Shown: positions 1 to 64,000 of the stretch, in pieces
Position numbering within the stretch: the first letter of the stretch is position 1
Layout: each line of letters starts with the position of its first letter
NCBI RefSeq assembly: GCF_000426345.1
Contig: NZ_AUFE01000017.1
Location: 1 to 64,000 of the forward strand
Origin: Cupriavidus phytohabitans
GTDB lineage: Bacteria; Pseudomonadota; Gammaproteobacteria; Burkholderiales; Burkholderiaceae
DNA length: 64,000 nucleotides
Direction of reading: 5' to 3'
Translations under genes and position numbers: made by a program
Notes under the pieces: generated by a model
What the model was told of the DNA's origin: nothing
The model's input: only the letters and a program-made list of their open reading frames with translations
The model's database searches: none

Positions 1-1236
1 GCGTCTGGCGGCCCGATGTCCGTCAACATTGGCCACGGCGACGCGCGGATGAAGGCGGCGCTGAGTGAACAGTTCGATCGTTATGCGTATGTCCACCCCA
101 CGTTTGCCAACCGCAGACGCGCCGAGCTCTGCGAGGCTCTGGCGACCATCGCCTCACCATCTCTGAATGCTGTTTATCTATGCAGCGGCGGCAGCGAAGC
201 GGTCGATTCCGCGCTCAAGCTTGCCAGGCAATATCACGTACTGACCGGGGCCACCAGCAAATACAAGGTGGTGAGCTACTTTGAGTCCTATCACGGCATG
301 ACGCTGGCAACCATGTCGCTGGCAGGCAATCCCGGCTACAGGAAGACCTTCGATCCGGTCATGTCCCCTTGGCTTCACATGGCCCAATACAGCGAAGTTC
401 ACATGCCACCTGGCATGAGTCGCGATGCATGGGGCGTGCAGTGTGCGCAAGAGCTGGAGCGAGTGTTGTACTTCAATAACCCAGACACCGTGGCCGCCTT
501 CATTGCCACGCCACATGGCGTCGGCGCGGACTACGGCCTTGTTCCCCCCGCAAGCTATTGGCAAGAAATCCGCCGCATCTGCGACGAGCACAACGTGCTC
601 CTCATTGCGGACGAGGTGGTAACAGGGTTCGGCAGGACCGGCCGGTGGTTCGCAATGGAACATTTTGATGTCGAGCCCGATTTGATGACACTGGCCAAAG
701 GCATCTCCGGTTCAAATCTGCCGCTCGCCGCTGTGCTGGTGAGCGATCAGGTGAACGAGCCCTTCCGCAAAGACGGCGCATATTTCCTGCACGGCTTCAC
801 GTACCAGGGCCATCCCATGGCCTGTGCGGCAGGACTGGCAACGCTGCAGATCCTCCAGGAAGACAAGCTGATAGAGCAAACCGCCGCAATGAGCCCTTAC
901 TTGTTCGAGCACACCAAGATGCTGAAGGAGCATCCCACAGTGGCTGACGTCCGCGGCTGGGGTCTGTTCATGGCGATCGAACTGGTTGAGTCGAAGGAGC
1001 GACGGGAATACTTCGACGTCGACAAAGGGGCAGAACGACTATTCCAGGCCTATGCCCTCAAAAACGGCCTCGCGATCTATGGGACCTTGTATGGCCCCCG
1101 TCGTAGTGCGGCGCTACGCAGAGGGTTGCCGATCATGATCTGTCCCCCTTTGTGCATTCGGCCCGACCAGATCGACGACATGATGGATCGGCTGGACACC
1201 GCGCTCAGCGAGTGGGAACAACGACTGCTTGGCTGA
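1..1236 (+). CDS. Class III (PLP) aminotransferase, 5'-truncated by window edge
   Basis: Fold-type I, class III omega-aminotransferase, which moves an amino group from a terminal amine to an oxo-acid. The frame is open to base 1, so the true start lies outside the window; the first in-frame Met is at 16. Visible family marks are the SGGSEAVDSALKLAR phosphate-binding stretch, the ADEVVTGFGRTG segment carrying the PLP-contacting Asp, and LAKGISG, where Lys228 (counted from the Met at 16) should form the Schiff base. The C-terminal small domain is complete. A polyamine-type ABC importer follows, so a polyamine or other diamine is a reasonable but unproven amino donor. Confidence 0.9.
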   Translation, partial: ASGGPMSVNIGHGDARMKAALSEQFDRYAYVHPTFANRRRAELCEALATIASPSLNAVYLCSGGSEAVDSALKLARQYHVLTGATSKYKVVSYFESYHGMTLATMSLAGNPGYRKTFDPVMSPWLHMAQYSEVHMPPGMSRDAWGVQCAQELERVLYFNNPDTVAAFIATPHGVGADYGLVPPASYWQEIRRICDEHNVLLIADEVVTGFGRTGRWFAMEHFDVEPDLMTLAKGISGSNLPLAAVLVSDQVNEPFRKDGAYFLHGFTYQGHPMACAAGLATLQILQEDKLIEQTAAMSPYLFEHTKMLKEHPTVADVRGWGLFMAIELVESKERREYFDVDKGAERLFQAYALKNGLAIYGTLYGPRRSAALRRGLPIMICPPLCIRPDQIDDMMDRLDTALSEWEQRLLG

Positions 1237-1344
1237 ATTTGCCTCTTCCCTGCAGTTGAACAATCTTTAAGGACTTGGCTGCCTGGGCCTCGGTCCAGGC
1301 GCCGCCCGCCTATGCAGACTCATTGTCACGAAAGGTTGAACTCG

Positions 1345-2406
1345 ATGGAAACGACGAGGGACCGAATCATCCGTGCAAATTCGAAGCCGAATATGCCCTC
1401 CCTGAAGGGAGATTCCAGGGCGTCATCGCGCTCAAACTCGATCACGCTGGAAGGCCTGGGAAAATCCTATGGCAGCACGACGGTGCTGCATGAGATCGAC
1501 CTGCACGTCAAGCCGGGTGAACTCTTCACCATCCTGGGCCCCAGCGGATCTGGAAAAACAACGTTGCTGTCTCTGATCGCGGGGATGGCGGCTCCCACTC
1601 GCGGCAGGCTGTTGATTGGCGACCATGACGTCACTGCCCTGGAGCCGGCTCAGCGAGGCATTGGCGTAGTGTTTCAGAACTACGCACTCTTTCCCAACCT
1701 CTCGGTTTTCGACAACGTGGCCTTTCCGCTTTCGATCAGGCGCCGTCCACGGCACGAGATCGTCGAGAGGGTCAACGAGATGCTGGAAAGAGTTCAACTC
1801 ACCGCAGTCCGGGACCGGCGCCCTTCGCAGCTTTCAGGCGGTCAGCAGCAGCGGGTCGCGCTTGCGCGTGCACTGGTATTCCGGCCATCGATCGTGCTGC
1901 TGGACGAGCCCTTGGGTGCGCTGGACCGGCAATTGCGCGAACGCCTGCAAGTTGAATTGAAGGAGCTGCAGCGGTCTCTTGGTGTGACCATGATTCTGGT
2001 CACGCACGATCAGGAGGAAGCACTCTCTCTTTCCGACCGCCTGGCCGTCATCGATCAAGGGCGACTGCAACAAGTCGCGCCTCCGAACGAGGCCTATCTC
2101 AGGCCGGCCAATCCCTTCGTCGCGACCTTCCTTGGCATGGCGAACTTCGTCGAAACGCCCGATGGCGGGCAAGCCGTCGTGCGCCCTGAGCGGCTCAGGA
2201 TTAACCGTGAACAAGACGGCTTCGGTGTGTCGGGCCATGTTCGTCACACCGTCTACCTCGGACCATCCATACGCCAACACATCGCCCTGGACGGCGGTGG
2301 TGAGATGGTGGCCAATATCCCGGCGACCGCTCCTGCCGCAAGCATTTCACCGGGGGAGCGCGTGCATGCCTCCTGGCGTGCCGAAGACGCCTGGCCTTGC
2401 ACCTGA
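1345..2406 (+). CDS. Polyamine-type ABC transporter ATP-binding protein (PotA-like)
   Basis: ATPase subunit of a spermidine/putrescine-type importer. It has Walker A GPSGSGKT (about residues 65-72), the Q-loop VVFQNYALFPNLSV, signature LSGGQQQRVALARAL, Walker B IVLLDEPLGALD and switch His in LVTHDQEEALS, followed by a C-terminal TOBE-like regulatory domain. The Met at 1345 was preferred over 1312 because GAAAGG lies about 10 bases upstream; a further in-frame Met 16 residues on is also possible, since the first 30 residues are not family-like. Binding protein and two permeases follow on the same strand, so a single operon is likely. Confidence 0.9.
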   Translation: METTRDRIIRANSKPNMPSLKGDSRASSRSNSITLEGLGKSYGSTTVLHEIDLHVKPGELFTILGPSGSGKTTLLSLIAGMAAPTRGRLLIGDHDVTALEPAQRGIGVVFQNYALFPNLSVFDNVAFPLSIRRRPRHEIVERVNEMLERVQLTAVRDRRPSQLSGGQQQRVALARALVFRPSIVLLDEPLGALDRQLRERLQVELKELQRSLGVTMILVTHDQEEALSLSDRLAVIDQGRLQQVAPPNEAYLRPANPFVATFLGMANFVETPDGGQAVVRPERLRINREQDGFGVSGHVRHTVYLGPSIRQHIALDGGGEMVANIPATAPAASISPGERVHASWRAEDAWPCT

Positions 2407-2496
2407 AACATCGATATCACGCCGCGTCCACGGGGCACCCCGCCTCGTCCCGCTTCTAACGGCCCGACACACATCCCATTCCCTGGAGAACGTTCC

Positions 2497-3519
2497 ATGA
2501 ATCGTCGCGACTTCTTGCTGTCCGCACCCGCAGCCTCCCTGATCGTAGCCTCTCCCAAGGTATTTGCGGCAGGATCCACGAGCATTCGCCTTATCGATTC
2601 CGGCGGGACCACTGGTGAATCCATCGCCGCGGCCTACATTCCACCTTTTACTGAGAAGTATGGCGTGCGCGTGATTCGCGAGGCGCCCTCGTCCCTGGGC
2701 AAGTTGCGTGCGATGGTGGAGAGCGGCCGTATCAACGCCGCGCTGTTCGAGCTTGGCTCGTCGACCCTGGCACAAGCACGCGAGCTCAACTTGCTGGAGA
2801 AGCTCGACTGGGCGGCGATCAATCCGGACCCGATGTTCCCAGAGGCCCGCGATGACTACGGCATGGGCTATCAGTATTTCTCCACGGTCATGGCCTGGCG
2901 CGAGGGCAACAAGGCTCCGCAGACATGGGCGGACTTCTTCAATGTGCAACGTTTTCCTGGCAAGCGATGCATGTCTGCCTATCCGCATTACGCGCTGGCA
3001 TTCGCCTTACTGGCTGACGGAGTGGAACTGGACAGACTGTTCCCTCTTGATGTGAATCGCGCCATGCGGAAGCTGGAAAGCATCAAGAGCCATGTCTCGG
3101 TGTGGTGGAAAACTGGTACACAACCGCTTCAACTACTGAAGGACAACGAAGTCCAGTATGCGGTGACCTGGTCGGCCGGTATCGAAAGGGAGCCGGGAAT
3201 TCGCTCAACCTTCAATCAAGGCATGTACGACATTGCCTGGCTTGTCGTACCGCGCGGGCAGGACCCCGCTACCAAAGACCTGGCCATGAAGTTTCTGCAT
3301 GAAGTGACTGTCGCGAAGAATCAGATGGTCGCGGCAAAGGTGTTGCCTCTGAGTGGCAATAGCCCGCAACTTGAAGGACTCCTGGGCGCCAAGGCGTTCC
3401 AGTCCTTCCCTACTGCGAAGGCCAACCTACAAGCCCAGTTCAAACAGAACGCCCAATGGTGGCAGAAGAACGGACCGGAAGTGAACAAGATCTGGTCGAA
3501 CTTCCTTCTCAACGCCTGA
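2497..3519 (+). CDS. Periplasmic polyamine-type substrate-binding protein (PotD-like)
   Basis: Extracellular solute-binding protein of 340 residues that delivers substrate to the adjacent ABC permeases. The N-terminus MNRRDFLLSAP...VFAAG has a twin-arginine-like RR followed by a hydrophobic stretch, so Tat export is possible. SIRLIDSGGTTGESIAAAYI at the start of the mature part resembles the first strand and binding loop of PotD/PotF-type proteins. A strong ribosome site (CTGGAGAA) precedes the ATG. The exact substrate cannot be read from the sequence: spermidine, putrescine, an opine or an amino-acid derivative are all possible. Confidence 0.85.
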   Translation: MNRRDFLLSAPAASLIVASPKVFAAGSTSIRLIDSGGTTGESIAAAYIPPFTEKYGVRVIREAPSSLGKLRAMVESGRINAALFELGSSTLAQARELNLLEKLDWAAINPDPMFPEARDDYGMGYQYFSTVMAWREGNKAPQTWADFFNVQRFPGKRCMSAYPHYALAFALLADGVELDRLFPLDVNRAMRKLESIKSHVSVWWKTGTQPLQLLKDNEVQYAVTWSAGIEREPGIRSTFNQGMYDIAWLVVPRGQDPATKDLAMKFLHEVTVAKNQMVAAKVLPLSGNSPQLEGLLGAKAFQSFPTAKANLQAQFKQNAQWWQKNGPEVNKIWSNFLLNA

Positions 3520-3545
3520 ACGCCTGAACGCCCCACGGTCGCACC

Positions 3546-4403
3546 ATGACTACTATGTCCTCCTCCCGTTGGCATCGAATCATGCCTGACGCAAACGGCT
3601 GGCGCGCTTTACCGCTCCTGGCCCTTTTTCTGATCGTCTTTGATTACTCATTGGGCGGCCTGCTGGCGAAGTCGGTGCACGGCAGTGCTGGCCTCACCCT
3701 GCAGTACTTCAAAGAAGCGTGGACGACGAAAGCGTATTTTCGCGTTTTCGTGGACACCTTGCGCGTGAGCCTGATCGCTACGGTTGTCTGCGTCCTGCTT
3801 GGATATCCACTGGCGTACTGGATGCGCGGACTCCCGGAGCGCCGTCGCGCCGCGGTGATGACGCTGGTATTGATGACATTCTGGGTGAGCATCCTGGTAC
3901 GCACCTATGCGTGGATTGTTGTCCTGGGAAACGCGGGCCTGGTGAATCGGACTCTCCTCGCCACGGGATTGATCCGCGAGCCGTTGACGCTTTTGTACTC
4001 AGAAGTCGGCGTCACGATTGGCATGGCCAATGTACTCCTGCCTTTTCTGGTGTTGCCCCTGCTCACCGCCATGTTGCGTATCGATGATCGCCTCCTGCGG
4101 GCGGCGGCGTCACTGGGCGCATCCAGGCGGCAGATCTTCTGGCGGGTCTTCTTCCCTTTGTCATTGCCCGCACTGGGGGTGTCCGCCTTGTTGTTATTCA
4201 TGCTCAGCCTTGGCTTCTACATTACCCCGGCCATTCTCGGCGGGGGCAAGGTGCCGCTTCTCGGCAATCTGCTCGACACGCTGATCAACGAGACGTCGGA
4301 ATGGTCGCTGGCGGCCGCCATATCAACAGCGTTGCTAGCGTTTGCGCTTGCAGTCTTTGCGGTCTTCCTTCGCCTGAATCGAATGACGGAGACAACATCA
4401 TGA
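3546..4403 (+). CDS. ABC transporter permease (PotB-like)
   Basis: Inner-membrane permease of 285 residues with about six hydrophobic segments. The cytoplasmic EAA-type loop (RAAASLGASRRQIFWRVFFPLSLPAL), which docks the ATPase, lies in the second half. The first segment (LPLLALFLIVFDYSLGG) and the long periplasmic loop are typical of PotB/PotH. Its stop overlaps the start of the next permease (ATGA), indicating translational coupling. Confidence 0.9.
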   Translation: MTTMSSSRWHRIMPDANGWRALPLLALFLIVFDYSLGGLLAKSVHGSAGLTLQYFKEAWTTKAYFRVFVDTLRVSLIATVVCVLLGYPLAYWMRGLPERRRAAVMTLVLMTFWVSILVRTYAWIVVLGNAGLVNRTLLATGLIREPLTLLYSEVGVTIGMANVLLPFLVLPLLTAMLRIDDRLLRAAASLGASRRQIFWRVFFPLSLPALGVSALLLFMLSLGFYITPAILGGGKVPLLGNLLDTLINETSEWSLAAAISTALLAFALAVFAVFLRLNRMTETTS

Positions 4404-5185
4404 ATGGGGCACGTATAACGACTGCGCTATGGCTCCGGATCTGGGCTTTGCTGACCCTCGGCTTTCTGTTGATCCCGGTGGCCATCGTGCTACCCATGTC
4501 ACTCTCTTCAGCAAACGCCCTCACCTTCCCGCCACCGGGATGGTCACTGCGATGGTTTCAGGTTCTATTGTCGGATGATGACTGGATTGATGCGTTCTCC
4601 AATAGCGCATTGGTCGCGACGCTGACCGCGAGCGCGGCAGTCATGCTCGGAAGCCTGGCGAGCTATGGTCTGGGTCGCGGGCAACCGCGATGGCGCGCGG
4701 TGGCCGAAGCGAATCTGATGCTGCCGCTGATTTTGCCGGGCGTCATTATCGCCATCGCGCTGTATTTCTTCTACGCGCGCTGGAATCTGCTCGGCACGAT
4801 CACGGGCTTGGTTCTCGCACACACCCTGCTCGCTATTCCTTTCGTGGTCATGGTTCTCAACACAGCGGTCCGCAGCTTCGATATCCGCATGGAACAGGTG
4901 GCATGGAGCCTGGGCGCGAGCTGGTCACAGACCATGCGACGGGTGGTGTTGCCGACGCTGGCGCCCAATCTGGCCGCAGCCTGGATCTTTGCCTTCGTGA
5001 TCAGCTTTGACGAAGTCATCGTGAGCGTGTTTCTCGCGGGCACGATTAACACCGTGCCGAAGAAGATGTACAACGACTTGATGCTGGAGATCACACCGAC
5101 CATCACAGCAGTGGCGACCGTTCTGATTACCGCGACCGCGCTAGTCCTGCTTCTTGTACGTTGGCTGACGCGACGGAAGCCATGA
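4400..5185 (+). CDS. ABC transporter permease (PotC-like)
   Basis: Second permease of the importer, 261 residues and about six membrane segments, with the EAA-type motif AWSLGASWSQTMRRVVLPTL. The ATG at 4400 was chosen because it forms an ATGA overlap with the upstream permease; the open frame extends to 4301 but that part is the shadow of the upstream gene. Together with the preceding three genes it completes a PotABCD-type system. Confidence 0.9.
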   Translation: MNGARITTALWLRIWALLTLGFLLIPVAIVLPMSLSSANALTFPPPGWSLRWFQVLLSDDDWIDAFSNSALVATLTASAAVMLGSLASYGLGRGQPRWRAVAEANLMLPLILPGVIIAIALYFFYARWNLLGTITGLVLAHTLLAIPFVVMVLNTAVRSFDIRMEQVAWSLGASWSQTMRRVVLPTLAPNLAAAWIFAFVISFDEVIVSVFLAGTINTVPKKMYNDLMLEITPTITAVATVLITATALVLLLVRWLTRRKP

Positions 5186-5537
5186 CAGCTCACCAGAAAT
5201 CGACAGGCTTCGGCTAACTCCATTCGCCGCGGAAGCCTCGCCCGGTCAACCATGATCGGCCGAGTCTGCTCGCCCCTCGTAGCGCGTGAGGCACTCGAGC
5301 TGACCGCTGACAGCACGCTGTTGCGGTGCTGTCAGCGTGCATTCACGCGCCGCGGTGTTCCCGCTTGCACGGACCTTCCGGCGTAGTACGTCCACCGCTG
5401 GCCCGTGCGGCTCTTGCCCTCTCAGTAGCAGTTCCGACCAGGCCGCCCGTTTCGACACGAACAGGGCGAATGGATGAACACGCCCATAAGAGGCGTCCCC
5501 TCATGCCAGAAGACTTCACCACGAAAAGGAGACAGGA
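5186..5537 (+). other. Intergenic region before the porin
   Basis: No convincing gene in this 352-base stretch. It contains one strong hairpin (5305-5337, listed separately), and a GAAAAGGAGACAGG ribosome site just before the porin ATG. Confidence 0.5.
5305..5337 (+). terminator. 12-bp perfect hairpin between ABC operon and porin
   Basis: CGCTGACAGCAC at 5305-5316 is the exact reverse complement of GTGCTGTCAGCG at 5326-5337, with a 9-base loop. No T-run follows, so a classic intrinsic terminator is not proven. A regulator site or an RNA processing/attenuation element controlling porin read-through is equally possible. Confidence 0.45.
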
Positions 5538-6677
5538 ATGAAATCGACGTATGGAATCAAATGCCGCAATGCCGCGCTGACGCTGGGCGCTTGGCTTGCC
5601 TGTGGCGGTGCGCAGGCTCAATCCGGTGTGTTGCTGTATGGAGGGGTTGACGCCAACCTCGAGTATGTCAATCACTTCTCGACCGTGACTCCGTCCGTCG
5701 AAAACGGATTTACCACCGGGCCCGGCACAAGCCTCTACCGCCTGAACTCGGGCGGCTTGTCGGGCTCTCGTTTTGGCATGCGGGGAACTGAAGATCTGGG
5801 TGGCGGCCTGAACGCGATCTTTGTGCTGGAAGGCGGCTTCGGTGTGGACAATGGCATGATGCAGCAAGGAGGGCGCCTGTTTGGTCGCCAGGCCTTTATC
5901 GGCTTCGATAACAAGGGGATTGGTACCTTCACTTTTGGTCGACAGTACATCAGCTGGTTCGACGCACTGGCGAACTTCTCGCCGACAGCTTTCTCAACGC
6001 AGTATGAACCGATCGTGGCACAGATCGGCATGGACTTCCGTTCTGACAACACATTGAAGTACACGGGAGTGTTCGGCCCGCTGACTGCAAGCGCCAACTG
6101 GTCGTTTGGCAATGGGTTCCTCGGCAACGGCGAAGTCCCTGGGCAGTTTCGTCGCGACACCGGCTATGGCGCCGCATTGACGTACGATTCCGGCCCCTTT
6201 TCCGCAACCGCGGGGTACAACCAGTACAACCCGACGCTGACCACGGCGGGCGACACTGGTAGCTTCAAGAAAGCCGCCGTCGCCGCAAGCTACAGCTTCG
6301 ACGGGCGCGCCAAGCTGATGGCTGGCTACCGCTGGGGTCAGAGCAGGGGTGCCGATGGCTCAACGGTTTTGCGTGATGACTTCTACTGGGCGGGCGCCAA
6401 CTACAACCTCACTCAGGCAATTGAGCTGACCTTGGCCTACTACTACGACGACATCAAGAAATTTGGCGATAGGAGTATGAAGAACCCGTGGCAGGTCTCC
6501 TTCATTGCCGACTACCGCCTTTCCAAGCGGACTGACATCTATCTGACCACCGCGTATTCAAAGAATGCCGGGCTGAATTTCGACACGTCCGCAGTCAGCT
6601 TTATTAACGGATACTTCCTGGGCACCGGACACAGCTCGATGTTCGGCGCGGCTGTCGGCATCCGCCATAATTTCTAA
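5538..6677 (+). CDS. Outer-membrane trimeric porin (Gram-negative porin family)
   Basis: A 379-residue general porin of the betaproteobacterial OmpC-like family. It has a signal peptide ending in AQAQS, the first strand SGVLLYGGVDANLEYV, the eyelet region FVLEGGFGVDNG followed by RLFGRQAFIGF, and the terminal beta-signal ending in Phe (GIRHNF) needed for BAM-dependent insertion. It would let small polar solutes cross the outer membrane; its place after the ABC importer suggests a substrate-entry role. Start supported by AAAAGGAGA. Confidence 0.92.
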   Translation: MKSTYGIKCRNAALTLGAWLACGGAQAQSGVLLYGGVDANLEYVNHFSTVTPSVENGFTTGPGTSLYRLNSGGLSGSRFGMRGTEDLGGGLNAIFVLEGGFGVDNGMMQQGGRLFGRQAFIGFDNKGIGTFTFGRQYISWFDALANFSPTAFSTQYEPIVAQIGMDFRSDNTLKYTGVFGPLTASANWSFGNGFLGNGEVPGQFRRDTGYGAALTYDSGPFSATAGYNQYNPTLTTAGDTGSFKKAAVAASYSFDGRAKLMAGYRWGQSRGADGSTVLRDDFYWAGANYNLTQAIELTLAYYYDDIKKFGDRSMKNPWQVSFIADYRLSKRTDIYLTTAYSKNAGLNFDTSAVSFINGYFLGTGHSSMFGAAVGIRHNF

Positions 6678-6692
6678 TACAGATGCTATTTG

Positions 6693-6724
6693 CGTCCCCG
6701 CAGCAATACTAAGGGGCGGGGACG
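6693..6724 (+). terminator. 9-bp GC hairpin after porin
   Basis: CGTCCCCGC (6693-6701) pairs with GCGGGGACG (6716-6724), 15 bases after the porin stop. There is no clear U-tract, so it is a probable but not ideal terminator for the porin transcript. Confidence 0.45.
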
Positions 6725-6995
6725 ACAGGAACGTAACCGGTTGACTGGGTTGCGAACTTCACGTACCAGAAAATTCATCATACGATAGGCCGGCCGGTGC
6801 TCCAGCTTGTGCACGTAGGCAAAGCTATGGCCGGCTTCGTGACCCAGGGTGCGCTGAAAGAACGCGGGTGAACCATCCTCGGCCATCTTGTCGGCCCGCG
6901 CCACACAGAGTGGGTCGTCTATGCTAAGGAGCCGTTCGGCGGCCCCCGGCACGTCCTGGACTACTGGGCCGCTACACGCATCGCGTAGCGATCTC

Positions 6996-7115
6996 TGCTT
7001 CCAGGAGCGAGCCACGGGAGACCTTCGCTCGATGTACGGGCCGTCCGCGGTGGTCAGCGCCATGCAGCTGGAACACTCGTTTGGCGAGATCGATGCCAAG
7101 GATATCGATTTCCAT
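6996..7115 (-). mobile_element. IS110-family transposase N-terminal remnant
   Basis: About 40 codons read MEIDILGIDLAKRVFQLHGA... and closely match the DEDD-type N-terminus of IS110-family transposases (first catalytic Asp in GIDLAK). The frame then loses similarity and no full transposase or IS end is seen, so this is a decayed fragment. The rest of 6.7-7.7 kb has broken frames that I do not recognise; this looks like an old insertion scar. Confidence 0.6.
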
Positions 7116-7743
7116 GATGACCCCCCCACCTGTCAGGTTGAGGTCGACAGTGTCCACCGAAGGGAGGATCGTTTGCGGAAAGGTAACGCTCCGCCGCTTG
7201 GATGGTGGCCAGCTTTTTCAGGAACGGTGCCAGCGGACCAGGACTATGTGGAACATCTATGAGCTGTTGCTCATGGCGATGGAAGGCATCTAGCTGTCCG
7301 GCGTGGAAGACCGCTTCGGCAGCATCATCGGCAATGACCCTATCAAAGCCAAATGCAAGGCGTAGCTCATCAGAATCCGTGTCGACAGGCATTGTGCCGG
7401 CGAGGACTTGGCCTGCCGCGTGCCCGGCAAGAATCGCCTGACGGACATCTGCCGAACTCGCTGAAAGAAACAAGCTAATACGCAGCGCTTCAATGTAGCG
7501 CTGCGGTGCACCGCCCTGTAGAAACAACGCGCGAGTGATATTCAGATTGTAAGCCTTGATGGGGTGATGGTGCTTTCGGTGCTGATTGACACGGTTTCAG
7601 CAAGAAAGCCCGTTCTGTATCAACGAGTTGCGCAAAGAGCTTTCCGCGGAATTGTCGTTGTGCACAAACTGTTGATTTCAAAGAGGATTTCTCGCGCCGG
7701 CGTATCATTATTCAGCGGAAGCACAATCACCCCCGCTAGCGGG

Positions 7744-7992
7744 CTAGCTTAGCCGCTTGAGCCAGCCGTGTAGCTCTGTCGCGCGAAAAGCTTGGAACTT
7801 GCCGCAAAGGGCCAGGAGCAGATCCGCTTGGGATGCTTCCACGAGGGTGGCGGCCTGGCAAACCGTCAGTCCACGCCCCCGAATCCGTTCGGTGATGTCC
7901 CGCACAATGCCCGCCTTAAGCGGGATTTCATCTGCGTCAGCGAAGCCAAGCTGCGCATAGACATTGCTCGTTCCATACTCGAAGCGAAACAC
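7744..7992 (-). CDS. Orphan HTH regulator, HigA/XRE-like antitoxin type
   Basis: An 82-residue protein resembling the short XRE/HigA2-type antitoxins: FEYGTSNVYAQLGFADADE leads into a helix-turn-helix (IRGRGLTVCQAATLVEASQADLLLAL). The GTG at 7992 is preferred because AAAGGAG lies five bases upstream; an ATG at 8019 is the alternative. No recognisable toxin gene lies next to it, so it is either an orphan or what remains of a toxin-antitoxin pair. The recognition helix is less canonical than usual (SQADLLLAL in place of the common QPKVSALL). Confidence 0.6.
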   Translation of the reverse strand: MFRFEYGTSNVYAQLGFADADEIPLKAGIVRDITERIRGRGLTVCQAATLVEASQADLLLALCGKFQAFRATELHGWLKRLS

Positions 7993-8163
7993 GTGGACTC
8001 CTTTACTTGTGGACAACAACCCCTTTCTGCCGCTGCTCGGCGGTGGCTGAGGGCGCGATTATTCCGGGAAGGCAATGTAAAGACAACTTCGGGAAAATAC
8101 CAAGAGTGCCAAAAACATCGAAAGAACTGAGTGGTCCTCGCACGGACGCGTCACTACGGCTGT

Positions 8164-8187
8164 TCACATCAAGATGTGATATAAAAT
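8164..8187 (+). promoter_or_regulatory. Extended -10 promoter overlapped by a TCACATC/GATGTGA palindrome
   Basis: TCACATC (8164-8170), two bases, then GATGTGA (8173-8179) form an inverted repeat that runs directly into TATAAAAT (8180-8187), giving an extended -10 (TGA-TATAAA). The arrangement suits an operator that blocks transcription toward the structured RNA that follows. No good -35 is seen. Confidence 0.45.
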
Positions 8188-8191
8188 CCGC

Positions 8192-8343
8192 TTCGCAATC
8201 ACGTGAGAGCTCGGGCCGTGGGCATCCCCTACATCGGGGGATGGAAGCGAAGGATCGCCCGATGGCAATATCACTACGCTGGTGGTTGCGACCCGCCAGC
8301 AGACGCTCCGCCCTCGGCGTTTTCACGCCGAGGGTTTTCTTTT
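8192..8343 (+). ncRNA. Candidate structured small RNA with its own promoter and terminator
   Basis: No coding frame is convincing here, yet the roughly 150-base stretch is rich in nested helices. TCGGGC (8211-8216) pairs with GCCCGA (8257-8262) and encloses CATCCCC (8223-8229)/GGGGATG (8237-8243). A second hairpin pairs GCTGGTGG (8278-8285) with CCGCCAGC (8293-8300). CTTCGC (8191-8196) can also pair with GCGAAG (8247-8252), which would make a pseudoknot or alternative fold. A promoter-like sequence precedes it and a strong terminator ends it. Not matched by me to any named RNA family. Confidence 0.5.
8311..8343 (+). terminator. Rho-independent terminator
   Basis: CCCTCGGCG (8311-8319) and CGCCGAGGG (8326-8334) form a 9-bp GC stem with loop TTTTCA, followed by TTTTCTTTT. 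It is the 3' end of the candidate small RNA. Confidence 0.85.
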
Positions 8344-8624
8344 GGTTCATCGAGGAATACCGGGGAAGGCTGCTGGGTCCGGGCCACTCTTCGCCTTGGC
8401 GGTTGAGGGCACGCATGCCGATAAACATGCGCGCTCCATGGACGCACGGCAGCGCGGCTTTTAAGCTTTCGCCAGTTACGCAATTGGCGAATCCGTCGAC
8501 CCAAAACAAGTGTGCGGCGCGTGGTTGTTGGGCTTTAGGGTAAGTCCAGACAGCGGAAGTTAGCCAGCCATCCGTACGCCAGGTCTAGCCTTGGTTCCCT
8601 GCAAGAATGACTTGGCGCTTGCTC

Positions 8625-8653
8625 AGAAAAGAAAACCCCTGCATGCAGGGGTT
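8625..8653 (-). terminator. Terminator of the H-NS gene
   Basis: AACCCCTGCATGCAGGGGTT (8634-8653) is a perfect palindrome; on the minus strand it is followed by TTTTCTTTTC. It lies about 35 bases past the stop of the H-NS-like gene. Confidence 0.85.
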
Positions 8654-8687
8654 GGACGCTATGCTGTCGGACGGGCGAGGGCCTGAA

Positions 8688-8999
8688 TTACGCCGCCTCT
8701 GCGATCAGGAACTTGTTGGGGTTCTTGCCCAGCCAGGCCGGTTGGCGACCACGGCCGGACCACGTCTTGCCGGTCTTCGGATCTTGGTATTTCGGGGGCA
8801 GCGCCGATTTCGCCTTGACTGTGCCACTGCCTGCCGGACGGCCACGACGGCGCTTCGTAATGTCGTCGACAGTCAGCCCGTATTCGGCCATCAGATTCTG
8901 AATCTGTTCGATGACCGATGCGACTTCATTGGCACGTACTTCTTCCAGGTGAGCTTCCAGGGCGGCCTTCTGCGCCATCAGTTCCTTGTAGGTTGCCAT
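8688..8999 (-). CDS. H-NS family histone-like DNA-binding protein
   Basis: A 103-residue nucleoid protein. The N-terminal half (LMAQKAALEAHLEEVRANEV...) is a coiled-coil oligomerisation region. The C-terminal half carries the betaproteobacterial H-NS core KYQDPKTGKTWSGRGRQPAWL, whose basic/aromatic loop contacts AT-rich minor grooves, preceded by an RRRGRPAGSG AT-hook-like linker. It probably silences horizontally acquired DNA, and it sits in a scarred region. Monocistronic with a clear terminator. Confidence 0.9.
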   Translation of the reverse strand: MATYKELMAQKAALEAHLEEVRANEVASVIEQIQNLMAEYGLTVDDITKRRRGRPAGSGTVKAKSALPPKYQDPKTGKTWSGRGRQPAWLGKNPNKFLIAEAA

Positions 9000-9000
9000 T

Positions 9001-9608
9001 TACTGTTTTCCTTTCCTCGAGAGATCAGATAGAAGGCAGTTTAATACCATTTGAAACTTTATGGCAGAACAATTTACCTCTCTCCGGATTATGAACGGTC
9101 AAAAAGCGTGAAGGCTCTAAATCATCACCAGCAACCTAGAGGCAATGCTGGAAAATGACTAGACATCGCCGCGTTGCTGCGAGAAGCGCCATGCGATGAC
9201 CAATGGGAACAGCGCTATCTGGACGCACATAGAACTATTGACCGGCTGTGTGCCACTCCCCAGGCATGAGCGAGAGGGACCAGCTAACCCGGGAATGCCC
9301 CTTACCTTAGTTGAAAGGCAAGGCAGCCTCCTTTCGGGCGAAGCGTATGCCTGATTCAGGTTTTCACAAGGCTGTTGCCACCAATGAGAGCCAGTACAGG
9401 ATGCAATCGCTCGCTTCCAGGCAATCTGACATGCAACACCTGCCTGACGAAGTACTTGGCGAGAACCGATACCTGCTCTCCGTGCGCTAATTCTGAGCGC
9501 TTTAACGGCAACGGGCTTGCTTCTATCTCCCTTCCAGCATTTCAGCTTTTGGGCCTCGTTTTGGCCAAAATCGACGGATTCCGATTACAATTTTGCGACG
9601 CAACATGA
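9001..9608. other. Gene-free stretch between H-NS and the next ORF
   Basis: About 600 bases with short frames only, none recognised. The part next to H-NS (9001-9110) is AT-rich and presumably holds its promoter. No repeats or RNA folds stood out. Confidence 0.4.
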
Positions 9609-9623
9609 GGCCTGGGCTATGAA

Positions 9624-10040
9624 GTGCGCGAACCGGCGCAAGCCCTGCCAGCGTTGGAGGAGAAGATGGGGATAGCTCGAGCTGGCACCAAAGGGCAGGC
9701 GCTGAAGCTCCTGGAAACGGCGGGAGTAACAGTCGTGGATCTGGATTACGAGACTGGCTGGCAAGATGCGGTTGAACTTGGCCGGCTGGGGGATAAGCGT
9801 GGGGTACGCGTCCAGTATCGCGGCCATGAGAGCATCGCGGTCAACACCCCCGCGGCGCTTGCTGCTGGACTGCGTCGGCGGAAGGAGACGTTCCGTCAGC
9901 GCAATCTCTACTGTCAATTTGCATTGAGCGATCTGCCTGCCAGTGAACTGGAGCGCCTGGAGGCAAAAGCGGCGCAGCTCGGGGATTACATTCTCGCGGG
10001 ACATCTTACGAGGGATGTCGACGCGATATGGAGCGAGTAG
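9624..10040 (+). CDS. Hypothetical protein
   Basis: A 138-residue frame from a GTG, open in frame back to 9609. The sequence has plausible composition (GTKGQALKLLETAGVTVVDLDYE..., DLPASELERLEAKAAQLGDYIL) and a helical C-terminal part, but I do not recognise a family. No clear ribosome site. The opposite strand is also open across this span, so coding status is uncertain; it could be the 3' part of a decayed gene. Confidence 0.35.
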   Translation: MREPAQALPALEEKMGIARAGTKGQALKLLETAGVTVVDLDYETGWQDAVELGRLGDKRGVRVQYRGHESIAVNTPAALAAGLRRRKETFRQRNLYCQFALSDLPASELERLEAKAAQLGDYILAGHLTRDVDAIWSE

Positions 10041-10103
10041 CGCCTCGCCAGTCAGCTGGATAAATCGCAGCTCATCGAGCAGTAACGGCAGACGCAAACG
10101 TGG

Positions 10104-10191
10104 TGGTGGGCCGGGTGGGATTCGAACCCACGGTGGGATATCTCCGGCGGATTATGAGTCCGCTGCCTGCGACCAACACGGCGTCCGGCCC
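10104..10191 (-). tRNA. tRNA with CAU anticodon and class II-like long variable arm
   Basis: On the minus strand a cloverleaf folds with acceptor GGGCCGG/CCGGCCC, D stem GCC/GGC, anticodon stem GCGGA/TCCGC around loop CTCATAA (anticodon CAU), a 15-base variable region with a GGA-GATA-TCC hairpin, and T arm GTGGG-TTCGAAT-CCCAC. The discriminator is A and CCA is encoded. Elongator Met and Ile2 tRNAs with CAU are normally class I with a short variable loop, and position 8 is normally U but here is A. It may be a divergent or pseudo tRNA rather than a standard tRNA-Met. Confidence 0.75.
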
Positions 10192-10463
10192 TGTAGCGGC
10201 GCGCGAGATTCTACCTTGAAGTCCGCACCATGTGCCATTGCAGCTGCTCGCGTACGATCTCGTCGTACCCATCGAGGAACCAATTTGCGCCAGGCGAAGC
10301 TAAAGCAGGACTGGCGGAATGAAGGTCGATCGTGACGGCATTGATTTGCCGAAGCGAATCGGCTCGATGTGCGGTCCAGGCGAGCATTAGGCTGGGCGCA
10401 CGCTGTGCGCCCTCTTTCGTCATCGACCGGTTGGCGAAGTACCGTACCGGTCGAAGGCAACGA

Positions 10464-10919
10464 TCACACCGAAGCGTCGGTTGCCGCGACAGTTGGAGCC
10501 ACTTTCCTTGCGGCAGCCCGCTTCTTCGGCACGGCTTTCACTGCGGCCTGCGGAGCAGCCTTCGGCGAGGCCTTCGTACCGGCCGCTGCCTTACGCGGCG
10601 CCACCTTGGCGGCAACCTTGCGTGTTGCCTTCTTTGCGCCCGCAGCCTTTGCCTTCTTTGCCGCGAGCTTGTCCTTTGCGGCTTGCTTCTCGAAACGAGC
10701 TGCGGACTTCGCGGCTTCCGTTGCCTGTGCGACCTCGCGCTTTGCCGCTTCGATTGCCTTCTTCGTGTCGGCGCGCAATTTCAGCAGACGCTTCTTCGCT
10801 GCCTGGGCTTCACGTGCGAGCACGCTCGCCTTTTTCGTCGGTGCTGTCAGTTTTCTTGCGGCAGGCTTGCTTTTGGAAACTGCGCTCGTCCGAGTAATTG
10901 CTTTGGTTGATGCGGCCAC
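10464..10919 (-). CDS. Histone H1-like Lys/Ala-rich DNA-binding protein
   Basis: A 151-residue protein made almost entirely of Ala, Lys, Arg and Pro repeats (for example KKAKAAGAKKATRKVAAKVAPRKAAAGT near the C-terminus, broken into short KKA/KAA blocks). It resembles HctA/AlgP-type bacterial H1-like proteins that compact DNA. The first third has a helical AREAQAAKKRLLKLRADTKK segment. The frame on the opposite strand is a shadow caused by the biased composition. Confidence 0.85.
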   Translation of the reverse strand: MAASTKAITRTSAVSKSKPAARKLTAPTKKASVLAREAQAAKKRLLKLRADTKKAIEAAKREVAQATEAAKSAARFEKQAAKDKLAAKKAKAAGAKKATRKVAAKVAPRKAAAGTKASPKAAPQAAVKAVPKKRAAARKVAPTVAATDASV

Positions 10920-11374
10920 GTCTATATCCGTTAGTTGTGAAGCGGGGAGTATAACCTTTGTGGCGCCCTCACTAATAGCGTTCCAAACTCGTCATGGTGT
11001 CGCGAGACTTTTGACTGCCAACGGATTAGCTGGCGTCGAAACGCATCTTTCCTTAAGGCGAATCGTCGCTATGTCTGTGAGATGTGCTTGGAGTTATGGT
11101 TCGTGATGTACTCGTGAATTGCGGGACTAGTTCCGGCGTGCTGGTGAATACGCCGCGGCGAAGTCGCTTGGCCCCCGCCAAGCGCGGCCTCGCACCGACC
11201 TCTCCCTTACCGTTCTCATCTCCTCCGTGGCCGGTACACGGATCAGCCGTCGCAGTTCCCTTTTGACCCGATCAAGGTGTGCCACACGCCAAGTCCGGAT
11301 GAAATCGCAGCACTACTGCTGCTTGGCGATGCACCGGATCAACAATGACCGCGCGTCGACCACCACCGTGTCGG
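10920..11374. other. Gene-free stretch
   Basis: 455 bases between the H1-like gene and the Bug protein gene. It contains only short unconvincing frames; I see no repeat, RNA or recognisable remnant. Confidence 0.4.
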
Positions 11375-12373
11375 TCAATCCCCCTTGAATCCAGACGTCT
11401 TGATGACAGGTGCCCAGCGTGCAGCCAGTCCATTCGAGTATTTGGCAACCTCCTCCGCTGACGAACCGGACAAGAGATCGTAGCCGGTCCGATGGAGTTT
11501 TTCCCTTACATCGGGCATCGCGAGCGCCTTGCGTACCGCCTGTGACCATTGCGACATGGCATCGGTCGCCGTATTCGACCTGACGTAGAGCAGGTAACGG
11601 GACGATGCGACGAGATTCGGGAAGCCGAGTTCGGCAAAGGTGGGCACGTCCGGCAGGGCATCGGCACGCTTTTCGCCCGCCACGGCAAGAACGCGCAGCT
11701 TGCCGGCGCGATGGTGTTCCAGGAACGTCGTCGTGGCATCCATGGCGGCCGCGATCTGGTTGCCAAGCAGTTCCGTCACAAGCTGGCCGCCTCCGCGATA
11801 GGGTGCGAGAGTACTGCCGATACGCGCTTGCGCCACGAACTCGACCGCAAGGAAATGCAGCAGGGTACCGACCGTGCTGATCCCGATCGCCTGCTCTTTC
11901 GGGCGGGCCCTGGCTGCCTGGATGAAATCCCCAAGGTTCCTGTGCGGCGAAGCGGCGTTTACAGCGATGCCGAACTGGACGCCGGTGACATCGGTGAGGG
12001 CCTTGAAATCCACGGGGGGGTCATACCGCATGTTGCTGTAGATCAGGGGCCCGATGAACATGGGATCGACCGGTGCAAGCAATACAGTGTTGCCATCGGC
12101 CGGCGAGTTCTTCAGGAACTCGGCCGCGACCCGGGTGCCCGCACCGGGACGGTTTTCGACAATGACAGTGCGGCCAAGGAGATCCTTCAATTTTTCGGCC
12201 AGCAATCGGCCCATGAAGTCGGCAGGCCCGCCCGCAGGGAACGGCACGATAATGCGGCCAACGGCCTGAGCCAGCGAGGCGGCAGGCAGCATGCCGCTGA
12301 GCAGTCCGGCGCCGGCGGACGCAAGAAAGATGCGACGCGACAAGCCGTTTGATGCCGAGGTACGAAAGGTCAT
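11375..12373 (-). CDS. Bug (TctC) family periplasmic binding protein
   Basis: A 332-residue tripartite-tricarboxylate-type substrate-binding protein. The signal region LSRRIFLASAGAGLLSGMLPAASLAQA has an RR (Tat-like) and a cleavage site after AQA. Bug hallmarks are VPFPAGGPADFMGRLLAEKL, VIVENRPGAGTRVAAEFL, the hydrophobic core and LPDVPTFAELGFP. Such proteins usually bind carboxylates, aromatics or amides, and many lack a cognate transporter nearby, as here. The ATG at 12373 was chosen because the signal peptide follows it directly. It is downstream of the amidase with a 17-base gap, so the two are probably co-transcribed. Confidence 0.9.
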   Translation of the reverse strand: MTFRTSASNGLSRRIFLASAGAGLLSGMLPAASLAQAVGRIIVPFPAGGPADFMGRLLAEKLKDLLGRTVIVENRPGAGTRVAAEFLKNSPADGNTVLLAPVDPMFIGPLIYSNMRYDPPVDFKALTDVTGVQFGIAVNAASPHRNLGDFIQAARARPKEQAIGISTVGTLLHFLAVEFVAQARIGSTLAPYRGGGQLVTELLGNQIAAAMDATTTFLEHHRAGKLRVLAVAGEKRADALPDVPTFAELGFPNLVASSRYLLYVRSNTATDAMSQWSQAVRKALAMPDVREKLHRTGYDLLSGSSAEEVAKYSNGLAARWAPVIKTSGFKGD

Positions 12374-12390
12374 GGTGATTCTCGATCTGG

Positions 12391-13809
12391 TTACAGGGCT
12401 TGCCGGTCGGTCAATGGCGTGAAATTGGCGGCGTCTTCGATAACCTGGCCCGCCTGAAGCAACAGGTCCTCCCGAAAGCGCCATGCCACCAGCTGGACGC
12501 CGACGGGGATGCCCTCGGCAAGACCCGTCGGCACCGAAATGCCGGGTACACCGAGCATGGCCGTGGCCAGCAAGGGACTCTGCGCGTCGATCAGCGCCCT
12601 GGCCTGCTCGAGTCCCGCGATGTCCTCATTCTGCCGCGCCGGCAACTGCCAGGAAACCGGCAACAGCACCAGCGGATAGCGCTGCAGGAAGATCGACCAG
12701 CTTCTGGCCAAAGTCTGGCGACGCGCAAGGGCATCGAGAAATCCGTCACGATCTGTCTCGCGCATGCCGGCCAGCATATAGGCCTGGCTGCGCCGCATGG
12801 CCTCATCGCCATGCTGTTCGACGCCGGCAATGATGCTGCGGCGGCTATCGTCATTGATCAGGACGCGCCACAGTTCGGCAGCCTCCGCGAAGTGAGGCAG
12901 GTCAACTTCCTCGACTTCGTATCCCGCCTGACTCAGCCAATACGCGGCGCTATCCAATGCCTGGCCGACCGCGGGATCGAGCGGAATCCCGGGGCAACGC
13001 TTGAACAGCGCAACCCGGACCGGCACATCGGACGCCGGGAATTCGTGGGGAACGGGCACCCAGCCAGGATCGCGCGCATCGTAGCGCGCCATGGCGTGAT
13101 ACCCGATTCGCAAATCTGCAATGCTTCGGCCAAGCGGTCCCTGCACCGACATCATCTGCGGGGTAATGCTGCGTTCCACCGTGGCGCTGGGGTTGAAGGC
13201 TGGCACCCGGCCCGTGGTTGGCCGCAGGCCGGCCACGCCGCAGGCATAGGCCGGGTAGCGGATCGAGCCGCCGATGTCGTTGCCGTGGGCCAAAGCGCCC
13301 ATGCCGCTCGCGACTGCGGCGGCGGCACCGCCACTGGATCCTCCGGGTGTGATATCGGGATGCCAGGGGTTCAGCGTGCGCCCGTGCACCGCGTTGTCCG
13401 TGAACCAGCGAGACGAGTATGTGGCCGTGTTGCTGCGTCCCACCATGATGGCGCCGGCGTTGCGCCAGTTCGCCACTACTGGTGCGTCTTCATGGGCGAT
13501 GTGATCGCGCATGGTGACGACCCCGTTGGTGGTGGCGTGCCCGGCCTGGTCAACATTGATCTTGATGGTGACAGGCACGCCATGCAGCGGACCAAGCGGC
13601 CCGCCTCCCGCCACCAGCCGATCGGCGGCATCGGCGCTTGCGAGCGCTTCTTCCGCAAGGACTTCGGCAAGGGCATTGATGCGCGGATTGATCTCTTCAA
13701 TGCGCGCCAGCACGCTCGTCACGACTTCACGGCACGACACTTCACGTTTTCTTACCGCGGCGGCAATGCTGGCGGCACTCCCGCGCCAGAGGGTTGAATC
13801 CAGGCTCAT
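12391..13809 (-). CDS. Amidase-signature family hydrolase
   Basis: A 472-residue amidase hydrolysing a carboxamide to acid and ammonia. The catalytic Ser-cisSer-Lys set is visible: Lys in VTIKINVD, the cis-Ser in TPGGSSGGAAAAVASG and the nucleophilic Ser in NDIGGSIRYPA. The length fits the family. The start at 13809 follows an AGGAG-poor but AT-rich leader; the frame continues upstream to 13884 without similarity. It is followed by the Bug gene and preceded by a GntR/FCD regulator on the same strand. Confidence 0.9.
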   Translation of the reverse strand: MSLDSTLWRGSAASIAAAVRKREVSCREVVTSVLARIEEINPRINALAEVLAEEALASADAADRLVAGGGPLGPLHGVPVTIKINVDQAGHATTNGVVTMRDHIAHEDAPVVANWRNAGAIMVGRSNTATYSSRWFTDNAVHGRTLNPWHPDITPGGSSGGAAAAVASGMGALAHGNDIGGSIRYPAYACGVAGLRPTTGRVPAFNPSATVERSITPQMMSVQGPLGRSIADLRIGYHAMARYDARDPGWVPVPHEFPASDVPVRVALFKRCPGIPLDPAVGQALDSAAYWLSQAGYEVEEVDLPHFAEAAELWRVLINDDSRRSIIAGVEQHGDEAMRRSQAYMLAGMRETDRDGFLDALARRQTLARSWSIFLQRYPLVLLPVSWQLPARQNEDIAGLEQARALIDAQSPLLATAMLGVPGISVPTGLAEGIPVGVQLVAWRFREDLLLQAGQVIEDAANFTPLTDRQAL

Positions 13810-13917
13810 ACTTGTGTCTCCGTTTATTTTTGGATAAAACGCTGCCCTCCCCTGGCTGATGGGGTCAGCAACGGAACATGCCAATGGAACCCCGTGGTTG
13901 CCACGGGGCGTAGGAAC

Positions 13918-14694
13918 TCAGTCCGGCGCGTCCAGCAGCAAACGCTCCCGGGTTACCCGGACCTCGGCTTCGAGCGCGAGTTTTTCCGCCTGCTCGATGT
14001 GCTGGCGCATCAGTTCGCGCGCCCGCTCCGGATCTCGCGCATGGAACGCCTCCATCAGTGCGGAATGGCCATGGAAGATCTCCTCGTCGAACGCGCCGAA
14101 GCCTTCCTGCGTGTTGCGCACGGCGATGACGCGCCGAATGATGTCGTTGAGCAGACGGCAAAACAGCGCCAGCATGGGGCTGCTGCACGCGTCGGCAAGC
14201 CGGTCATGGAACAGCAGGTCCGCCTCGCGGCGCTCGTTCCAGTCGCCGCTGCCGCCGTGCTCGGGATGGCTGAGCCCGATCAGGGATTCCAGCTCCGACA
14301 GATCGTTCTCGGTCAGCCGGGCCGCAACGTTGGCGGCGAGTTCAGGCTCGACCACGCGACGCAACGCATATAGCGTCGCGATGTCGACCGTTTCGAAGTA
14401 CATGAAGTTGGAAACCGCCTCCAGACAGCGGTCATAAGTCGGCTGCGTCAGCGTCGCCCCGCCATTCGGTCCGGTCTGCGTGGTGATCAGGCCCTGAGCC
14501 TGCAAGGTAGCCAGTGCTTCGCGCACCGTTCCCCTGGCTACCCCCAACTGCTCGATGAGGGCAGCTTCCTGGGGCAGCTTGTCACCTACCTGTCGGCGGG
14601 ATTGCACGATCCAGCGCTTGATATCGCTCACAACCTGGTCGGACCGCTTGGTGCGCCGGGAACCGGCTATGCGTGGCTTGGGAGAGAGCTCCAT
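13918..14694 (-). CDS. GntR family regulator, FadR/FCD subfamily
   Basis: A 258-residue transcription factor. The N-terminal winged helix (DKLPQEAALIEQLGVARGTVREALATLQAQGLI) is followed by an FCD ligand-binding domain with the metal-binding Asp/His pattern (LYALRRVVEPELA..., FHDRLADA, HSALMEAFHARD). It probably represses the amidase-Bug operon in the absence of a carboxylate ligand. Palindromic operator candidates occur just upstream of its start. Confidence 0.9.
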   Translation of the reverse strand: MELSPKPRIAGSRRTKRSDQVVSDIKRWIVQSRRQVGDKLPQEAALIEQLGVARGTVREALATLQAQGLITTQTGPNGGATLTQPTYDRCLEAVSNFMYFETVDIATLYALRRVVEPELAANVAARLTENDLSELESLIGLSHPEHGGSGDWNERREADLLFHDRLADACSSPMLALFCRLLNDIIRRVIAVRNTQEGFGAFDEEIFHGHSALMEAFHARDPERARELMRQHIEQAEKLALEAEVRVTRERLLLDAPD

Positions 14695-14707
14695 GTCGAG
14701 GCAGTCA

Positions 14708-14723
14708 ATTTATGATCATAAAT
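14708..14723. promoter_or_regulatory. 16-bp perfect palindrome, candidate GntR/FCD operator
   Basis: ATTTATGATCATAAAT is self-complementary and lies 14 bases upstream of the GntR gene start, in the region shared with the divergent amidohydrolase. Autoregulation is the simplest reading. Confidence 0.6.
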
Positions 14724-14881
14724 ATAATTATTATCCTCGTTACTCCATGCCTCAATGCGTGTTTACCCAGGCTCAAGAGCTTCGTACGCGCGGTTAGGCG
14801 CGCAGCTCATCCGCGGCGCGCTCGCGCCTCTGGCGCGGGACTGAGGGCCGACAGCGCTGCCCTGCCGATTTTGGCTCTACT

Positions 14882-14896
14882 GATATATTACATATC
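14882..14896. promoter_or_regulatory. Second operator candidate upstream of the amidohydrolase
   Basis: GATAT-ATTAC-ATATC has 5-bp inverted arms and sits 85 bases before the divergent histone-deacetylase-like gene, in an AT-rich block unlike its surroundings. It differs in sequence from the palindrome at 14708. Confidence 0.35.
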
Positions 14897-14980
14897 TGAT
14901 ACGATTGCCGTGACGATCGACGTGAGCCAACCGGTGTGCGATTAGGGAAAGGCGCCGGTTTAAACCGAGTACAGCCGAAC

Positions 14981-15922
14981 ATGACAACTACGATCATTTA
15001 TACCCACACCGCGTGTCTGGAACATCGCCCCGGGCCGCACCATCCGGAGTCGGCCGAACGCCTGAGAGCCGTCGTGCAGGCGTTGCGAAGGCCGGAATTC
15101 GCTTCGCTGGAATGGCGCGATGCGCCGATGGGCACCGTCGAGCAGTTGCGATTGATCCACGAGTCGGACTACATCGACGAGATCGCGCAAAGCGCCCCCA
15201 CCCAGGGATACGTGCCGCTGGACGCGGGCGATACGGTCATGTCGCCGGGGTCATGGGAAGCCGTCATGCGCTGCGTCGGCGCTGCTTGCGCGGGTGTCGA
15301 TGCGGTGATGGACGGCCAGGCGAACGTGTTCTGCGCAACGCGGCCATGTGGCCATCACGCTGAACCGGCGAAGGCGATGGGCTTTTGCATTTTCAACCAG
15401 GCGGCGATCGCGGCAGCCTACGCCTATGAGGTCCACAAACTCGAGCGCGTCGCGGTGGTCGATTTCGATGTGCATCACGGCAATGGAACCCAGGCAGCAT
15501 TCTTCGACCGCCCGGAGCTGTTCTATGCTTCCAGCCACCAGTCGCCTTTCTATCCCGGTACCGGAGCCCGGTCCGAAACAGGGGTGAACCACAATATCGT
15601 CAACGTTCCGTTGCCTCGCGGCTGTGAGTCTGCGCAGTTCCGTGCCGCAATTTCCGCCCTCGTGCTTCCCTCGCTAAGGGCGTTCGCCCCCGAAATCCTC
15701 ATTGTCTCCGCGGGATTCGACGCGCACCGCCTGGATCCCCTCGCCGGCATGAACCTGGAGGACAGCGACTTCCATTGGATCACCAAGGAACTGATGCAGA
15801 TTGCCGACGAGACGTGCGACGGCCGCATCGTATCGATCCTGGAAGGGGGCTATAGCCTCGACGCATTGGCCACGAGTGCGATGGCTCATGTCAGCGCTCT
15901 GATGCAGCTCGATGCCGAGTGA
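14981..15922 (+). CDS. Histone deacetylase-like (acetylpolyamine) amidohydrolase
   Basis: A 313-residue zinc amidohydrolase of the HDAC/AcuC/AphA superfamily. The catalytic tunnel motifs are clear: RPCGHHAEP (active-site His pair), VVDFDVHHGNGTQ (zinc Asp and His), and SAGFDAHRLDPLAG (second zinc Asp). EGGYSLDAL is the C-terminal Tyr-containing loop. Bacterial members deacetylate acetylpolyamines or other small acylated amines. It diverges from the GntR-amidase-Bug unit, so all may act on an acylated amine or amide. The ATG at 14981 is the conserved start; 14936 extends it without similarity. Confidence 0.9.
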   Translation: MTTTIIYTHTACLEHRPGPHHPESAERLRAVVQALRRPEFASLEWRDAPMGTVEQLRLIHESDYIDEIAQSAPTQGYVPLDAGDTVMSPGSWEAVMRCVGAACAGVDAVMDGQANVFCATRPCGHHAEPAKAMGFCIFNQAAIAAAYAYEVHKLERVAVVDFDVHHGNGTQAAFFDRPELFYASSHQSPFYPGTGARSETGVNHNIVNVPLPRGCESAQFRAAISALVLPSLRAFAPEILIVSAGFDAHRLDPLAGMNLEDSDFHWITKELMQIADETCDGRIVSILEGGYSLDALATSAMAHVSALMQLDAE

Positions 15923-16139
15923 TCAGGCAGCGGTGTTGTTGACTTGGCGGCCCGGCCAGCTATTGCCCCCGCTTCTCTCGACCGGCCGCACGATGACAGG
16001 AGGGTTCTGTGACTAAACCAGACCCCTGATAGACTGAGTTGACGCGCCGACAGCGTGGCTAGGGTGGTCAAAGCAGCCGACTCGGGGCCATTGCTATTCT
16101 GTAACCCCTCTAATTGAGCAGGCGCGGCGGTATGGCCGT

Positions 16140-16335
16140 TGTACCCTGGAAGCCGTCCTTACGGTACGCCGGGCATTCGATGCGAACTTCCACGGTGAGG
16201 GCACCACCGTCCTGCCAGTTTCAGTTGGCGTGCTGATCGCACTCTGCCTCGTCCTGCGCCACAGCACCGCCATGATCTGGGCGTTCTTCGGGCCCATCAT
16301 GTTGCTTTGGTTCCTTGCCCTGGCTAGATCAAGCA
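16140..16335 (+). pseudogene. Remnant of a Kup-type potassium transporter
   Basis: An in-frame stretch reads VLPVSVGVLIALCLVLRHST then AMIWAFFGPIMLLWFLALA, which resembles the paired membrane helices of Kup potassium transporters (pattern ...FGPxMLxWF). Similarity stops abruptly on both sides, so this is a short fragment. Confidence 0.4.
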
Positions 16336-16388
16336 TTCAAGGCATCATCCGCTGCGCTGCGCAGTCGCCTATTGTGCGGCGAGGGCGT

Positions 16389-16673
16389 TCAGGATGTCTG
16401 CCGGCCGATGGCAATCACGTATGGTTTGCCGTCAACATGCTCGATACGCGGTAGGCCGCCCCCAGCAATATGCTGCCTCACCGCGACCAGCAGTTCAGCA
16501 GCATTCCATTGCCCTTGCTCAATGAGACCTAGAGCATCGCTAGTGACTGCAAATCGCCCGCCACATGCAGCACAGCGGTATATACGGGTACCACGCGGAC
16601 GATCGTTAGGATCCAGCCAACGTCGCGCCAGTGCAGCGCATAGCAAGCAAGGAACGGTTGCGATTGTGCTCAC
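16389..16673 (-). CDS. Small zinc-ribbon-like hypothetical protein
   Basis: A 94-residue frame starting at GTG. It has two cysteine pairs, CLLC near residue 9 and CAAC near residue 34, spaced like a zinc ribbon, then a helix-rich part (ALGLIEQGQWNAAELLVAVRQHIAGG) and a C-terminal beta-like IEHVDGKPYVIAIG. No family recognised. It lies between gene remnants, but the cysteine pattern and composition look protein-like. Confidence 0.45.
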   Translation of the reverse strand: MSTIATVPCLLCAALARRWLDPNDRPRGTRIYRCAACGGRFAVTSDALGLIEQGQWNAAELLVAVRQHIAGGGLPRIEHVDGKPYVIAIGRQTS

Positions 16674-16984
16674 AATATGACCCCCCGGCCGACTGCCCCG
16701 ACTGGCCCCGACGGCCAGGCTAGCGCATTCTCACGTGTTGTCAGCGTTCCACCAGAGGGACAACGCTGACTCTTGGCTCTTGTCTCGCTACCCTAACCCA
16801 CGCGTGGTCACGGCGAACAGCGACCGCTCGTTAGGAATTTATGCCCGGCAGCCCCGGGACCCCCTATTTCGGGCATCAACATCAGCACAGAACGCAGCAC
16901 GGCAAGTCCATAGGCAAAAGTGCAAATGTCAAGACCTTCCCGGTCGCGCCAACATGGATATAAGTTTCATTGAGGAAACGTCCC
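16674..16984. other. Stretch without recognisable gene
   Basis: About 310 bases with a + frame beginning at 16735 that has no recognisable features. It ends with the first GTTTC-N6-GAAAC palindrome. Confidence 0.35.
16964..16979. promoter_or_regulatory. GTTTC-N6-GAAAC palindrome, copy 1
   Basis: GTTTC ATTGAG GAAAC, six bases before an ATG at 16985. Identical arms and spacing recur at 17273 and 19457. Likely an operator for a dimeric regulator. Confidence 0.5.
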
Positions 16985-17182
16985 ATGGCGAGAGCGAAAC
17001 GTTTGCCGTGCAACATAACTATCGGGCTGCTCTCCGCGCCGAAGGTCTTCAACTTGGCTCATTCGCCTCTCAGCGGAGGATCATCAGTTTGCCCCGGCCC
17101 TGGAGCGGTCCCCGAGCTGGTTTATGACGCAATATTCGGGAGACGGGACCGAGCGCAAGCCGGCTTCGATGCCGTCACGTAG
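16985..17182 (+). CDS. Short ORF downstream of GTTTC box, doubtful
   Basis: A 65-codon frame (MARAKRLPCNITIGLLSAPKV...) immediately after the first palindrome. No ribosome site is obvious and no family recognised. Listed because of its position relative to the shared palindrome; coding status uncertain. Confidence 0.25.
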   Translation: MARAKRLPCNITIGLLSAPKVFNLAHSPLSGGSSVCPGPGAVPELVYDAIFGRRDRAQAGFDAVT

Positions 17183-17272
17183 TCACCTAGGTTCGCTACC
17201 GCCCGTCGGGTCTGCCTGGCCCTGGCGCCGTGAGCGATGTCGCACAGAGTATGCGCATTGTGGTGTGTCAAT

Positions 17273-17288
17273 GTTTCTATAGAGAAAC
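17273..17288. promoter_or_regulatory. GTTTC-N6-GAAAC palindrome, copy 2
   Basis: GTTTC TATAGA GAAAC, 85 bases before the small membrane-protein ORF at 17373. Confidence 0.5.
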
Positions 17289-17372
17289 GGTCCGGATTCG
17301 AATATTAATCGCCGCTGCTTACTACGGGTAAACCGGGGGAACGCAGACCCAGGCACATAGCGAGGAGGCGTG

Positions 17373-17531
17373 ATGAGCGACAGCCTTAAGGTGAGTTTTC
17401 TGGTCTTAGCTGCACTGGCGGCTGTCACTTACGTTTCAGGAAGAGCTTTGGGGATGGATATGAGCATTGCTGACATGGCGAGGCAACTCGTGCAGCTAGG
17501 CACTGATCTGCTGCATCGATTATTGCTCTAA
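17373..17531 (+). CDS. Small single-span membrane protein (52 aa)
   Basis: MSDSLKVSFLVLAALAAVTY starts the protein and forms one membrane helix; the rest is a short amphipathic tail ending in LLHRLLL. AGGAGG four bases before the ATG is an excellent ribosome site, and the palindrome at 17273 lies upstream. Small stress-induced membrane proteins of this size are known in Cupriavidus metallidurans; homology to them is not claimed. Confidence 0.6.
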   Translation: MSDSLKVSFLVLAALAAVTYVSGRALGMDMSIADMARQLVQLGTDLLHRLLL

Positions 17532-17679
17532 GCAGTCCCCCTCGGTCGTCAAGCTGCCTGGATGTGCCGAAGCGGGGCCAGGTCGCGTTCCGGCATCGAA
17601 TTGGCGATCTTGACCACATAGCATCTTGCGGATGATCGATCGCTTGCCACATACCTTCAACAATTCGGTCCTGCATGAT

Positions 17680-19162
17680 TCATCTCCCCCTTCTTGCATT
17701 GACTGATATTGTCTGCCTGGAGTGCACTGCATGATGCGCGCCGGACTGGCAGTCACGCGCGCATCGGTTGCGGCCCCCGTTGCGGACGAAGCTGCGGTCG
17801 ATCTTGACCGTATCGATCGGGAAGCGGCTCAGGTAAGCCAGCGACGAATAGCCGGTGCCAAAATCGTCGATTGCCAACCGCACGCCCGTGCGCTTCAGGC
17901 GCGATAACCAGTTTGAAGCTTGTTCGGCATCGCGCATGACCATGCTTTCGGTCAGCTCCAACTCGAGCAGGTTGCCTGGCAGGCCGGCTTGCCGCAGCGC
18001 ATCGATGACGGAACAAACTCGTTCTGCTCCAGCGCGCGATGCAGGTGCGATTCCATGTCGATGCGCCGCTGCAAAGATGTACGCATATCGCGGCAGTAGA
18101 ACTGGTAGCCGTTCTTGCCAAGTTGCCTGGCCCCGTACATATGGCCAGGTCAGCATGCTTGAGCAGCGTCTGCCATTCGTTGCCATCCTCCGGGAACGAG
18201 CTAATGCCGATGCTCGCCGTCATCCGCAACTCCGACTGGTTGACAACGAACCCCGGCGTAAGCGCGGGCTGGATTCTGCTGATCGTCCGACCCAGGATCG
18301 TCGGGTCGCCTTTCGGGTCCAGCAGCACCACGAATTCATAGCCACCGAACCGGGTGATCAGTTCTGCGTCGTTCAGGTTTTCGCGCAAGCGGTCCGCCAT
18401 CACGCGCAGCACCGCATCGCCGGCATTGTGCCCAATGGTGTCGTTAATGACCTTGAACTCATCCAGATCAGCGAAGATGACATGCAGGGTCTGCAGTGCA
18501 ATGCCGACATGCGGATTCTTTGCCTCGCTGAAGATCAGGCGCCCACTGCTTACCGATTGCCCTGAGTCGCGCGCGCGTTCGAGCGCAGCCAGCCGGCGTG
18601 GCTCGGCGCCCATGTCGATACCGATCGATGCAAGGTTGATGTCCAGTGGTTCGACATAGGTCAGGACATAGTGGCCGGGCCGCTTGCCCGGCGGGCGAAC
18701 GCTGAACGTCACGCCTGCTTCGCGCAGGACCGGGTCGGCGCGCTGCTTTTCGACAAAGGCCTCAATCTCACCGGCCGGCACATACGGCGCGTAGTTCAGC
18801 GTCTGAAACCCGGGATAGCGCTGCGGCAGGTTCAGTCCGCTGACGAAGTCGCGAAATTCGCTTCGCGAAACGTGATCGCTGGCGCCGAACAGCGCCTGCA
18901 TGGTCACCAGTACGTCGGTATAGAGTCGGATCCGCGTATCGATCTGCTGTACGACATCACCGGTATCGTTCTCAAAACGCAGACGAACGTCCCTTTCCAG
19001 CAGGTCGGCGCAGAACGCATAGACAACAGCCGTCGTCAACACGCCAAACAGCACGGTGCCCGCCGTAACGGTCCGCGACCCAAGGCGTCCAAGCGTGCGC
19101 GCAAGCGTCGGCGCAAGATTGTATCCCCGGCTGTCGATCGTGCCCCGGCTACAGGGCGACAA
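17680..19162 (-). pseudogene. Degraded CHASE-GGDEF-EAL cyclic-di-GMP protein
   Basis: Reading on the minus strand: an N-terminal membrane helix, a CHASE sensor domain (FRDFVSGLNLPQRYPGFQ..., FVEKQRADP), then an abrupt join from HVGIALQTL into the middle of a GGDEF domain (HVIFADLDEFKVINDTIGHN; active loop GGYEF instead of GGDEF). Around 18130-18190 the frame shifts, and the EAL part survives only as LELELTESMVM and IDDFGTGYSSLAYLSRFPID in the other frame. The start of the GGDEF domain, the EAL motif and the C-terminus are missing, so neither synthesis nor hydrolysis of c-di-GMP is expected. Confidence 0.85.
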
Positions 19163-19456
19163 CGACTGATGCTCAGAAAAGCACTTATTGGCTGGGCCTC
19201 GTTGTCGGCGCCAGTCCTTATCAATGTCTTAACAATCTATAGCAAGCGCGGGTTGACAGGGACCAATTGCCGAAGCGCAAACACCCCGCTGAAAAGGGGC
19301 ATGCATGTCCTTCGCGGCGAGAGCGGCATGGGTCAGAGCCGAGGGGAAGGTGGGCTGTCTGCCGCGCCTGGCTGACCAAGGCTCTCCGGCCGTCCGTCCG
19401 TCGTGAAAGGGGAGTGGTTCCGTTGCGTCGCAAACACTTCCACCTCCACACGCTAC

Positions 19457-19472
19457 GTTTCTTAAATGAAAC
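19457..19472. promoter_or_regulatory. GTTTC-N6-GAAAC palindrome, copy 3
   Basis: GTTTC TTAAAT GAAAC, 39 bases before the small ORF at 19512. Confidence 0.5.
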
Positions 19473-19511
19473 TTAGGTTAGTGCTGAATTGAACTGTGAA
19501 GGGGTAAGGCT

Positions 19512-19685
19512 GTGCACGACCGCGACTTGCTCTTTGCCGTCTTTGGGGTGCTCGTGTTTTTGGGCATCCTTTATTTTGGTGGCGTGCCGCTCTACGACCA
19601 AGTTACAGCCGGCATTGATGTCATTCATGCTGTCATGGAAACCGCGAATCATGCCGGCGAAGACAGAGCCGGGCGCGTGCGCTGA
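19512..19685 (+). CDS. Small single-span membrane protein (57 aa)
   Basis: From a GTG preceded by GGGGTAAGG the frame reads VHDRDLLFAVFGVLVFLGIL, a single membrane helix, then a polar tail (DVIHAVMETANHAGEDRAG). It is too short for default gene callers. The third GTTTC-N6-GAAAC box lies just upstream, as for the small protein at 17373, although the two proteins are not alike in sequence. Confidence 0.55.
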   Translation: MHDRDLLFAVFGVLVFLGILYFGGVPLYDQVTAGIDVIHAVMETANHAGEDRAGRVR

Positions 19686-19754
19686 CTGCGGTGCCCGGTC
19701 AGTTGCCTGGCAAAGGATTAAAAGACCCCGCGTCTGATCAGCGGTATCTCTTGG

Positions 19755-20057
19755 GGTGACGCGTTCTCCCACGTGCTCGTGATGGGACACATCCTCTACG
19801 ATTGGACCTCAGCCAGAAGCTTGAACTCTTGAGGAAATGCTATGCGGCATTGCCACCTGGGGGGATGCCTTATCGTCTACGACGCGGTGATCGACGAGGA
19901 GCGAAAGAAAAATGCGTTCGGGCTTCTGATGTGTCTGAATATGCTGATCGAGACGCCTGGCGGCTTTGACTATACCGGAGCCCAATGCTGTGATTGGATG
20001 AAGGATGGTTTGCTGCCGCCTCAGGATCCGGCACGTACATTGCTAATCCACACGTAA
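19755..20057 (+). pseudogene. C-terminal fragment of a SAM-dependent O-methyltransferase
   Basis: Pieces in different frames read GDAFSHVLVMGHILYDW, then [17 protein letters not shown], then [20 protein letters not shown] and [19 protein letters not shown]. In order they match the C-terminal catalytic part of plant-type/acetylserotonin-like O-methyltransferases (GHILHDW...IVYEALID...[10 protein letters not shown]). At least two frameshifts and loss of both ends make it non-functional. Confidence 0.65.
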
Positions 20058-20232
20058 CGCCGATAGGACCTTCCGTACGCATTATGAGGCGGCGACATCC
20101 GCTCGCTCCAAGCCGCCGGCCGGCTATTCGACATTCAGCCGGCAAGTTTCCGCAAATTCAGGCATCTGAGTCCAGAGCCGCCGCGGTGTCCACGGCTAAC
20201 GCAAAAGCCTTATTACTTAGGAAACACAAATC

Positions 20233-20841
20233 ATGAAGCTGTACTACGCTCCCGGCGCATGTTCATTGGCGCCTCATATCGTCCTCATCGAGGCCGGCCT
20301 TCCCTTCTCCACCGAGCGCGTCGACTTGCGCGCCCAGCCGCACATAACCGAGAGCGGCATTGACTACAAGACGCTCAATGCCAAGGGCTATGTGCCGACG
20401 CTTGCGCTCGACAACGGCGATGTGCTGACTGAGGCGGCAGTGGTCGTCCAGTACATTGCTGACCAAGCGCCGGAAAAGGGCCTCGCCCCGGCGTGCAATA
20501 CGTTTGAGCGCTACCGCGTGCAGGAATGGCTGAATTTCATTTCGGCCGAGTTGCACAAGGGCTTTGGGCCATTTTGGAAACCGGACACGCCGCAGGAACA
20601 GAAAGATGCGACGTGGACGCGCCTGTCGCAGCGGTTCGACTGGCTTGCGCCACAGCTCACGGATAAGGACTATCTGATGGGCCGGTTCAGCATCGCGGAT
20701 GCCTACCTGTTCACCATCCTCAGATGGCCTGACCATTTCAAACTGCCGCTTGACAGCTGGCCCCCGCTACTCGCGTACCGGGCCAGGGTTGCCGCGCGTC
20801 CAGCGGTGCAGCAAGCAATGAAGGATGAAGGCATAGGCTAA
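20233..20841 (+). CDS. Glutathione S-transferase, beta class
   Basis: A 202-residue cytosolic GST. The thioredoxin-like N-domain begins MKLYYAPGACSLAPHI with Cys10, the beta-class residue that contacts glutathione; the cis-Pro motif VPTLAL and DVLTEAAVVVQYIAD follow. The all-helical C-domain contains FSIADAYLF, the usual N-capping box. AGGAAACACAAATC precedes the ATG. It overlaps the truncated end of a convergent TauD-like gene by about 100 bases. Confidence 0.9.
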   Translation: MKLYYAPGACSLAPHIVLIEAGLPFSTERVDLRAQPHITESGIDYKTLNAKGYVPTLALDNGDVLTEAAVVVQYIADQAPEKGLAPACNTFERYRVQEWLNFISAELHKGFGPFWKPDTPQEQKDATWTRLSQRFDWLAPQLTDKDYLMGRFSIADAYLFTILRWPDHFKLPLDSWPPLLAYRARVAARPAVQQAMKDEGIG

Positions 20842-20894
20842 GCCAACAGCTTCGTGGCCTTTGGGAGCCTGGTCGCCGTCCTTGCCGGCACGCG

Positions 20895-21592
20895 CCGCCC
20901 TTCTTGCCCGTTCGCGGATGGCGGACAAAGGGATCGAGCACGTTCAGCACTGTCAGGCTGCCGTCGTCGTTCCAGATGGGTTGCAGTCCGCGCTCGGCGC
21001 AGAGGGTCTCGACCTTCTTGGGATCGTCGGTTTCAAAAGAGTGGTTCCAGCCGCGCTGGTCCATATGGCCGTACGATGCGCTCTGGTCTGTCGCCTTGGG
21101 TCCGAAATTGATCGCGGTGCGGGTGCCCAGCGCCTCGATCCGTCGCACTAGAGCGGGATCCATCTCGTCAACCAGATTCCGGACATCTCCGATCAACGTC
21201 TCTCCGCCGACCGGGGCCGTCCTGCGCGAAAAGAAAGCCACGCGACCGGGGTAGTCCCGACGATAGGCCATTTCCGAATGTAGGGCGAGTCGCACTCCCG
21301 ACGACAGTCGCGTGGCTTCCATGACCCTACCGCTGACAGTCGCGCGCGGCGCGCGGCCGCCCGCATAGCCACCTTCGAACGGTGGGAGCCCTTCGATGAA
21401 ATCGGCGAAATCGGCCGTGTCAGCGATCGGGAAGCCGCGCAGCACAATGCCGCCATGGGCGACGACAAGGTCATCGAGAACGGGTCGCACCGCACCGAGC
21501 CACTCCCGGAACCGGGTGCGATTGTGCAGGGCCACGCCGCGGGGTTCAATGAACAACGGAGGCCGGTCAGGTGCCAGTTCGTGGCACTGCAC
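20895..21592 (-). pseudogene. 3'-truncated TauD/TfdA-family dioxygenase
   Basis: About 230 residues of a Fe(II)/2-oxoglutarate dioxygenase: RGFPIADTADFADFIEGLPPF near the N-terminus, and the HxE iron-binding pair in LALHSEMAYRRDYPGRVAFF. The frame loses similarity after DPFVRHPRTGKK near 20895 and runs on into the GST gene without the distal His and Arg. The remaining third of the protein has been replaced, so activity is not expected. Confidence 0.7.
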
Positions 21593-22159
21593 GTGTCATT
21601 CCTGGGCGGGCTGATTGCCGCGAGCCTGCTTTGCCTCGCGGCGTGTGACCGGCGGCCCGCTGATCGAGCACGCTCGAACGCACCAGCGTCGGCCGCGTCT
21701 GCGGCATCTCAGGCCTCCGCGTCATCCGCCGAGGCGCCTTCTCCTACCCTCCTCACGTGGAATGCATTCAAAGCCAAGGCTGGCTTTGATGAGGCCACGC
21801 CAGAAGAACAGGTCCTTATCTGGGAAATATATCGGGACCAGTTTCTGCCCGCCAATGCGGCCGACCAGGGCGTTACTGTCGATGAGTTGAAACGCCGATT
21901 CGAGGCTCAGATCCCCCGCCCTGCGCAAGGCCAGGCCAGCAATGAACGATTCTTAGGCGCCCGCTGCACCCAGGACTGCTCAGGGCATGAAGCGGGCTAC
22001 GACTGGGCAGCTGACAACGATATCTCTGATCCGGACCAATGCACCGGCGACTCCCAGGCCTTCGTTGAGGGCTGCCAGGAGTATGCAGAGGAGCGCAGAG
22101 AAACCAGTAGCAATGCGGAGAATCAAATCGCGGGCGGCGATGAGCGGAATCGACGCTGA
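21581..22159 (+). CDS. Hypothetical lipoprotein with Cys-containing C-terminal domain
   Basis: A signal peptide with lipobox (LIAASLLCLAAC) gives a lipidated Cys. An Ala/Ser-rich linker follows, then a helical TPEEQVLIWEIYRDQFLP segment and a four-Cys C-terminal part (RCTQDCSGHEAGYDWAADN, CTGDSQAFVEGCQEY). I know the GY-WA...CxGDSxAFxxGC pattern only from unannotated proteins. GTG codons at 21581 or 21593 are the likely starts; GGAGG lies at 21559. The frame is open upstream to 21455 but there it overlaps the divergent TauD-like gene. Confidence 0.6.
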   Translation: MALHVSFLGGLIAASLLCLAACDRRPADRARSNAPASAASAASQASASSAEAPSPTLLTWNAFKAKAGFDEATPEEQVLIWEIYRDQFLPANAADQGVTVDELKRRFEAQIPRPAQGQASNERFLGARCTQDCSGHEAGYDWAADNDISDPDQCTGDSQAFVEGCQEYAEERRETSSNAENQIAGGDERNRR

Positions 22160-22411
22160 CCCTGCAGGGACAGTTGATGGCGGCATCGCGGCGTCTCACC
22201 GCTTTTGTATGCTGGCGCAAACCGGTGGCCTTCGACGAACGGCGAGGAGAAGATGCTGCCGATGAGTGTTGCCCATCACCATGGCCGGCAGACAGTCTGT
22301 CCGAAAGGCCAGCTTTGTCCGAGCCGCCACCACCCATGCGACTGATTCTCGTCACTGGATGAGGTTGGCAGACGTTTTCGAAACGTACGCGATCCGCTGC
22401 ACGTTGGGTTA
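22160..22411. other. Stretch with no recognised gene
   Basis: No frame is convincing. ACGTTTTCGAAACGT near 22372 is a short palindrome of unknown meaning just past the end of the small minus-strand ORF. Confidence 0.3.
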
Positions 22412-22507
22412 TTACAGTACGAAAACGGCAAGCGCCCATCCAACCAGGGCCGTTCCGGCAAGGGAAGCGGCAAGCGCCACGGGATCTACAGTCGGATGGT
22501 AGTGCAT
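22412..22507 (-). CDS. Very small membrane protein (31 aa)
   Basis: The frame MHYHPTVDPVALAASLAGTALVGWALAVFVL is one membrane helix with a His-containing N-terminus. GAGG about 8 bases before the ATG serves as ribosome site. The hydrophobic-only composition and exact stop after the helix make it more likely real than random. Listed in two parts here: residues 1-10 polar, 11-31 membrane. Confidence 0.4.
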   Translation of the reverse strand: MHYHPTVDPVALAASLAGTALVGWALAVFVL

Positions 22508-22864
22508 GTAAAGGAGCCTCTTCGGTTGATCTGGTATTCATCAGCAAAGCGCCGGCATTTCTACTCCAAGCCTGCCGAGCGTCCCTGATGTCGATGTTCG
22601 TTCGGAATAACGTCGCGAACTCATTATTAAGGTAGTTCCCCGAAGACGGGAGCGCTTTGCTTAGTCCGCCGACCACTTTGCAATTCATGCCTGGTCGAGT
22701 GGAGTCCCTGCTCATCAACTTTGATCGGTGCCCCACCTCAGCTCATTCGCTTCGGCCCGCGCGTAAGCGCGGGCGTCACATCGGTAGTTGCCGGCGTATA
22801 GTACTAAGCGGAAGGCCCCGCTCGCGCTGGGCTATTCCAAGCTTGCCATGGAGTGCCTTGCAAG

Positions 22865-23107
22865 ATGCGTCTCAGATCCGTGCAAGTACTTGTGGCCCTG
22901 ACCGTGCTGGGCGCTTGCGCCTCGAAGACCGACGGTACCCAGCCCGGAAAGACGGCCGCGGACGAGCGGCCTGGCGTGCCAGTCGGCCCCAGGCGCGACT
23001 GCCAGGCAGAGGCCGACGCGCTTCTCGGGACTGCCCCTCTGTCCGTTGTGCGGGCCGTGTTTAACTCCTGCACGGCGGAGAACCGAGGTAGCAAGCCAGG
23101 CCAGTGA
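22865..23107 (+). CDS. Small lipoprotein, hypothetical
   Basis: An 80-residue protein: signal MRLRSVQVLVALTVLGAC with a lipobox LGAC, then a short mature part with two further cysteines (DCQAEAD, FNSCTAEN). The Met at 22865 gives a normal signal length; an upstream Met at 22853 adds four residues. Function unknown. Confidence 0.6.
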   Translation: MRLRSVQVLVALTVLGACASKTDGTQPGKTAADERPGVPVGPRRDCQAEADALLGTAPLSVVRAVFNSCTAENRGSKPGQ

Positions 23108-23224
23108 GATCCTGGCGTATTCGTTCCGAAAGCGCGCTTGATGGAAGCAAGGACGGGAGAATGGAATTTGGGGAGGTGACGCAATGACGATGGAGCATTT
23201 TGCTGACCTCCCGCCTCCCGCGAC

Positions 23225-26200
23225 CTACGCGTCCACGTAACCCTTGCGCAGTTTCTCCGCCACCAGCTTGTCCATCTCGCGCCGGGCCCGCTCGGCGCTG
23301 TCGAACGCCTTCACGCTCGTTTGCCCCGCGCTGCCGATGCGGCCATAGGTGACGCAAAGCTCCGCCCCCCGCACGCTGGCCCGCCAGAACTTGCGCGACG
23401 TACCCTGCTCGAAGCGCAGCGTCTGCGTGAACGCTTCTTGCACATCCAACGCGGTTGCCGCCGCCTGAAGTTCATCCGTTTCATCCGTTGCGGCTGCGCC
23501 GTGCAGGGTGGCAGGCTTCGCCAACGGGGCCGCCATCTCCACCTCCACGTCAAGTGCGCGATCTTCGCCTTTGGCCAGCATGGCTTCGATGCGGGCAAGC
23601 ACGGCGTCCCGATCGTCGAGCCAGTCCTTGCCCGGGATGTCCAGCACCCGCCAGCCGAAGCTGCGCAGGATGCCGGGACGGAACACATAGCGTTCAGCGG
23701 TATCCGTTACCGCCTCCGACGGCGAATCGAGCAGGATTGCCAACGCGTAGCCTTGTCCCGACGGCTCGGCAATGGCCAGGTCGCAGCGGAACTGCGAGCG
23801 GCCAACGTTGGCGTGCACCTGGTGGCCGCGCGCGCGCAGCGCCTCGGCCAGAGCGTCGCGGATGCTGTCCGGCGTGGCCTCGCGCGTGAAGACGTCGCGC
23901 GCGCCCGGGTTCAGCGTGCCAAGCACCGCCTGGGCACGCGCGAACTGGCCGCGCGCGCTGGCCTGCGCGAACTGCAGGAACGCCCGCAGCGCGGCCGCGC
24001 CATCGTTGTGCACATTGGTGATCGCCTCGGCCTGGATCGTCGACACCACCGCCATCCGATGGCGCGCGCGGCTGAAGATCACGTTCAGGCGCTTCTCGCC
24101 CCCACGCTGGTTGATCGGGCCGAAGTTCATCAGCATCTTGCCATCCGGCCCCGGCGCGTAGCAGATGCTCAGGATGATCACGTCGCGCTCGTCGCCCTGC
24201 ACGTTCTCCAGATTCTTGACGAACAGCCCGTTGAACTGGTCGTCGTCCTCGCGCACGTACTCGCGCTCGAGGCGCATCGCGAAGTCCGCGTCTTCGGCGG
24301 CCAACGCCTCGAGCGCTGACTCGATGGCGCCCTGCTGCGCCTCGGAAAACGCCACGATGCCCAGGCTCAGCCCGGTCTCGCGGCACAGCATCTCGCGCAC
24401 GGTGCGGGCGATGTAGACAGCCTCAGGCGCATTGCGGCGGTCCGCATAGACGCCGTCGGCCAGCCAGTGGAAGCTGACTGGCCGTGCCAGCAACGCGTCG
24501 GCGCCAGCAATGCCGGCATCCTGCTGGTCCGAGCGAAGCCGAGCCGCCTCATCCTCGGCCTGTTCCAGCACACGGTCGGGAATGGTGACAAGGCGGCCGT
24601 CGTAGAAGGCGGCGTTGGAGAAGCTGATCAGCGATTCGTGACGGCTGCGGTAGTGCCACGCCAGCAGCGTCGCTGGCAGGTTGCGCGCGGCCTGGTTCAG
24701 CAGGCTGTCCGAATCGAGGTTGATGGCGATGCGGTCGCCCTCCTCCTCCACCACGATCTCGTCGTCGCCCTCGGCGCCACCGGCCGTAAAGAAGCTCGTC
24801 GGGGGCAGCTGCATCTCGTCGCCGACCACTACCACCTGGCGCGCGCGGCTGAGCGCGGGCACGGCCTCCTCGGTCGGAATCTGGCTGGCCTCGTCGAAGA
24901 TCACCACGTCGAACAGGTCCGGCGACAGCGGCAGCGTGTCGGATACCGACAACGGGCTCATCAGCCAGATCGGCTTCAGGTCGTTGATGACGAGGCCGGT
25001 CTCGTCGTCGGAGAGATCGCGGATCGAGCGGTGGCGCATGCTCTTGCCGAACTCATGCTCCAGTTCGCGCCGGCCCGTGGCGTATTGCCTCTTGAACGCC
25101 TTGCCGTCGGCATCCAGCATCGTCGCCGACAGCGAGGACACGCGCACATGCTCGGCGAAGTGCTTGTGCCGCGTGGCGCGCACCACCTGGGCGTTCAGCG
25201 CGAGCAACTCGCGTTGACGCTGCGCCACGGCGCGCGCCGCCTGTGCCAGCGCCGCGCCGCCGCAGCGCGCCAGCACCGGGTTCTCGCGCGCGAGACGGCG
25301 CAGCGCCTCGTCGGCGACCAGCGCCTCCAGCTGCGCCGGGGCATGGTCGAGCCACTGCAGCGTGGCGGCGCAGGCGGAGTCGCCCGCATGCACGGCGCGC
25401 AACAGCGGCAACAGGTCCGGCAGCTCGTCGAGCGCTTCGCGCAGGTCGCGCAGCAGTTCGGCGATGTCGCCGAGGCGCGCATCGCCGGCCAGCGCCAGCC
25501 CGTCGCGCACGCGCTGCGCGAGCTTCTCCAGCGCCTCGCGCGCACCGGCCTCGGCGCGCGCCGCCGCGATCGGATCGACGGCCTGGCGCAGATGCGCGAC
25601 CAGTTCGCGCGGGCCCGCGCCCGACTGCAGGCGCTGCTCGAGTTCGCTGAGTGCGCGCAGGAAGGCCTGCATCTCGCTCACGCCGTAGCGGCGGCGGCTG
25701 TCGGCATCGGCTGCCGCCAGCGCCGCACACGCGGCGTGTTCGGCGGCCAGCGCTTCCAGCACCTTGCCGTAGCCGGGATGGATGGCGTGCTTGCCAAAGT
25801 CATAGCGGCGCTTCAGTTCGCCGCGCAGCCGCCACCATGCGGGCTGCAGCCAGCGCGCGATCGACGGCTCCAGCCGCCGCGCGAGCGCCAGCGCCGACTC
25901 GGTATCGCCAGGGCTCAGCTTGTCGTGCCAGTTCGACGTGACGGCGCGCGCGTCCGCAAGTGCCTGCGTGCGTGCGTCCAGGTCCGCGCGGACATCGCGC
26001 AGTGCCGCTTGTGCCGGCGAGGCCGGATCGAGCAGGTCCAGGTGTGCGGCAAGGCCCGTGTCGAGCAGCCATTGGCTGTCGACGGCAATGGCGCATGCCT
26101 GTTCCAGGCTGGTGTCCGGGCCGGTAAGGCTCGCCGTGCTGTCCAGCAGCGGGTCAAGCGCATCGAACAGTGCCTCGGCGTCCTGGCACAGTCGCTCGGC

Positions 26201-28753
26201 GCGGCCATACGCGCGCTCGTCGGCCACCAGTTGCGCAGACAGGCGCGCGAACGGATGCGCGGCCAGGCTGTCGAGACCGAAACGCTCGCGCATCGCGCGG
26301 TGCACGCGGTGTGCAAGATCGCGCTGGCGGTCCCATGCGGCCAGCGCCGGCAGGCGCTCGCGCATCGCGGGCCCCGCTTCTGGCACGGCAGGGAGCGCTA
26401 CCACGCGGCGCAACAGTGCACGCACGCTGTCGCCGAGTGGCTCAGGCGCCGCGGCCATTGCCGATTCGAAGGCGTCGATACGATGCTGGTGAGCGGCCAG
26501 GGCCTCCGCTACCTGCTTGCGGCGTGCCGCCAGTGCATCGCCGTCGTGCGGCTGCGCGATCCACTGCTCGTAGCAGGCGCGCAGGTCGGCAATGAAGGCC
26601 TTCTTGTCGGTCTGCGAGTCGTGGATCAGGCAGCACAGCGAATCCAGCCCGCTTTGCTTGAGCCGATGGAACACCACGTCGAGCGCGGCCCGCTTCTCGC
26701 AGACGAACAGCACGCGCTTGCCACGCCCCGCGTAGTCGGCGATCAGGTTCGTGATGGTCTGCGACTTGCCCGTGCCCGGCGGGCCCTGGATGATGAAGCT
26801 GCGCTGGCCGCGCGCAAGGCCGACCGCAGCGTTCTGCGTCGCATCGGCCGCCACCACGTTCCACTGCTCGGCCGGCGCGAGCGGCGCGGGCGCTTCCGTC
26901 TCCACGTCGCGCGGCTCGATCGAGAACACGCGGTCGAACGCCGGATTCGCGCCGGGCTCGTCGAGCAGCTGCGCGTAGTCGCGCACCAGCGACATCTTGC
27001 GATAGTTGAAGTTCGCGAGCGTCACCTGCGTCAGGTCCAGATCCCAGGCATAACGGTGGCCCTCGGACGCCTCGAGCACGAAACCCTGGCGCTTTTCGCT
27101 TTGCGCCGCGGCGGCGCCGCTCATCTGCGGCTGGCGCGGGCCGGCACCCGGGGGCGCGCCAGCCTCGAAACGCTGCGGCAACTCGCTCGGCCGCACCCAA
27201 TGCTCGAACAGCGCGCGGCCCAGCGGGCGGTAGTCGTCCTGCGCATAGCTGTACGGCGGCAGCCAGCCGCCCGTGCGCGCAGCGGCCGTGCCTGGCCTGC
27301 GACGCTGGAACTGCTGCATCCGCTGCAGCGCCTTCTGCCGCACCAGCCGTACGGCGGCCTTGTCGACGAGGCGCAGCTCCACCGAAGGCTCGGAACGGCG
27401 AATCTGCGCGAGAATGCCGGCATGGATCTCCTCGAGCGACGTCTTGCCGAGATCCACGGTCTCCTCGAGCCGGATGTCATAGAGCTGGCTCAGGTAATGG
27501 CGCAGCACCGGGTTGAACTCGGCTTCGCCGCCCGCGCACTGGATCACGTACTGGTCGCGCACGCCCTTGCGCCTGACCAGTTCCACCGGCAGCCACAGCA
27601 GCGGCGTCACGATGCGCTCGTCCGGCGCCTCCTTCAGGTTGTGCCAGCGCAGGAACGCCACCACCAGGCGCAGGTTGCTGAAGCCATATTCGGCGCGATC
27701 GCGGCGCGTCTCGGCGATCAGGCGGTCGAGCGATGCCGGCAGGTATGGCTGGTCGTCGAAGCGCAGCCAGCGCTGCAGCGACACCGGTTTGCCCGCCACC
27801 AGATCGGCTGCGAACGGGCCGCCCCAGGTGCAGATATGCTCGGGCCGCACGCTTTCGACCTGCAGCATCAGCGGCACGCTGGCCACCGTCAGGTTGACAC
27901 TGGCCGCGGTCGGACGGAAGTGCAGCAGGCGGTTGCGCCGCGACAGGTCGAACAGGCGGTCACGCAGGTGCGTGAGCACGGCGGCACGCCGCGGCGTGGC
28001 GCCAGTCGTGCCAGCCAGCGCCCGTTCCACGTCCAGGGCTGCCGGCTGCTCGCGCCATGTGCGCAGCCGCGTCACGAGCGCGGCGACATCGGTGGCGCGA
28101 TCGTGGCGGTTGATCCAGGTCATCTCGACGATCACCGCGGCGACGATCGGGTGCAAGCGCTCGTGCAGCAGGAACAGGTTGCGGCGGTGCGCCACGAAGC
28201 TGCGCAGATCGTGCTCATCGGCGAAGTCCAGGCCGCAGGCGAGGCTCGCCAGCACCATGCCGAGCAGGAAGACATCGCCGATCTCGTCATGGTGGCCCAG
28301 AAGCCCTTCCCAGCTCGCCGGCCCGCGCAGGTAGACCGGGCGCTCGATCGGCGCGGTGGCATCAAGCTGCAAGGCCAGGTCGGTCTGGTCGCGCTGCCCG
28401 TCGTCGGCGTGGCCGAGCTGCAGCGCGCCGACGATATTCAGGCCCGAGGCCGGATGCGGCTGCACGCGATGCACCGCGCCGAGGTCCATGACGGGGAGTT
28501 CGCCATCCGGCCGCCGCAGGCGCAGCGCGCCGTCCTCGCTCACCAGTATGCTGTCGGGATCGAGTGCCGCCACCCTGCCCTGCGCATGCAACGCGGCGAC
28601 CTGCGCGAACAGGGGCAGCACCAGCACCAGGACGTCGTCGACAGGCAGCGCCGCGCCCGCCTGCGCATCGATCAGTGACCGCAGCGTGCGCGGCTCGCCG
28701 CTATCGTTCATACCGGCGATGGTGTTCGTGCCGTGGGTCGTGCTGTCATTCAT
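23225..28753 (-). CDS. DUF4011 / SF1 helicase / nuclease / WGR multidomain protein (Hhe-like)
   Basis: An 1842-residue protein. Residues 40-235 resemble a kinase C-lobe without HRD or DFG (LHAQGRVAALDPDSILV; GDVFLLGMVLASLACG), so a pseudokinase. DUF4011 starts near 258 (RDRLFDLSRRNRLLHF). Walker A GPPGTGKS is at 657-664, Walker B FDEAS at 1286-1290, GDEMQLPP at 1311-1318, HYRSRH at 1367-1372, and arginine-finger motif VIFSRARHR at 1558-1566; the 620 residues between Walker A and B are largely helical. Residues 1624-1715 fit a Vsr/MTES_1575-type nuclease (FRCDLAI, LAILLD, GWRVLDIPGKDW), and 1773-1837 a WGR domain (VTYGRIG). DUF4011-helicase-Vsr architecture is known from the single-gene anti-phage system Hhe. 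The start overlaps the upstream peptidase stop. Confidence 0.9.
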   Translation of the reverse strand: MNDSTTHGTNTIAGMNDSGEPRTLRSLIDAQAGAALPVDDVLVLVLPLFAQVAALHAQGRVAALDPDSILVSEDGALRLRRPDGELPVMDLGAVHRVQPHPASGLNIVGALQLGHADDGQRDQTDLALQLDATAPIERPVYLRGPASWEGLLGHHDEIGDVFLLGMVLASLACGLDFADEHDLRSFVAHRRNLFLLHERLHPIVAAVIVEMTWINRHDRATDVAALVTRLRTWREQPAALDVERALAGTTGATPRRAAVLTHLRDRLFDLSRRNRLLHFRPTAASVNLTVASVPLMLQVESVRPEHICTWGGPFAADLVAGKPVSLQRWLRFDDQPYLPASLDRLIAETRRDRAEYGFSNLRLVVAFLRWHNLKEAPDERIVTPLLWLPVELVRRKGVRDQYVIQCAGGEAEFNPVLRHYLSQLYDIRLEETVDLGKTSLEEIHAGILAQIRRSEPSVELRLVDKAAVRLVRQKALQRMQQFQRRRPGTAAARTGGWLPPYSYAQDDYRPLGRALFEHWVRPSELPQRFEAGAPPGAGPRQPQMSGAAAAQSEKRQGFVLEASEGHRYAWDLDLTQVTLANFNYRKMSLVRDYAQLLDEPGANPAFDRVFSIEPRDVETEAPAPLAPAEQWNVVAADATQNAAVGLARGQRSFIIQGPPGTGKSQTITNLIADYAGRGKRVLFVCEKRAALDVVFHRLKQSGLDSLCCLIHDSQTDKKAFIADLRACYEQWIAQPHDGDALAARRKQVAEALAAHQHRIDAFESAMAAAPEPLGDSVRALLRRVVALPAVPEAGPAMRERLPALAAWDRQRDLAHRVHRAMRERFGLDSLAAHPFARLSAQLVADERAYGRAERLCQDAEALFDALDPLLDSTASLTGPDTSLEQACAIAVDSQWLLDTGLAAHLDLLDPASPAQAALRDVRADLDARTQALADARAVTSNWHDKLSPGDTESALALARRLEPSIARWLQPAWWRLRGELKRRYDFGKHAIHPGYGKVLEALAAEHAACAALAAADADSRRRYGVSEMQAFLRALSELEQRLQSGAGPRELVAHLRQAVDPIAAARAEAGAREALEKLAQRVRDGLALAGDARLGDIAELLRDLREALDELPDLLPLLRAVHAGDSACAATLQWLDHAPAQLEALVADEALRRLARENPVLARCGGAALAQAARAVAQRQRELLALNAQVVRATRHKHFAEHVRVSSLSATMLDADGKAFKRQYATGRRELEHEFGKSMRHRSIRDLSDDETGLVINDLKPIWLMSPLSVSDTLPLSPDLFDVVIFDEASQIPTEEAVPALSRARQVVVVGDEMQLPPTSFFTAGGAEGDDEIVVEEEGDRIAINLDSDSLLNQAARNLPATLLAWHYRSRHESLISFSNAAFYDGRLVTIPDRVLEQAEDEAARLRSDQQDAGIAGADALLARPVSFHWLADGVYADRRNAPEAVYIARTVREMLCRETGLSLGIVAFSEAQQGAIESALEALAAEDADFAMRLEREYVREDDDQFNGLFVKNLENVQGDERDVIILSICYAPGPDGKMLMNFGPINQRGGEKRLNVIFSRARHRMAVVSTIQAEAITNVHNDGAAALRAFLQFAQASARGQFARAQAVLGTLNPGARDVFTREATPDSIRDALAEALRARGHQVHANVGRSQFRCDLAIAEPSGQGYALAILLDSPSEAVTDTAERYVFRPGILRSFGWRVLDIPGKDWLDDRDAVLARIEAMLAKGEDRALDVEVEMAAPLAKPATLHGAAATDETDELQAAATALDVQEAFTQTLRFEQGTSRKFWRASVRGAELCVTYGRIGSAGQTSVKAFDSAERARREMDKLVAEKLRKGYVDA

Positions 28754-29967
28754 GCCCGGCCCTCCCTGGCCCGTTGGTGATCGGACTGGCGATCGAGCTG
28801 GCGCTGGTAGCGGTCCAGTTCGCGCTTGCCGAAGCCGGCGTCGCGGCGCAGGTTACCTTGCAGCGCTTCGACGCTGCCGAGCCCCTGAGCCATCTGGCCG
28901 GCGCGCAGCAGGGCCGCGTCCTGCTGGTCGGGGTCCGCGAGTGCCAGGTCCATCATCAATGCGTTCAGATAGCCGCGAACGCTGTCGTCGATCACGCCCT
29001 GCCCCAACTTTTCGGGATCGATCGCCGGTTCATCGTCACGCCAGTCCGGGAACATCATGCGCACCTGCGCAAGCACCGCCTCGCTCGCCAGCGGCGTGCC
29101 GGCGAGAAAGTGAGCCAGGAATCCGCGCGTGAGCGCCTGCAACCGGACCTGTCCGGGAAGGTCCAGCTTTTCCAGCGCCAACGGGCCGTGCAGGCGGGAT
29201 TCGATCCACGGATCAAGATCGGCCGCGCCCTCCCACCACAGCGCCAGCGCGCGGGCGCGGATAAAGGTCTCGGGGTGGCTGTGGGCGGCGCTCGCGCCCG
29301 GCTCGCTGGATTCGATCTCGACCGCCTGGCGCAGGTAGGCGGCCGCGTCCACGCTGCCCATGCCGGTCTGCACCTTGACCAGCGTCGACACCGCCGGCGC
29401 CACCGCACCGGCCGCCACGGCGCCGCCACGGTCGGCAAACAGTTCGGTGTGCAACGCGTAGCGCCGCCAGGTCTCGCGATGGCTGGCACTCGCGCCTGGC
29501 GCGGCCAGTGCGTCGTTCAGGATGCGGTCAGCCACCAGGAACTGGTTGTCGTCGCGCGACCACAGCAGGTAGTGGGCCAGCTCGTGGCCGAACACCGCCA
29601 GCAGTTCCGGCGGCGCGAGCCGCTCCAGCAGCGGACCCTGCAGGACGATGTGGACCTCCCCGGGCACATAGACCAGCGACGCGTTCATGTCCTGGCCCGG
29701 TGACTGGTAGAGCGTTGCGCGCGCTTCGACGCCGAGCCGCGACATCGCCTGCGCCAGCGCCGCGTGGACGTCGGCGTGGGCGTCAGCCTCGATCCGGTAG
29801 GTGTCCCGCAGCAGCATCGAGCGCAACGCGTCGCGGTGGTCTGCGCCGGTAGCGCGAGCGCTGGCCCAGCGCCAGACCTCAGGCTCGTGGCGACGCAGAT
29901 AGTCGACCACCGTTGCGTGATAGGCCAGCGGCAGCAGCGCGCCGCGATCCGGGGCTTGAGAGTCCAT
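28750..29967 (-). CDS. M48-type zinc metallopeptidase coupled to the helicase gene
   Basis: A 405-residue soluble protein with HELAH at residues 128-132 (zinc His128, His132; catalytic Glu129) and ELFADR at 175-180 supplying the third ligand Glu175, as in M48 peptidases. SHPETFIRARAL (230-241) is the conserved M48 HP...R segment. No signal peptide or membrane helix is seen, unlike HtpX or BepA, so it should act in the cytoplasm. The C-terminal 60 residues are charged and helical. Its stop overlaps the helicase start by four bases, so the two are translated together. The ATG at 29967 was chosen over an unsupported frame extending to 30843. Confidence 0.85.
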   Translation of the reverse strand: MDSQAPDRGALLPLAYHATVVDYLRRHEPEVWRWASARATGADHRDALRSMLLRDTYRIEADAHADVHAALAQAMSRLGVEARATLYQSPGQDMNASLVYVPGEVHIVLQGPLLERLAPPELLAVFGHELAHYLLWSRDDNQFLVADRILNDALAAPGASASHRETWRRYALHTELFADRGGAVAAGAVAPAVSTLVKVQTGMGSVDAAAYLRQAVEIESSEPGASAAHSHPETFIRARALALWWEGAADLDPWIESRLHGPLALEKLDLPGQVRLQALTRGFLAHFLAGTPLASEAVLAQVRMMFPDWRDDEPAIDPEKLGQGVIDDSVRGYLNALMMDLALADPDQQDAALLRAGQMAQGLGSVEALQGNLRRDAGFGKRELDRYQRQLDRQSDHQRAREGRA

Positions 29968-30122
29968 GCGGGACGTTCCAGGGTTGGTGGTAGCCGATTC
30001 TACAAGGTGGCGATCGCCAGGGGAGCCTCCGCGGCAACTTCCCGCGCGAGCCTGTCCGCATGCCGCGCCGTGTAAACTCCCGCACTGGCCGATCGCCGAA
30101 CATCTCCTACCTGAGAAAGAAC

Positions 30123-30572
30123 ATGACTCGACAACCACTTCGTACGCTGTGCCTGACCCTGCTGCTGAGCGCTGCCATTGCCCCGGCGCTGGCCGATGAC
30201 CTGAAGAACGCTGCGGGAGGCGGCCTTGGTGGCGCCGCGGGTGCGGCCCTCGGTGGCGCACTAGGCGGCAGCACGGGCGCCGTGATTGGTGGTGCGGTGG
30301 GTGGCGGTGCGGGCGGCGCGGTGACTGCCAACAAAAAGGAACGCACGGGCGCCATCGTGGGTGGCGCGCTCGGCGGCGGCGCAGGCGCGGCGGCCGGCAA
30401 TGCCCTGGGCGGCCGGACCGGCGGCATCGTGGGTGCCGCGGCCGGCGGTGCAGCGGGGTCGGCGCTGGGCGGCAATGTATCCCGCAACAACCATGCCGAT
30501 AACCACGAAAGCGGCAATCGCGGCAATCGCGGCAAGCACAAGGGTCAGAACAAACATCGCCACAACGACTGA
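30123..30572 (+). CDS. Glycine-zipper secreted or membrane protein
   Basis: A 149-residue protein: signal peptide ending ALADD, then repeated GG-x-GG-AA blocks (GLGGAAGAALGGALGGS, GAVIGGAVGGGAGG) typical of glycine-zipper domains, and a polar His/Asn/Gly-rich tail (RGNRGKHKGQNKHRHND). Such proteins insert in or bridge membranes; function unknown. GAGAAAGAAC precedes the ATG. Divergent from the peptidase-helicase operon. The internal repeats also create long spurious frames on the other strand. Confidence 0.75.
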   Translation: MTRQPLRTLCLTLLLSAAIAPALADDLKNAAGGGLGGAAGAALGGALGGSTGAVIGGAVGGGAGGAVTANKKERTGAIVGGALGGGAGAAAGNALGGRTGGIVGAAAGGAAGSALGGNVSRNNHADNHESGNRGNRGKHKGQNKHRHND

Positions 30573-30685
30573 GCGAGACGATGCACGGGCGCCCGGCGGC
30601 GCTGGCGAAAGCGTCCGCCGCGGCCGCCAGCCACGGCGTCACTTCGAGGTTTGCATGACCGCCAATAAATCTCGGCGCTCGAGGC

Positions 30686-30952
30686 TTACCGGTTGCTCGC
30701 AAGCGTGTTATAGAGCCAGGCAAAGAAGCTCCCGGCGGCAAAGAACCAGATCGCGAACAGAAAGCCTGGATAGACGATAGACCACCAGGACAGGGGCTCA
30801 CCAGTTCGCAGTCGTCGGAATTCAAGTCCGTGAAAAAGCGCATTCACGAAATCCATGAAAGGCTCGGGGAATACCAGCCAAACTACGGTGCACAAGGTAT
30901 AAAACAGCAAGATCGTGGCTGACAGTGTCACGCCGGTTCTAAAGGGCTTCAT
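30686..30952 (-). CDS. DUF5676-like small membrane protein
   Basis: An 88-residue protein with two membrane segments (SATILLFYTLCTVVWLVF and YPGFLFAIWFFAAGSFFAWL), ending in LYNTLASNR. The FVNALFHGL and FAWLYN motifs match DUF5676 proteins found beside copper/heavy-metal P-ATPases. GGAGG precedes the ATG. Last gene of a six-gene minus-strand operon that starts with the P-ATPase. Confidence 0.75.
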   Translation of the reverse strand: MKPFRTGVTLSATILLFYTLCTVVWLVFPEPFMDFVNALFHGLEFRRLRTGEPLSWWSIVYPGFLFAIWFFAAGSFFAWLYNTLASNR

Positions 30953-30986
30953 AGTAGCCTCCATCTCCAACGGTTTCCGCATGACC

Positions 30987-31655
30987 TCAATGAGGCTTGG
31001 CTCGAGGAACGTCACCTTCGCCGAAGTGCGGGATGAAGCCGGGAGTCTTTCTGCGATAATCCTCATACTCCTGACCAAATGCAGCCAGTGCGTCCTGCTC
31101 TTCGGCATGGGCAAGTCGTACGTACATCCAGACCAGGATGGGGAACATCACCAGCGTGAGTATCGTCGGCCATTGCAGCAGGAATCCGAACATGATCAGG
31201 ATGAATGCAACATACTGCGGATGCCTCATGCGTGCATAGAGCCCCGATGTGGCCAAGCGCTGCTCCTGTTGGGCCTTGTACAGGACCCGCCAGGCAGCCG
31301 ACAGCATCAAGAACCCGCCGAAAATCAGGATGTCACTAGCGATGTGAAATGGCCCCAGGTGCGGATTCCCTTGCCAGCCGAGAATCATCTCCGGGAGATG
31401 GCCTGCATCGTGGGAAAGGAAATCGGTACCCGGGAACTTCGCCGACAGCCATGGCAACAGGAAATAGATGGTCAGGGGAATGCCATACATTTCGGTGAAG
31501 AGCGCCACAATGAACGCCGAAAAGGCACCGAAGGAACGCCAGTCCCGCGATGTCTTCGGCCTAGTGAAACTGAAGGCGAAGATTAGGAAGACCGCAGAGT
31601 TAATGATCACCAGTGACCAGAGACCGTAGCCGCTTTGCGCATTGGATTCCATCAT
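30987..31655 (-). CDS. Integral membrane methyltransferase (ICMT/PEMT-like)
   Basis: A 222-residue polytopic protein of the isoprenylcysteine/phospholipid methyltransferase-like family. The conserved C-terminal SAM-binding signature is LATSGLYARMRHPQYVAFI followed by EEQDALAAFGQEYEDYRRKTPGFIP. Around five membrane helices. Its ATG overlaps the stop of the DUF2933 gene (ATGA), so the two are coupled. Substrate unknown; members accompany metal-efflux operons. Confidence 0.85.
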   Translation of the reverse strand: MMESNAQSGYGLWSLVIINSAVFLIFAFSFTRPKTSRDWRSFGAFSAFIVALFTEMYGIPLTIYFLLPWLSAKFPGTDFLSHDAGHLPEMILGWQGNPHLGPFHIASDILIFGGFLMLSAAWRVLYKAQQEQRLATSGLYARMRHPQYVAFILIMFGFLLQWPTILTLVMFPILVWMYVRLAHAEEQDALAAFGQEYEDYRRKTPGFIPHFGEGDVPRAKPH

Positions 31656-31912
31656 CGTTCTCCCCTCGTGTCCGAGCCCTTCGAGCCGTCACGCTGTCCA
31701 TGTCCCTGGACATGGCCGTGGTGCATGAAGAGATGCATCAGTGGGCATGCAGCCAGGAGCAGGAACGGCAAGAACTGAATGACGTGCGCCCGGTGCTCCG
31801 TCCAGAGAAAGTAGCCAATGACCAGAACGAACCCAATTGTGACTACCTTGGAGCGGGAAATCTTTCGCTCGGTATCGTCCCGGGACTCATGATTGCGGTG
31901 GTCGTGATTCAT
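31652..31912 (-). CDS. DUF2933 small membrane protein
   Basis: An 86-residue protein with a His-rich N-terminus (MNHDHRNHESRDD), two membrane segments (VVTIGFVLVIGYFLW, FLPFLLLAACPLMHLFM) and a His-rich tail (HHGHVQGHG). This is the DUF2933 layout, and the histidines could bind metal. GGAGGACGGC precedes the ATG. Confidence 0.8.
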   Translation of the reverse strand: MNHDHRNHESRDDTERKISRSKVVTIGFVLVIGYFLWTEHRAHVIQFLPFLLLAACPLMHLFMHHGHVQGHGQRDGSKGSDTRGER

Positions 31913-32022
31913 GCCGTCCTCCAATGAGAAGGCCCTCGGATGTCGCTCAGCAGCACCGGCGGCGGCGATGATGTCGGTGCACATGTCCTTCTGGTTCTTG
32001 CCGAAAGACTGTGCCAGACGCC

Positions 32023-32253
32023 TCAGATTCGAAGAGGAGGATGTGCCCCTCGATGTTTTACATGATCGCGTGCGCCGTATTTACCTTGTTGCCGGCGACG
32101 GGGTATCGAGCAGTGGCGCTCTACACCCGCGTTGTGTAAGGGCAGCCCACCGTCTTGATTTGTTCGATGGCTCATGAATCGTCGCCACGCTATCAGAGCT
32201 GCGACACCCATCCCAAGAAAAATCCACGCCAGAATCTGCGAGAGCCAGGTCAT
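32023..32253 (-). CDS. Small membrane protein, hypothetical
   Basis: A 76-codon frame: MTWLSQILAWIFLGMGVAALIAWRRF as one membrane helix, then a basic His/Arg-rich tail. GGAGG lies eight bases upstream of the ATG at 32253. The tail looks unusual and could be a frameshifted end. Located between the P-ATPase accessory genes on the same strand. Confidence 0.4.
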   Translation of the reverse strand: MTWLSQILAWIFLGMGVAALIAWRRFMSHRTNQDGGLPLHNAGVERHCSIPRRRQQGKYGARDHVKHRGAHPPLRI

Positions 32254-32269
32254 GTGGAGGTCCTCCGCT

Positions 32270-32491
32270 TCAAGGATTGCCGCGAACCTTGCGCTCACGG
32301 TCCACCGCCTGCTGAATGTCGCGTTCGCACTGACGCGAAAGCTGCCAGCTCATCCACATGACGACGATTGGGCAGGAGAGCAGAAGGATAGCGAGCAGTA
32401 TCGTGAGTGGTGAAATGCCAAACCAGTACACGACGGCGACGGCTAGCAGCGTCGCCAGTGCCGCGCAAATCCATGCGACAGTGCGCCTCAT
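32270..32491 (-). CDS. Small two-span membrane protein of the P-ATPase operon
   Basis: A 73-residue protein with two membrane segments ([19 protein letters not shown] and [19 protein letters not shown]) and a charged tail ([19 protein letters not shown]). Its ATG overlaps the P-ATPase stop by four bases, so it is co-translated with the pump and may be a small regulatory partner. Confidence 0.65.
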
Positions 32492-34944
32492 GTTGCCTCC
32501 GTACGGGCTTGGCCAAGCCGCACACGCTTAAGCAACGCGGAGTTGGCCACGACGCTCAATGAAGACAGCGCCATGGCCGCCGCTGCAAGTATGGGGTTCA
32601 ACAGCCCGAGCGCCGCGATTGGAATGCCTATAGTGTTGTAAATGAACGCCCAGAAGAGGTTTTGCTTGATTTTGCGCATCGTGGCGCGGGAGAGCTGGAT
32701 AGACGCCACTACGTCACGAACATCATTGCGGATGAGGATGATGCTGCCCGTCTCCTTGGCAACGTCAGAGCCAGAGCCGATAGCGATACCGATGTCGGCC
32801 GCCGCAAGTGCTGGTGCGTCGTTTACGCCATCGCCCACCATCGCCACGACATCGCCCTGTTTTTGGAGGTCATGGATGGTTTGGACCTTGTCTTCCGGCA
32901 TGACCTCGGCAATCACGCGGTCGATGCCAACCTGCCGGCCAATGGCTTCGGCCGTGCGGCGATTGTCACCGCTGAGAAGAACCACTTGGATGTTGCGCGA
33001 CTTCAAGGCGGCCACAGCCTCAGCCGCCTCCGGCTTGACCGTGTCCGCGACGGCCACCACGCCAAGCAGGCTGGTGGCGGCGCCAACCAGCATCGCGGTC
33101 TTCCCGTCGGCCTCGAGCCGGCGGAGAACAGGTTCGACATCACCAATCGGAATCCCCTGGCGTGCAAACAGACGCCGGTTTCCCAGCCACACCTGCTGGC
33201 CTTCAACCTGTCCGTGAATGCCCATGCCAGACAGCGCAGTAATGCCGGTTGCCATGGGAATGGCCACACCGCGATGCTGGGCGGCACGCACGATGGCTTC
33301 GCCCAGAGGGTGCTCAGACCTACTTTCCACCGCGGCCGCAAGGGTCAAGAGAGTTGATTCCTCCTGATTCGACAATGAGATGACATCGGTGACAGTAGGC
33401 TCTCCGCGCGTAATCGTGCCCGTCTTGTCAAAGACAACCGCCGTCAGTTTCTCGGCGCGCTCCAGCACTTCGCCACCGCGTATCAGGATGCCATTGTCTG
33501 CCCCCTTGCCGACGCCAACCATCAGTGCCGCAGGTGTCGCGACACCCAGGGCACATGGACAAGAAATAATCAGAACCGCGACAAACGCAAGCAGCCCATG
33601 GGGGAAATGCCCCGCCACGGTCCACCCAACCAAGGCCAACATGGCAACCGAGACAACCGCCGGCACAAAGTAGCCAGTGACCTGATCAGCGAGGCGCTGA
33701 ATCTGCGCGGTGCTGGCTTGGGCATCCTCGACCATCCTGATAACTTGGGCGAGCGCGGTGTCAGCGCCGATCTTGGTCGCCTGGAAGGTGAAAGCACCGC
33801 TGCGGTTCAGGGTCCCGCCAATGACGGCGGTACCGGGCTTCTTCTCAACGGGCATCGACTCGCCAGTCAGCATCGACTCGTCGACACTGGTCTCCCCCTC
33901 GACGATCTTGCCATCCGTGGGAATCTTCTCGCCCGGGCGCACTACGACCGCCTCGCCGACCATGATGCTTTCCGCCGGAATCTCGGTTTCCTTCCCGTCG
34001 CGGATGACGTGGGCTACCGCGGGACGCAGGTCAAGCAGTCGGCGAACGGCGGCAGAGGACTTCTTCTTGATGATTTCCTCCATGTACTTACCCAGCAACA
34101 CGAAGGCGATAATCACCGCGGATACCTCGAAGTAGACGTCCCGCTCTTCCACTTCTACGGGTAGCCACGACGGAAAGAACAGGACCACCACGCTGTAGAA
34201 ATACGCCACGGATGTTCCCAGGGCGATGAGGAAGTCCATGTTGATGTTGCGCGTCCGGATGGCGTTCCACGCGCCCTTGTAGAAGCTCCAGCCGCCAACG
34301 AACTGCACAGGCGTTACCAGCAAGAACAGCCAGATCCCCCACGTGAACCATGGCAGCGCCGGAATCGGTGCCCACGTCAGCAGCGTCGCACCGGCCGCCA
34401 ACGCCAGGAAGGCGCCGGCCCGTAGCACTGCCAACGCGAGGACGCCGGTGAGCGCTATCGTCACGCGCGTCTTCATGGCCTTCAACTCGCTCTCCGGCGA
34501 CTCGAAGGTCCGCAGGCAACTCTCGCTGCAGAAGTAGTACTTGCGGTTGCCGCGCTCTGTCGACAGGGCCGTAGGCTTGTCGACCATCATGCCGCAGATG
34601 GGATCCTTGGCGAGTTGCCTGGAGCCACCGCGGGGCGGCGCGTGAGTAGTCATGGCGGGCGGCGCAGCGCTAGCATCTGCCAGGGGAAGCTCGCCTGATG
34701 GCCGGGGAATATATTGCGCAGGGTTGGCGAGGAACATCTGCTCGCAATGTTTTGAGCAGAACCAATAGCGCCTTTGGTTGACATCTGCACTGGCAGCAGC
34801 ATCCCCGGGAGAAATTGCCATGCCACATACCGGGTCCCGTACTGGCACGTGACCTGTGCTCGCATCTTGGACGGCGACTTGAGGTGCCTGCGCATCGCCA
34901 GTACCGTAGTCGTCCCCTACGGGAGTCATAGACTTGGTCGGCAT
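32488..34944 (-). CDS. P1B-type copper-transporting ATPase with two YHS-type domains
   Basis: An 818-residue metal-efflux pump. Two N-terminal YHS/TRASH-like metal-binding modules are present (DPVCGMAIS...[12 protein letters not shown] and DPICGMMVD...[12 protein letters not shown]) instead of HMA domains. The P-ATPase core has TGES, the transmembrane CPC in [12 protein letters not shown] (Cu+/Ag+ class), DKTGT with the phosphorylated Asp, SEHPLG, and [10 protein letters not shown]. The ATG at 34944 follows AGGAGG; 35085 has no similarity. A perfect FNR-type box at 35017-35030 suggests induction at low oxygen, as for pumps that supply cytochrome oxidase copper. Confidence 0.92.
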
Positions 34945-35016
34945 CTCATCCTCCTGGGGGCGATGGAGCAAGGCAGGACTTACATTTTCAGTATCGACAC
35001 CCAAGAGAACTGGTTC

Positions 35017-35030
35017 TTGATGCCAATCAA
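35017..35030. promoter_or_regulatory. FNR/ANR box upstream of the P-ATPase operon
   Basis: TTGAT-GCCA-ATCAA matches the FNR consensus exactly and is centred about 80 bases before the ATG at 34944. Symmetrical, so orientation is assigned by context. Confidence 0.7.
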
Positions 35031-35163
35031 GGAACGCGAATGCAGCGACGCCGTCGCGTGGCGACCCGGGTGCGCGACAGCGCACGAAAACTCAGGAGAT
35101 GGTGCGGGACACCGGCGCCGCGCGTTCGGAAGATATGCTCAGCAGTCGCCGGGCCTGCCGGGC

Positions 35164-36345
35164 TCAGAAGACAGGCAACGTTCCGGTCGCCAGTTCCTTG
35201 ACTAACGTGGGAAGGTCTGCCAGCTGCTGCCGGGCGATTTCACGGATGTGGTCATGTTCCACGGTCGTGAGCCTGTCTTCTGCAACAACATTGATGGCAA
35301 CCAGCTGCGGCTGGTCGATTGGCCTTCCAATGCCGGAGAGAAGGCGGACAACAACCATATCCAAATCGGCTACGTCCGTCAGAATGCGCGCAGCCAATTG
35401 GTGGGCGAGCACATTGTAGAGCTTGCCAACATGTGCCGCCGGGTTCTTCCCTGCGGTGGCCTCCAGTGACATGGGGCGATACGGTGTAATCAAGCCATTG
35501 ACCCGGTTTCCCCGACCGACCTGTCCGTCATCGCCGTGCTCCGCGCTCAGGCCAGTGACGGTCAGATAGACGCCACTCTCGTCATGGGCACCCAGGTCGT
35601 CCAGAGTATTGATGGCAATCTCGCACGCCGGTTGAATGCGCTCGGCAAGATACGACGCTATCCGCTCCTTCAGTGCGAAGTACTCTTTAACCCCGCTTAC
35701 GTATCGGTCAACAAACGCCAACGCGATAGTAAGGTGGCGGCTCGCATCGAGCCGACTGCCCATGATCTTGAAATCGTGTCCTGCCACGTTGAAAGCGGCC
35801 TTGAATTCACTTGAGCGTAATAGTTGGGCGGATGAAAGCACGGCCATTTCGAGGTTTGAAAGAGGTGCGTAACCCACGCCAAAAGACGTGTCATTGGATA
35901 GCGGAATGGTTTGGGTACCAGTCACACGCCGGAGGTTTGGGGCCGACGGTCGAAGGATGGGCTCAATCTCGATTTCGCAACCGATTGTGCCCAGGTGGTC
36001 CCTGAAGTACTCGCGGATGGCCGACTCGACGATGACCTCCGCCTTGGCGGATGACAATTCGGTGACGGGTCCCGACACCAACAGGCGCATTGGCCGCAAG
36101 AGCTGGCCGCCGCCGAATTTTGGTGCACTGATGCCGCCGATGAGTAAGGCCTTGTCCAGGTTGAAATGCTGGATGACTCCGTAGGCGTCCAGGTACGCCC
36201 GACACAGGGCACGGGCCGCAGCCTCAACCGCACCATCGCAAAGGCTATCCGGGTGTCCGACGCCCTTGTGCTCGCACATCTCGGTCGGTCCTATCCACCC
36301 TGGGGCAGTAGAAACGGAAATCGCAATGGTCCCGGCGGTCGACAT
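35164..36345 (-). CDS. Archaeal-type methionine adenosyltransferase
   Basis: A 393-residue S-adenosylmethionine synthetase of the archaeal family (PF01941 type), unrelated in sequence to bacterial MetK. Conserved stretches are [44 protein letters not shown], and [19 protein letters not shown] precedes the ATG at 36345; a Met at 36360 is the alternative. Bacterial copies are sporadic and sit among respiratory or stress genes. Here it is upstream of a metal-pump operon that includes a methyltransferase-like protein, so local SAM supply is a possible role. Confidence 0.88.
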
Positions 36346-36763
36346 CACTCCCCCCAGCACGGAAGCGCCATATGGCCATTCTATGCTGCCGGCCCATGGC
36401 CCTAAGTTTGCCTTTTTCGAATGCTAACCTTCTGTCGAGCCTGCAGCGCAAGCGTTGGATTTGAGCCAGGTATGTGTGCCCGGTCTACCATTAACAACAC
36501 ATACTTTGAATGACCGAGACGGGTTGGCCTGGCCGCAGGCCTCCTCCACCAGGTGGGGCAGCCTTACTTCGGCGGGGTGGGTCATTTTTACATCGGGGCT
36601 TACAGGAAAGAACCTGTTGACGTGGATCAATGACCCGCGCCGGCCAGCCACTATCTTGGTGAAGCACAACCCTCACAAGCGTTTGAACGGGCATGCAACG
36701 ATAACCTACGCACTGGCCCAAACTGTGGGCCGGGTTGCGTGGCAGCACAGACAGGAGAAAAGC
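36346..36763. other. Intergenic region upstream of the MAT and DUF3606 genes
   Basis: About 420 bases, without a gene I trust; a long + frame from 36455 merges into the DUF3606 gene but has no similarity before 36764. It holds the FNR-type box at 36617-36630. Confidence 0.4.
36617..36630. promoter_or_regulatory. FNR/ANR-type box upstream of the DUF3606 gene
   Basis: TTGAC-GTGG-ATCAA has one base different from TTGAT-N4-ATCAA. It lies 134 bases before the ATG at 36764; a -41.5 placement would give a start near 36665. Confidence 0.55.
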
Positions 36764-36943
36764 ATGATTAATGCAACAAGTGAGTTCAGGCCCTTGGATC
36801 CTGGCCGCGTCAACTTGGGAGATCCCCTTGAAGTGCAGTACTGGTGTCGCGAACTGGGCTGCAGTGAGCGGGATCTGGAAGACGCCGTGAGTACGGCCGG
36901 AGACCACATCGCGGCGGTGCGCGACCAGTTGGAAGCGAAATAG
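36764..36943 (+). CDS. DUF3606 small protein
   Basis: A 59-residue protein: MINATSEFRPLDPGRVNLGD then EVQYWCRELGCSERDLEDAV, matching the short DUF3606 module (DP.RIN..E..EV.YW...LG.....L..AV...G). Cytoplasmic, role unknown. AGGAGAAAAGC precedes the ATG. Confidence 0.8.
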   Translation: MINATSEFRPLDPGRVNLGDPLEVQYWCRELGCSERDLEDAVSTAGDHIAAVRDQLEAK

Positions 36944-37072
36944 CCAGACACACGGCCTGGCTGAATCCCATTTCCATCCAACCCAGCAGTTCGGGAACGA
37001 TGGCGACTCACGTTAGCCGCTGCTGCGGCAAATGCCGGCGCATTGCTCAAGTTGCTCGTTAGCCCGGACCTC

Positions 37073-37122
37073 GGCCAGAGAAATCGCCATGCGAGCAATT
37101 GCCGCTGGATAGTGCGTAAATG
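37073..37122 (-). pseudogene. 50-bp relic of the periplasmic-protein gene found at 53.4 kb
   Basis: This stretch matches 53656-53704 at all but a few positions (one 1-base indel), a piece of the gene at 53414-53941. It lies in the same orientation and order relative to the dioxygenase gene as in the second locus, but the rest of the gene is gone. Confidence 0.7.
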
Positions 37123-37226
37123 GAAGCCGAGGTCAAATTGCTCAGAGGAGGACTTGCATGAAGTATCGGAATTCCGACAAGTGGCGTGCCGCCACTGTGG
37201 TGTCCCGAATCGCGTGGCAGGCGGCC

Positions 37227-38087
37227 TTATAAGGCGTTGAGCGGAATCTTCAGATAGCGAACTCCATTCGCCTCAGGCGGAGGCAACTCACCGGCCCGGA
37301 TGTTGACCTGTACAGACGGTAATATCAGCGTCGGCATCGCCAGCGTTGCATCACGCGCCTTCCGCATGCCCACGAACTGCTCCTCGCTCACACCGTCGTG
37401 CACGTGGATGTTGCATTTCCGCTGCTCACGCACCGTCGTCTCCCACGTAGGCCCGCGCCCTTCGGGCGGATAGTCGTGACACATGAACAATCGCGTCTCA
37501 TCCGGCAGGTCCAGCAGCTTGCGGATGGAGCGATACAACTCGTGTGCGTCGCCTCCGGGGAAGTCGCAGCGGGCAGTGCCGACGTCCGGCATGAACAGCG
37601 TGTCGCCGACAAAGACTGCATCCCCAATCTGGTATGCCATGTCAGCAGGGGTGTGCCCTGGCACGTGAATCGCCTTGCCGGTCAGCCCACCGATGGCGAA
37701 AGTCTCGCCGTCCTCAAACAGGTGGTCAAACTGTGAACCATCGAGGCGGAACCCCGGCTCCAGATTGAAAAGCTCCTTGAACACGCCCTGCACACGACGG
37801 ATGTTCTGGCCGATGGCAATGCAGCCACCCAGTTGACGCTTGAGGTAAGGCGCCGCAGAGAGGTGGTCGGCGTGCGCATGTGTCTCAAGAATCCATTCGA
37901 CCCGCAGCCCATGCTCACGTATGAATGCGATGACCTTATCCGCGCTTGCCGTCGATGTCCGACCTGACTTTGGGTCATAGTCCAGCACCGAGTCGATTAT
38001 GGTGCACTCGGAGCGCCCCTCTTGATAGATCGCGTAGGTCACGGTCCAGGTGGCCGGGTCGAAGAACGGTTGAATGGTCGGTTGCAT
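37227..38087 (-). CDS. Persulfide dioxygenase (ETHE1/Blh-type metallo-beta-lactamase fold)
   Basis: A 286-residue mononuclear iron enzyme that oxidises glutathione persulfide to sulfite and GSH. The metal-binding HAHADHLSAAPYLK motif, GHTPADMAYQIGDAVFVGDTLFMPD (next ligands), and MCHDYPPEGRGPTWETTV (final His) are all present. AAGGGG precedes the ATG at 38087. It is divergent from an ArsR-type repressor with an 83-base shared control region. About 65 percent of its residues look identical to the second enzyme at 48.5 kb, and its first 185 bases are duplicated at 54.0 kb. Confidence 0.92.
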   Translation of the reverse strand: MQPTIQPFFDPATWTVTYAIYQEGRSECTIIDSVLDYDPKSGRTSTASADKVIAFIREHGLRVEWILETHAHADHLSAAPYLKRQLGGCIAIGQNIRRVQGVFKELFNLEPGFRLDGSQFDHLFEDGETFAIGGLTGKAIHVPGHTPADMAYQIGDAVFVGDTLFMPDVGTARCDFPGGDAHELYRSIRKLLDLPDETRLFMCHDYPPEGRGPTWETTVREQRKCNIHVHDGVSEEQFVGMRKARDATLAMPTLILPSVQVNIRAGELPPPEANGVRYLKIPLNAL

Positions 38088-38134
38088 GCTTGGCCCCTTG
38101 GATGCAAACATTCTATTCACACACATTCTATTTT

Positions 38135-38149
38135 TCAATATACTATTGA
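38135..38149. promoter_or_regulatory. Operator candidate for the BigR/SqrR-like repressor
   Basis: TCAATA-TAC-TATTGA is an inverted repeat with 6-bp arms in the AT-rich divergent region. A 10-base direct repeat ACATTCTATT occurs at 38108 and 38123 beside it. Both promoters could be blocked from here. Confidence 0.6.
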
Positions 38150-38170
38150 TGTACGAAGTGTAGACGACCT

Positions 38171-38509
38171 ATGAACCAGCCGCACCCAACTATCGACCTC
38201 GCCACCATGCAAGCTGCCGCAACAAACGCCTGCGCCCTGCTGAAGGTGCTCGCCAATCCGGACCGCCTGCTGCTGATGTGCCAGCTGTCACAGGGCGAAC
38301 TGTCTGTCGGCGAACTGGAGGCGCAACTCGGCATCCGGCAGCCGACGCTGTCCCAGCAACTCGCCGTGCTCCGCGAAAACGACCTGGTGGCGACGCGCCG
38401 CGACGGCAAGAGTATCTTCTATTCGGTGGCAAGCGCACAGGCGCTCGCGGTCATGACCGTGCTTTATCAACAGTTCTGTGCTGACACGTCAGGGGACGCA
38501 ACATGCTGA
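38171..38509 (+). CDS. ArsR-family persulfide-responsive repressor (BigR/SqrR-like)
   Basis: A 112-residue winged-helix repressor (LLKVLANPDRLLLMCQLSQGE; recognition helix QPTLSQQLAVLRENDLV). Cys37 in LLMCQL and Cys103 in QFCADTSG occupy the places of the two cysteines that form a tetrasulfide in SqrR and BigR; metal-binding ArsR motifs are absent. It therefore probably derepresses the flanking dioxygenase and the pmpAB pair when sulfane sulfur accumulates. It overlaps the next gene by seven bases. Confidence 0.88.
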   Translation: MNQPHPTIDLATMQAAATNACALLKVLANPDRLLLMCQLSQGELSVGELEAQLGIRQPTLSQQLAVLRENDLVATRRDGKSIFYSVASAQALAVMTVLYQQFCADTSGDATC

Positions 38510-38937
38510 TTGACCTCGCTAACTTTACGCCTGGCCTGTCACTAGCTGGCGGACTCATCATCGGCGCGGCGGCAGCCGTCCTGGTGCTGTTCAACGGGCG
38601 GATTGCCGGCATCAGCGGCATCCTCGGCGGCTTGCTCAGCCTGCCACGCGCCGACATGGCCTGGCGAGTGACCTTCCTCATCGGTCTGGTCGGCGCTCCT
38701 GTCATTGCGAGCCTGCTCGGCCAGCCCGCCGTGGCAGATATCCAGGCGAGCTGGGGCCAAATCCTGGTCGCGGGCTTTCTGGTCGGCCTTGGCACCCGCT
38801 ACGCCAGCGGCTGCACTAGCGGCCACGGTGTGTGTGGCATCTCGCGCGGCTCCGTCCGCTCGCTGGTCGCCACCCTGACCTTCATGGCGGCGGGATTCCT
38901 GACCGTCTTCGTGCAATGGCACGTGATTGGAGGCTGA
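38503..38937 (+). CDS. YeeE/YedE-family transporter subunit, PmpA-like
   Basis: A 144-residue membrane protein, half of a split YeeE/YedE sulfur-compound transporter. The conserved cysteine motif [21 protein letters not shown] lies near the C-terminal third; thiosulfate or persulfide-type sulfur species pass along such cysteines in YeeE. Start overlaps the repressor stop. Confidence 0.88.
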
Positions 38938-38938
38938 T

Positions 38939-39370
38939 ATGACCGCCATTACTGCACTGCTTGCAGGCCTGCTCTTCGGCGTTGGCCTGATGGTCTCCGG
39001 CATGGCCAATCCGGCCAAGGTACTGGGATTTCTCGACCTGGCTGGAACTTGGGACCCGTCGCTGGCGTTTGTGATGGTCGGCGCCATCGCTGTCGGCACC
39101 CTTGCGTTCATTGTTGCGAGACGGCGCAAGCGCTCATTCCTGGGGCTGCCTGTGCAACTACCGGCCAGCACGACCGTGACGCTTCGGCTGGTACTGGGTA
39201 GCGCCGCGTTCGGCATCGGCTGGGGGCTGGCCGGCTTCTGCCCGGGTCCCGCGCTGGTGGCCCTGGGTGCTGGCTATCCCAAGGCAGTTGGCTTTGTCGC
39301 CGCCATGATGGCAGGCATGCTCGCCTTCGAAGTCCTCGAGCGGGCGAAATCGAGCCTGCAGCGCGCCTAA
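38939..39370 (+). CDS. YeeE/YedE-family transporter subunit, PmpB-like
   Basis: A 143-residue partner of the preceding gene (DUF6691-like). [18 protein letters not shown] and [19 protein letters not shown] are the typical half-site motifs with the conserved Cys. It begins one base after the upstream stop. Together the two form a complete YeeE-like transporter. Confidence 0.88.
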
Positions 39371-39409
39371 GCAGCAGCGATTGCACTACCGCTGGGAAAC
39401 GTTGAACCG

Positions 39410-39478
39410 ATGGAAAATATCATTGCCAGCAGCGCGCTGCTCGGCGCTGAAGTTGGCCTCATCCTGGCATTGCGCTGA
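39410..39478 (+). pseudogene. TauE/SafE N-terminal relic (22 codons)
   Basis: MENIIASSALLGAEVGLILA then LR and a stop. It matches the first residues of the intact exporter at 42.6-43.5 kb (MENIVATSAALGAVVGLILA). The third gene usual in pmpAB-tauE operons has thus decayed here. Confidence 0.65.
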
Positions 39479-39596
39479 ATCATGACCGAACATCCAGATA
39501 GACGTCAGAGTGTAAGAGTACGCCGAGGGGAGTGTTGGATGGCCAACCCCAACTGCCCTCGGTTCGCACAATTTCTTCCTTACCAAGGAGCCCGCC

Positions 39597-39800
39597 ATGC
39601 AAGCAAATGTTGGAACCATTGACCGAGTCCTCCGCATTGTGATTGGACTGGTCTTGATTAGCCTGGCCGCGACAGGCCGCGTTGGTGCCTGGGGCTGGAT
39701 TGGCATTCTCCCACTGCTGACAGGTATCGTGCGTGTCTGCCCTGCCTACAGCATTCTGGGCGTGAAGACATGCGCCACATCGAGGTCTGACGTGAAGTAA
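39597..39800 (+). CDS. DUF2892 (YgaP-like) inner-membrane protein
   Basis: A 67-residue protein with the DUF2892 pattern: NVGTIDRVLRIVIGLVLI, a second helix GWIGILPLLTGIVRVCPAY and SILGVKTC. In rhodanese YgaP this module anchors the sulfurtransferase to the membrane; here it stands alone. AAGGAGCCC precedes the ATG. Confidence 0.85.
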   Translation: MQANVGTIDRVLRIVIGLVLISLAATGRVGAWGWIGILPLLTGIVRVCPAYSILGVKTCATSRSDVK

Positions 39801-39893
39801 CTTCAATTCGACCGGCCTGGCAGCCTCGGGGCTGCACAGCCACCTCGAACACCTGTCACGCGCCCTGCGCAATTCCCAGAAGAAGGGGTTTTC

Positions 39894-40241
39894 ATGAGTG
39901 GTATGCCAGAATTCAAGACCGTGATCAAAGATGTGTCGGCGCAAATGCGCCGCCTGCGCGAGACCCAGCCCGAGTTAATGACAGCATTCAGCCAACTGGC
40001 AGCGGCTGGCACCAAAGAGGGAGCGTTGAGCAAGAAGACACGCGAGCTGATTGCGCTGGGTATCGCGGTTGCCTGCCGCTGCGATGACTGCATCGGGTTT
40101 CATATCCAGGCGCTCGTCAAGCTGGGCACCACTAGGGCTGAATTGGAGGAGGTGCTCGGAACCGCCGTGTATATGGGCGGCGGGCCTTCGATGATGTATG
40201 CCACACACGCGCTCGCGGCCTTTGACGAATTCTCTTCCTAA
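39894..40241 (+). CDS. Carboxymuconolactone decarboxylase/AhpD-like protein
   Basis: A 115-residue CMD-fold protein. The CRCDDCIGFHIQALVKLG segment contains the CxxC and following His of AhpD-type disulfide reductases, and GTAVYMGGGPSMMYATHAL is the conserved C-terminal helix pair. A redox (thiol/peroxide) role is likely. Confidence 0.85.
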   Translation: MSGMPEFKTVIKDVSAQMRRLRETQPELMTAFSQLAAAGTKEGALSKKTRELIALGIAVACRCDDCIGFHIQALVKLGTTRAELEEVLGTAVYMGGGPSMMYATHALAAFDEFSS

Positions 40242-40244
40242 CGC

Positions 40245-40822
40245 AGCTGGGGCGCTTTCCGAGCTTGATGCGCTGGGGGGGCCAGCGAACATACCCTGCT
40301 CTGCTCAAGGATCCCATCGAGCGTGAGCACTTGTAACCCAATGGCAGCGACGACGATGGCAGTGAACAGAGGCGACGCGGGCACCAGATCCCGAAAGCGC
40401 GCCGCCAAAGATGGCTGAAACTCCCCGATGCCCCCTCCATACGGCCGACTTCCATCAAGACGAATGCGAAACCGACCAGCGCTCCAGCTCGCGCAGTGTG
40501 CCCCTAGTCCTGCACCAAGCACTTTCCACGTATCCAGTTAGGTAATCCAGTTCGAGAGCGAGTGACCGGATTCAAGAAGAGGACCAAGGTATTCGTTGCC
40601 TCGCGTGACACCGGGCGCGAACTGCCCTCCCAGCCACGCTGCCAGACGGACCATGAACCCGGATGCACCGAGTCCGTGGCCAGTCAGCAGGAAAGCCAAG
40701 AGCAACACCATCCCTAGCGCAACACCGCCAAGAAGGGAGGGCCAGAACGACCGTACCTGCCAGGACGCTGCTTTGTCCTTGGTTGCCAATCCTGAGGAGG
40801 CTACCGTGGCATCTGCCTCCAC
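40245..40822 (-). pseudogene. Frameshifted YeeE/YedE-family transporter
   Basis: The first 94 residues are good YeeE-like sequence (LLLAFLLTGHGLGASGFMVR, GNEYLGPLLESGHSLSNWIT), then a stop. Similarity resumes in another frame (GAHCASWSAGRFRIRLDG, GEFQPSLAARFRDL), and the Cys-containing end is not found. Its first 22 bases overlap the end of the upstream Met-rich protein gene. Confidence 0.75.
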
Positions 40823-41328
40823 ATTTGATGGTTCAGCATCATCTGTTCCATCATCATGTGGTGGAGGTCCATATATTGGTCTGACATGTACTGCCGCTCT
40901 CTCAGTTGCTCAGGCGTGAGCTTTGAGTAGTAGCCCCCCATGTTTTGCCACCCCATCATAGGCCCGCCCATCATGCCCCCACCGTGCATTCCCGGGCCAC
41001 CCATACCCCGCCTACCCGGGCCCCCCATCATTCCCGGTCCCCCTAGCCCACGCATCATGCCCATCGTGCTCTGCATAGTCACCCCGTGGGCTTCAAGCAG
41101 CTTCTGCCGTTCCTTTGGATCCTGGGTCTGCCGAATCTTGTCCATTTCTTCTTGCAGCTTCTTGATGTTCTCCTGGACCTGTGCCGCCTGCTTGTCGAAC
41201 TCGGAAATGTTAACTTTCTCTTGTGTGGTTTGACTGCCCTTGCTCGCAGGCTTTGCTTGCTGCGCTACCGCTGGAACGGTAGAAAGTGCGAACGCCGACA
41301 GAACGGTAATGAGAATTTCCTTTTTCAT
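40801..41328 (-). CDS. Met/Gly-rich periplasmic protein
   Basis: A 175-residue exported protein: signal ending in AVAQQ, a helical coiled region (EFDKQAAQVQENIKKLQEEM), then a GGPGMMGGPGRRGMGGPGMH-type flexible part and a Met/His-rich end (DLHHMMMEQMMLNHQMW). Methionine-rich periplasmic proteins often bind Cu(I) or Ag(I). It resembles the protein at 54.4 kb in layout. Confidence 0.7.
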   Translation of the reverse strand: MKKEILITVLSAFALSTVPAVAQQAKPASKGSQTTQEKVNISEFDKQAAQVQENIKKLQEEMDKIRQTQDPKERQKLLEAHGVTMQSTMGMMRGLGGPGMMGGPGRRGMGGPGMHGGGMMGGPMMGWQNMGGYYSKLTPEQLRERQYMSDQYMDLHHMMMEQMMLNHQMWRQMPR

Positions 41329-41411
41329 CGTTACTCTCCTCCTATGAATTACTGAAAGAAGACATGCACAGCGAGCTGCGGAGCTTAGCGCTGGGATTCT
41401 GGGTGACCGCC

Positions 41412-42272
41412 CTAGTAGGGCAGGCCCTCTTCAATGGGCAAGGATGGGTCCCTGGACCACTCGTTCCAGGAGCCAAGATAAAGCCGCACGTCTTCGATGC
41501 CAGCCTCCTCCAGCGCGACAAAGGTATTGGAAGCACGCGCTCCTTTGAAGCAGAAGACCACAACGGGTGTGTCACGGCGAATTCCGACAGTGGCGCACTC
41601 AGCAAGAATTTCCGCTGGTGATTTGAACATTTGCCCAGCCTGCGTCGGCTTCATCATGCGATACCACTCGAGCCAGACTGATCCGGGAATGCGGCCCTTT
41701 CGTGGACAGAAGTCCTTGCCATAAGGAGATGAACTCTCCCCAATCCACTCATCGACATCTCGTACGTCGAGTTTTACTGTGTGCGGGTCTGCGACCGCTT
41801 TCTTCATCTCGGTCACGTCGACGAGGATGCTGCTTCCAGCCGTTCCGGAAGGGAATGTGACAGGTACCGGCGTAGGCACTTCCGTTGCGCTTGGTAACGC
41901 CGCCGCTCGCCATGCGCTGTAGCCACCGTGGAGCACCTTGATTCTGTCCCGAGGATAGCCAAGATAGCGAAGCAGGACGTAACCCCGACAGGACTGCCCG
42001 AACCCTGTTGTCATGGACTGCTCATAAATGACGGCAGTTTCCTTCCCGGACAGGCCAGCCTTTGCAAACGCCTCAGTGAATGTTTCGCGCAACGCGGCCA
42101 AGCCCTGCGGCGTGGTGCTTGCCAGGTAAGTAAATATCTCGTGGATATTGACCGCCCCGGGCAAGTGGGCTTCCGTGTAGCTTGCCGCATCCCTCGTATC
42201 GACCAGGACCACGGGCTCGGCCTTTATGATGGCCGCCAATTCCTCAGGTGTAATGAGAACTCTCGAGTACAT
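41412..42272 (-). CDS. Two-domain sulfurtransferase (rhodanese)
   Basis: A 286-residue tandem rhodanese. The N-terminal domain (VVLVDTRDAASYTEAHLPGA) lacks a catalytic cysteine in its loop; the C-terminal domain has VVVFCFKGARASNTFVALEE, with active Cys in CFKGAR. It would pass sulfane sulfur between thiosulfate, GSH persulfide or other thiols. The ATG at 42272 is preceded by GAGGGG. A perfect FNR-type box lies 163 bases upstream. Confidence 0.9.
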   Translation of the reverse strand: MYSRVLITPEELAAIIKAEPVVLVDTRDAASYTEAHLPGAVNIHEIFTYLASTTPQGLAALRETFTEAFAKAGLSGKETAVIYEQSMTTGFGQSCRGYVLLRYLGYPRDRIKVLHGGYSAWRAAALPSATEVPTPVPVTFPSGTAGSSILVDVTEMKKAVADPHTVKLDVRDVDEWIGESSSPYGKDFCPRKGRIPGSVWLEWYRMMKPTQAGQMFKSPAEILAECATVGIRRDTPVVVFCFKGARASNTFVALEEAGIEDVRLYLGSWNEWSRDPSLPIEEGLPY

Positions 42273-42434
42273 GACAAGCCCCTCATACAGTTGCCTCGCA
42301 CATTCGTTTGCAAACACGACCATGCTTAGTTGGGTAAGGCGCTTTCAGCTGAGGGCCCCTACACGAATGCCAATGCAGGAGCCGATAGGCTGAACATCCG
42401 TGAGTGGAATCTAGGTGAGAAGGGGGAGGCCACC

Positions 42435-42448
42435 TTGATGACCATCAA
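42435..42448. promoter_or_regulatory. FNR/ANR box upstream of the rhodanese gene
   Basis: TTGAT-GACC-ATCAA is an exact FNR consensus in the gap between the rhodanese and TauE genes. Confidence 0.6.
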
Positions 42449-42633
42449 AGAAACCCTAAGGAGAATGCCGTTAGTGCCCTTGCCGGTCGTCGCCGTACCT
42501 GAGCACCTACAATTTGAATTGTGCTGTTCTGCGCCCTCGCGGATCAGCCCTGATTGCCCTTCGAATACACGGCGGAACGCAAGCGCAGCGCGCATCATTC
42601 GGCTTGCCTGCCCACGCAGCTTGTTTGTTCGCA

Positions 42634-43467
42634 TCAGCCTGCCATCGCCACCTTCGCCACCATGCCGATAGCGATCAGGCCTGCGACCACGGCAAAACCT
42701 TGCTGCAGCCTTGCGCCGCTCAGCCGGCTCGCGAGCAGTCGGCCACCCAGCATCGCCAGCATGGCACCGGCGGCGAACGGCACGCCGACCTGCCAGTCCA
42801 TGCGTCCGGCAATGGCAGTCGTGATGACGCCCGAAGCCGACACCAGCGTGATGACCGCCAGAGATGTCGCGACAATGGTATGCAGCGGCGCATTGGTGGC
42901 CTTCTTCAAGGCGGGAACGATGACAAAGCCGCCACCAACGCCGAGCAGCCCCGAAAGAAAGCCGGCGCCTGCGCCCGACAGCGCGAGGGCACGCGTGCAC
43001 AAGGCAGTCCAGACAAAGCGTCCCGTCTGGTTGTCGAGCCGGCAAGGCTGCGCGGATTGGGCGGCTTCGGCTGCCTGTAGCGCCCTGCTCCCGGCTGCCT
43101 GCCTGAACATCCGCCATGCCACGAACGCCAGCACAGCGGCAAAGAGCAGCGTCAGCGGGCCGTTGGGCAAGCGATGAGCAAACCACAGGCCAACGGGCGA
43201 GAACAACGTGCCCGACACCGCCATCAGCAGCGCGGCGCGGTAGCGTACGACGCCGGCACGCAGGCCAAGCATTGCGCCGACGGCCGCCGACAGGCCTACC
43301 GCGAGCAAGGCGACCGGTGCCGCCTCCGCCACGCTCAGGTGCAGGACAAAAAGCAACAGCGGTACGGCAAGAATGGCGCCGCCCGCGCCCGTGAGCGCGA
43401 GAATGAGGCCGACAACGGCACCCAGTGCCGCGCTGGTGGCAACAATGTTTTCCATCTGGTCATTCAC
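42634..43467 (-). CDS. TauE/SafE sulfite exporter
   Basis: A 277-residue membrane protein with two repeated halves (LTGAGGAILAVPLLLFVLHL and LLGVGGGFVIVPALKKATN are the paired motifs). It exports sulfite or related sulfur anions, the end products of persulfide oxidation. It starts 14 bases after ybgE on the same strand, so it is the last gene of the bd-oxidase operon. Confidence 0.88.
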   Translation of the reverse strand: MNDQMENIVATSAALGAVVGLILALTGAGGAILAVPLLLFVLHLSVAEAAPVALLAVGLSAAVGAMLGLRAGVVRYRAALLMAVSGTLFSPVGLWFAHRLPNGPLTLLFAAVLAFVAWRMFRQAAGSRALQAAEAAQSAQPCRLDNQTGRFVWTALCTRALALSGAGAGFLSGLLGVGGGFVIVPALKKATNAPLHTIVATSLAVITLVSASGVITTAIAGRMDWQVGVPFAAGAMLAMLGGRLLASRLSGARLQQGFAVVAGLIAIGMVAKVAMAG

Positions 43468-43481
43468 TCAAGATCCGGCGG

Positions 43482-43760
43482 CTACGCGAATCGCACCGCG
43501 AGGCAAGCGGCCAGCGCCATCGCGCTCGCCCAGCCTGAGAGCAGCCGACGTGCCACGGCATGCACCGGAACAAAGCCGACACCGCGAACCAGTGCCGCGC
43601 TCATCGCCCAGCACAGCAAGGCCGCGGCAAGATGCGTGCGGCCAGGATTGGCCGCGATCAGAAAGCGGGGATCAACACTGACGACAAGCATGACGACGAC
43701 CCCCGCCATCAAGGCCGGCCAGTGCATGCCGGGCTGTTGCAGCTTCGCCGGCCGACTCAT
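43482..43760 (-). CDS. ybgE: Cyd-operon protein YbgE-like
   Basis: A 92-residue protein with three hydrophobic stretches (LMAGVVVMLVVSVDP, LAAALLCWAMSAALVRGVGFVP, LSGWASAMALAACLAV). The AxVxGVGFxP signature is that of YbgE proteins. GGGAGGAAG precedes the ATG at 43760, which overlaps the cydX stop. Confidence 0.8.
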   Translation of the reverse strand: MSRPAKLQQPGMHWPALMAGVVVMLVVSVDPRFLIAANPGRTHLAAALLCWAMSAALVRGVGFVPVHAVARRLLSGWASAMALAACLAVRFA

Positions 43761-43873
43761 ATGTCTTCCTCCCGGCTGGCGCGGCGCGCCTCCTCGTTCT
43801 CGCCCCACATGGCGTTCATCACGGCAAGCAGCACGGCAAATCCCACGCCAAGAACCCAGCTGAAGTACCACAT
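43757..43873 (-). CDS. cydX: CydX, small subunit of cytochrome bd oxidase
   Basis: A 38-residue single-helix protein beginning MWYFSWVLGVGFAVLLAVM and continuing NAMWGENEEARR, the CydX signature. It stabilises CydAB. Placed 18 bases after cydB and overlapping ybgE. Confidence 0.92.
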   Translation of the reverse strand: MWYFSWVLGVGFAVLLAVMNAMWGENEEARRASREEDI

Positions 43874-43891
43874 TCGCAAACTCCTTTGATA

Positions 43892-45028
43892 TCAGTAGGC
43901 GCTGTGCTCGTTGGCCTTGACGTATTCGACCGTCACCTTGCCGCGCATGACGCGGTAAGCCCATGATGTGTAGCCGATCACGAGGGGCATGAACACGACG
44001 GTCGCGCACAGCATGATCGTCAGCGTCAGCTGGCTGGAAACGCTGTCCCAGACCGTCAGGCTGTGGGCCGGCATGCTGCTCGATGGCATGACGAACGGGA
44101 ACATGCTCGCGCCCGCCGTGCCGATCACGCCTGTCATGCTCAGGCTCGTCGCAACGAATGCGGCAAGCGTGCGCCCCAGCCGCTGAAGCCAGACTCCGGC
44201 CAGCGCGCCCGCCACGGCGAGCACGGGCAGCATCCACAGCGCGGGCACGCGTGCGTAGTTGGCCAGCCAGGCGCCGGCCTCGCGCACCACCGCCTTGGCA
44301 GTCGGGTCCGCGACGGCGGCCGGTTCGATCGCCGAGGCGATCCTGTACCCGTCCAGCTTGCCGACCCACAGTCCCGCGGCAACGAAGGCCACGCTCATGG
44401 CCAGCGCTGCCCAACCGGTGGCGCGGACCGCGCGCTGCTGCAGCGGCCCCTGCGTGCGGTGCGCAAGATACGCGGCGCCATGCATGGTGACCATGGCGCT
44501 GCTGACCACGCCGGCCAGCAGGGCAAAGGGATTGAGCAGCGCCCAGAAACTACCCGTGTAGGTCGACACCATGTAGGCGTCGAAATGGTATGGCACGCCC
44601 TGCAGCAGGTTCCCGAACGCCACGCCGAAGATCAGCGGCGGCACGGTTCCTCCGATGAACAGGCCCCAGTCCCAGGTACGGCGCCAGCGCGGGTCGTGGA
44701 TCTTGCTCCGGTAGTCAAAGCCGACCGGGCGGAAGAACAAGGCCCAGAGCACGGCGAGCATGGCCCAGTAGAAGCCGCTGAACGCAGTAGCATAGACCAG
44801 CGGCCAGGCCGCGAAGATGGCTCCGCCACCGGTGATGAACCATACCTGGTTGCCATCCCAGTGCGGGCCGACCGTGTTGATGACGACGCGTCGCTCTTCG
44901 TCGCTGCGGCCGATGAAGGGCAACAGCGTGCCGACGCCCATGTCGTGCCCGTCCATGATGGCAAAGCCGACAAGCAGCACCCCCACCAGAAGCCACCAGA
45001 CCAGCTTCAGGGTCGTGTAGTCAAACAT
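43892..45028 (-). CDS. cydB: Cytochrome bd ubiquinol oxidase subunit II
   Basis: A 378-residue membrane subunit. Typical motifs are GFAIMDGHDMGVG, TVGPHWDGNQVWFITGGGAIFAAWP, and VMVTMHGAAYLAHRT-like in the middle. It structurally supports the haem-bearing CydA. The gap to cydA is 10 bases. Confidence 0.94.
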   Translation of the reverse strand: MFDYTTLKLVWWLLVGVLLVGFAIMDGHDMGVGTLLPFIGRSDEERRVVINTVGPHWDGNQVWFITGGGAIFAAWPLVYATAFSGFYWAMLAVLWALFFRPVGFDYRSKIHDPRWRRTWDWGLFIGGTVPPLIFGVAFGNLLQGVPYHFDAYMVSTYTGSFWALLNPFALLAGVVSSAMVTMHGAAYLAHRTQGPLQQRAVRATGWAALAMSVAFVAAGLWVGKLDGYRIASAIEPAAVADPTAKAVVREAGAWLANYARVPALWMLPVLAVAGALAGVWLQRLGRTLAAFVATSLSMTGVIGTAGASMFPFVMPSSSMPAHSLTVWDSVSSQLTLTIMLCATVVFMPLVIGYTSWAYRVMRGKVTVEYVKANEHSAY

Positions 45029-45038
45029 GCGAATCTCC

Positions 45039-46613
45039 TTATGCGTGGGCGTGGGCGTGGGCGTGGACTGGCTCGTTCTGGTAGCGTCCGGTACCGAGGC
45101 TGCCGGGCCCCTGCCGCGCGAACTTGACCATCAGGTAGACCTCGACGATCAGCAGGACGGTGTAGAAGCCGACGAAACCGGCCAGTGACCCATACAGACT
45201 GGTGACGCTCAACGTGGAAACGCTGAGATGCGTGGGCAGGACGCCGTAGATAGTCCACGGCTGGCGGCCGTACTCGGCGACGAACCAGCCCAGCTCGCAG
45301 GCCAGCCATGGCGCGGGCAGCATCCAGATTGCCCAGCGCAGCAGCCAGGGGCGCGAGCGGAATCGTCCCTTCAGCGTGGTCCAGAACGACAGGGCAAACA
45401 GTGCCAGCATCGCGAAACCCAGGCCCACCATGGCACGGAACGCCCAGAACATCGGTGTGACGCGCGGAATGGTGTCGCGCACCGCGCGATCGATCATGTC
45501 CGGCGTGGCCTGGCGCACGTCCGTCGTATAGCGCTTGAGCAGGAGACCGAAGCCAAGGTCGGCCTGGTGCTGCTTCAGTGTCGCCAGCGCGTGCGCATCG
45601 TCACGATGGCTGCGCAGCGTCTCGAGCGCGGTGACCGCCTGGACGCCATTGAGGATCCGCTCGCGGTTGCGCGCCTGGATCTCGTGGATGCCTGGAATCT
45701 CCCGGGAGACCGACCGGGTGCCGATCAGGCCCATGACCCAGGGAATCCGCACCGCCCAGTCGTTGCGCTGCGCGCTCTCGTTGATGCCGGCCACGAGGTT
45801 GAACGCTGCCGGCGCGGGCTCCGTCTCCCACATTGCCTCGATCGCCGCCATCTTGGTCTGCTGCGCCTCGCCGACCGTGTAGCCGCTTTCGTCGCCGAGC
45901 ACGATGACCGAGCAGACACTGGCGAGCCCGAAGGCCGCCGCCACGCGGAAGCTGCGCTTGGCGAACTCCACGTCGCGCCCGCGCAGCAGGTACCAGGCCG
46001 ACACCGACAGAACGAACATCGCCCCGGTGACATAGCCGGCCGAGACCGTATGCACGAACTTGGCCTGCGCATCGGGATTAAAGACGATGGCCCAGAAGTC
46101 GGTCATCTCCATGCGCATTGTCTGCCAGTTGAACTCGGCGCCGACCGGGTTCTGCATCCACCCATTGGCGATCAGGATCCACAGCGCCGACAAGTTGGTG
46201 CCAAGCGCCATCAGGGCGGTCACGACCAGGTGCTGCACGCGCGAAAGGCGGTCCCAGCCGAAGAAGAACAGGCCGATGAACGTGGACTCGAGAAAGAATG
46301 CCATCAGCCCTTCGATGGCCAGCGGCGCGCCGAAGATGTCGCCCACGTAGTGCGAGTAGTACGCCCAGTTCGTGCCGAACTGGAATTCGAGCGTGATGCC
46401 GGTAGTCACGCCCAGCGCGAAGTTGATGCCGAACAGCTTGCCCCAGAAGCGGGTCATGTCCTTCCAGACCACATTGCCAGTCATGACATAGACCGTCTCC
46501 ATGATGACCAGCAGCCAGACCATGCCCAGGGTAAGCGGGACAAATAAGAAGTGATAGAGAGCGGTGGCGGCGAACTGCAGCCGGGAAAGGTCCACCAGTT
46601 GTTCCGGGATCAC
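45039..46613 (-). CDS. cydA: Cytochrome bd ubiquinol oxidase subunit I
   Basis: A 524-residue haem b558/b595/d subunit. The axial His lies in TALYHFLFVPLTLG; FVHTVSAGYVTGAMFVL and PMFWAFRAMVGLGFAML carry the His and Met ligands of b558; EYGRQPW is the conserved quinol-side motif. The start is a GTG at 46613 with AAGGAG seven bases upstream; the frame continues upstream through cydP. The short quinol loop fits the CIO-like subclass, which tolerates sulfide and cyanide better than haem-copper oxidases. Confidence 0.94.
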   Translation of the reverse strand: MIPEQLVDLSRLQFAATALYHFLFVPLTLGMVWLLVIMETVYVMTGNVVWKDMTRFWGKLFGINFALGVTTGITLEFQFGTNWAYYSHYVGDIFGAPLAIEGLMAFFLESTFIGLFFFGWDRLSRVQHLVVTALMALGTNLSALWILIANGWMQNPVGAEFNWQTMRMEMTDFWAIVFNPDAQAKFVHTVSAGYVTGAMFVLSVSAWYLLRGRDVEFAKRSFRVAAAFGLASVCSVIVLGDESGYTVGEAQQTKMAAIEAMWETEPAPAAFNLVAGINESAQRNDWAVRIPWVMGLIGTRSVSREIPGIHEIQARNRERILNGVQAVTALETLRSHRDDAHALATLKQHQADLGFGLLLKRYTTDVRQATPDMIDRAVRDTIPRVTPMFWAFRAMVGLGFAMLALFALSFWTTLKGRFRSRPWLLRWAIWMLPAPWLACELGWFVAEYGRQPWTIYGVLPTHLSVSTLSVTSLYGSLAGFVGFYTVLLIVEVYLMVKFARQGPGSLGTGRYQNEPVHAHAHAHA

Positions 46614-46804
46614 GGACGGGCTCCTTGCAGGCGAAGGTTGCCGGACACCGTGGGTGCGGCGCGCAGGTGCGCGGAGGCAGAGACGGCGTCGACCGGTACG
46701 CGCTGTCCGGCGATGAAGGCCAGCCAGAGCCCCAACAGCAGTAACAGCTTGATTGCCAGGACCCAGCCCAGGTGACGCAGCAGGTTTTGATCGGAAGCGT
46801 TCAT
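46610..46804 (-). CDS. cydP: CydP, putative small oxidase subunit
   Basis: A 64-residue single-helix protein (RHLGWVLAIKLLLLLGLWLAF) with a conserved GQRVPVDA-type loop, found before cydA in many beta- and gammaproteobacteria. Its stop overlaps the cydA GTG (GTGA). No Shine-Dalgarno is seen before the ATG, and the predicted sigma54 transcript would begin at about this ATG. Confidence 0.85.
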   Translation of the reverse strand: MNASDQNLLRHLGWVLAIKLLLLLGLWLAFIAGQRVPVDAVSASAHLRAAPTVSGNLRLQGARP

Positions 46805-46816
46805 GACGACACATGA

Positions 46817-46831
46817 ACAAGTTCCGTGCCA
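46817..46831 (-). promoter_or_regulatory. Sigma54 (-24/-12) promoter of the bd-oxidase operon
   Basis: On the minus strand TGGCACG-GAAC-TTGT matches the RpoN consensus TGGCACG-N4-TTGC except for the last base. The predicted start is near 46805, one base before the cydP ATG. Confidence 0.7.
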
Positions 46832-46929
46832 ACCCGATGCGTTGATAAAAAAGGCTGACAAAACAATGGCTTGCCCGTCCAGCGGACGCAGGCGTTCGAC
46901 TGCCTCGACTGTCAGGCAGGTGTCACCGC

Positions 46930-46943
46930 TGCCATCGGTGGCA
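46930..46943. promoter_or_regulatory. Candidate FisR upstream site (cyd side)
   Basis: TGCCA-TCGG-TGGCA inverted repeat about 100 bases upstream of the cyd -24/-12 promoter. A related palindrome with identical arms is on the pdo side. Additional TGGCA half-sites follow (46949, 46959). Confidence 0.5.
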
Positions 46944-46995
46944 CTGAATGGCAGTGATCTGGCAGGAAAACGGCCGTGCGACCGCCTCGGGCGGA

Positions 46996-48303
<1,308 letters not shown>

Positions 48304-48369
48304 GGGGCGTGGGGGCTTGGGCGGGGCGGCATCGGGGGGGCCGCGCCATTCTGCCAAATCCCGCCATTA

Positions 48370-48383
48370 CTGCCAAGTGGCAG
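48370..48383. promoter_or_regulatory. Candidate FisR upstream site (pdo side)
   Basis: CTGCCA-AG-TGGCAG inverted repeat about 90 bases upstream of the pdo -24/-12 promoter; it has the same TGCCA/TGGCA arms as the site at 46930 with a shorter spacer. Confidence 0.5.
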
Positions 48384-48470
48384 CGCCACGCTTCGCCAGA
48401 CGGCAGGCGGAACTGGCCGCTGCGCGCAGAAATCATAAAAAAATCAATAACTTAAGAATCAAATCAGTCT

Positions 48471-48485
48471 TGGCACGAGTTTTGA
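48471..48485 (+). promoter_or_regulatory. Sigma54 (-24/-12) promoter of pdo-sqr
   Basis: TGGCACG-AGTT-TTGA, with GG and G at the required 10-base spacing. The predicted start near 48497 leaves a leader of about 30 bases. Confidence 0.75.
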
Positions 48486-48526
48486 GTAGAAGCAGCAGTC
48501 CTCTCCTGACCTCGAATTGACCACTC

Positions 48527-49423
48527 ATGACACCGACCAAGCCAAGCCCATCGCACATGGAGATTGAAGCCTTCTTCGATCCCGACACCTCGACGCTCAG
48601 CTACCTCGTACTGGACCGCGCGAGCCGGCAATGCGCATTGATCGACAGCGTGCTCGACTACGATCCGAAATCCGGACGCACGCACACGACCAGCGCGGAT
48701 CGCTTGGTCGAGCGCGTACAGTCGCTCGGCGCGACCGTGCACTGGATCCTGGAGACCCATGTGCATGCGGACCACCTGTCGGCCGCGCCCTACCTCAAGC
48801 GCAGGCTCGGCGGCCAGACCGCCATCGGCAGCCACATCACCACCGTGCAGCAGGTATTCGGCAAGTTGTTCAACAGTGGCGCCGACTTCGCGCGCGACGG
48901 GCATCAGTTCGACCGTCTGCTGCAGGATGGCGACACCTTCAGCATTGGGGGACTGCAGGCACGCGCCATGCACACGCCGGGGCATACGCCGGCCTGCATG
49001 ACCTATGTGGTCAGCGACGGCAACGATACCGCCGCGTTCGTCGGCGACACCCTGTTCATGCCGGATTACGGCACCGCCCGTTGCGACTTCCCAGGCGGCG
49101 ACGCGCGCACACTCTACCGCTCCATCAACAAGGTGCTGAGCCTGCCACAGGACACCCGCCTGTACATGTGCCACGACTACCAGCCAGGCGGCCGGGAGCT
49201 GCAATACATGACCACGGTCGCGGACGAGCGCGAGCGCAACATCCATGTGCGCAACGGCATCAGCGAAGAGGAATTCGTCGCCATGCGCCAGGCGCGCGAC
49301 GCCACGCTGTCGATGCCGACGCTGATCCTGCCTTCGGTCCAGGTGAACATGCGTGCGGGTGAACTGCCGCCGCCCGAGGACAACGGCATGCGCTACCTGA
49401 AAATTCCCCTCAACGCGCTCTGA
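48527..49423 (+). CDS. pdo: Persulfide dioxygenase of the FisR regulon
   Basis: A 298-residue ETHE1-type enzyme oxidising glutathione persulfide to sulfite. Iron-binding motif HVHADHLSAAPYLK, GHTPACMTYVVSDG, FVGDTLFMPDYGTARCDFPGGD and MCHDYQPGGR are intact. The ATG at 48527 has a poor ribosome site; an internal Met at 48557 aligns with the start of the paralogue at 38087. It shares SVLDYDPKSGRT and the LKIPLNAL end with that paralogue. Co-transcribed with sqr 29 bases downstream. Confidence 0.93.
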   Translation: MTPTKPSPSHMEIEAFFDPDTSTLSYLVLDRASRQCALIDSVLDYDPKSGRTHTTSADRLVERVQSLGATVHWILETHVHADHLSAAPYLKRRLGGQTAIGSHITTVQQVFGKLFNSGADFARDGHQFDRLLQDGDTFSIGGLQARAMHTPGHTPACMTYVVSDGNDTAAFVGDTLFMPDYGTARCDFPGGDARTLYRSINKVLSLPQDTRLYMCHDYQPGGRELQYMTTVADERERNIHVRNGISEEEFVAMRQARDATLSMPTLILPSVQVNMRAGELPPPEDNGMRYLKIPLNAL

Positions 49424-49452
49424 GCCACCCGCCCCAAAGGAACAGACAGACC

Positions 49453-51129
49453 ATGCAACCCCGCGCCCTCACCAACGATCTTTCGGTCAGCCAGCAAATT
49501 GTTCCCGACGATGTGCACACCCTGGCCGCCATCGGCTTTCGCTCGCTGATCTGCAACCGCCCGGATGGCGAAGGCCCTGACCAGCCAGGCTTCCAGGAAA
49601 TCGAGCGCAAGGCTTTCGCACTCGGCCTGCAGGTACATTACCTGCCGGTGGAATCGGGCAAGGTCAGCGACGAACAGGCGCAGGCGTTCGGCCAGCTGCT
49701 GGACAGCCTGCCGAAGCCGGTACTGGCCTACTGCCGCACCGGCACGCGCTCGGCCACGCTGTGGGCGCTGTCGCAGTCCGCGCGCAGGCCGCTGCCGGAC
49801 ATCATCGAGCGGGCGGCGGCCGCCGGCTACGACCTCAAGGGCGTCGTCCGGCGCATCGCCAACGGCGGCCGTACACCCGTGGACGTTGCCGATGCCAGCC
49901 ACGCAGTCGTCATCATTGGCGGGGGCGCCGCGGGAATCGCCGTAGCGTCGAGCTTGCTGGCACGCAAGCCGGGACTGGACATCGCCATCGTCGACCCGGC
50001 CGACATCCACTACTACCAGCCCGGCTGGACGCTGGTGGGCGGCGGCGTTTTCGAGCCGGCCCATACCGCGCGCACCATGGCTTCGGTGCTGCCGCGCGGC
50101 GTGGCGTGGATCAAGGCGGCCGTGGCAGCCTTCGAGCCCGAGCGCGATGCGGTCATTCTCGACGGGTGCCGCGTGGTGAAGTACGAACAACTGGTGGTGT
50201 GCCCGGGGCTCAAGCTGGATTGGGACGCAATCGAAGGGCTGCCCGAAACGCTGGGCCGCAACGGCGTGACCTCCAACTACCGCTACGACCTCGCACCGTA
50301 CACCTGGAACCTCGTGCGCGAGCTGACCCGCAAGGGCGGCGGCAAGGCGCTCTTCACGCAGCCGCCCATGCCGATCAAGTGCGCGGGAGCGCCGCAGAAG
50401 GCCATGTACCTGTCTGCCGATGCCTGGCGCCGCGCCGGCATACTCGATCGCGTCGACATCGACTTCTGCAACGCGGGCAACGTGCTGTTCGGCGTGGCGG
50501 ACTACGTGCCGGCGCTGATGCAGTACGTCGAGCGCTATGCCATTGCCCTGAACTTCGGCGAGACGCTGGTGAAAGTGGACGGCGCCGCGCGCCGGGCGAC
50601 GTTCCGACGGGCCGCCGCTGGCGGCGAGCCGGAACTGGTCGAGCGCGAGTTCGACATGCTCCATGCCGTGCCGCCCCAGAAGGCCCCCGATTTCATCCGC
50701 GTCAGCCCGCTGGCCGATGCCGCCGGCTGGGTCGAAGTCGATCCCGCAACGCTGCGCCACAAGCGCTTTGACAATGTCTTCGGGTTGGGCGATGCCGGCA
50801 ACATGCCCAATGCCAAGACGGCCGCCGCGGCGCGCAAGCAGGCGCCGGTCGTCGCGCACAACGTGCTGGCCACCCGCGGCGAGGCCGCGGGAGAAGCCCG
50901 CTACGACGGTTACGGCTCCTGCCCCCTGACAGTGGAACGCGGCAAGATCGTCCTGGCCGAGTTCACCTACGGCGGCAAGGTCGCCCCCAGCTTTCCGGTC
51001 TGGTTCATCGATGGCACGCGGCCTTCGCGGCTGGCGTGGTGGCTCAAGGAGCGGATTCTGCCGCCGCTCTACTGGCAGGGCATGCTGAAGGGGCGCGAAT
51101 GGCTCGCGACACCCGAGTTGCAGGGATGA
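49453..51129 (+). CDS. sqr: Sulfide:quinone oxidoreductase with N-terminal DUF442 phosphatase-like domain
   Basis: A 558-residue fusion. Residues 1-125 are a DUF442/tyrosine-phosphatase-like domain with a P-loop (VLAYCRTGTRSATLWAL). From about residue 150 an FAD-dependent disulfide oxidoreductase begins (VVIIGGGAAGIAVASSLLAR), with catalytic-type cysteines in LVVCPGLKLDWD, PIKCAGAPQKAM and DFCNAGN, and a C-terminal amphipathic part (RLAWWLKERILPPLYW) for membrane docking. It oxidises H2S to persulfide on a thiol acceptor, feeding quinol to the nearby bd oxidase. AAAGGAACAG precedes the ATG. Confidence 0.93.
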   Translation: MQPRALTNDLSVSQQIVPDDVHTLAAIGFRSLICNRPDGEGPDQPGFQEIERKAFALGLQVHYLPVESGKVSDEQAQAFGQLLDSLPKPVLAYCRTGTRSATLWALSQSARRPLPDIIERAAAAGYDLKGVVRRIANGGRTPVDVADASHAVVIIGGGAAGIAVASSLLARKPGLDIAIVDPADIHYYQPGWTLVGGGVFEPAHTARTMASVLPRGVAWIKAAVAAFEPERDAVILDGCRVVKYEQLVVCPGLKLDWDAIEGLPETLGRNGVTSNYRYDLAPYTWNLVRELTRKGGGKALFTQPPMPIKCAGAPQKAMYLSADAWRRAGILDRVDIDFCNAGNVLFGVADYVPALMQYVERYAIALNFGETLVKVDGAARRATFRRAAAGGEPELVEREFDMLHAVPPQKAPDFIRVSPLADAAGWVEVDPATLRHKRFDNVFGLGDAGNMPNAKTAAAARKQAPVVAHNVLATRGEAAGEARYDGYGSCPLTVERGKIVLAEFTYGGKVAPSFPVWFIDGTRPSRLAWWLKERILPPLYWQGMLKGREWLATPELQG

Positions 51130-51681
51130 CACAGACGGAGCTACCCGAATCTGTTGTACAAGGCTGCTGTAGCCTCCCGGCGCTGCTTCCGGAAATGGCA
51201 TGTCCGATCCGATCCCAACGCCCTCGCCCCCCGACCGTGCCGGCAAGACTTCTGTAACTGCATGAAAGGCTCCCCAGGGCGTCAAGCGAACATCGCCGAA
51301 CTTGAGGGATCAGAACCTGCCGGGTACGCCCGTCAGTGGGATCCGCCGCCAGCACTGCGCGCTCGTCCGCGGGTGTGGCGTAGAGAATGCTCTTGCCGTT
51401 GGCCGCGAAGCTTGGAGCCCTCGTCAGGAAGCCGCCGATGTGCTGGGGCACGCCTCGCTGGCGACGACAGCGCCGTCAGAGCTTGCATGGTGGCCATGGA
51501 GCCTCGCTGGTCGCCGCGACTGTCCTAACTGGCTGGTTCCCGGCGCCAGTCTTCTCTCCGGTCTAGAATTGCTGATGAGACATCATCACACACCTGTCCG
51601 GTCGGACATGATGATGGGTAGTCAACAGGTGGCCAAACATAGCAGCCAGGGCGAGCGATGCGGTCGGCAGAGAGATCCGGC
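51130..51681. other. Stretch between sqr and the UPF0182 gene
   Basis: No intact gene. A fragment of a tyrosine recombinase is seen at 51421-51476; the rest is unrecognised. ATCATCACACACCTGTCCGG... near 51580 is AT-richer but has no clear motif. Confidence 0.4.
51421..51476 (+). mobile_element. Possible tyrosine-recombinase C-terminal relic
   Basis: RQEAADVLGHASLATTAP resembles the LGHxSxxTT segment that precedes the catalytic Tyr of phage-type integrases. It is very short and isolated, so only suggestive of an old integration. Confidence 0.3.
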
Positions 51682-52725
51682 ATGCGCCTTGGACGCTATG
51701 CAATCGCGGCTGTAGTAGCCCTCGTCGGCCTGATCATCTTCGCGCTCCTGGCAGACATTCTGGTCGAATGGCTGTGGTTTTCCTCGATCGGCTACGCCAG
51801 CGTTTTCCGGGTCGTCCTTTCCGCTCAGGTGCTGGTGTTTATTGCCGTGTTTGCGATCTCGGCGGGCACCATATGGTTGGCAGGGTGGCTGGCGCATCAG
51901 TATGCGGGCAGCCCTCGCGTCCTGGCATCGCACGGCTTTCCTTCCGGAAGGCCGCAATTCATTGGCGAGCCCGGCGACCTCATGGCGCGCATTCCCTGGG
52001 GTGCCAGCATTGCCGGCGCCGCTGTGATCCTCGGACTGGTCATCGCCGGGAGCGGAATCCAGCAGTGGGACATGGCGCTTCGCTTCCTGCATCAAGTGCC
52101 CTTCGGCGAGCGGGACCCGATCTTCGGCAAGGACATCGGCTTCTATCTCTTCTCGTTGCCCGTCTATATTGCGCTGAAGAACTGGCTGCAACTACTGCTG
52201 CTCTGCAGCACGGCCATTTCAGGTGTGATCTATGGGGTGCGCGGCGACATCGCGCTCGCGCCGCCGGCCCCGCGGCTCTCTCCCGCCGCTGCGGTTCATG
52301 GCTCTGTACTCCTTTGCCTGTTCTTCGTGCTGAAGGCCTGGTCCTACTGGCTCGATCGCTATCTGCTGCTTTACGGCGATAACGGCGTCGTGATTGGCGC
52401 CAGCTATACCGACATACACGTCGAGCTGCCGGTCCTGTGGCTGCTTATAGGCCTTGCCATTGCCGCAGCCTTCGGATCGTTGGCCAATGTACGCCTGCGC
52501 GACTATCGAGTCGCCGCCGTCGCGGCCCTCCTGGTGTTTGGCGGCTCATTTCTGCTTGCCCTGATCTACCCGGCGCTGTTCCAGCGCTTCTATGTCAAGC
52601 CAAGCGAGCTGGAACTGGAAGCCCCTTATATCGCCCACAATATCGCACTGACCCGGAGGGCCTACGGCCTTGACCAGGTCACGATCAAGCCGTTCCCGGT
52701 CGAATCGCCGTTCGCACTGGCATGA
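51682..52725 (+). pseudogene. C-terminally truncated UPF0182 membrane protein
   Basis: The frame matches the N-terminal membrane half of UPF0182 (COG1615) proteins, with seven or so helices (VVALVGLIIFALLADILVEW..., FGKDIGFYLFSLPVYIALKN, YRVAAVAALLVFGGSFLLAL) and the junction FYVKPSELELEAPYIAHNI. Family members are about 900 residues; this one stops after VTIKPFPVESPFALA, so the large extracytoplasmic part is missing. The Met at 51682 gives the best N-terminus. Confidence 0.75.
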
Positions 52726-52909
52726 CCCGGTCATTCGGGAGTCGCCCCTACATCGGATTCCGGCCAGTCATATGTCTCGACTCGGAATAGTCCGGCAGGC
52801 AGCGTTTCAAACTCGCCCTTCCGACCTTCCTTCACTTTGATCGGAGCAACGAGAAACTCGCATCCCCTCCTTCCCATTCTCAGCCACGTGAGACCTCACT
52901 GACACACGG

Positions 52910-53323
52910 GTGAGGCTCGAAACCGAAGCACTCCGTCTGTCCATTCGCTACGGCGACACGCAATGGGAAGCGCAGTTGCGCGCGGCGTTCGACAACCTCA
53001 GCGCCTCGGAGGCCCCCGCCCCTTCGGCGGACCCCGCTGGCTGGGATCAGGCCAACCGGCGCTTCCACGAGGCCCTGATCGCCGCGCACCGCTCGCCGTG
53101 GAGCCAATATCTGCTGAAGCTACTTTACCGTCACGGGGAACGCTATCGGCACGTTGCCATCCGTCGCGGGACGAACCAATCTGCCTTCCGCAACGTGCAT
53201 GAGGAACATGCGTTGATCTTCGAGGCCGCTGTAGCACGTCAGGAAGCGCGCGCTGCGCTCGCGCTGGAGGCGCATATTCGCCTCACCTTCGAGTTGCTGT
53301 CGAGCGCCCAAATTGAAATGTAA
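52910..53323 (+). pseudogene. FCD domain of a GntR regulator, N-terminally truncated
   Basis: The 138-codon frame begins within an FCD ligand-binding domain (RLETEALRLSIRYGDTQWEAQL..., QANRRFHEALIAAHRSPW, YRHVAIRRG, HEEHALIFEAAVARQ), as in CsiR-like regulators. The winged-helix DNA-binding half is absent, and the sequence just upstream is unrelated. Next to the truncated UPF0182 gene this marks a recombination join. Confidence 0.75.
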
Positions 53324-53413
53324 GCATCCGGCTGCGACTGATTGCTGATTTGAAGATAGAAGAATGGGGGCACCTGGTGGATTATCGTGCACACAGGAGC
53401 GGGGGCATGCCGC

Positions 53414-53941
53414 CTATTGCTTCATGAGAGCGCCATGATTGGGGTGTCGCTGATCGCCCACCATGGCATCGGCGCCGTGATCGGAAAGCTGTGCGTCGAA
53501 CCAATTGTGCAGGGCAGCTACGAGTGTCTTATCTTCCGAACGGTAGGTCAGTTCCGCTCCTGCAGGAACTTCTTTGTACTCTATTTCGATTTGCCCTGGC
53601 TTGGCTGCCTTGAGCTCGGACAGCCCAGGCATAGCTGGGCCATGGATATGTGTGGGGCCAGAGAAATCGCCCTGCGAGAACTGCCGCTGGATAGTGCGTA
53701 AATGCTCGCGCACGAGCGAAACTTGTTCCGTATCCGAGGGAACGTTGACGATAACGCGCTGAATACCGCCGTCTTTCGTTTTGGTGAAGATGTGCGTTGT
53801 TCCCTTAAGGGTGAATGGCATGACGTCAGCCCCCAGTCTGGCGACTTCTGCCTGACGCTGGACATCCGCGGCCTTGACCGCACCGGCGAACGCGAGGGTG
53901 GTTAGAAAGGCTATTGTAAGAAAGGGCTTGCGGTGTGCCAT
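53414..53941 (-). CDS. Small periplasmic protein of the heavy-metal/sulfur neighbourhood
   Basis: A 175-residue exported protein: signal MAHRKPFLTIAFLTTLAFAGAVKA then QAEVARLGADVMPFTLKGTT, HIFTKTKDGGIQRVIVN, GDFSGPTHIHGPAMPGLSEL and a His-containing end (WFDAQLSDHGADAM). Homologues are often labelled aspartate carbamoyltransferase, which the sequence does not support. AGGAGG precedes the ATG at 53941. The longer frame to 54397 is an accidental fusion with an upstream dioxygenase relic. Confidence 0.8.
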   Translation of the reverse strand: MAHRKPFLTIAFLTTLAFAGAVKAADVQRQAEVARLGADVMPFTLKGTTHIFTKTKDGGIQRVIVNVPSDTEQVSLVREHLRTIQRQFSQGDFSGPTHIHGPAMPGLSELKAAKPGQIEIEYKEVPAGAELTYRSEDKTLVAALHNWFDAQLSDHGADAMVGDQRHPNHGALMKQ

Positions 53942-54008
53942 GATTATCCTCCTCTCGCGCCATGTCACGATCTTAACGACTTCGACGATGCCTGCCTTAT
54001 GCTCTACG

Positions 54009-54193
54009 CGCAGCCCATGCTCACGTATGAATGCGATGACCTTATCCGCGCTTGCCGTCGATGTCCGACCTGACTTTGGGTCATAGTCCAGCACCGAGTC
54101 GATTATGGTGCACTCGGAGCGCCCCTGTTGATAGATCGCGTAGGTCACGGTCCAGGTGGCCGGGTCGAAGAACGGCTGAATGGTCGGCTGCAT
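54009..54193 (-). pseudogene. 5' fragment of the persulfide dioxygenase gene, duplicated
   Basis: 185 bases matching 37903-38087 with three mismatches, encoding MQPTIQPFFDPATWTVTYAI and the next 40 or so residues, then cut off after GLRVE. It sits upstream of the periplasmic-protein gene in the same order as the relic at 37.1 kb. Confidence 0.9.
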
Positions 54194-54308
54194 AAATTGG
54201 AGCCGGCGCGCATCAGTACCCACCCGCCACGATGACAACCTCGGCGTCCGGCGCCAGGCTTGGCTGCTGGATGCCCGACGCCCCAACATCCGACATACCA
54301 TCGCTTCG

Positions 54309-54322
54309 TTGATCCCAATCAA
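54309..54322. promoter_or_regulatory. FNR/ANR box upstream of the Met-rich protein gene
   Basis: TTGAT-CCCA-ATCAA, an exact consensus centred about 71 bases before the ATG at 54387, a distance that suits a class II FNR promoter with a short leader. Confidence 0.7.
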
Positions 54323-54386
54323 CCCTCGTCCCTGACTGCTGCATACCTTAGACAAAGAATTACCATGTTTTCCCAGGAGGATTCCC

Positions 54387-54941
54387 ATGTCCAGCATTCA
54401 GCGGCTCTCTACCCTGGTCACCGTCGCCACCGCGCTCGCTTGGGCGCCAGCGGCTTTCGCGGCGTCGCCAGCTACCGGGACGGAGCATGAACAGCACCAT
54501 CCTGAAAAATCTGAAGATATGCCTCTGGTCGCAACCACTGGCGTTGCCAGCAATCCAAGGCTGGACGCCCAGGTTGCCCACCTGCGCGCCATCAGAGAGC
54601 GGCTTTCTCGGGCCAAAACGCCAGACGAGCGCCAAGCCCTCTTGGTAGAGCGCCACAAGGTGATGCAGGATGCAATGGCCATCATGCAAGATGACATGAT
54701 GAAAATGGGCGGCCCTGGTCGTATGGCTCCTGGCAAAGGAGTCGCCAAGGGAAACGTCCCTTCAAATCAAATGCACATGTGCCGAGATATGGCGGGCAGT
54801 CATATGGCCTTCATGCAGGAAATGATGCAGACGATGGCCAACGACCAGGGTCCAGGTATGGGCCCGGGTATGGGCCCGGGTATGGGCCCGGGTATGGGCC
54901 CGGGGAGAGGAATGGGTGGAAGGATGACGCCTGGCGGATGA
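54387..54941 (+). CDS. Met-rich periplasmic protein with GPGM repeats
   Basis: A 184-residue exported protein: signal ending AAFAAS, a His-containing stretch (GTEHEQHHPEK), a helical VAHLRAIRERLSRAKTPDERQALLVERH segment (two halves), a Met-dense region (DAMAIMQDDMMKMGG, MAFMQEMMQTM) and four in-frame GMGP repeats near the end. The methionine pattern suggests Cu/Ag binding or a chaperone role. AGGAGG precedes the ATG, and an FNR box lies upstream. Layout resembles the protein at 40.8 kb. Confidence 0.75.
   Translation: MSSIQRLSTLVTVATALAWAPAAFAASPATGTEHEQHHPEKSEDMPLVATTGVASNPRLDAQVAHLRAIRERLSRAKTPDERQALLVERHKVMQDAMAIMQDDMMKMGGPGRMAPGKGVAKGNVPSNQMHMCRDMAGSHMAFMQEMMQTMANDQGPGMGPGMGPGMGPGMGPGRGMGGRMTPGG
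54855..54902 (+). repeat. Four perfect 12-bp tandem repeats
   Basis: GGTATGGGCCCG repeats four times without mismatch, adding a GMGP unit each; copy number can change by slippage without breaking the frame. Confidence 0.9.
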
Positions 54942-55157
54942 TGGAGTCTGACCGTAAGGTTTGGCCCTCGGGCGCAACATTTCCGTGAGGCCGGATGCCT
55001 GCCAACCGCTTACCGTCCGGGTTCGACTAGGCCTTCTTCGAGGGTGCGGTTATCCCTGCGCGGTTGCTCCCTTGAATGGAGCAAGCGCGTGCCGAACTTG
55101 TGGCGTAGCGTCGTGGGCGCTGGTACTTGCCAGTATGCCCGAAGTGAGAACCAGATC

Positions 55158-56279
55158 ATGGACAAGCCGGTATTCGATTATGCGGCCCGTTGGCAGCGCG
55201 CGGCGGCTTTGATGGAGCAGCATGGCGTAGACGCGCTGCTGCTGATGAAGCCTGCGAATCTTGCGTATCTCACTGGCGACGGTCGACCTTGCGCCCTGGC
55301 GCTGCTAACTCGCACTTTGCATTGCGTTGTTGCCGTACCAGCTTGTGATCTCACCAGCATTCGTCGCACTTCCGTCGCAACTGAGCTTCGCTCTTTCAAG
55401 AGCGAAGTCGAGATGTTCCATGGCTTCAGCGAAGTTTTAAAAGAACTTGACCTGACCCAGGCCACGATAGCCATCGAGAAGAATTTCTTTGACGCCGCCT
55501 TATACGAGGTTTTCGTTGCCCATATTCTACCGAAAGCCCATGTCGTATCCGCTTCCCCTATTGTTTCGCAGCTCCGCATGCTGAAGGACGCGACCGAAAT
55601 TGCACGGATAAGGGCAGCCGCCAAAGTGGCAGACTCGGCGATGGATGCGGTTTCGCGTGCGTTGCGGCCGGGGGTACCGGAAATCGAGATCGCCGGCGAA
55701 GCGGAATTCGCCATGCGAAAGGCTGGCGCTGAGGGATGGGCCTCGGTCACGTATGTCGCCTCAGGGTGGAGATCGGCGATGGCTCACGGTCCTGCATCCC
55801 TGAAACCCATCGCGCCCGGTGAAGTCGTTCAGATTCACGTTGCTCCACTTGTGGACGGATACACTGCCGATTTATGCCGGACGTTCCTTGTGGAGCCTAT
55901 AGCTATTGACGCGGCGAACGCATTGAGAGCCTATGTCCTGGCGCAGGAGCGCGGAATTGCCGCGGCAGTCCCGGGAATGGATCTGATGGGCATAGACCGT
56001 GCGATGGCAGCCGCGCTTGAACACGAAGGTTATGGGAGCAAATTCCTACGCCCGATGTTCCATGGTATTGGGATCGAACATGAAGAGGCTCCCATCCCGG
56101 GCGGTCACGCAGTGGTCCATGGTGAGCAAAAAGTCGATCACGTGATGGCTGGTATGGTCCTCGGTGTCGGAAACTGCGGCATCTATCGCGACGACTACGG
56201 TGTACGGGTCGAGGATACGATTTGGGTAAGCGAAGAAGGTCCGGTTGTTTTGACAGGCTATCCGAAGCTCACTCAATGA
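55158..56279 (+). CDS. M24-family (creatinase/ectoine-hydrolase-like) hydrolase
   Basis: A 373-residue pita-bread-fold protein. An N-terminal creatinase domain (RAAALMEQHGVDALLLMKPANLAYLTG) precedes the M24 domain. Of the five usual metal ligands, Asp in GYTADLCRTF, His in MFHGIGIEHEE and the last Glu in GVRVEDTIWV are kept, but the first Asp position is His (IHVAPLVDGY) and the EPGIY Glu is Asn (VGNCGIY). This pattern favours a metal-independent creatinase or DoeA-like amidinase/hydrolase over an Xaa-Pro peptidase. It overlaps the convergent hlyD gene by seven bases. Confidence 0.8.
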   Translation: MDKPVFDYAARWQRAAALMEQHGVDALLLMKPANLAYLTGDGRPCALALLTRTLHCVVAVPACDLTSIRRTSVATELRSFKSEVEMFHGFSEVLKELDLTQATIAIEKNFFDAALYEVFVAHILPKAHVVSASPIVSQLRMLKDATEIARIRAAAKVADSAMDAVSRALRPGVPEIEIAGEAEFAMRKAGAEGWASVTYVASGWRSAMAHGPASLKPIAPGEVVQIHVAPLVDGYTADLCRTFLVEPIAIDAANALRAYVLAQERGIAAAVPGMDLMGIDRAMAAALEHEGYGSKFLRPMFHGIGIEHEEAPIPGGHAVVHGEQKVDHVMAGMVLGVGNCGIYRDDYGVRVEDTIWVSEEGPVVLTGYPKLTQ

Positions 56280-57463
56280 GACTTGTTGCGTTCGATCACA
56301 CGCTTACCTTCCGCCAGATTGTTCGATGGATAGCGGATCAACTGGAGGCCCTCGGGTAGCGGGTCAAGCAATTCGGCCTCCTCGGAATTCCTGTGACCGA
56401 TCCGCACTTCGCGCCGTGCGGCGCGGCCATTCACGACCGAGAACACGCACCATGACGCCGTGTCACACCGGAAGATGGAACTGACCGGGATCTTGAGCGC
56501 ATTCTCTCCGCGCCATAGGCGGATCCTGACGATTACCCGAAAGCCATCCCCCAGCTGCGCAGGCGGTTCGATCACGTCAATAATCACATTGGTCCGTTTT
56601 TCCTCGATGCCGAGGACCGAGATCTTGGTGAAGGCATGCGGCTCGACCCGCCGCACGATCCCACGGACCAGCGCCTCGCCGCCCCAGCCGTCGATATGCA
56701 CCGGCATCCCCGCTTGCACCTTCACCGCTTCGGTAGACAGCAGTTCCGCCACGATCTCCAGGTCATGCGGATCGCCGAGCGTCAGCAGCGGCGAGCCTGC
56801 GCTCACGATCCGTTCACTGCGCTCCGGCAGTTCCAGCACCACCCCTGCGATTGGAGCCGTCACTGCAACCATGGACGAGGACCCGCGGCTGAGCTCTCGC
56901 AATGCCAGCATTCCGGCCTCGGCCACCCGCACCTCCTCCTTCGCGGCGCTGGCCCGTGCCTGTGCCGCTGCCAGTTCATTGCCCGCCGTCACGCCAACAT
57001 TGGCGGCCTGCTCCCCCGCTTGCGGCGACAGGAAGCGCTCGCGTACCAGGCGGTCGATCCGCTGCCGCTCGCGCTGGGCTTGCGCATAGTCCTCGGCAGC
57101 GTGCCGGACCCGTTCCAGCGCCTCCCGATGCATCGCCCGCGCGGCGGCCACCCTCGCCCGTACCTCCTCCTGCTCCCGTGCACTCAGCGGCAACGGTGCC
57201 AGTTCGGCGAGAACCTGCCCGGCTTCGACCAAGTCGCCTTCGCGCAGTCCGATGCGCATCAGCCTGCCGCTGACCGGCGCCGTCACCACAAAGCGCTCCT
57301 TGCTGCGAGTCTCGCCCTCTTCGCTGGTCGTGACCTCGAGCGAGCCGCGCATGGCCTGCACCGTGTCAACCACCAAGGGCGCAGGCGTCAGCAGGTAGGC
57401 GGATCCGGCGATTAGCCCGATGGCGGCGAGAACGATGGCGGCCGTACCGCCCGACAGGCGCAT
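56273..57463 (-). CDS. HlyD-family periplasmic adaptor of an ABC exporter
   Basis: A 396-residue membrane-fusion protein. An N-terminal anchor helix precedes a barrel-sandwich hybrid lipoyl half (VVTAPVSGRLMRIGLREGDLVEAGQVLAEL), a long coiled hairpin (VRARVAAARAMHREALERVRHAAED...), the second half (MVAVTAPIAGVVLELPERSERIVSAG) and beta-barrel. It links the inner-membrane ABC pump to an outer channel. Last gene in the exporter operon. Confidence 0.88.
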   Translation of the reverse strand: MRLSGGTAAIVLAAIGLIAGSAYLLTPAPLVVDTVQAMRGSLEVTTSEEGETRSKERFVVTAPVSGRLMRIGLREGDLVEAGQVLAELAPLPLSAREQEEVRARVAAARAMHREALERVRHAAEDYAQAQRERQRIDRLVRERFLSPQAGEQAANVGVTAGNELAAAQARASAAKEEVRVAEAGMLALRELSRGSSSMVAVTAPIAGVVLELPERSERIVSAGSPLLTLGDPHDLEIVAELLSTEAVKVQAGMPVHIDGWGGEALVRGIVRRVEPHAFTKISVLGIEEKRTNVIIDVIEPPAQLGDGFRVIVRIRLWRGENALKIPVSSIFRCDTASWCVFSVVNGRAARREVRIGHRNSEEAELLDPLPEGLQLIRYPSNNLAEGKRVIERNKSH

Positions 57464-57469
57464 GGCGTG

Positions 57470-59836
57470 CTACTCCCGCGTTTTCAGCACCGCGACCAGG
57501 TCAAGGTGCTGGAGGCGCCGCAAGACAAGCAAGCCCGCGAGAAGCGCCGCGCACGCTGCGGGCACCATGGCGAAGACGAGTGTGGCCCGCTCCAGCGCAA
57601 GCGGAATCCGGAAGGCATCCCGGTCGAACACCGGCACCAGCATTGCGCAGAGGCCATAGCCTACGGCGATGCCGAACGGCAACGCCGCAGCCGTCAGCAG
57701 CGCCTGTTCGCCAATCAGGATGGTTGCGACTTCGCCCAGCGAGAAACCCAGGACTCGCAGGCTCGCCAGCTCGTTGCCGCGCTCGGAGAGCGCAATGCGG
57801 ATATTGTTGTAAACCACGCCGGCGACGATGACCGAGGCAAAGCCTGCCAGGACCAGGCTCGAAATAACAAAGGTACGATCCAGCGTATTGCCGATACTTT
57901 CCAGCAGCGCACTGCGCACGATGACTGAGCTGATCGCGGGCAGGCGCTTCAGTCTCCTGTACAACGGCTTCGCCATCCGCACGTCGATGCGCAGATGAAC
58001 GCCACTGATGGCGGGGCTTTCGCCGAGATACCGCGACAATGCCTGACGCTCCACATAGGCGCCAAGTCCTAGCAGGTCGTCAACGGTCGCTGTCACCGGC
58101 AGCGTAAGAACGTTGCGCCGTCCCTCGAGCAACGCCACCTCGACCCGGTCGCCGACCTGCAGGTGCAAGGCCGCTGCCAGCCTGGCGGAGATGACCACTC
58201 CATCCTCGCTGACCTGCTGGCGCCCCATGGTATGGCCGACCACCTCGCGCAGGTTCGAATCGGCGTCAAGGCCCGTGAGTTCCACCCGCTTCGCGCGGTG
58301 GCCGTGGCGTAGCCAGACAGGGGCAACCCGAAAGCCTTCAGCTCGCAGGATGCCGGGCAGCTGCACCACGTCGAAGACGGCGGCGGCAGGTTGTGCGTCG
58401 TTGAAGATCAGCGTCACGTCGTCGTGCTGTGCCCGGCCGAACTGCAACGCGAGAATCTGGTTCACGCCGTCCAGTCCGAACCTGCCGACCACCATCAACC
58501 CGACGGCCAGGGCGATCCCCATCGTCGAAAGCGCGGCCTTGCCCGGCCGCCGGGCAAGGTTGCGGAGGATGAGGCGCAACGGGATCGGCATCGCGCGCAG
58601 CAGCCCGATGCGATCCAGCAGGCCCGCGCGGAATCCCGCGGGCAGCTCTGGTCGCATGGCTTCGGCGGGCGGCAACCTGGTCGCGCGCCACACCGAGGCG
58701 CCGGCCCCAACCGTCGCCGCCGCTGTGCTTGCCAGCACGGCCAGCACCAGCGCGCGCGGGCTGAGCTCGGCCTGCAGTTGCGGAAAGTGGAAGTACTGGC
58801 GATACAGGGCCACCATCAGCTGCGCCAAGTAGAAGCCTCCGGGTATCCCGGCTGCGATGCCGACCCCGACGGTGACAAGCCCGAACCGCAAGTACTGAAG
58901 GGCGACAGTGCGACCTGCATAACCGAACGCCTTAAGCAAGCCGATCTCGGCGCGCTGGACGGTTACGAGTCGGCTCAGCAGCGCGTACAGCAGGAAGGAG
59001 GACACCGCGAGAAACATCGCCGGCACGTAGGTGGCGGTGATGCCGATCTCGGCGAGCTCGTCGGTCAGGAACCGATGGGACAACTGGTCCTCCCTGCCGT
59101 AGGCCCCGAGGCTGCCGTAGCGCCCCAGCAGGCGGTCGAGCGGGCCGATGACCTGGCGCGCATCCACGCCTGCGTCGAGCGTGAGCGCCACATCGTTGAA
59201 CGCGCCCTCCATGCCGAACGCTGATGCAATCGCGTCCCGACCCATCCACAGCACGCCGAAGCGACGGTTATCCGGGAACACCATGCCCTGGCCGACTTCG
59301 TAGACATATTCGGGGGACATTCCGATGCCGACCACTTCCAACTGCCGTTCGCGCCCGTTAAGGACGGCTGTGACGCGGGAGCCCACCTCCAGATCGTTCG
59401 CGGCGGCAAATGCGGCGCTGGCCACGACCTCGCCCTCCCGGGCAGGGCTCGGATAGTTTCCGTATAACAGGAAGAGCGCGTTTGCCACTGGCACGCCGGT
59501 GGCCGGCAAGGAAACCAGGCGCAGGGTGGCGGGCTCGCTGAAGCCTGGCACATCGCCGGTCACGTCCCGCACGATCCGCGTCTCGACGCCCCTGACGCCC
59601 GGCAGGGCACGAATCTGGTCGGCGACACCTCCCGGCGCACGTTTGACATTGGCGAACACATCAGCAAATCGGTGGCTGGCGTAGTAGCGCTCCTGCGCGA
59701 TCGCCAGTGACTGCCAGGCGCCTTGCATCCCGACCAGGACGGCGATGCCGCAGGCAACCACCAGCGCGGCGGCGATCACCTGCCCGCGCAGCCGCCATAG
59801 GTCGCGCCCCAGCATCTTCGTTCGGGCGCTTACCAT
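57470..59836 (-). CDS. FtsX-domain ABC transporter permease
   Basis: A 788-residue protein with two FtsX/MacB_PCD units: an N-terminal helix ([21 protein letters not shown]), a large periplasmic domain, three helices ([19 protein letters not shown]...), then a second periplasmic domain and final helices ([39 protein letters not shown] in short pieces). This is the DevBCA/LolE-like layout. Substrate unknown; it may export lipid, peptide or metal-stress products. Its ATG overlaps the ATPase stop by seven bases. Confidence 0.88.
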
Positions 59837-60582
59837 GACAGCTCCGAGGGGCTCGCGCGCGTGGCATGGCGCTCGATGCGGGTGATGCTTCCGCTGCTGA
59901 TATAAACAACGCGGTCGGCCATCGCCGAGATCGCTGCATTGTGCGTGATGACTACGGTAATAGCGCCCAGCTCGCGGTTCACCTGTTCCAGCACCTCAAG
60001 CACCAGCTTTCCCGTGCTGTAGTCGAGCGCGCCGGTTGGCTCGTCGCATAGCAGGATGTCCGGGCGCTTGGCCACAGCGCGCGCGATGGCCACGCGCTGT
60101 TGCTCGCCGCCGGAGAGTTGCGCCGGAAAGTGGTCCTTGCGCTGCGCCAGGCCCACGATGCCGAGCGCACGCAGCGGCTCCAACGGGTGCAGGGCGATCT
60201 CCGTGACCAGCGCGACGTTTTCCAGCGCGGTGAGACTGGGGATCAGGTTATAGAACTGGAAGACAAAGCCAACATGCTCGCGCCGGTAGCGGGTCAGAGC
60301 GGCGTCATCTGCCTCGGTAAGGTCGTGATCGCGGTACACCACTGTTCCGCTGCTGGGCCGGTCCAGGCCGCCGAGGATGTTCAGCAGCGTCGACTTCCCG
60401 CTCCCCGATGCACCCAGCAACACCACGAATTCGCCACCGAACAGGTCAAGATCGATGCCAGCAAGCGCGCGCACCTGGATCTCGCCCATGTCGTAGGTCT
60501 TGCCGACGTTCCGCAGCCGGAACAGCGGCTCGCGGCCCTTCGCGGCGCCGCTTCCTCTGGCTGTCGGGAAGACGGCGTTCAT
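59830..60582 (-). CDS. ABC exporter ATP-binding protein (MacB/LolD-like)
   Basis: A 250-residue ATPase with Walker [11 protein letters not shown]-loop [18 protein letters not shown], signature [19 protein letters not shown], Walker [13 protein letters not shown] and His switch [13 protein letters not shown]. The [11 protein letters not shown] and TGALD motifs are typical of MacB/LolD. First gene of the ATPase-permease-adaptor operon, six bases after the UspA stop, so uspA may be co-transcribed. Confidence 0.9.
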
Positions 60583-60588
60583 CTGCGC

Positions 60589-61029
60589 TTACGCTGGCGT
60601 GGCGTTCGGCTTGACCAGGACCACCGGGCACGGCGCATGTGCGATCACGCGGCTCGCAACCGAGCCCATGATGGCGTCGAGAAACGCGCCGCGTCCGTGC
60701 GTGCCCATAATAATGGCCTGGGCTCTGACCGACTGGGCGTATGCGACGATGCGCTCGGGGGCAAAGCCGACCAAACCGTGCCAGACTGTTTGCACCCCTG
60801 CCGCCTGGAGGATGTCGATCACGGATTTCATGACCCTGGCGTTTTCGTCGGCATGCCAGGCCTCGATGTCTTGCTTGTTGATATAAGACTTGACCTCGCC
60901 GGACACGTCGGGCATGCAGTGCACGACATGTACGCACACGTCTTCCCTGAACAGTTTCCGGCCCGCCACGAATTGCGCAGCCGCATCGCTATAGACCGAT
61001 CCGTCGGTTGCCAGGACAACATTCTGCAT
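60589..61029 (-). CDS. Universal stress protein (UspA family)
   Basis: A 146-residue ATP-binding-type Usp. NVVLATDGSVYSDAA opens the fold and GTHGRGAFLDAIMGSVASRV is the G-2x-G-9x-G(S/T) nucleotide motif. Such proteins accumulate under oxygen limitation and stress in Burkholderiaceae. Heads the exporter operon. Confidence 0.92.
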   Translation of the reverse strand: MQNVVLATDGSVYSDAAAQFVAGRKLFREDVCVHVVHCMPDVSGEVKSYINKQDIEAWHADENARVMKSVIDILQAAGVQTVWHGLVGFAPERIVAYAQSVRAQAIIMGTHGRGAFLDAIMGSVASRVIAHAPCPVVLVKPNATPA

Positions 61030-61522
61030 TGCGCCCTCCCTGTAGATGGCTGTCGCTTCATATTAGACGTTGGGGGGATGATCCCTATTCGGCCTCTCCC
61101 ACGTGGCGCCTGTCCCCTTGGTATGCTCTTCCAACGTAGATGTGTTGCGCAGCCGGGCCTTGATACACATCAGCATTTGCAGCGGCTATCAAAGATTCTG
61201 ACCCAAGGCGCGGCTTTCCGTACGTTAGGTAAGCCTCGCTTTACACCGCGGGACGTGGCCTGGGCCTTGAGCGCCGGGTCAATCGCGTCGAGGAAGCGTA
61301 CGTCGCGCAGCATGGACCATAGCAACCGCGGTCCCACTCCCGCCTGGGTCTCCGTGCCTGCCGCCGGCCAAACCTGTTATCGGCCCTGTGCCTGGTGCAC
61401 TAACATCACCATTAGCGGGAGCAGTGCCTGATTCGGCGCGCGGCAGGATCGGCCGTCATCTGAAGGCATCTGCAGGAGTCGGCCGGCAGAGGGCGCGCAG
61501 TTACGCGGGGGATCGGTTCGCC
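61030..61522. other. Intergenic region between uspA and the hemerythrin ATPase
   Basis: Nearly 500 bases with no convincing gene. It presumably holds the divergent promoters. No FNR-type box with N4 spacing was found by eye. Confidence 0.4.
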
Positions 61523-63823
61523 ATGCACATCGGGTTTCGCAAGTTCGACCTCGGCTTGCTGCCAGTCGCGGCCGGCACGCTGGGAGGTGGCTTGCTGCTC
61601 TTTGCCTTTGGCGCAGCGGCGGCCGCAAAGCTGGCCTGGGCGGTTGGCGCGCTGGTCGTCTCCGGCGCGCTGATCGTCGCCATCGTGCAGTCGCTGCGCC
61701 GTAAGGAAGCGGGAGTCGATGTCCTGGCGCTGCTGGCGATTGGGCTGGCGCTGGCGCTTGGCGAATTCCTCGCTTCTGCCGTGCTGGCCCTGATGATCGA
61801 GAGTGGGAGGGCGATTGAGAACTATGCGCAGGCCCGCTCCGAGCGGGAGATGTCCGCCCTGCTCAGCCGCGCCCCGCAGTCCGCCAACCGCTTCGAGGAT
61901 GGCGAATGGCGCGCGGTTTCCCTCGATGTAGTCAGTCCGGGGGATCGGCTGTTGGTCCGACATGGCGAGGTGGTGCCCGTCGACGGCGCACTGCTGGGCC
62001 AGGCGACGCTGGACGAATCTGCCCTGACTGGCGAGTCGCTGCCACGGCCGCGCCTCGCCGGCGAGACCGTGCGCAGCAGTGTGCTAAACGCAGGCACCCC
62101 GTTCGAGATGGTGGCAGCAACCACCGCGGCGGACAGCACCTTCGCCGGCATCGCCAGGCTGGTGCGTACCGCTCGCGCGGAGCGCCCGCCCGCGGCGCGG
62201 CTGGCCGACCGTTATGCACTGTGGCTGGTGCCTGTCGCTCTGCTCGTCGCCGGGCTTGCCTGGCTTGCCAGCGGTGAGCTCACGCGGGCGCTGGCGGTGC
62301 TGGTGGTCGCCACTCCCTGTCCGCTGATCTTGGCTGTGCCCGTGGCGATCGTGTCGGGGGTCTCGCGTTGCGCGGGGCGCGGCGTGCTGGTCAAGGGCGG
62401 CGGCGCGCTTGAGAGGCTGTCGCAGGCGAGCATCCTCTTCTTCGATAAGACCGGGACGCTGACGGGCGGCAGGGCTCGCCTGGCGGCTATCGAAAGCGCA
62501 CCCGGGTGGCCTGCGCCAGATGTGCTGCGCGTCGCCGCATCGCTGGCGCAGGCCTCCGGCCATGTCGTCGCCGAGGCCATTACGACTGCGGCGCGCGAGC
62601 GAGGCCTCGCCCTGGATCTCCCGACGGGCGTGACCGAGACCGCCGGTGCTGGTGTTGCCGGGCGGGTCGGCGAGCACGTGGTGGCGGTGGGATCGCCCGC
62701 CTTTGCCGGCGGTGGCGATGCCGGGCCGCCCTGGTGCCAGGCCATGCTGCAACGCGCGGCCTACGAGGGCGCCTCGGTCTCGCTGGTCACGGTCGACGGC
62801 GTGTTGGTCGGGGCACTGCAGTTCGTGGACCTGATTCGCATGGACACTCCGCGCGCGTTGCGCTTGCTGCGCAAGGCGGGCATACGGCGGCTGGCCATGC
62901 TAACGGGAGATCGGCCCGACGTCGCCGAGACGATCGGTGCGATGCTCAGCGTAGCCGAGGTCCATGCCAACCTCACCCCTACGCAGAAGCTTGCCGAGAT
63001 CGAGGCGGCGCGCCACGACGGCATCGTGCTGATGGTGGGCGACGGTGTCAACGATGCGCCGGCGCTGGCCGCGGCGGACGTCGGTGTGGCCATGGGCGCA
63101 CGCGGCGCCGCGGCATCGTCGGAAGCTGCGGATGTCGTGCTGCTGGTGGACCGGCTTGACCGGCTAGTGGACGCGGTGCACATTGCCCGCCGGTCGCGCC
63201 GGCTGGCCGTGCAAAGCGCCATGGCCGGCATGGGCCTGTCGTTCGTGGCGATGGCGGTTGCCGCGTTCGGCTACCTGCCGCCGCTGGCCGGCGCTGCATT
63301 GCAGGAGGTGATCGATGTGCTGGTCATCGCCAATGCGCTGCGCGCCCTGCGCGCCGACCCGTCGGTATTCGAAGAACGCCTGTCCACGGCCGACGCTGAG
63401 CGCCTGAACCAGGAACACGCCGCGCTGGCACCGCTGATGGACCAGATCAGGAGCCTCGCGGACAGGTTACCGACCATGCCTGGCCAAGCCGCGGGCATGG
63501 AACTGCGCGGCTTGTGCGCATCCCTCAGCGGGACGCTTTTGCCCCACGAACAGCGCGATGACGCACAGCTCTATCCGCAACTCGCGCGGCTGGTCGGGGG
63601 CGACGATCCGCTGGCGGCGATGAGCGCGATGCACCGCGAGCTCTTCCGCGTAATCCGGCTGCTGCAGCAGATGGCCAACAATTCGCCGCCGGACGGGCCG
63701 GACGCAAGCCGCATCAGGGAGTACCAGCGGCTGCTCTACGGGCTCGACGCGGTGTTGCGGCTGCACTGCGCGCAGGAAGAGGAGCTGTTCCATGCGCTGC
63801 GCCAAGACGCGCCAATGGAGTGA
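61523..63823 (+). CDS. P1B-type ATPase fused to a C-terminal hemerythrin-like domain
   Basis: A 766-residue metal pump lacking N-terminal HMA domains. The core has ALTGESLPRP, transmembrane TPCPLILAVPVAI, DKTGTLTGG, and [10 protein letters not shown]; the usual HP loop is replaced by SGHVVAEA. After the last helix a hemerythrin-like four-helix bundle follows (LNQEHAAL, LLPHEQRDD, MHRELFR, LHCAQEEELFH), which could bind a di-iron centre and sense oxygen or iron. The Met at 61523 gives the best N-terminus (MHIGFRKFDLGLLPV); upstream residues to 61388 lack similarity. Confidence 0.88.
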   Translation: MHIGFRKFDLGLLPVAAGTLGGGLLLFAFGAAAAAKLAWAVGALVVSGALIVAIVQSLRRKEAGVDVLALLAIGLALALGEFLASAVLALMIESGRAIENYAQARSEREMSALLSRAPQSANRFEDGEWRAVSLDVVSPGDRLLVRHGEVVPVDGALLGQATLDESALTGESLPRPRLAGETVRSSVLNAGTPFEMVAATTAADSTFAGIARLVRTARAERPPAARLADRYALWLVPVALLVAGLAWLASGELTRALAVLVVATPCPLILAVPVAIVSGVSRCAGRGVLVKGGGALERLSQASILFFDKTGTLTGGRARLAAIESAPGWPAPDVLRVAASLAQASGHVVAEAITTAARERGLALDLPTGVTETAGAGVAGRVGEHVVAVGSPAFAGGGDAGPPWCQAMLQRAAYEGASVSLVTVDGVLVGALQFVDLIRMDTPRALRLLRKAGIRRLAMLTGDRPDVAETIGAMLSVAEVHANLTPTQKLAEIEAARHDGIVLMVGDGVNDAPALAAADVGVAMGARGAAASSEAADVVLLVDRLDRLVDAVHIARRSRRLAVQSAMAGMGLSFVAMAVAAFGYLPPLAGAALQEVIDVLVIANALRALRADPSVFEERLSTADAERLNQEHAALAPLMDQIRSLADRLPTMPGQAAGMELRGLCASLSGTLLPHEQRDDAQLYPQLARLVGGDDPLAAMSAMHRELFRVIRLLQQMANNSPPDGPDASRIREYQRLLYGLDAVLRLHCAQEEELFHALRQDAPME

Positions 63824-64000
63824 GCGCACGACGGCGTGCCGCGCATAAGCCACCTCGCTGATTCCCGGTAACCGATTGCCAGGCGATAAACAGGTTCATT
63901 GAGGATGGCGCTCCGGCGACCGCACCTCGCAAAACCTACCCAGCGCGCGATACCCCGGCTGAACCAAGGTTGGGCGAGACCGGGTGAGGGTGTAGGGAAT
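63824..64000. other. 3' edge of window
   Basis: 177 bases after the hemerythrin ATPase with no recognisable gene start or terminator. Confidence 0.4.

Follow-up and report, generated by a model that had tools for sequence, protein, structure and literature searches.

Helicase-nuclease machines constitute a major class of bacterial immunity, and a precedent for the control of a protease by a helicase is given by the Hachiman variants that carry a protease in HamA (PMC12799240). These variants are composed of the HamA protease, the HamB helicase and the HamM pro-nuclease, and the active sites of protease, helicase and nuclease are all required (PMC12799240). The gene pair described here resembles them in that a helicase, the sensor in the variants, is coupled to a protease. 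The Hachiman protease, however, belongs to the trypsin-like type and acts by switching on a pro-nuclease encoded next to it, whereas the pair encodes an M48 zinc protease and has no conserved third gene; neither M48, nor metalloprotease, nor DUF4011 is mentioned in the Hachiman-variant main text (PMC12799240). The proteolysis carried out by SPRTN and Wss1 is described as dependent on DNA binding (PMC7782752). The likeness to the pair lies in a HExxH metalloprotease expected to work beside a nucleic-acid binder, although the protease family is different and the SprT-like profile (PF10263) gave 17.5 bits on the pair's peptidase, below the cut-off of 25.6.

When the helicase was compared with named families, the best-scoring relatives were found to be ProA (NF058533), with 699 bits and below the cut-off of 1500, and the PADLOC candidate PDC-S37, a model without a cut-off, with 683 bits (best stretch 215–1370 of the 1550 model positions). 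Both present the same order of motor and nuclease fold as the pair's helicase. Hhe (NF042953) followed with 459 bits, below its cut-off of 2000; DUF4011, an SF1 motor and a Vsr-like fold also occur in the pair's helicase, but, unlike the single-gene system Hhe, the pair comprises two genes, and in its helicase the nuclease motif is dead and a lobe of the kinase type is present. The 20 sister DUF4011 loci compared, including L089 and L104 with ProA proteins over the cut-off, display an intact ECD nuclease motif and have neither an M48 neighbour nor a match to the kinase-lobe profile, the pair being the opposite on all three counts. A different protein of the source genome reached 2291 bits against ProA. 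The open PMC literature searched yielded no article that treats ProA as an anti-phage protein.

The features of the locus within the window, that is, the whole stretch of 64,000 nucleotides that was analysed, are collected in Table 1. The preliminary description had given the two gene lengths, the strand, the coordinates and the 4-base overlap exactly. The M48 frame remains open further 5' and would encode 697 aa if begun at an upstream ATG; since the Met of the 405-aa form is also where close homologues start, translation probably sets in at 29967. Among the 58 loci retrieved, nine of whose junctions were read straight from sequence, a 4-nt overlap was found in 35, a 1-nt overlap in 13 and a gap of 2–3 nt in 6; in 48/58, stop and start thus overlap by either 1 nt or 4 nt. 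Locus L049 has an 8-nt overlap, and L031, L041 and L048, with broken frames, stand outside the overlap counts. Sequence scans gave numbers close to chance for promoter-like sites (1 versus 0.4 expected) and terminator-like sites (4 versus 4.0 expected). SOS regulation was rejected, with strict LexA boxes in 0/58 upstream regions and the relaxed gamma/beta pattern in 5/58 versus 3.8 expected.

Table 1. Features of the peptidase–helicase locus, in window coordinates.
Feature	Coordinates	Strand	Basis or remark
M48 peptidase gene, 405 aa, first of pair	28750..29967	-	Pfam Peptidase_M48
HELAH zinc-binding/catalytic motif, residues 128–132	29572..29586	-	H128, E129, H132 invariant in 35/35
ELFADR motif, residues 175–180	29428..29445	-	E175, A178, D179, R180 invariant in 35/35
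ATGA stop/start overlap, 4 nt, coupling both genes	28750..28753	-	Read from sequence
Giant helicase gene, 1842 aa, second of pair	23225..28753	-	Homologue directly downstream of M48 in 58/58 loci
Degenerate protein-kinase C-lobe, residues 15–248	28010..28711	-	No HRD-type Asp, no space for N-lobe
DUF4011 domain, residues 266–421	27491..27958	-	Pfam 54.1 bits, cut-off 22.2
Motor, first part, Walker A GPPGTGKS	26549..26845	-	Pfam AAA_11 67.9 bits
Motor, second part, motifs II DEAS, III GDEMQLPP, V, VI	23954..25078	-	Pfam AAA_12 52.5 bits
MTES_1575/Vsr-like nuclease fold, residues 1630–1730	23564..23866	-	Pfam 53.0 bits, cut-off 38.2
WGR domain, residues 1781–1841	23231..23413	-	Pfam 59.2 bits
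Divergent glycine-zipper ORF beside pair, optional	30123..30572	+	Pfam Gly-zipper matches around cut-offs

The peptidase and the helicase form a strictly coupled two-gene unit. A scan of 84,980 genomes with two peptides yielded 58 peptidase loci from Proteobacteria and Actinobacteria, and a homologue of the pair's helicase lay directly downstream in 58/58; since the pair recurs in two phyla, the pairing goes far beyond chance. Both genes were carried by the same 13/60 genomes of the genus sample, and the pair was present in 1/150 genomes of the family sample and in 3/398 of the phylum sample (own genome included). The query for the 398 phylum genomes was the helicase N-terminus, and the helicases it retrieved adjoined a peptidase in 3/3. 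Chance neighbourhood was rejected on the 58/58 loci and the co-distribution in 13/60 genomes. The question raised by the preliminary description, whether the genes adjoin in other genomes, is therefore answered positively at 58/58 loci, in 13/13 genus carriers and in 3/3 cases of the phylum sample, and its view of a variant set apart from Hhe is borne out by the strict two-gene coupling. Similarly, whole-genome searches of carriers returned one copy each of peptidase and helicase in 36/36, the distance matrices of the two proteins correlate (r = 0.97, n = 45), and the paired helicases constitute a single clade (22/22, support 0.98), while none of 20 sister DUF4011 helicase loci has an M48 neighbour. 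An M48 and DUF4011 pair was absent from the open PMC literature searched, a weak negative, as subscription journals are mostly missing from it. Additional weak second M48 matches were observed in three Nocardioides carriers, and one Kribbella M48 homologue is among the peptidase matches listed.

The peptidase passed the Pfam Peptidase_M48 (PF01435) cut-off of 20.3 with 36.0 bits. Among the retrieved homologues that exceed 340 aa, HExxH was present in 212/212, with an ExxADR-type pattern downstream of it in 202/212; the 35-protein alignment behind the invariant residues of Table 1 takes in Actinobacteria. The ELFADR region is presumably the one that supplies the third zinc ligand (Glu) of M48 enzymes. 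The pair's peptidase has HExxH and the Pfam M48 match in common with HtpX and the rest of the M48 family. Whereas HtpX resides in the membrane, no transmembrane-like stretch was found in the pair's peptidase (maximum 19-residue Kyte-Doolittle mean of 1.44); the soluble HELAH peptidase first proposed is confirmed. Against solved structures, the nearest sequence was an HtpX homologue, without significance (E = 0.23).

In the helicase, DUF4011, AAA_11, AAA_12, MTES_1575 and WGR each scored above the curated Pfam cut-off. The six motor motifs examined were intact in 22/22 aligned paired helicases, with Walker A identical in 22/22, and the closest solved structure of the motor was IGHMBP2/SMUBP-2. 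WGR was missing from the four actinobacterial members aligned and from the precomputed Pfam lists of the best 120 of 6,856 matches to one actinobacterial member, some relatives of which bear 'WGR' as the source name. The architecture proposed in the preliminary description was correct for DUF4011, the SF1 motor and WGR; it had overlooked the kinase-like lobe, and a working Vsr-type nuclease found no support, the active-site Glu being lost in every scorable case. This Glu was present in 20/20 aligned sisters, all 20 sister loci having the ECD motif intact, versus 0/22 aligned paired proteins, where Leu stands at the position in 22/22 (Leu1674 here). By pattern search, the catalytic ExD motif was found in 0/51 scorable paired loci versus 31/34 control loci, the pattern having missed 3/34 and two control genes being counted twice (L066/L089 and L068/L104). 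Seven of the 58 loci were unscorable by the pattern (L020, L021, L041, L046, L048, L056 and L061), of which L020, when aligned, reads LLLD at the motif. The Glu was likewise absent in the best 120 of the 6,856 matches to the actinobacterial member (query included). Nevertheless, the domain is under purifying selection (dN/dS of 0.07–0.17) and Asp1658 and Asp1676 are still present. From the missing Glu the nuclease domain is predicted to be catalytically dead, although the loss of one motif is no proof that all cleavage is lost. No intermediate between nuclease loss and protease gain was found. The fold test for a kinase C-lobe was positive for the N-terminal lobe, with the HxD pattern of the catalytic HRD Asp in 0/33; none of the 20 sister loci matched the kinase-lobe profile.

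On balance, we lean slightly towards the pair being a helicase-controlled zinc protease, derived from a helicase-nuclease of the defence type that changed its effector. The constant pairing together with the lost nuclease site suggests that the motor now controls the cutting of protein and not that of DNA, and control of the protease by the helicase, already put forward in the preliminary description, may reasonably be inferred. The DUF4011 SF1 motor, of the immune type, would engage nucleic acid; the ancestral PD-(D/E)xK nuclease, once inactivated, may have been retained as a nucleic-acid-binding or structural domain; the kinase-like lobe might offer a protein-docking surface; and the obligate M48 partner would be the effector. 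Binding of the motor to the right DNA or RNA, or movement on it, would then license the M48 enzyme for cleavage of its target, with phage proteins, host proteins or a protein on the nucleic acid as candidates. We infer a physical complex, the direction of control, the substrate and the biological role of the pair.

A possible but somewhat unlikely alternative is that the pair is an anti-phage or anti-plasmid defence of the Hhe/ProA superfamily located outside islands, in which the helicase would sense invader nucleic acid, with death or arrest of the cell brought about by the peptidase. It is in agreement with the defence families being the closest profiles of the helicase (ProA, PDC-S37 and Hhe), with the patchy distribution (13/60 congeners and 3/398 phylum genomes) and with a relative whose pair is 97–98% identical and whose neighbours are mostly different. 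The flanks of the pair, however, were without defence genes, unlike those of the sisters. Two PADLOC families, a TAP-like hydrolase and a borderline capH, were found in 135 ORFs (of 149 chosen, from 41/58 loci, the other 17 being near-duplicates, without flank or redundant in synteny), versus 62 families in 75 ORFs around 20 control loci by the same procedure. The 62 families are partly redundant, many being GajA models, and the 25 of them listed fall on at least 7 distinct ORFs; a recheck of 10 selected sister-flank ORFs returned PADLOC matches in 4. In both scans the ORFs came from a home-made caller and those above 900 aa were left out. Within the window, 9/10 tested ORFs gave no PADLOC match, and the match of the tenth, 17 kb off, was to a regulator. 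The defence-island setting that had been expected was thus not found, and of the two outcomes set against the earlier proposal, rare adjacency or a core locus lacking an island signature, only the missing signature was observed, but the pair is not core (13/60 congeners).

Mobility also counts against defence. The peptidase was detected in 0/72,556 plasmid and 0/50,697 phage records and was confirmed in none of the viral contigs, collections that may leave out records close to the own genome, so that carriage of the peptidase by plasmids, phages or other viruses was rejected within this scope. One downstream neighbour is common to 9 alphaproteobacterial loci, which suggests a settled chromosomal site there. 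Parts of the helicase were matched on 409 plasmid records, and in no record did the match span 80% of it; the ten listed were sister-type DUF4011/DUF3320 proteins (35–38% coverage, 33–37% identity). One further plasmid record holds a helicase piece with 60–80% identity. Flanking repeats as insertion scars were not convincing in either of the two border regions, each searched separately. A third operon gene was rejected as well, since no family of clustered flanking ORFs (at least 100 aa) occurred in more than 9 loci, and the largest shared families represent clade-level synteny.

Rather unlikely, in our estimate, is a role in chromosomal maintenance similar to that of Wss1 and SPRTN, in which the motor, WGR and the dead nuclease would attach to blocked nucleic acid, leaving crosslinked or tightly bound protein to be degraded by the metalloprotease. 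Nuclease loss would be advantageous to such a function, and the absence of an island signature, a peptidase not found on plasmids, a nuclease dead yet conserved, the weak SprT-like match and the DNA-dependent proteolysis of SPRTN and Wss1 (PMC7782752) are all consistent with it. On the other hand, the SprT-like cut-off was failed, the LexA box was not enriched upstream (strict 0/58), the occurrence inside the genus is patchy and the four actinobacterial members in the alignment lack WGR. Improbable, in turn, is a maturation or safety role for the peptidase, which would cleave or turn over the helicase, the sole effector in this case, for instance at linker 1731–1775. In favour of this role are the strict coupling of both genes, the dN of that linker, which exceeds those of the other segments compared (0.32–0.76), and the lack of a conserved third gene (ORFs of at least 100 aa) as a substrate. 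Against it stands the loss of the nuclease motif, which makes an effector activity of the helicase itself questionable. The helicase could also be a substrate of the peptidase or be regulated by it.

The helicase-controlled protease reading may be extended, tentatively and with some doubt, to an entire bacterial clade of immune-type helicases that exchanged DNA cutting for a zinc protease as a nucleic-acid-triggered switch and then left the islands to become chromosomal, possibly as a bacterial counterpart of SPRTN and similar nucleic-acid-dependent proteases, with the kinase-like lobe docking the protease or its substrate. A clade with a lost nuclease motif and a constant zinc protease provides a case from nature in which to study how effectors are swapped, and with its two genes the pair is a clean setting in which to test whether proteolysis can be turned on by an SF1 motor. 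Additionally, DUF4011 defence calls made from profile scores (683 bits for PDC-S37 here) may include a non-island group with a different effector. Of the genus carriers, roughly half have the glycine-zipper ORF next to the pair (G000, G155, G163, G167, G175 and G176, with G183 partial); in genomes G162 and G179 this ORF is located elsewhere.

Both genes share the tetranucleotide ATGA, which ends the peptidase frame and starts that of the helicase. In the pair, M48, DUF4011, AAA_11/AAA_12, MTES_1575 and WGR domains scored above the Pfam cut-offs; a SprT-like match of the peptidase was sub-threshold. No membrane-like stretch was found in the sequence of the peptidase. The HExxH motif was present in 212/212 homologues longer than 340 aa (among 218 listed), with an ExxADR-type pattern downstream in 202 of these 212, and H128, E129, H132, E175 and H231-P232 were invariant in 35 aligned peptidases ranging from Cupriavidus to Nocardioides. 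The closest solved structure to the motor was IGHMBP2/SMUBP-2, an Upf1-like SF1 helicase, and the match of the WGR domain among solved structures was an uncharacterised Bacteroides protein.

Features of the window surrounding the peptidase–helicase pair
Feature	Coordinates	Strand	Remark
M48 peptidase	28750-29967	minus	405 aa
Giant helicase	23225-28753	minus	1842 aa
P-type ATPase with YHS domains	32488-35085		adjoins the S-adenosylmethionine synthetase gene
S-adenosylmethionine synthetase gene	35164-36360		
Sigma-54-type regulator	46996-48357		17 kb off
TauD-like dioxygenase, CHASE-GGDEF, deacetylase-like, glycine-zipper and ICMT genes			neighbours
Metallo-beta-lactamase-fold gene			neighbour

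The constancy of the pairing was evaluated with two peptides conserved in the peptidase, by scanning a single genome from each of 84,980 species of bacteria and archaea; this probe is blind to relatives that lack both peptides. The 58 loci obtained belonged to beta-, gamma- and alphaproteobacteria, Cellulomonas and Nocardioides, and in 58/58 a homologue of the large protein lay directly downstream of the peptidase on the same strand. The junction was a 4-nt overlap in 35 loci, a 1-nt overlap in 13, a 2-3-nt gap in six and an 8-nt overlap in one, with nine values read directly off the sequence and three loci with broken frames giving no value. Within the genus, 13/60 genomes carried the peptidase and exactly these carried the close helicase, adjoining it, a count that includes G157, with a peptidase split over contigs, and G183 and G193, with broken frames; three further genomes carried a distant sister helicase only. 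In the family sample, the peptidase and the full-length helicase type were each found in 1/150 genomes, that of the window, and some related helicase was found in 25/150 at E 1e-50. Since the 58 loci had been found via the peptidase, the search was also run from the helicase side: the helicase N-terminal domain occurred in 3/398 phylum genomes (our own and two others), and the peptidase lay just upstream in 3/3. In 36 carrier genomes searched whole, helicase and peptidase of this type were both single-copy, apart from a weak second match to M48 in each of three Nocardioides. Peptidase and helicase distances were correlated (r = 0.97, 45 loci), with shared ancestry left in.

Related DUF4011 helicases (sisters) served as controls, in 20 loci of 20 kb each, 19 from the host's own family and one from a separate ProA-type match. 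Neither the peptidase profile nor that of the helicase N-terminal domain matched any of their called ORFs. In a midpoint-rooted motor tree of 42 sequences, 22/22 aligned paired helicases fell in one clade (support 0.98). In the alignment, position 1674 was Glu in 20/20 sisters (motif ECD) and Leu in 22/22 paired proteins (LLD or LVD); the first Glu of the sisters (16/20) was replaced by Arg or Val in 22/22 paired proteins, and Asp1658, Asp1676 and Arg1688 were retained. The Glu1674 equivalent was called catalytic from its invariance in sisters and from the PD-(D/E)xK/Vsr pattern, which presumably marks it as such. A pattern search found this Glu in 0/51 scorable paired loci versus 31/34 control loci (7/58 paired loci were unscorable, three controls unmatched and two control genes counted twice). 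It was likewise absent from the top 120 (query included) of 6,856 relatives found for an actinobacterial member, and the two other phylum-sample loci read VLLD and ILVD. Among the matches listed, many Kribbella proteins (P0157-P0242) fell in the dead-nuclease clade. Peptidase and motor motifs were kept and are thus retained where the nuclease motif is lost. In four comparisons, dN/dS of the nuclease domain was 0.07-0.17, near the 0.04-0.10 of the motor, values that are rough because several dS were near 1 or higher. Judging from its sequence, the nuclease-fold domain is not decaying; the nuclease is predicted from the lost motif to be dead yet conserved. A profile of sister nuclease domains with the intact motif (alignment A7) weakly matched, in the PDB, RAP-domain proteins from a solved complex (E 1.3e-4). 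RAP binds RNA and is related to this fold; it would offer an earlier case of a nuclease that became a binding domain.

The reading that best accounts for the coupling of the genes, the intact motor and protease, the putatively dead but conserved nuclease and the docking-type lobe is one in which a nucleic-acid motor would control the paired protease. No pro-nuclease gene was conserved near the pair, so the protease target is probably unlinked. According to PMC12799240, some Hachiman systems combine the helicase HamB with a trypsin-like protease in HamA that activates a pro-nuclease; in basic Hachiman, according to PMC12278908, the nuclease HamA is held back by HamB until DNA damage is encountered. 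In principle, the protease-bearing Hachiman systems set a precedent for our pair. The helicase did not reach the curated cut-offs of the defence families Hhe (NF042953; 459 bits, cut-off 2000) and ProA (NF058533; 699 bits, cut-off 1500), and no description of the pair was found in the mainly open-access literature searched. The point of interest of the pair is that it differs from its known relatives through a putative change of effector.

Of its two candidate roles, the patchy distribution of the pair speaks for defence. Maintenance is favoured by the lack of an island setting and by the peptidase being off plasmids. Nine of ten window ORFs tested had no match to the PADLOC defence-gene models; the tenth, the sigma-54-type regulator, matched RtcR/PspF-type models strongly through its AAA_HTH part (332.7 bits) and is probably an ordinary sigma-54 activator. 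Pair flanks held two PADLOC families at 1e-10 in 135 ORFs of 41 loci (a TAP-like hydrolase and a borderline capH), whereas sister flanks, by the same procedure, held 62 in 75 ORFs of 20 loci, including GajA (many redundant models), HamA, AbiEi, DrmD and AriA; at least seven distinct sister-flank ORFs had a match, as did 4/10 rechecked. This contrast is strong but imperfectly matched, because the controls come mostly from one family and the pair set spans phyla. The peptidase was found on 0 of 72,556 plasmid records, in 0 of 50,697 phage records and on no confirmed viral contig. The helicase query was matched in part by 409 plasmid records, with no match spanning 80% of it, and the ten listed were sister-type.

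In G155, a genome of the same genus, the pair was 97-98% identical to our own and the neighbours diverged past about 600 nt upstream. The right flank of the window lay on a different contig (84%) and left-flank pieces on two others; one 605-nt left-flank piece (80%) lay on the pair's contig, about 6.5 kb off, on the opposite side of the pair. From this placement, only suggestive because G155 is a draft, the pair seems to move or be shuffled among chromosomal sites inside the genus. The G+C content of the pair block (window 23000-30000) was 0.67-0.73 versus 0.57-0.64 around it (15-23 and 31-40 kb), an elevation that is partly general, since the pair exceeded its flanks in 46/53 loci (mean difference 0.03). 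A downstream neighbour of the pair was nevertheless kept in nine alphaproteobacterial loci.

In a record titled Rhizobium rhizogenes (L043), an Imm42-like ORF (8587-9168) lies upstream of the pair. This pair groups with sphingomonad copies and shares their downstream neighbour; transfer and a contig that is mislabelled or a contaminant are therefore equally likely. Our own genome also encodes a true ProA-family DUF4011 helicase (2291 bits, above the cut-off; L089, G000:C40:44001-64000; L066), adjoined by an AbiEi-like ORF. Contig C143 carries another ProA-like fragment. A different sister subclade (L101-L103 and L085) has upstream genes of its own: L101-L103 have two on the same strand, of 214 aa and 607-693 aa, and L085 has one of 609 aa. 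The larger gene is PDC-M37B/DolB-like where singly checked (L085, L101); this subclade is perhaps a separate partnered variant.
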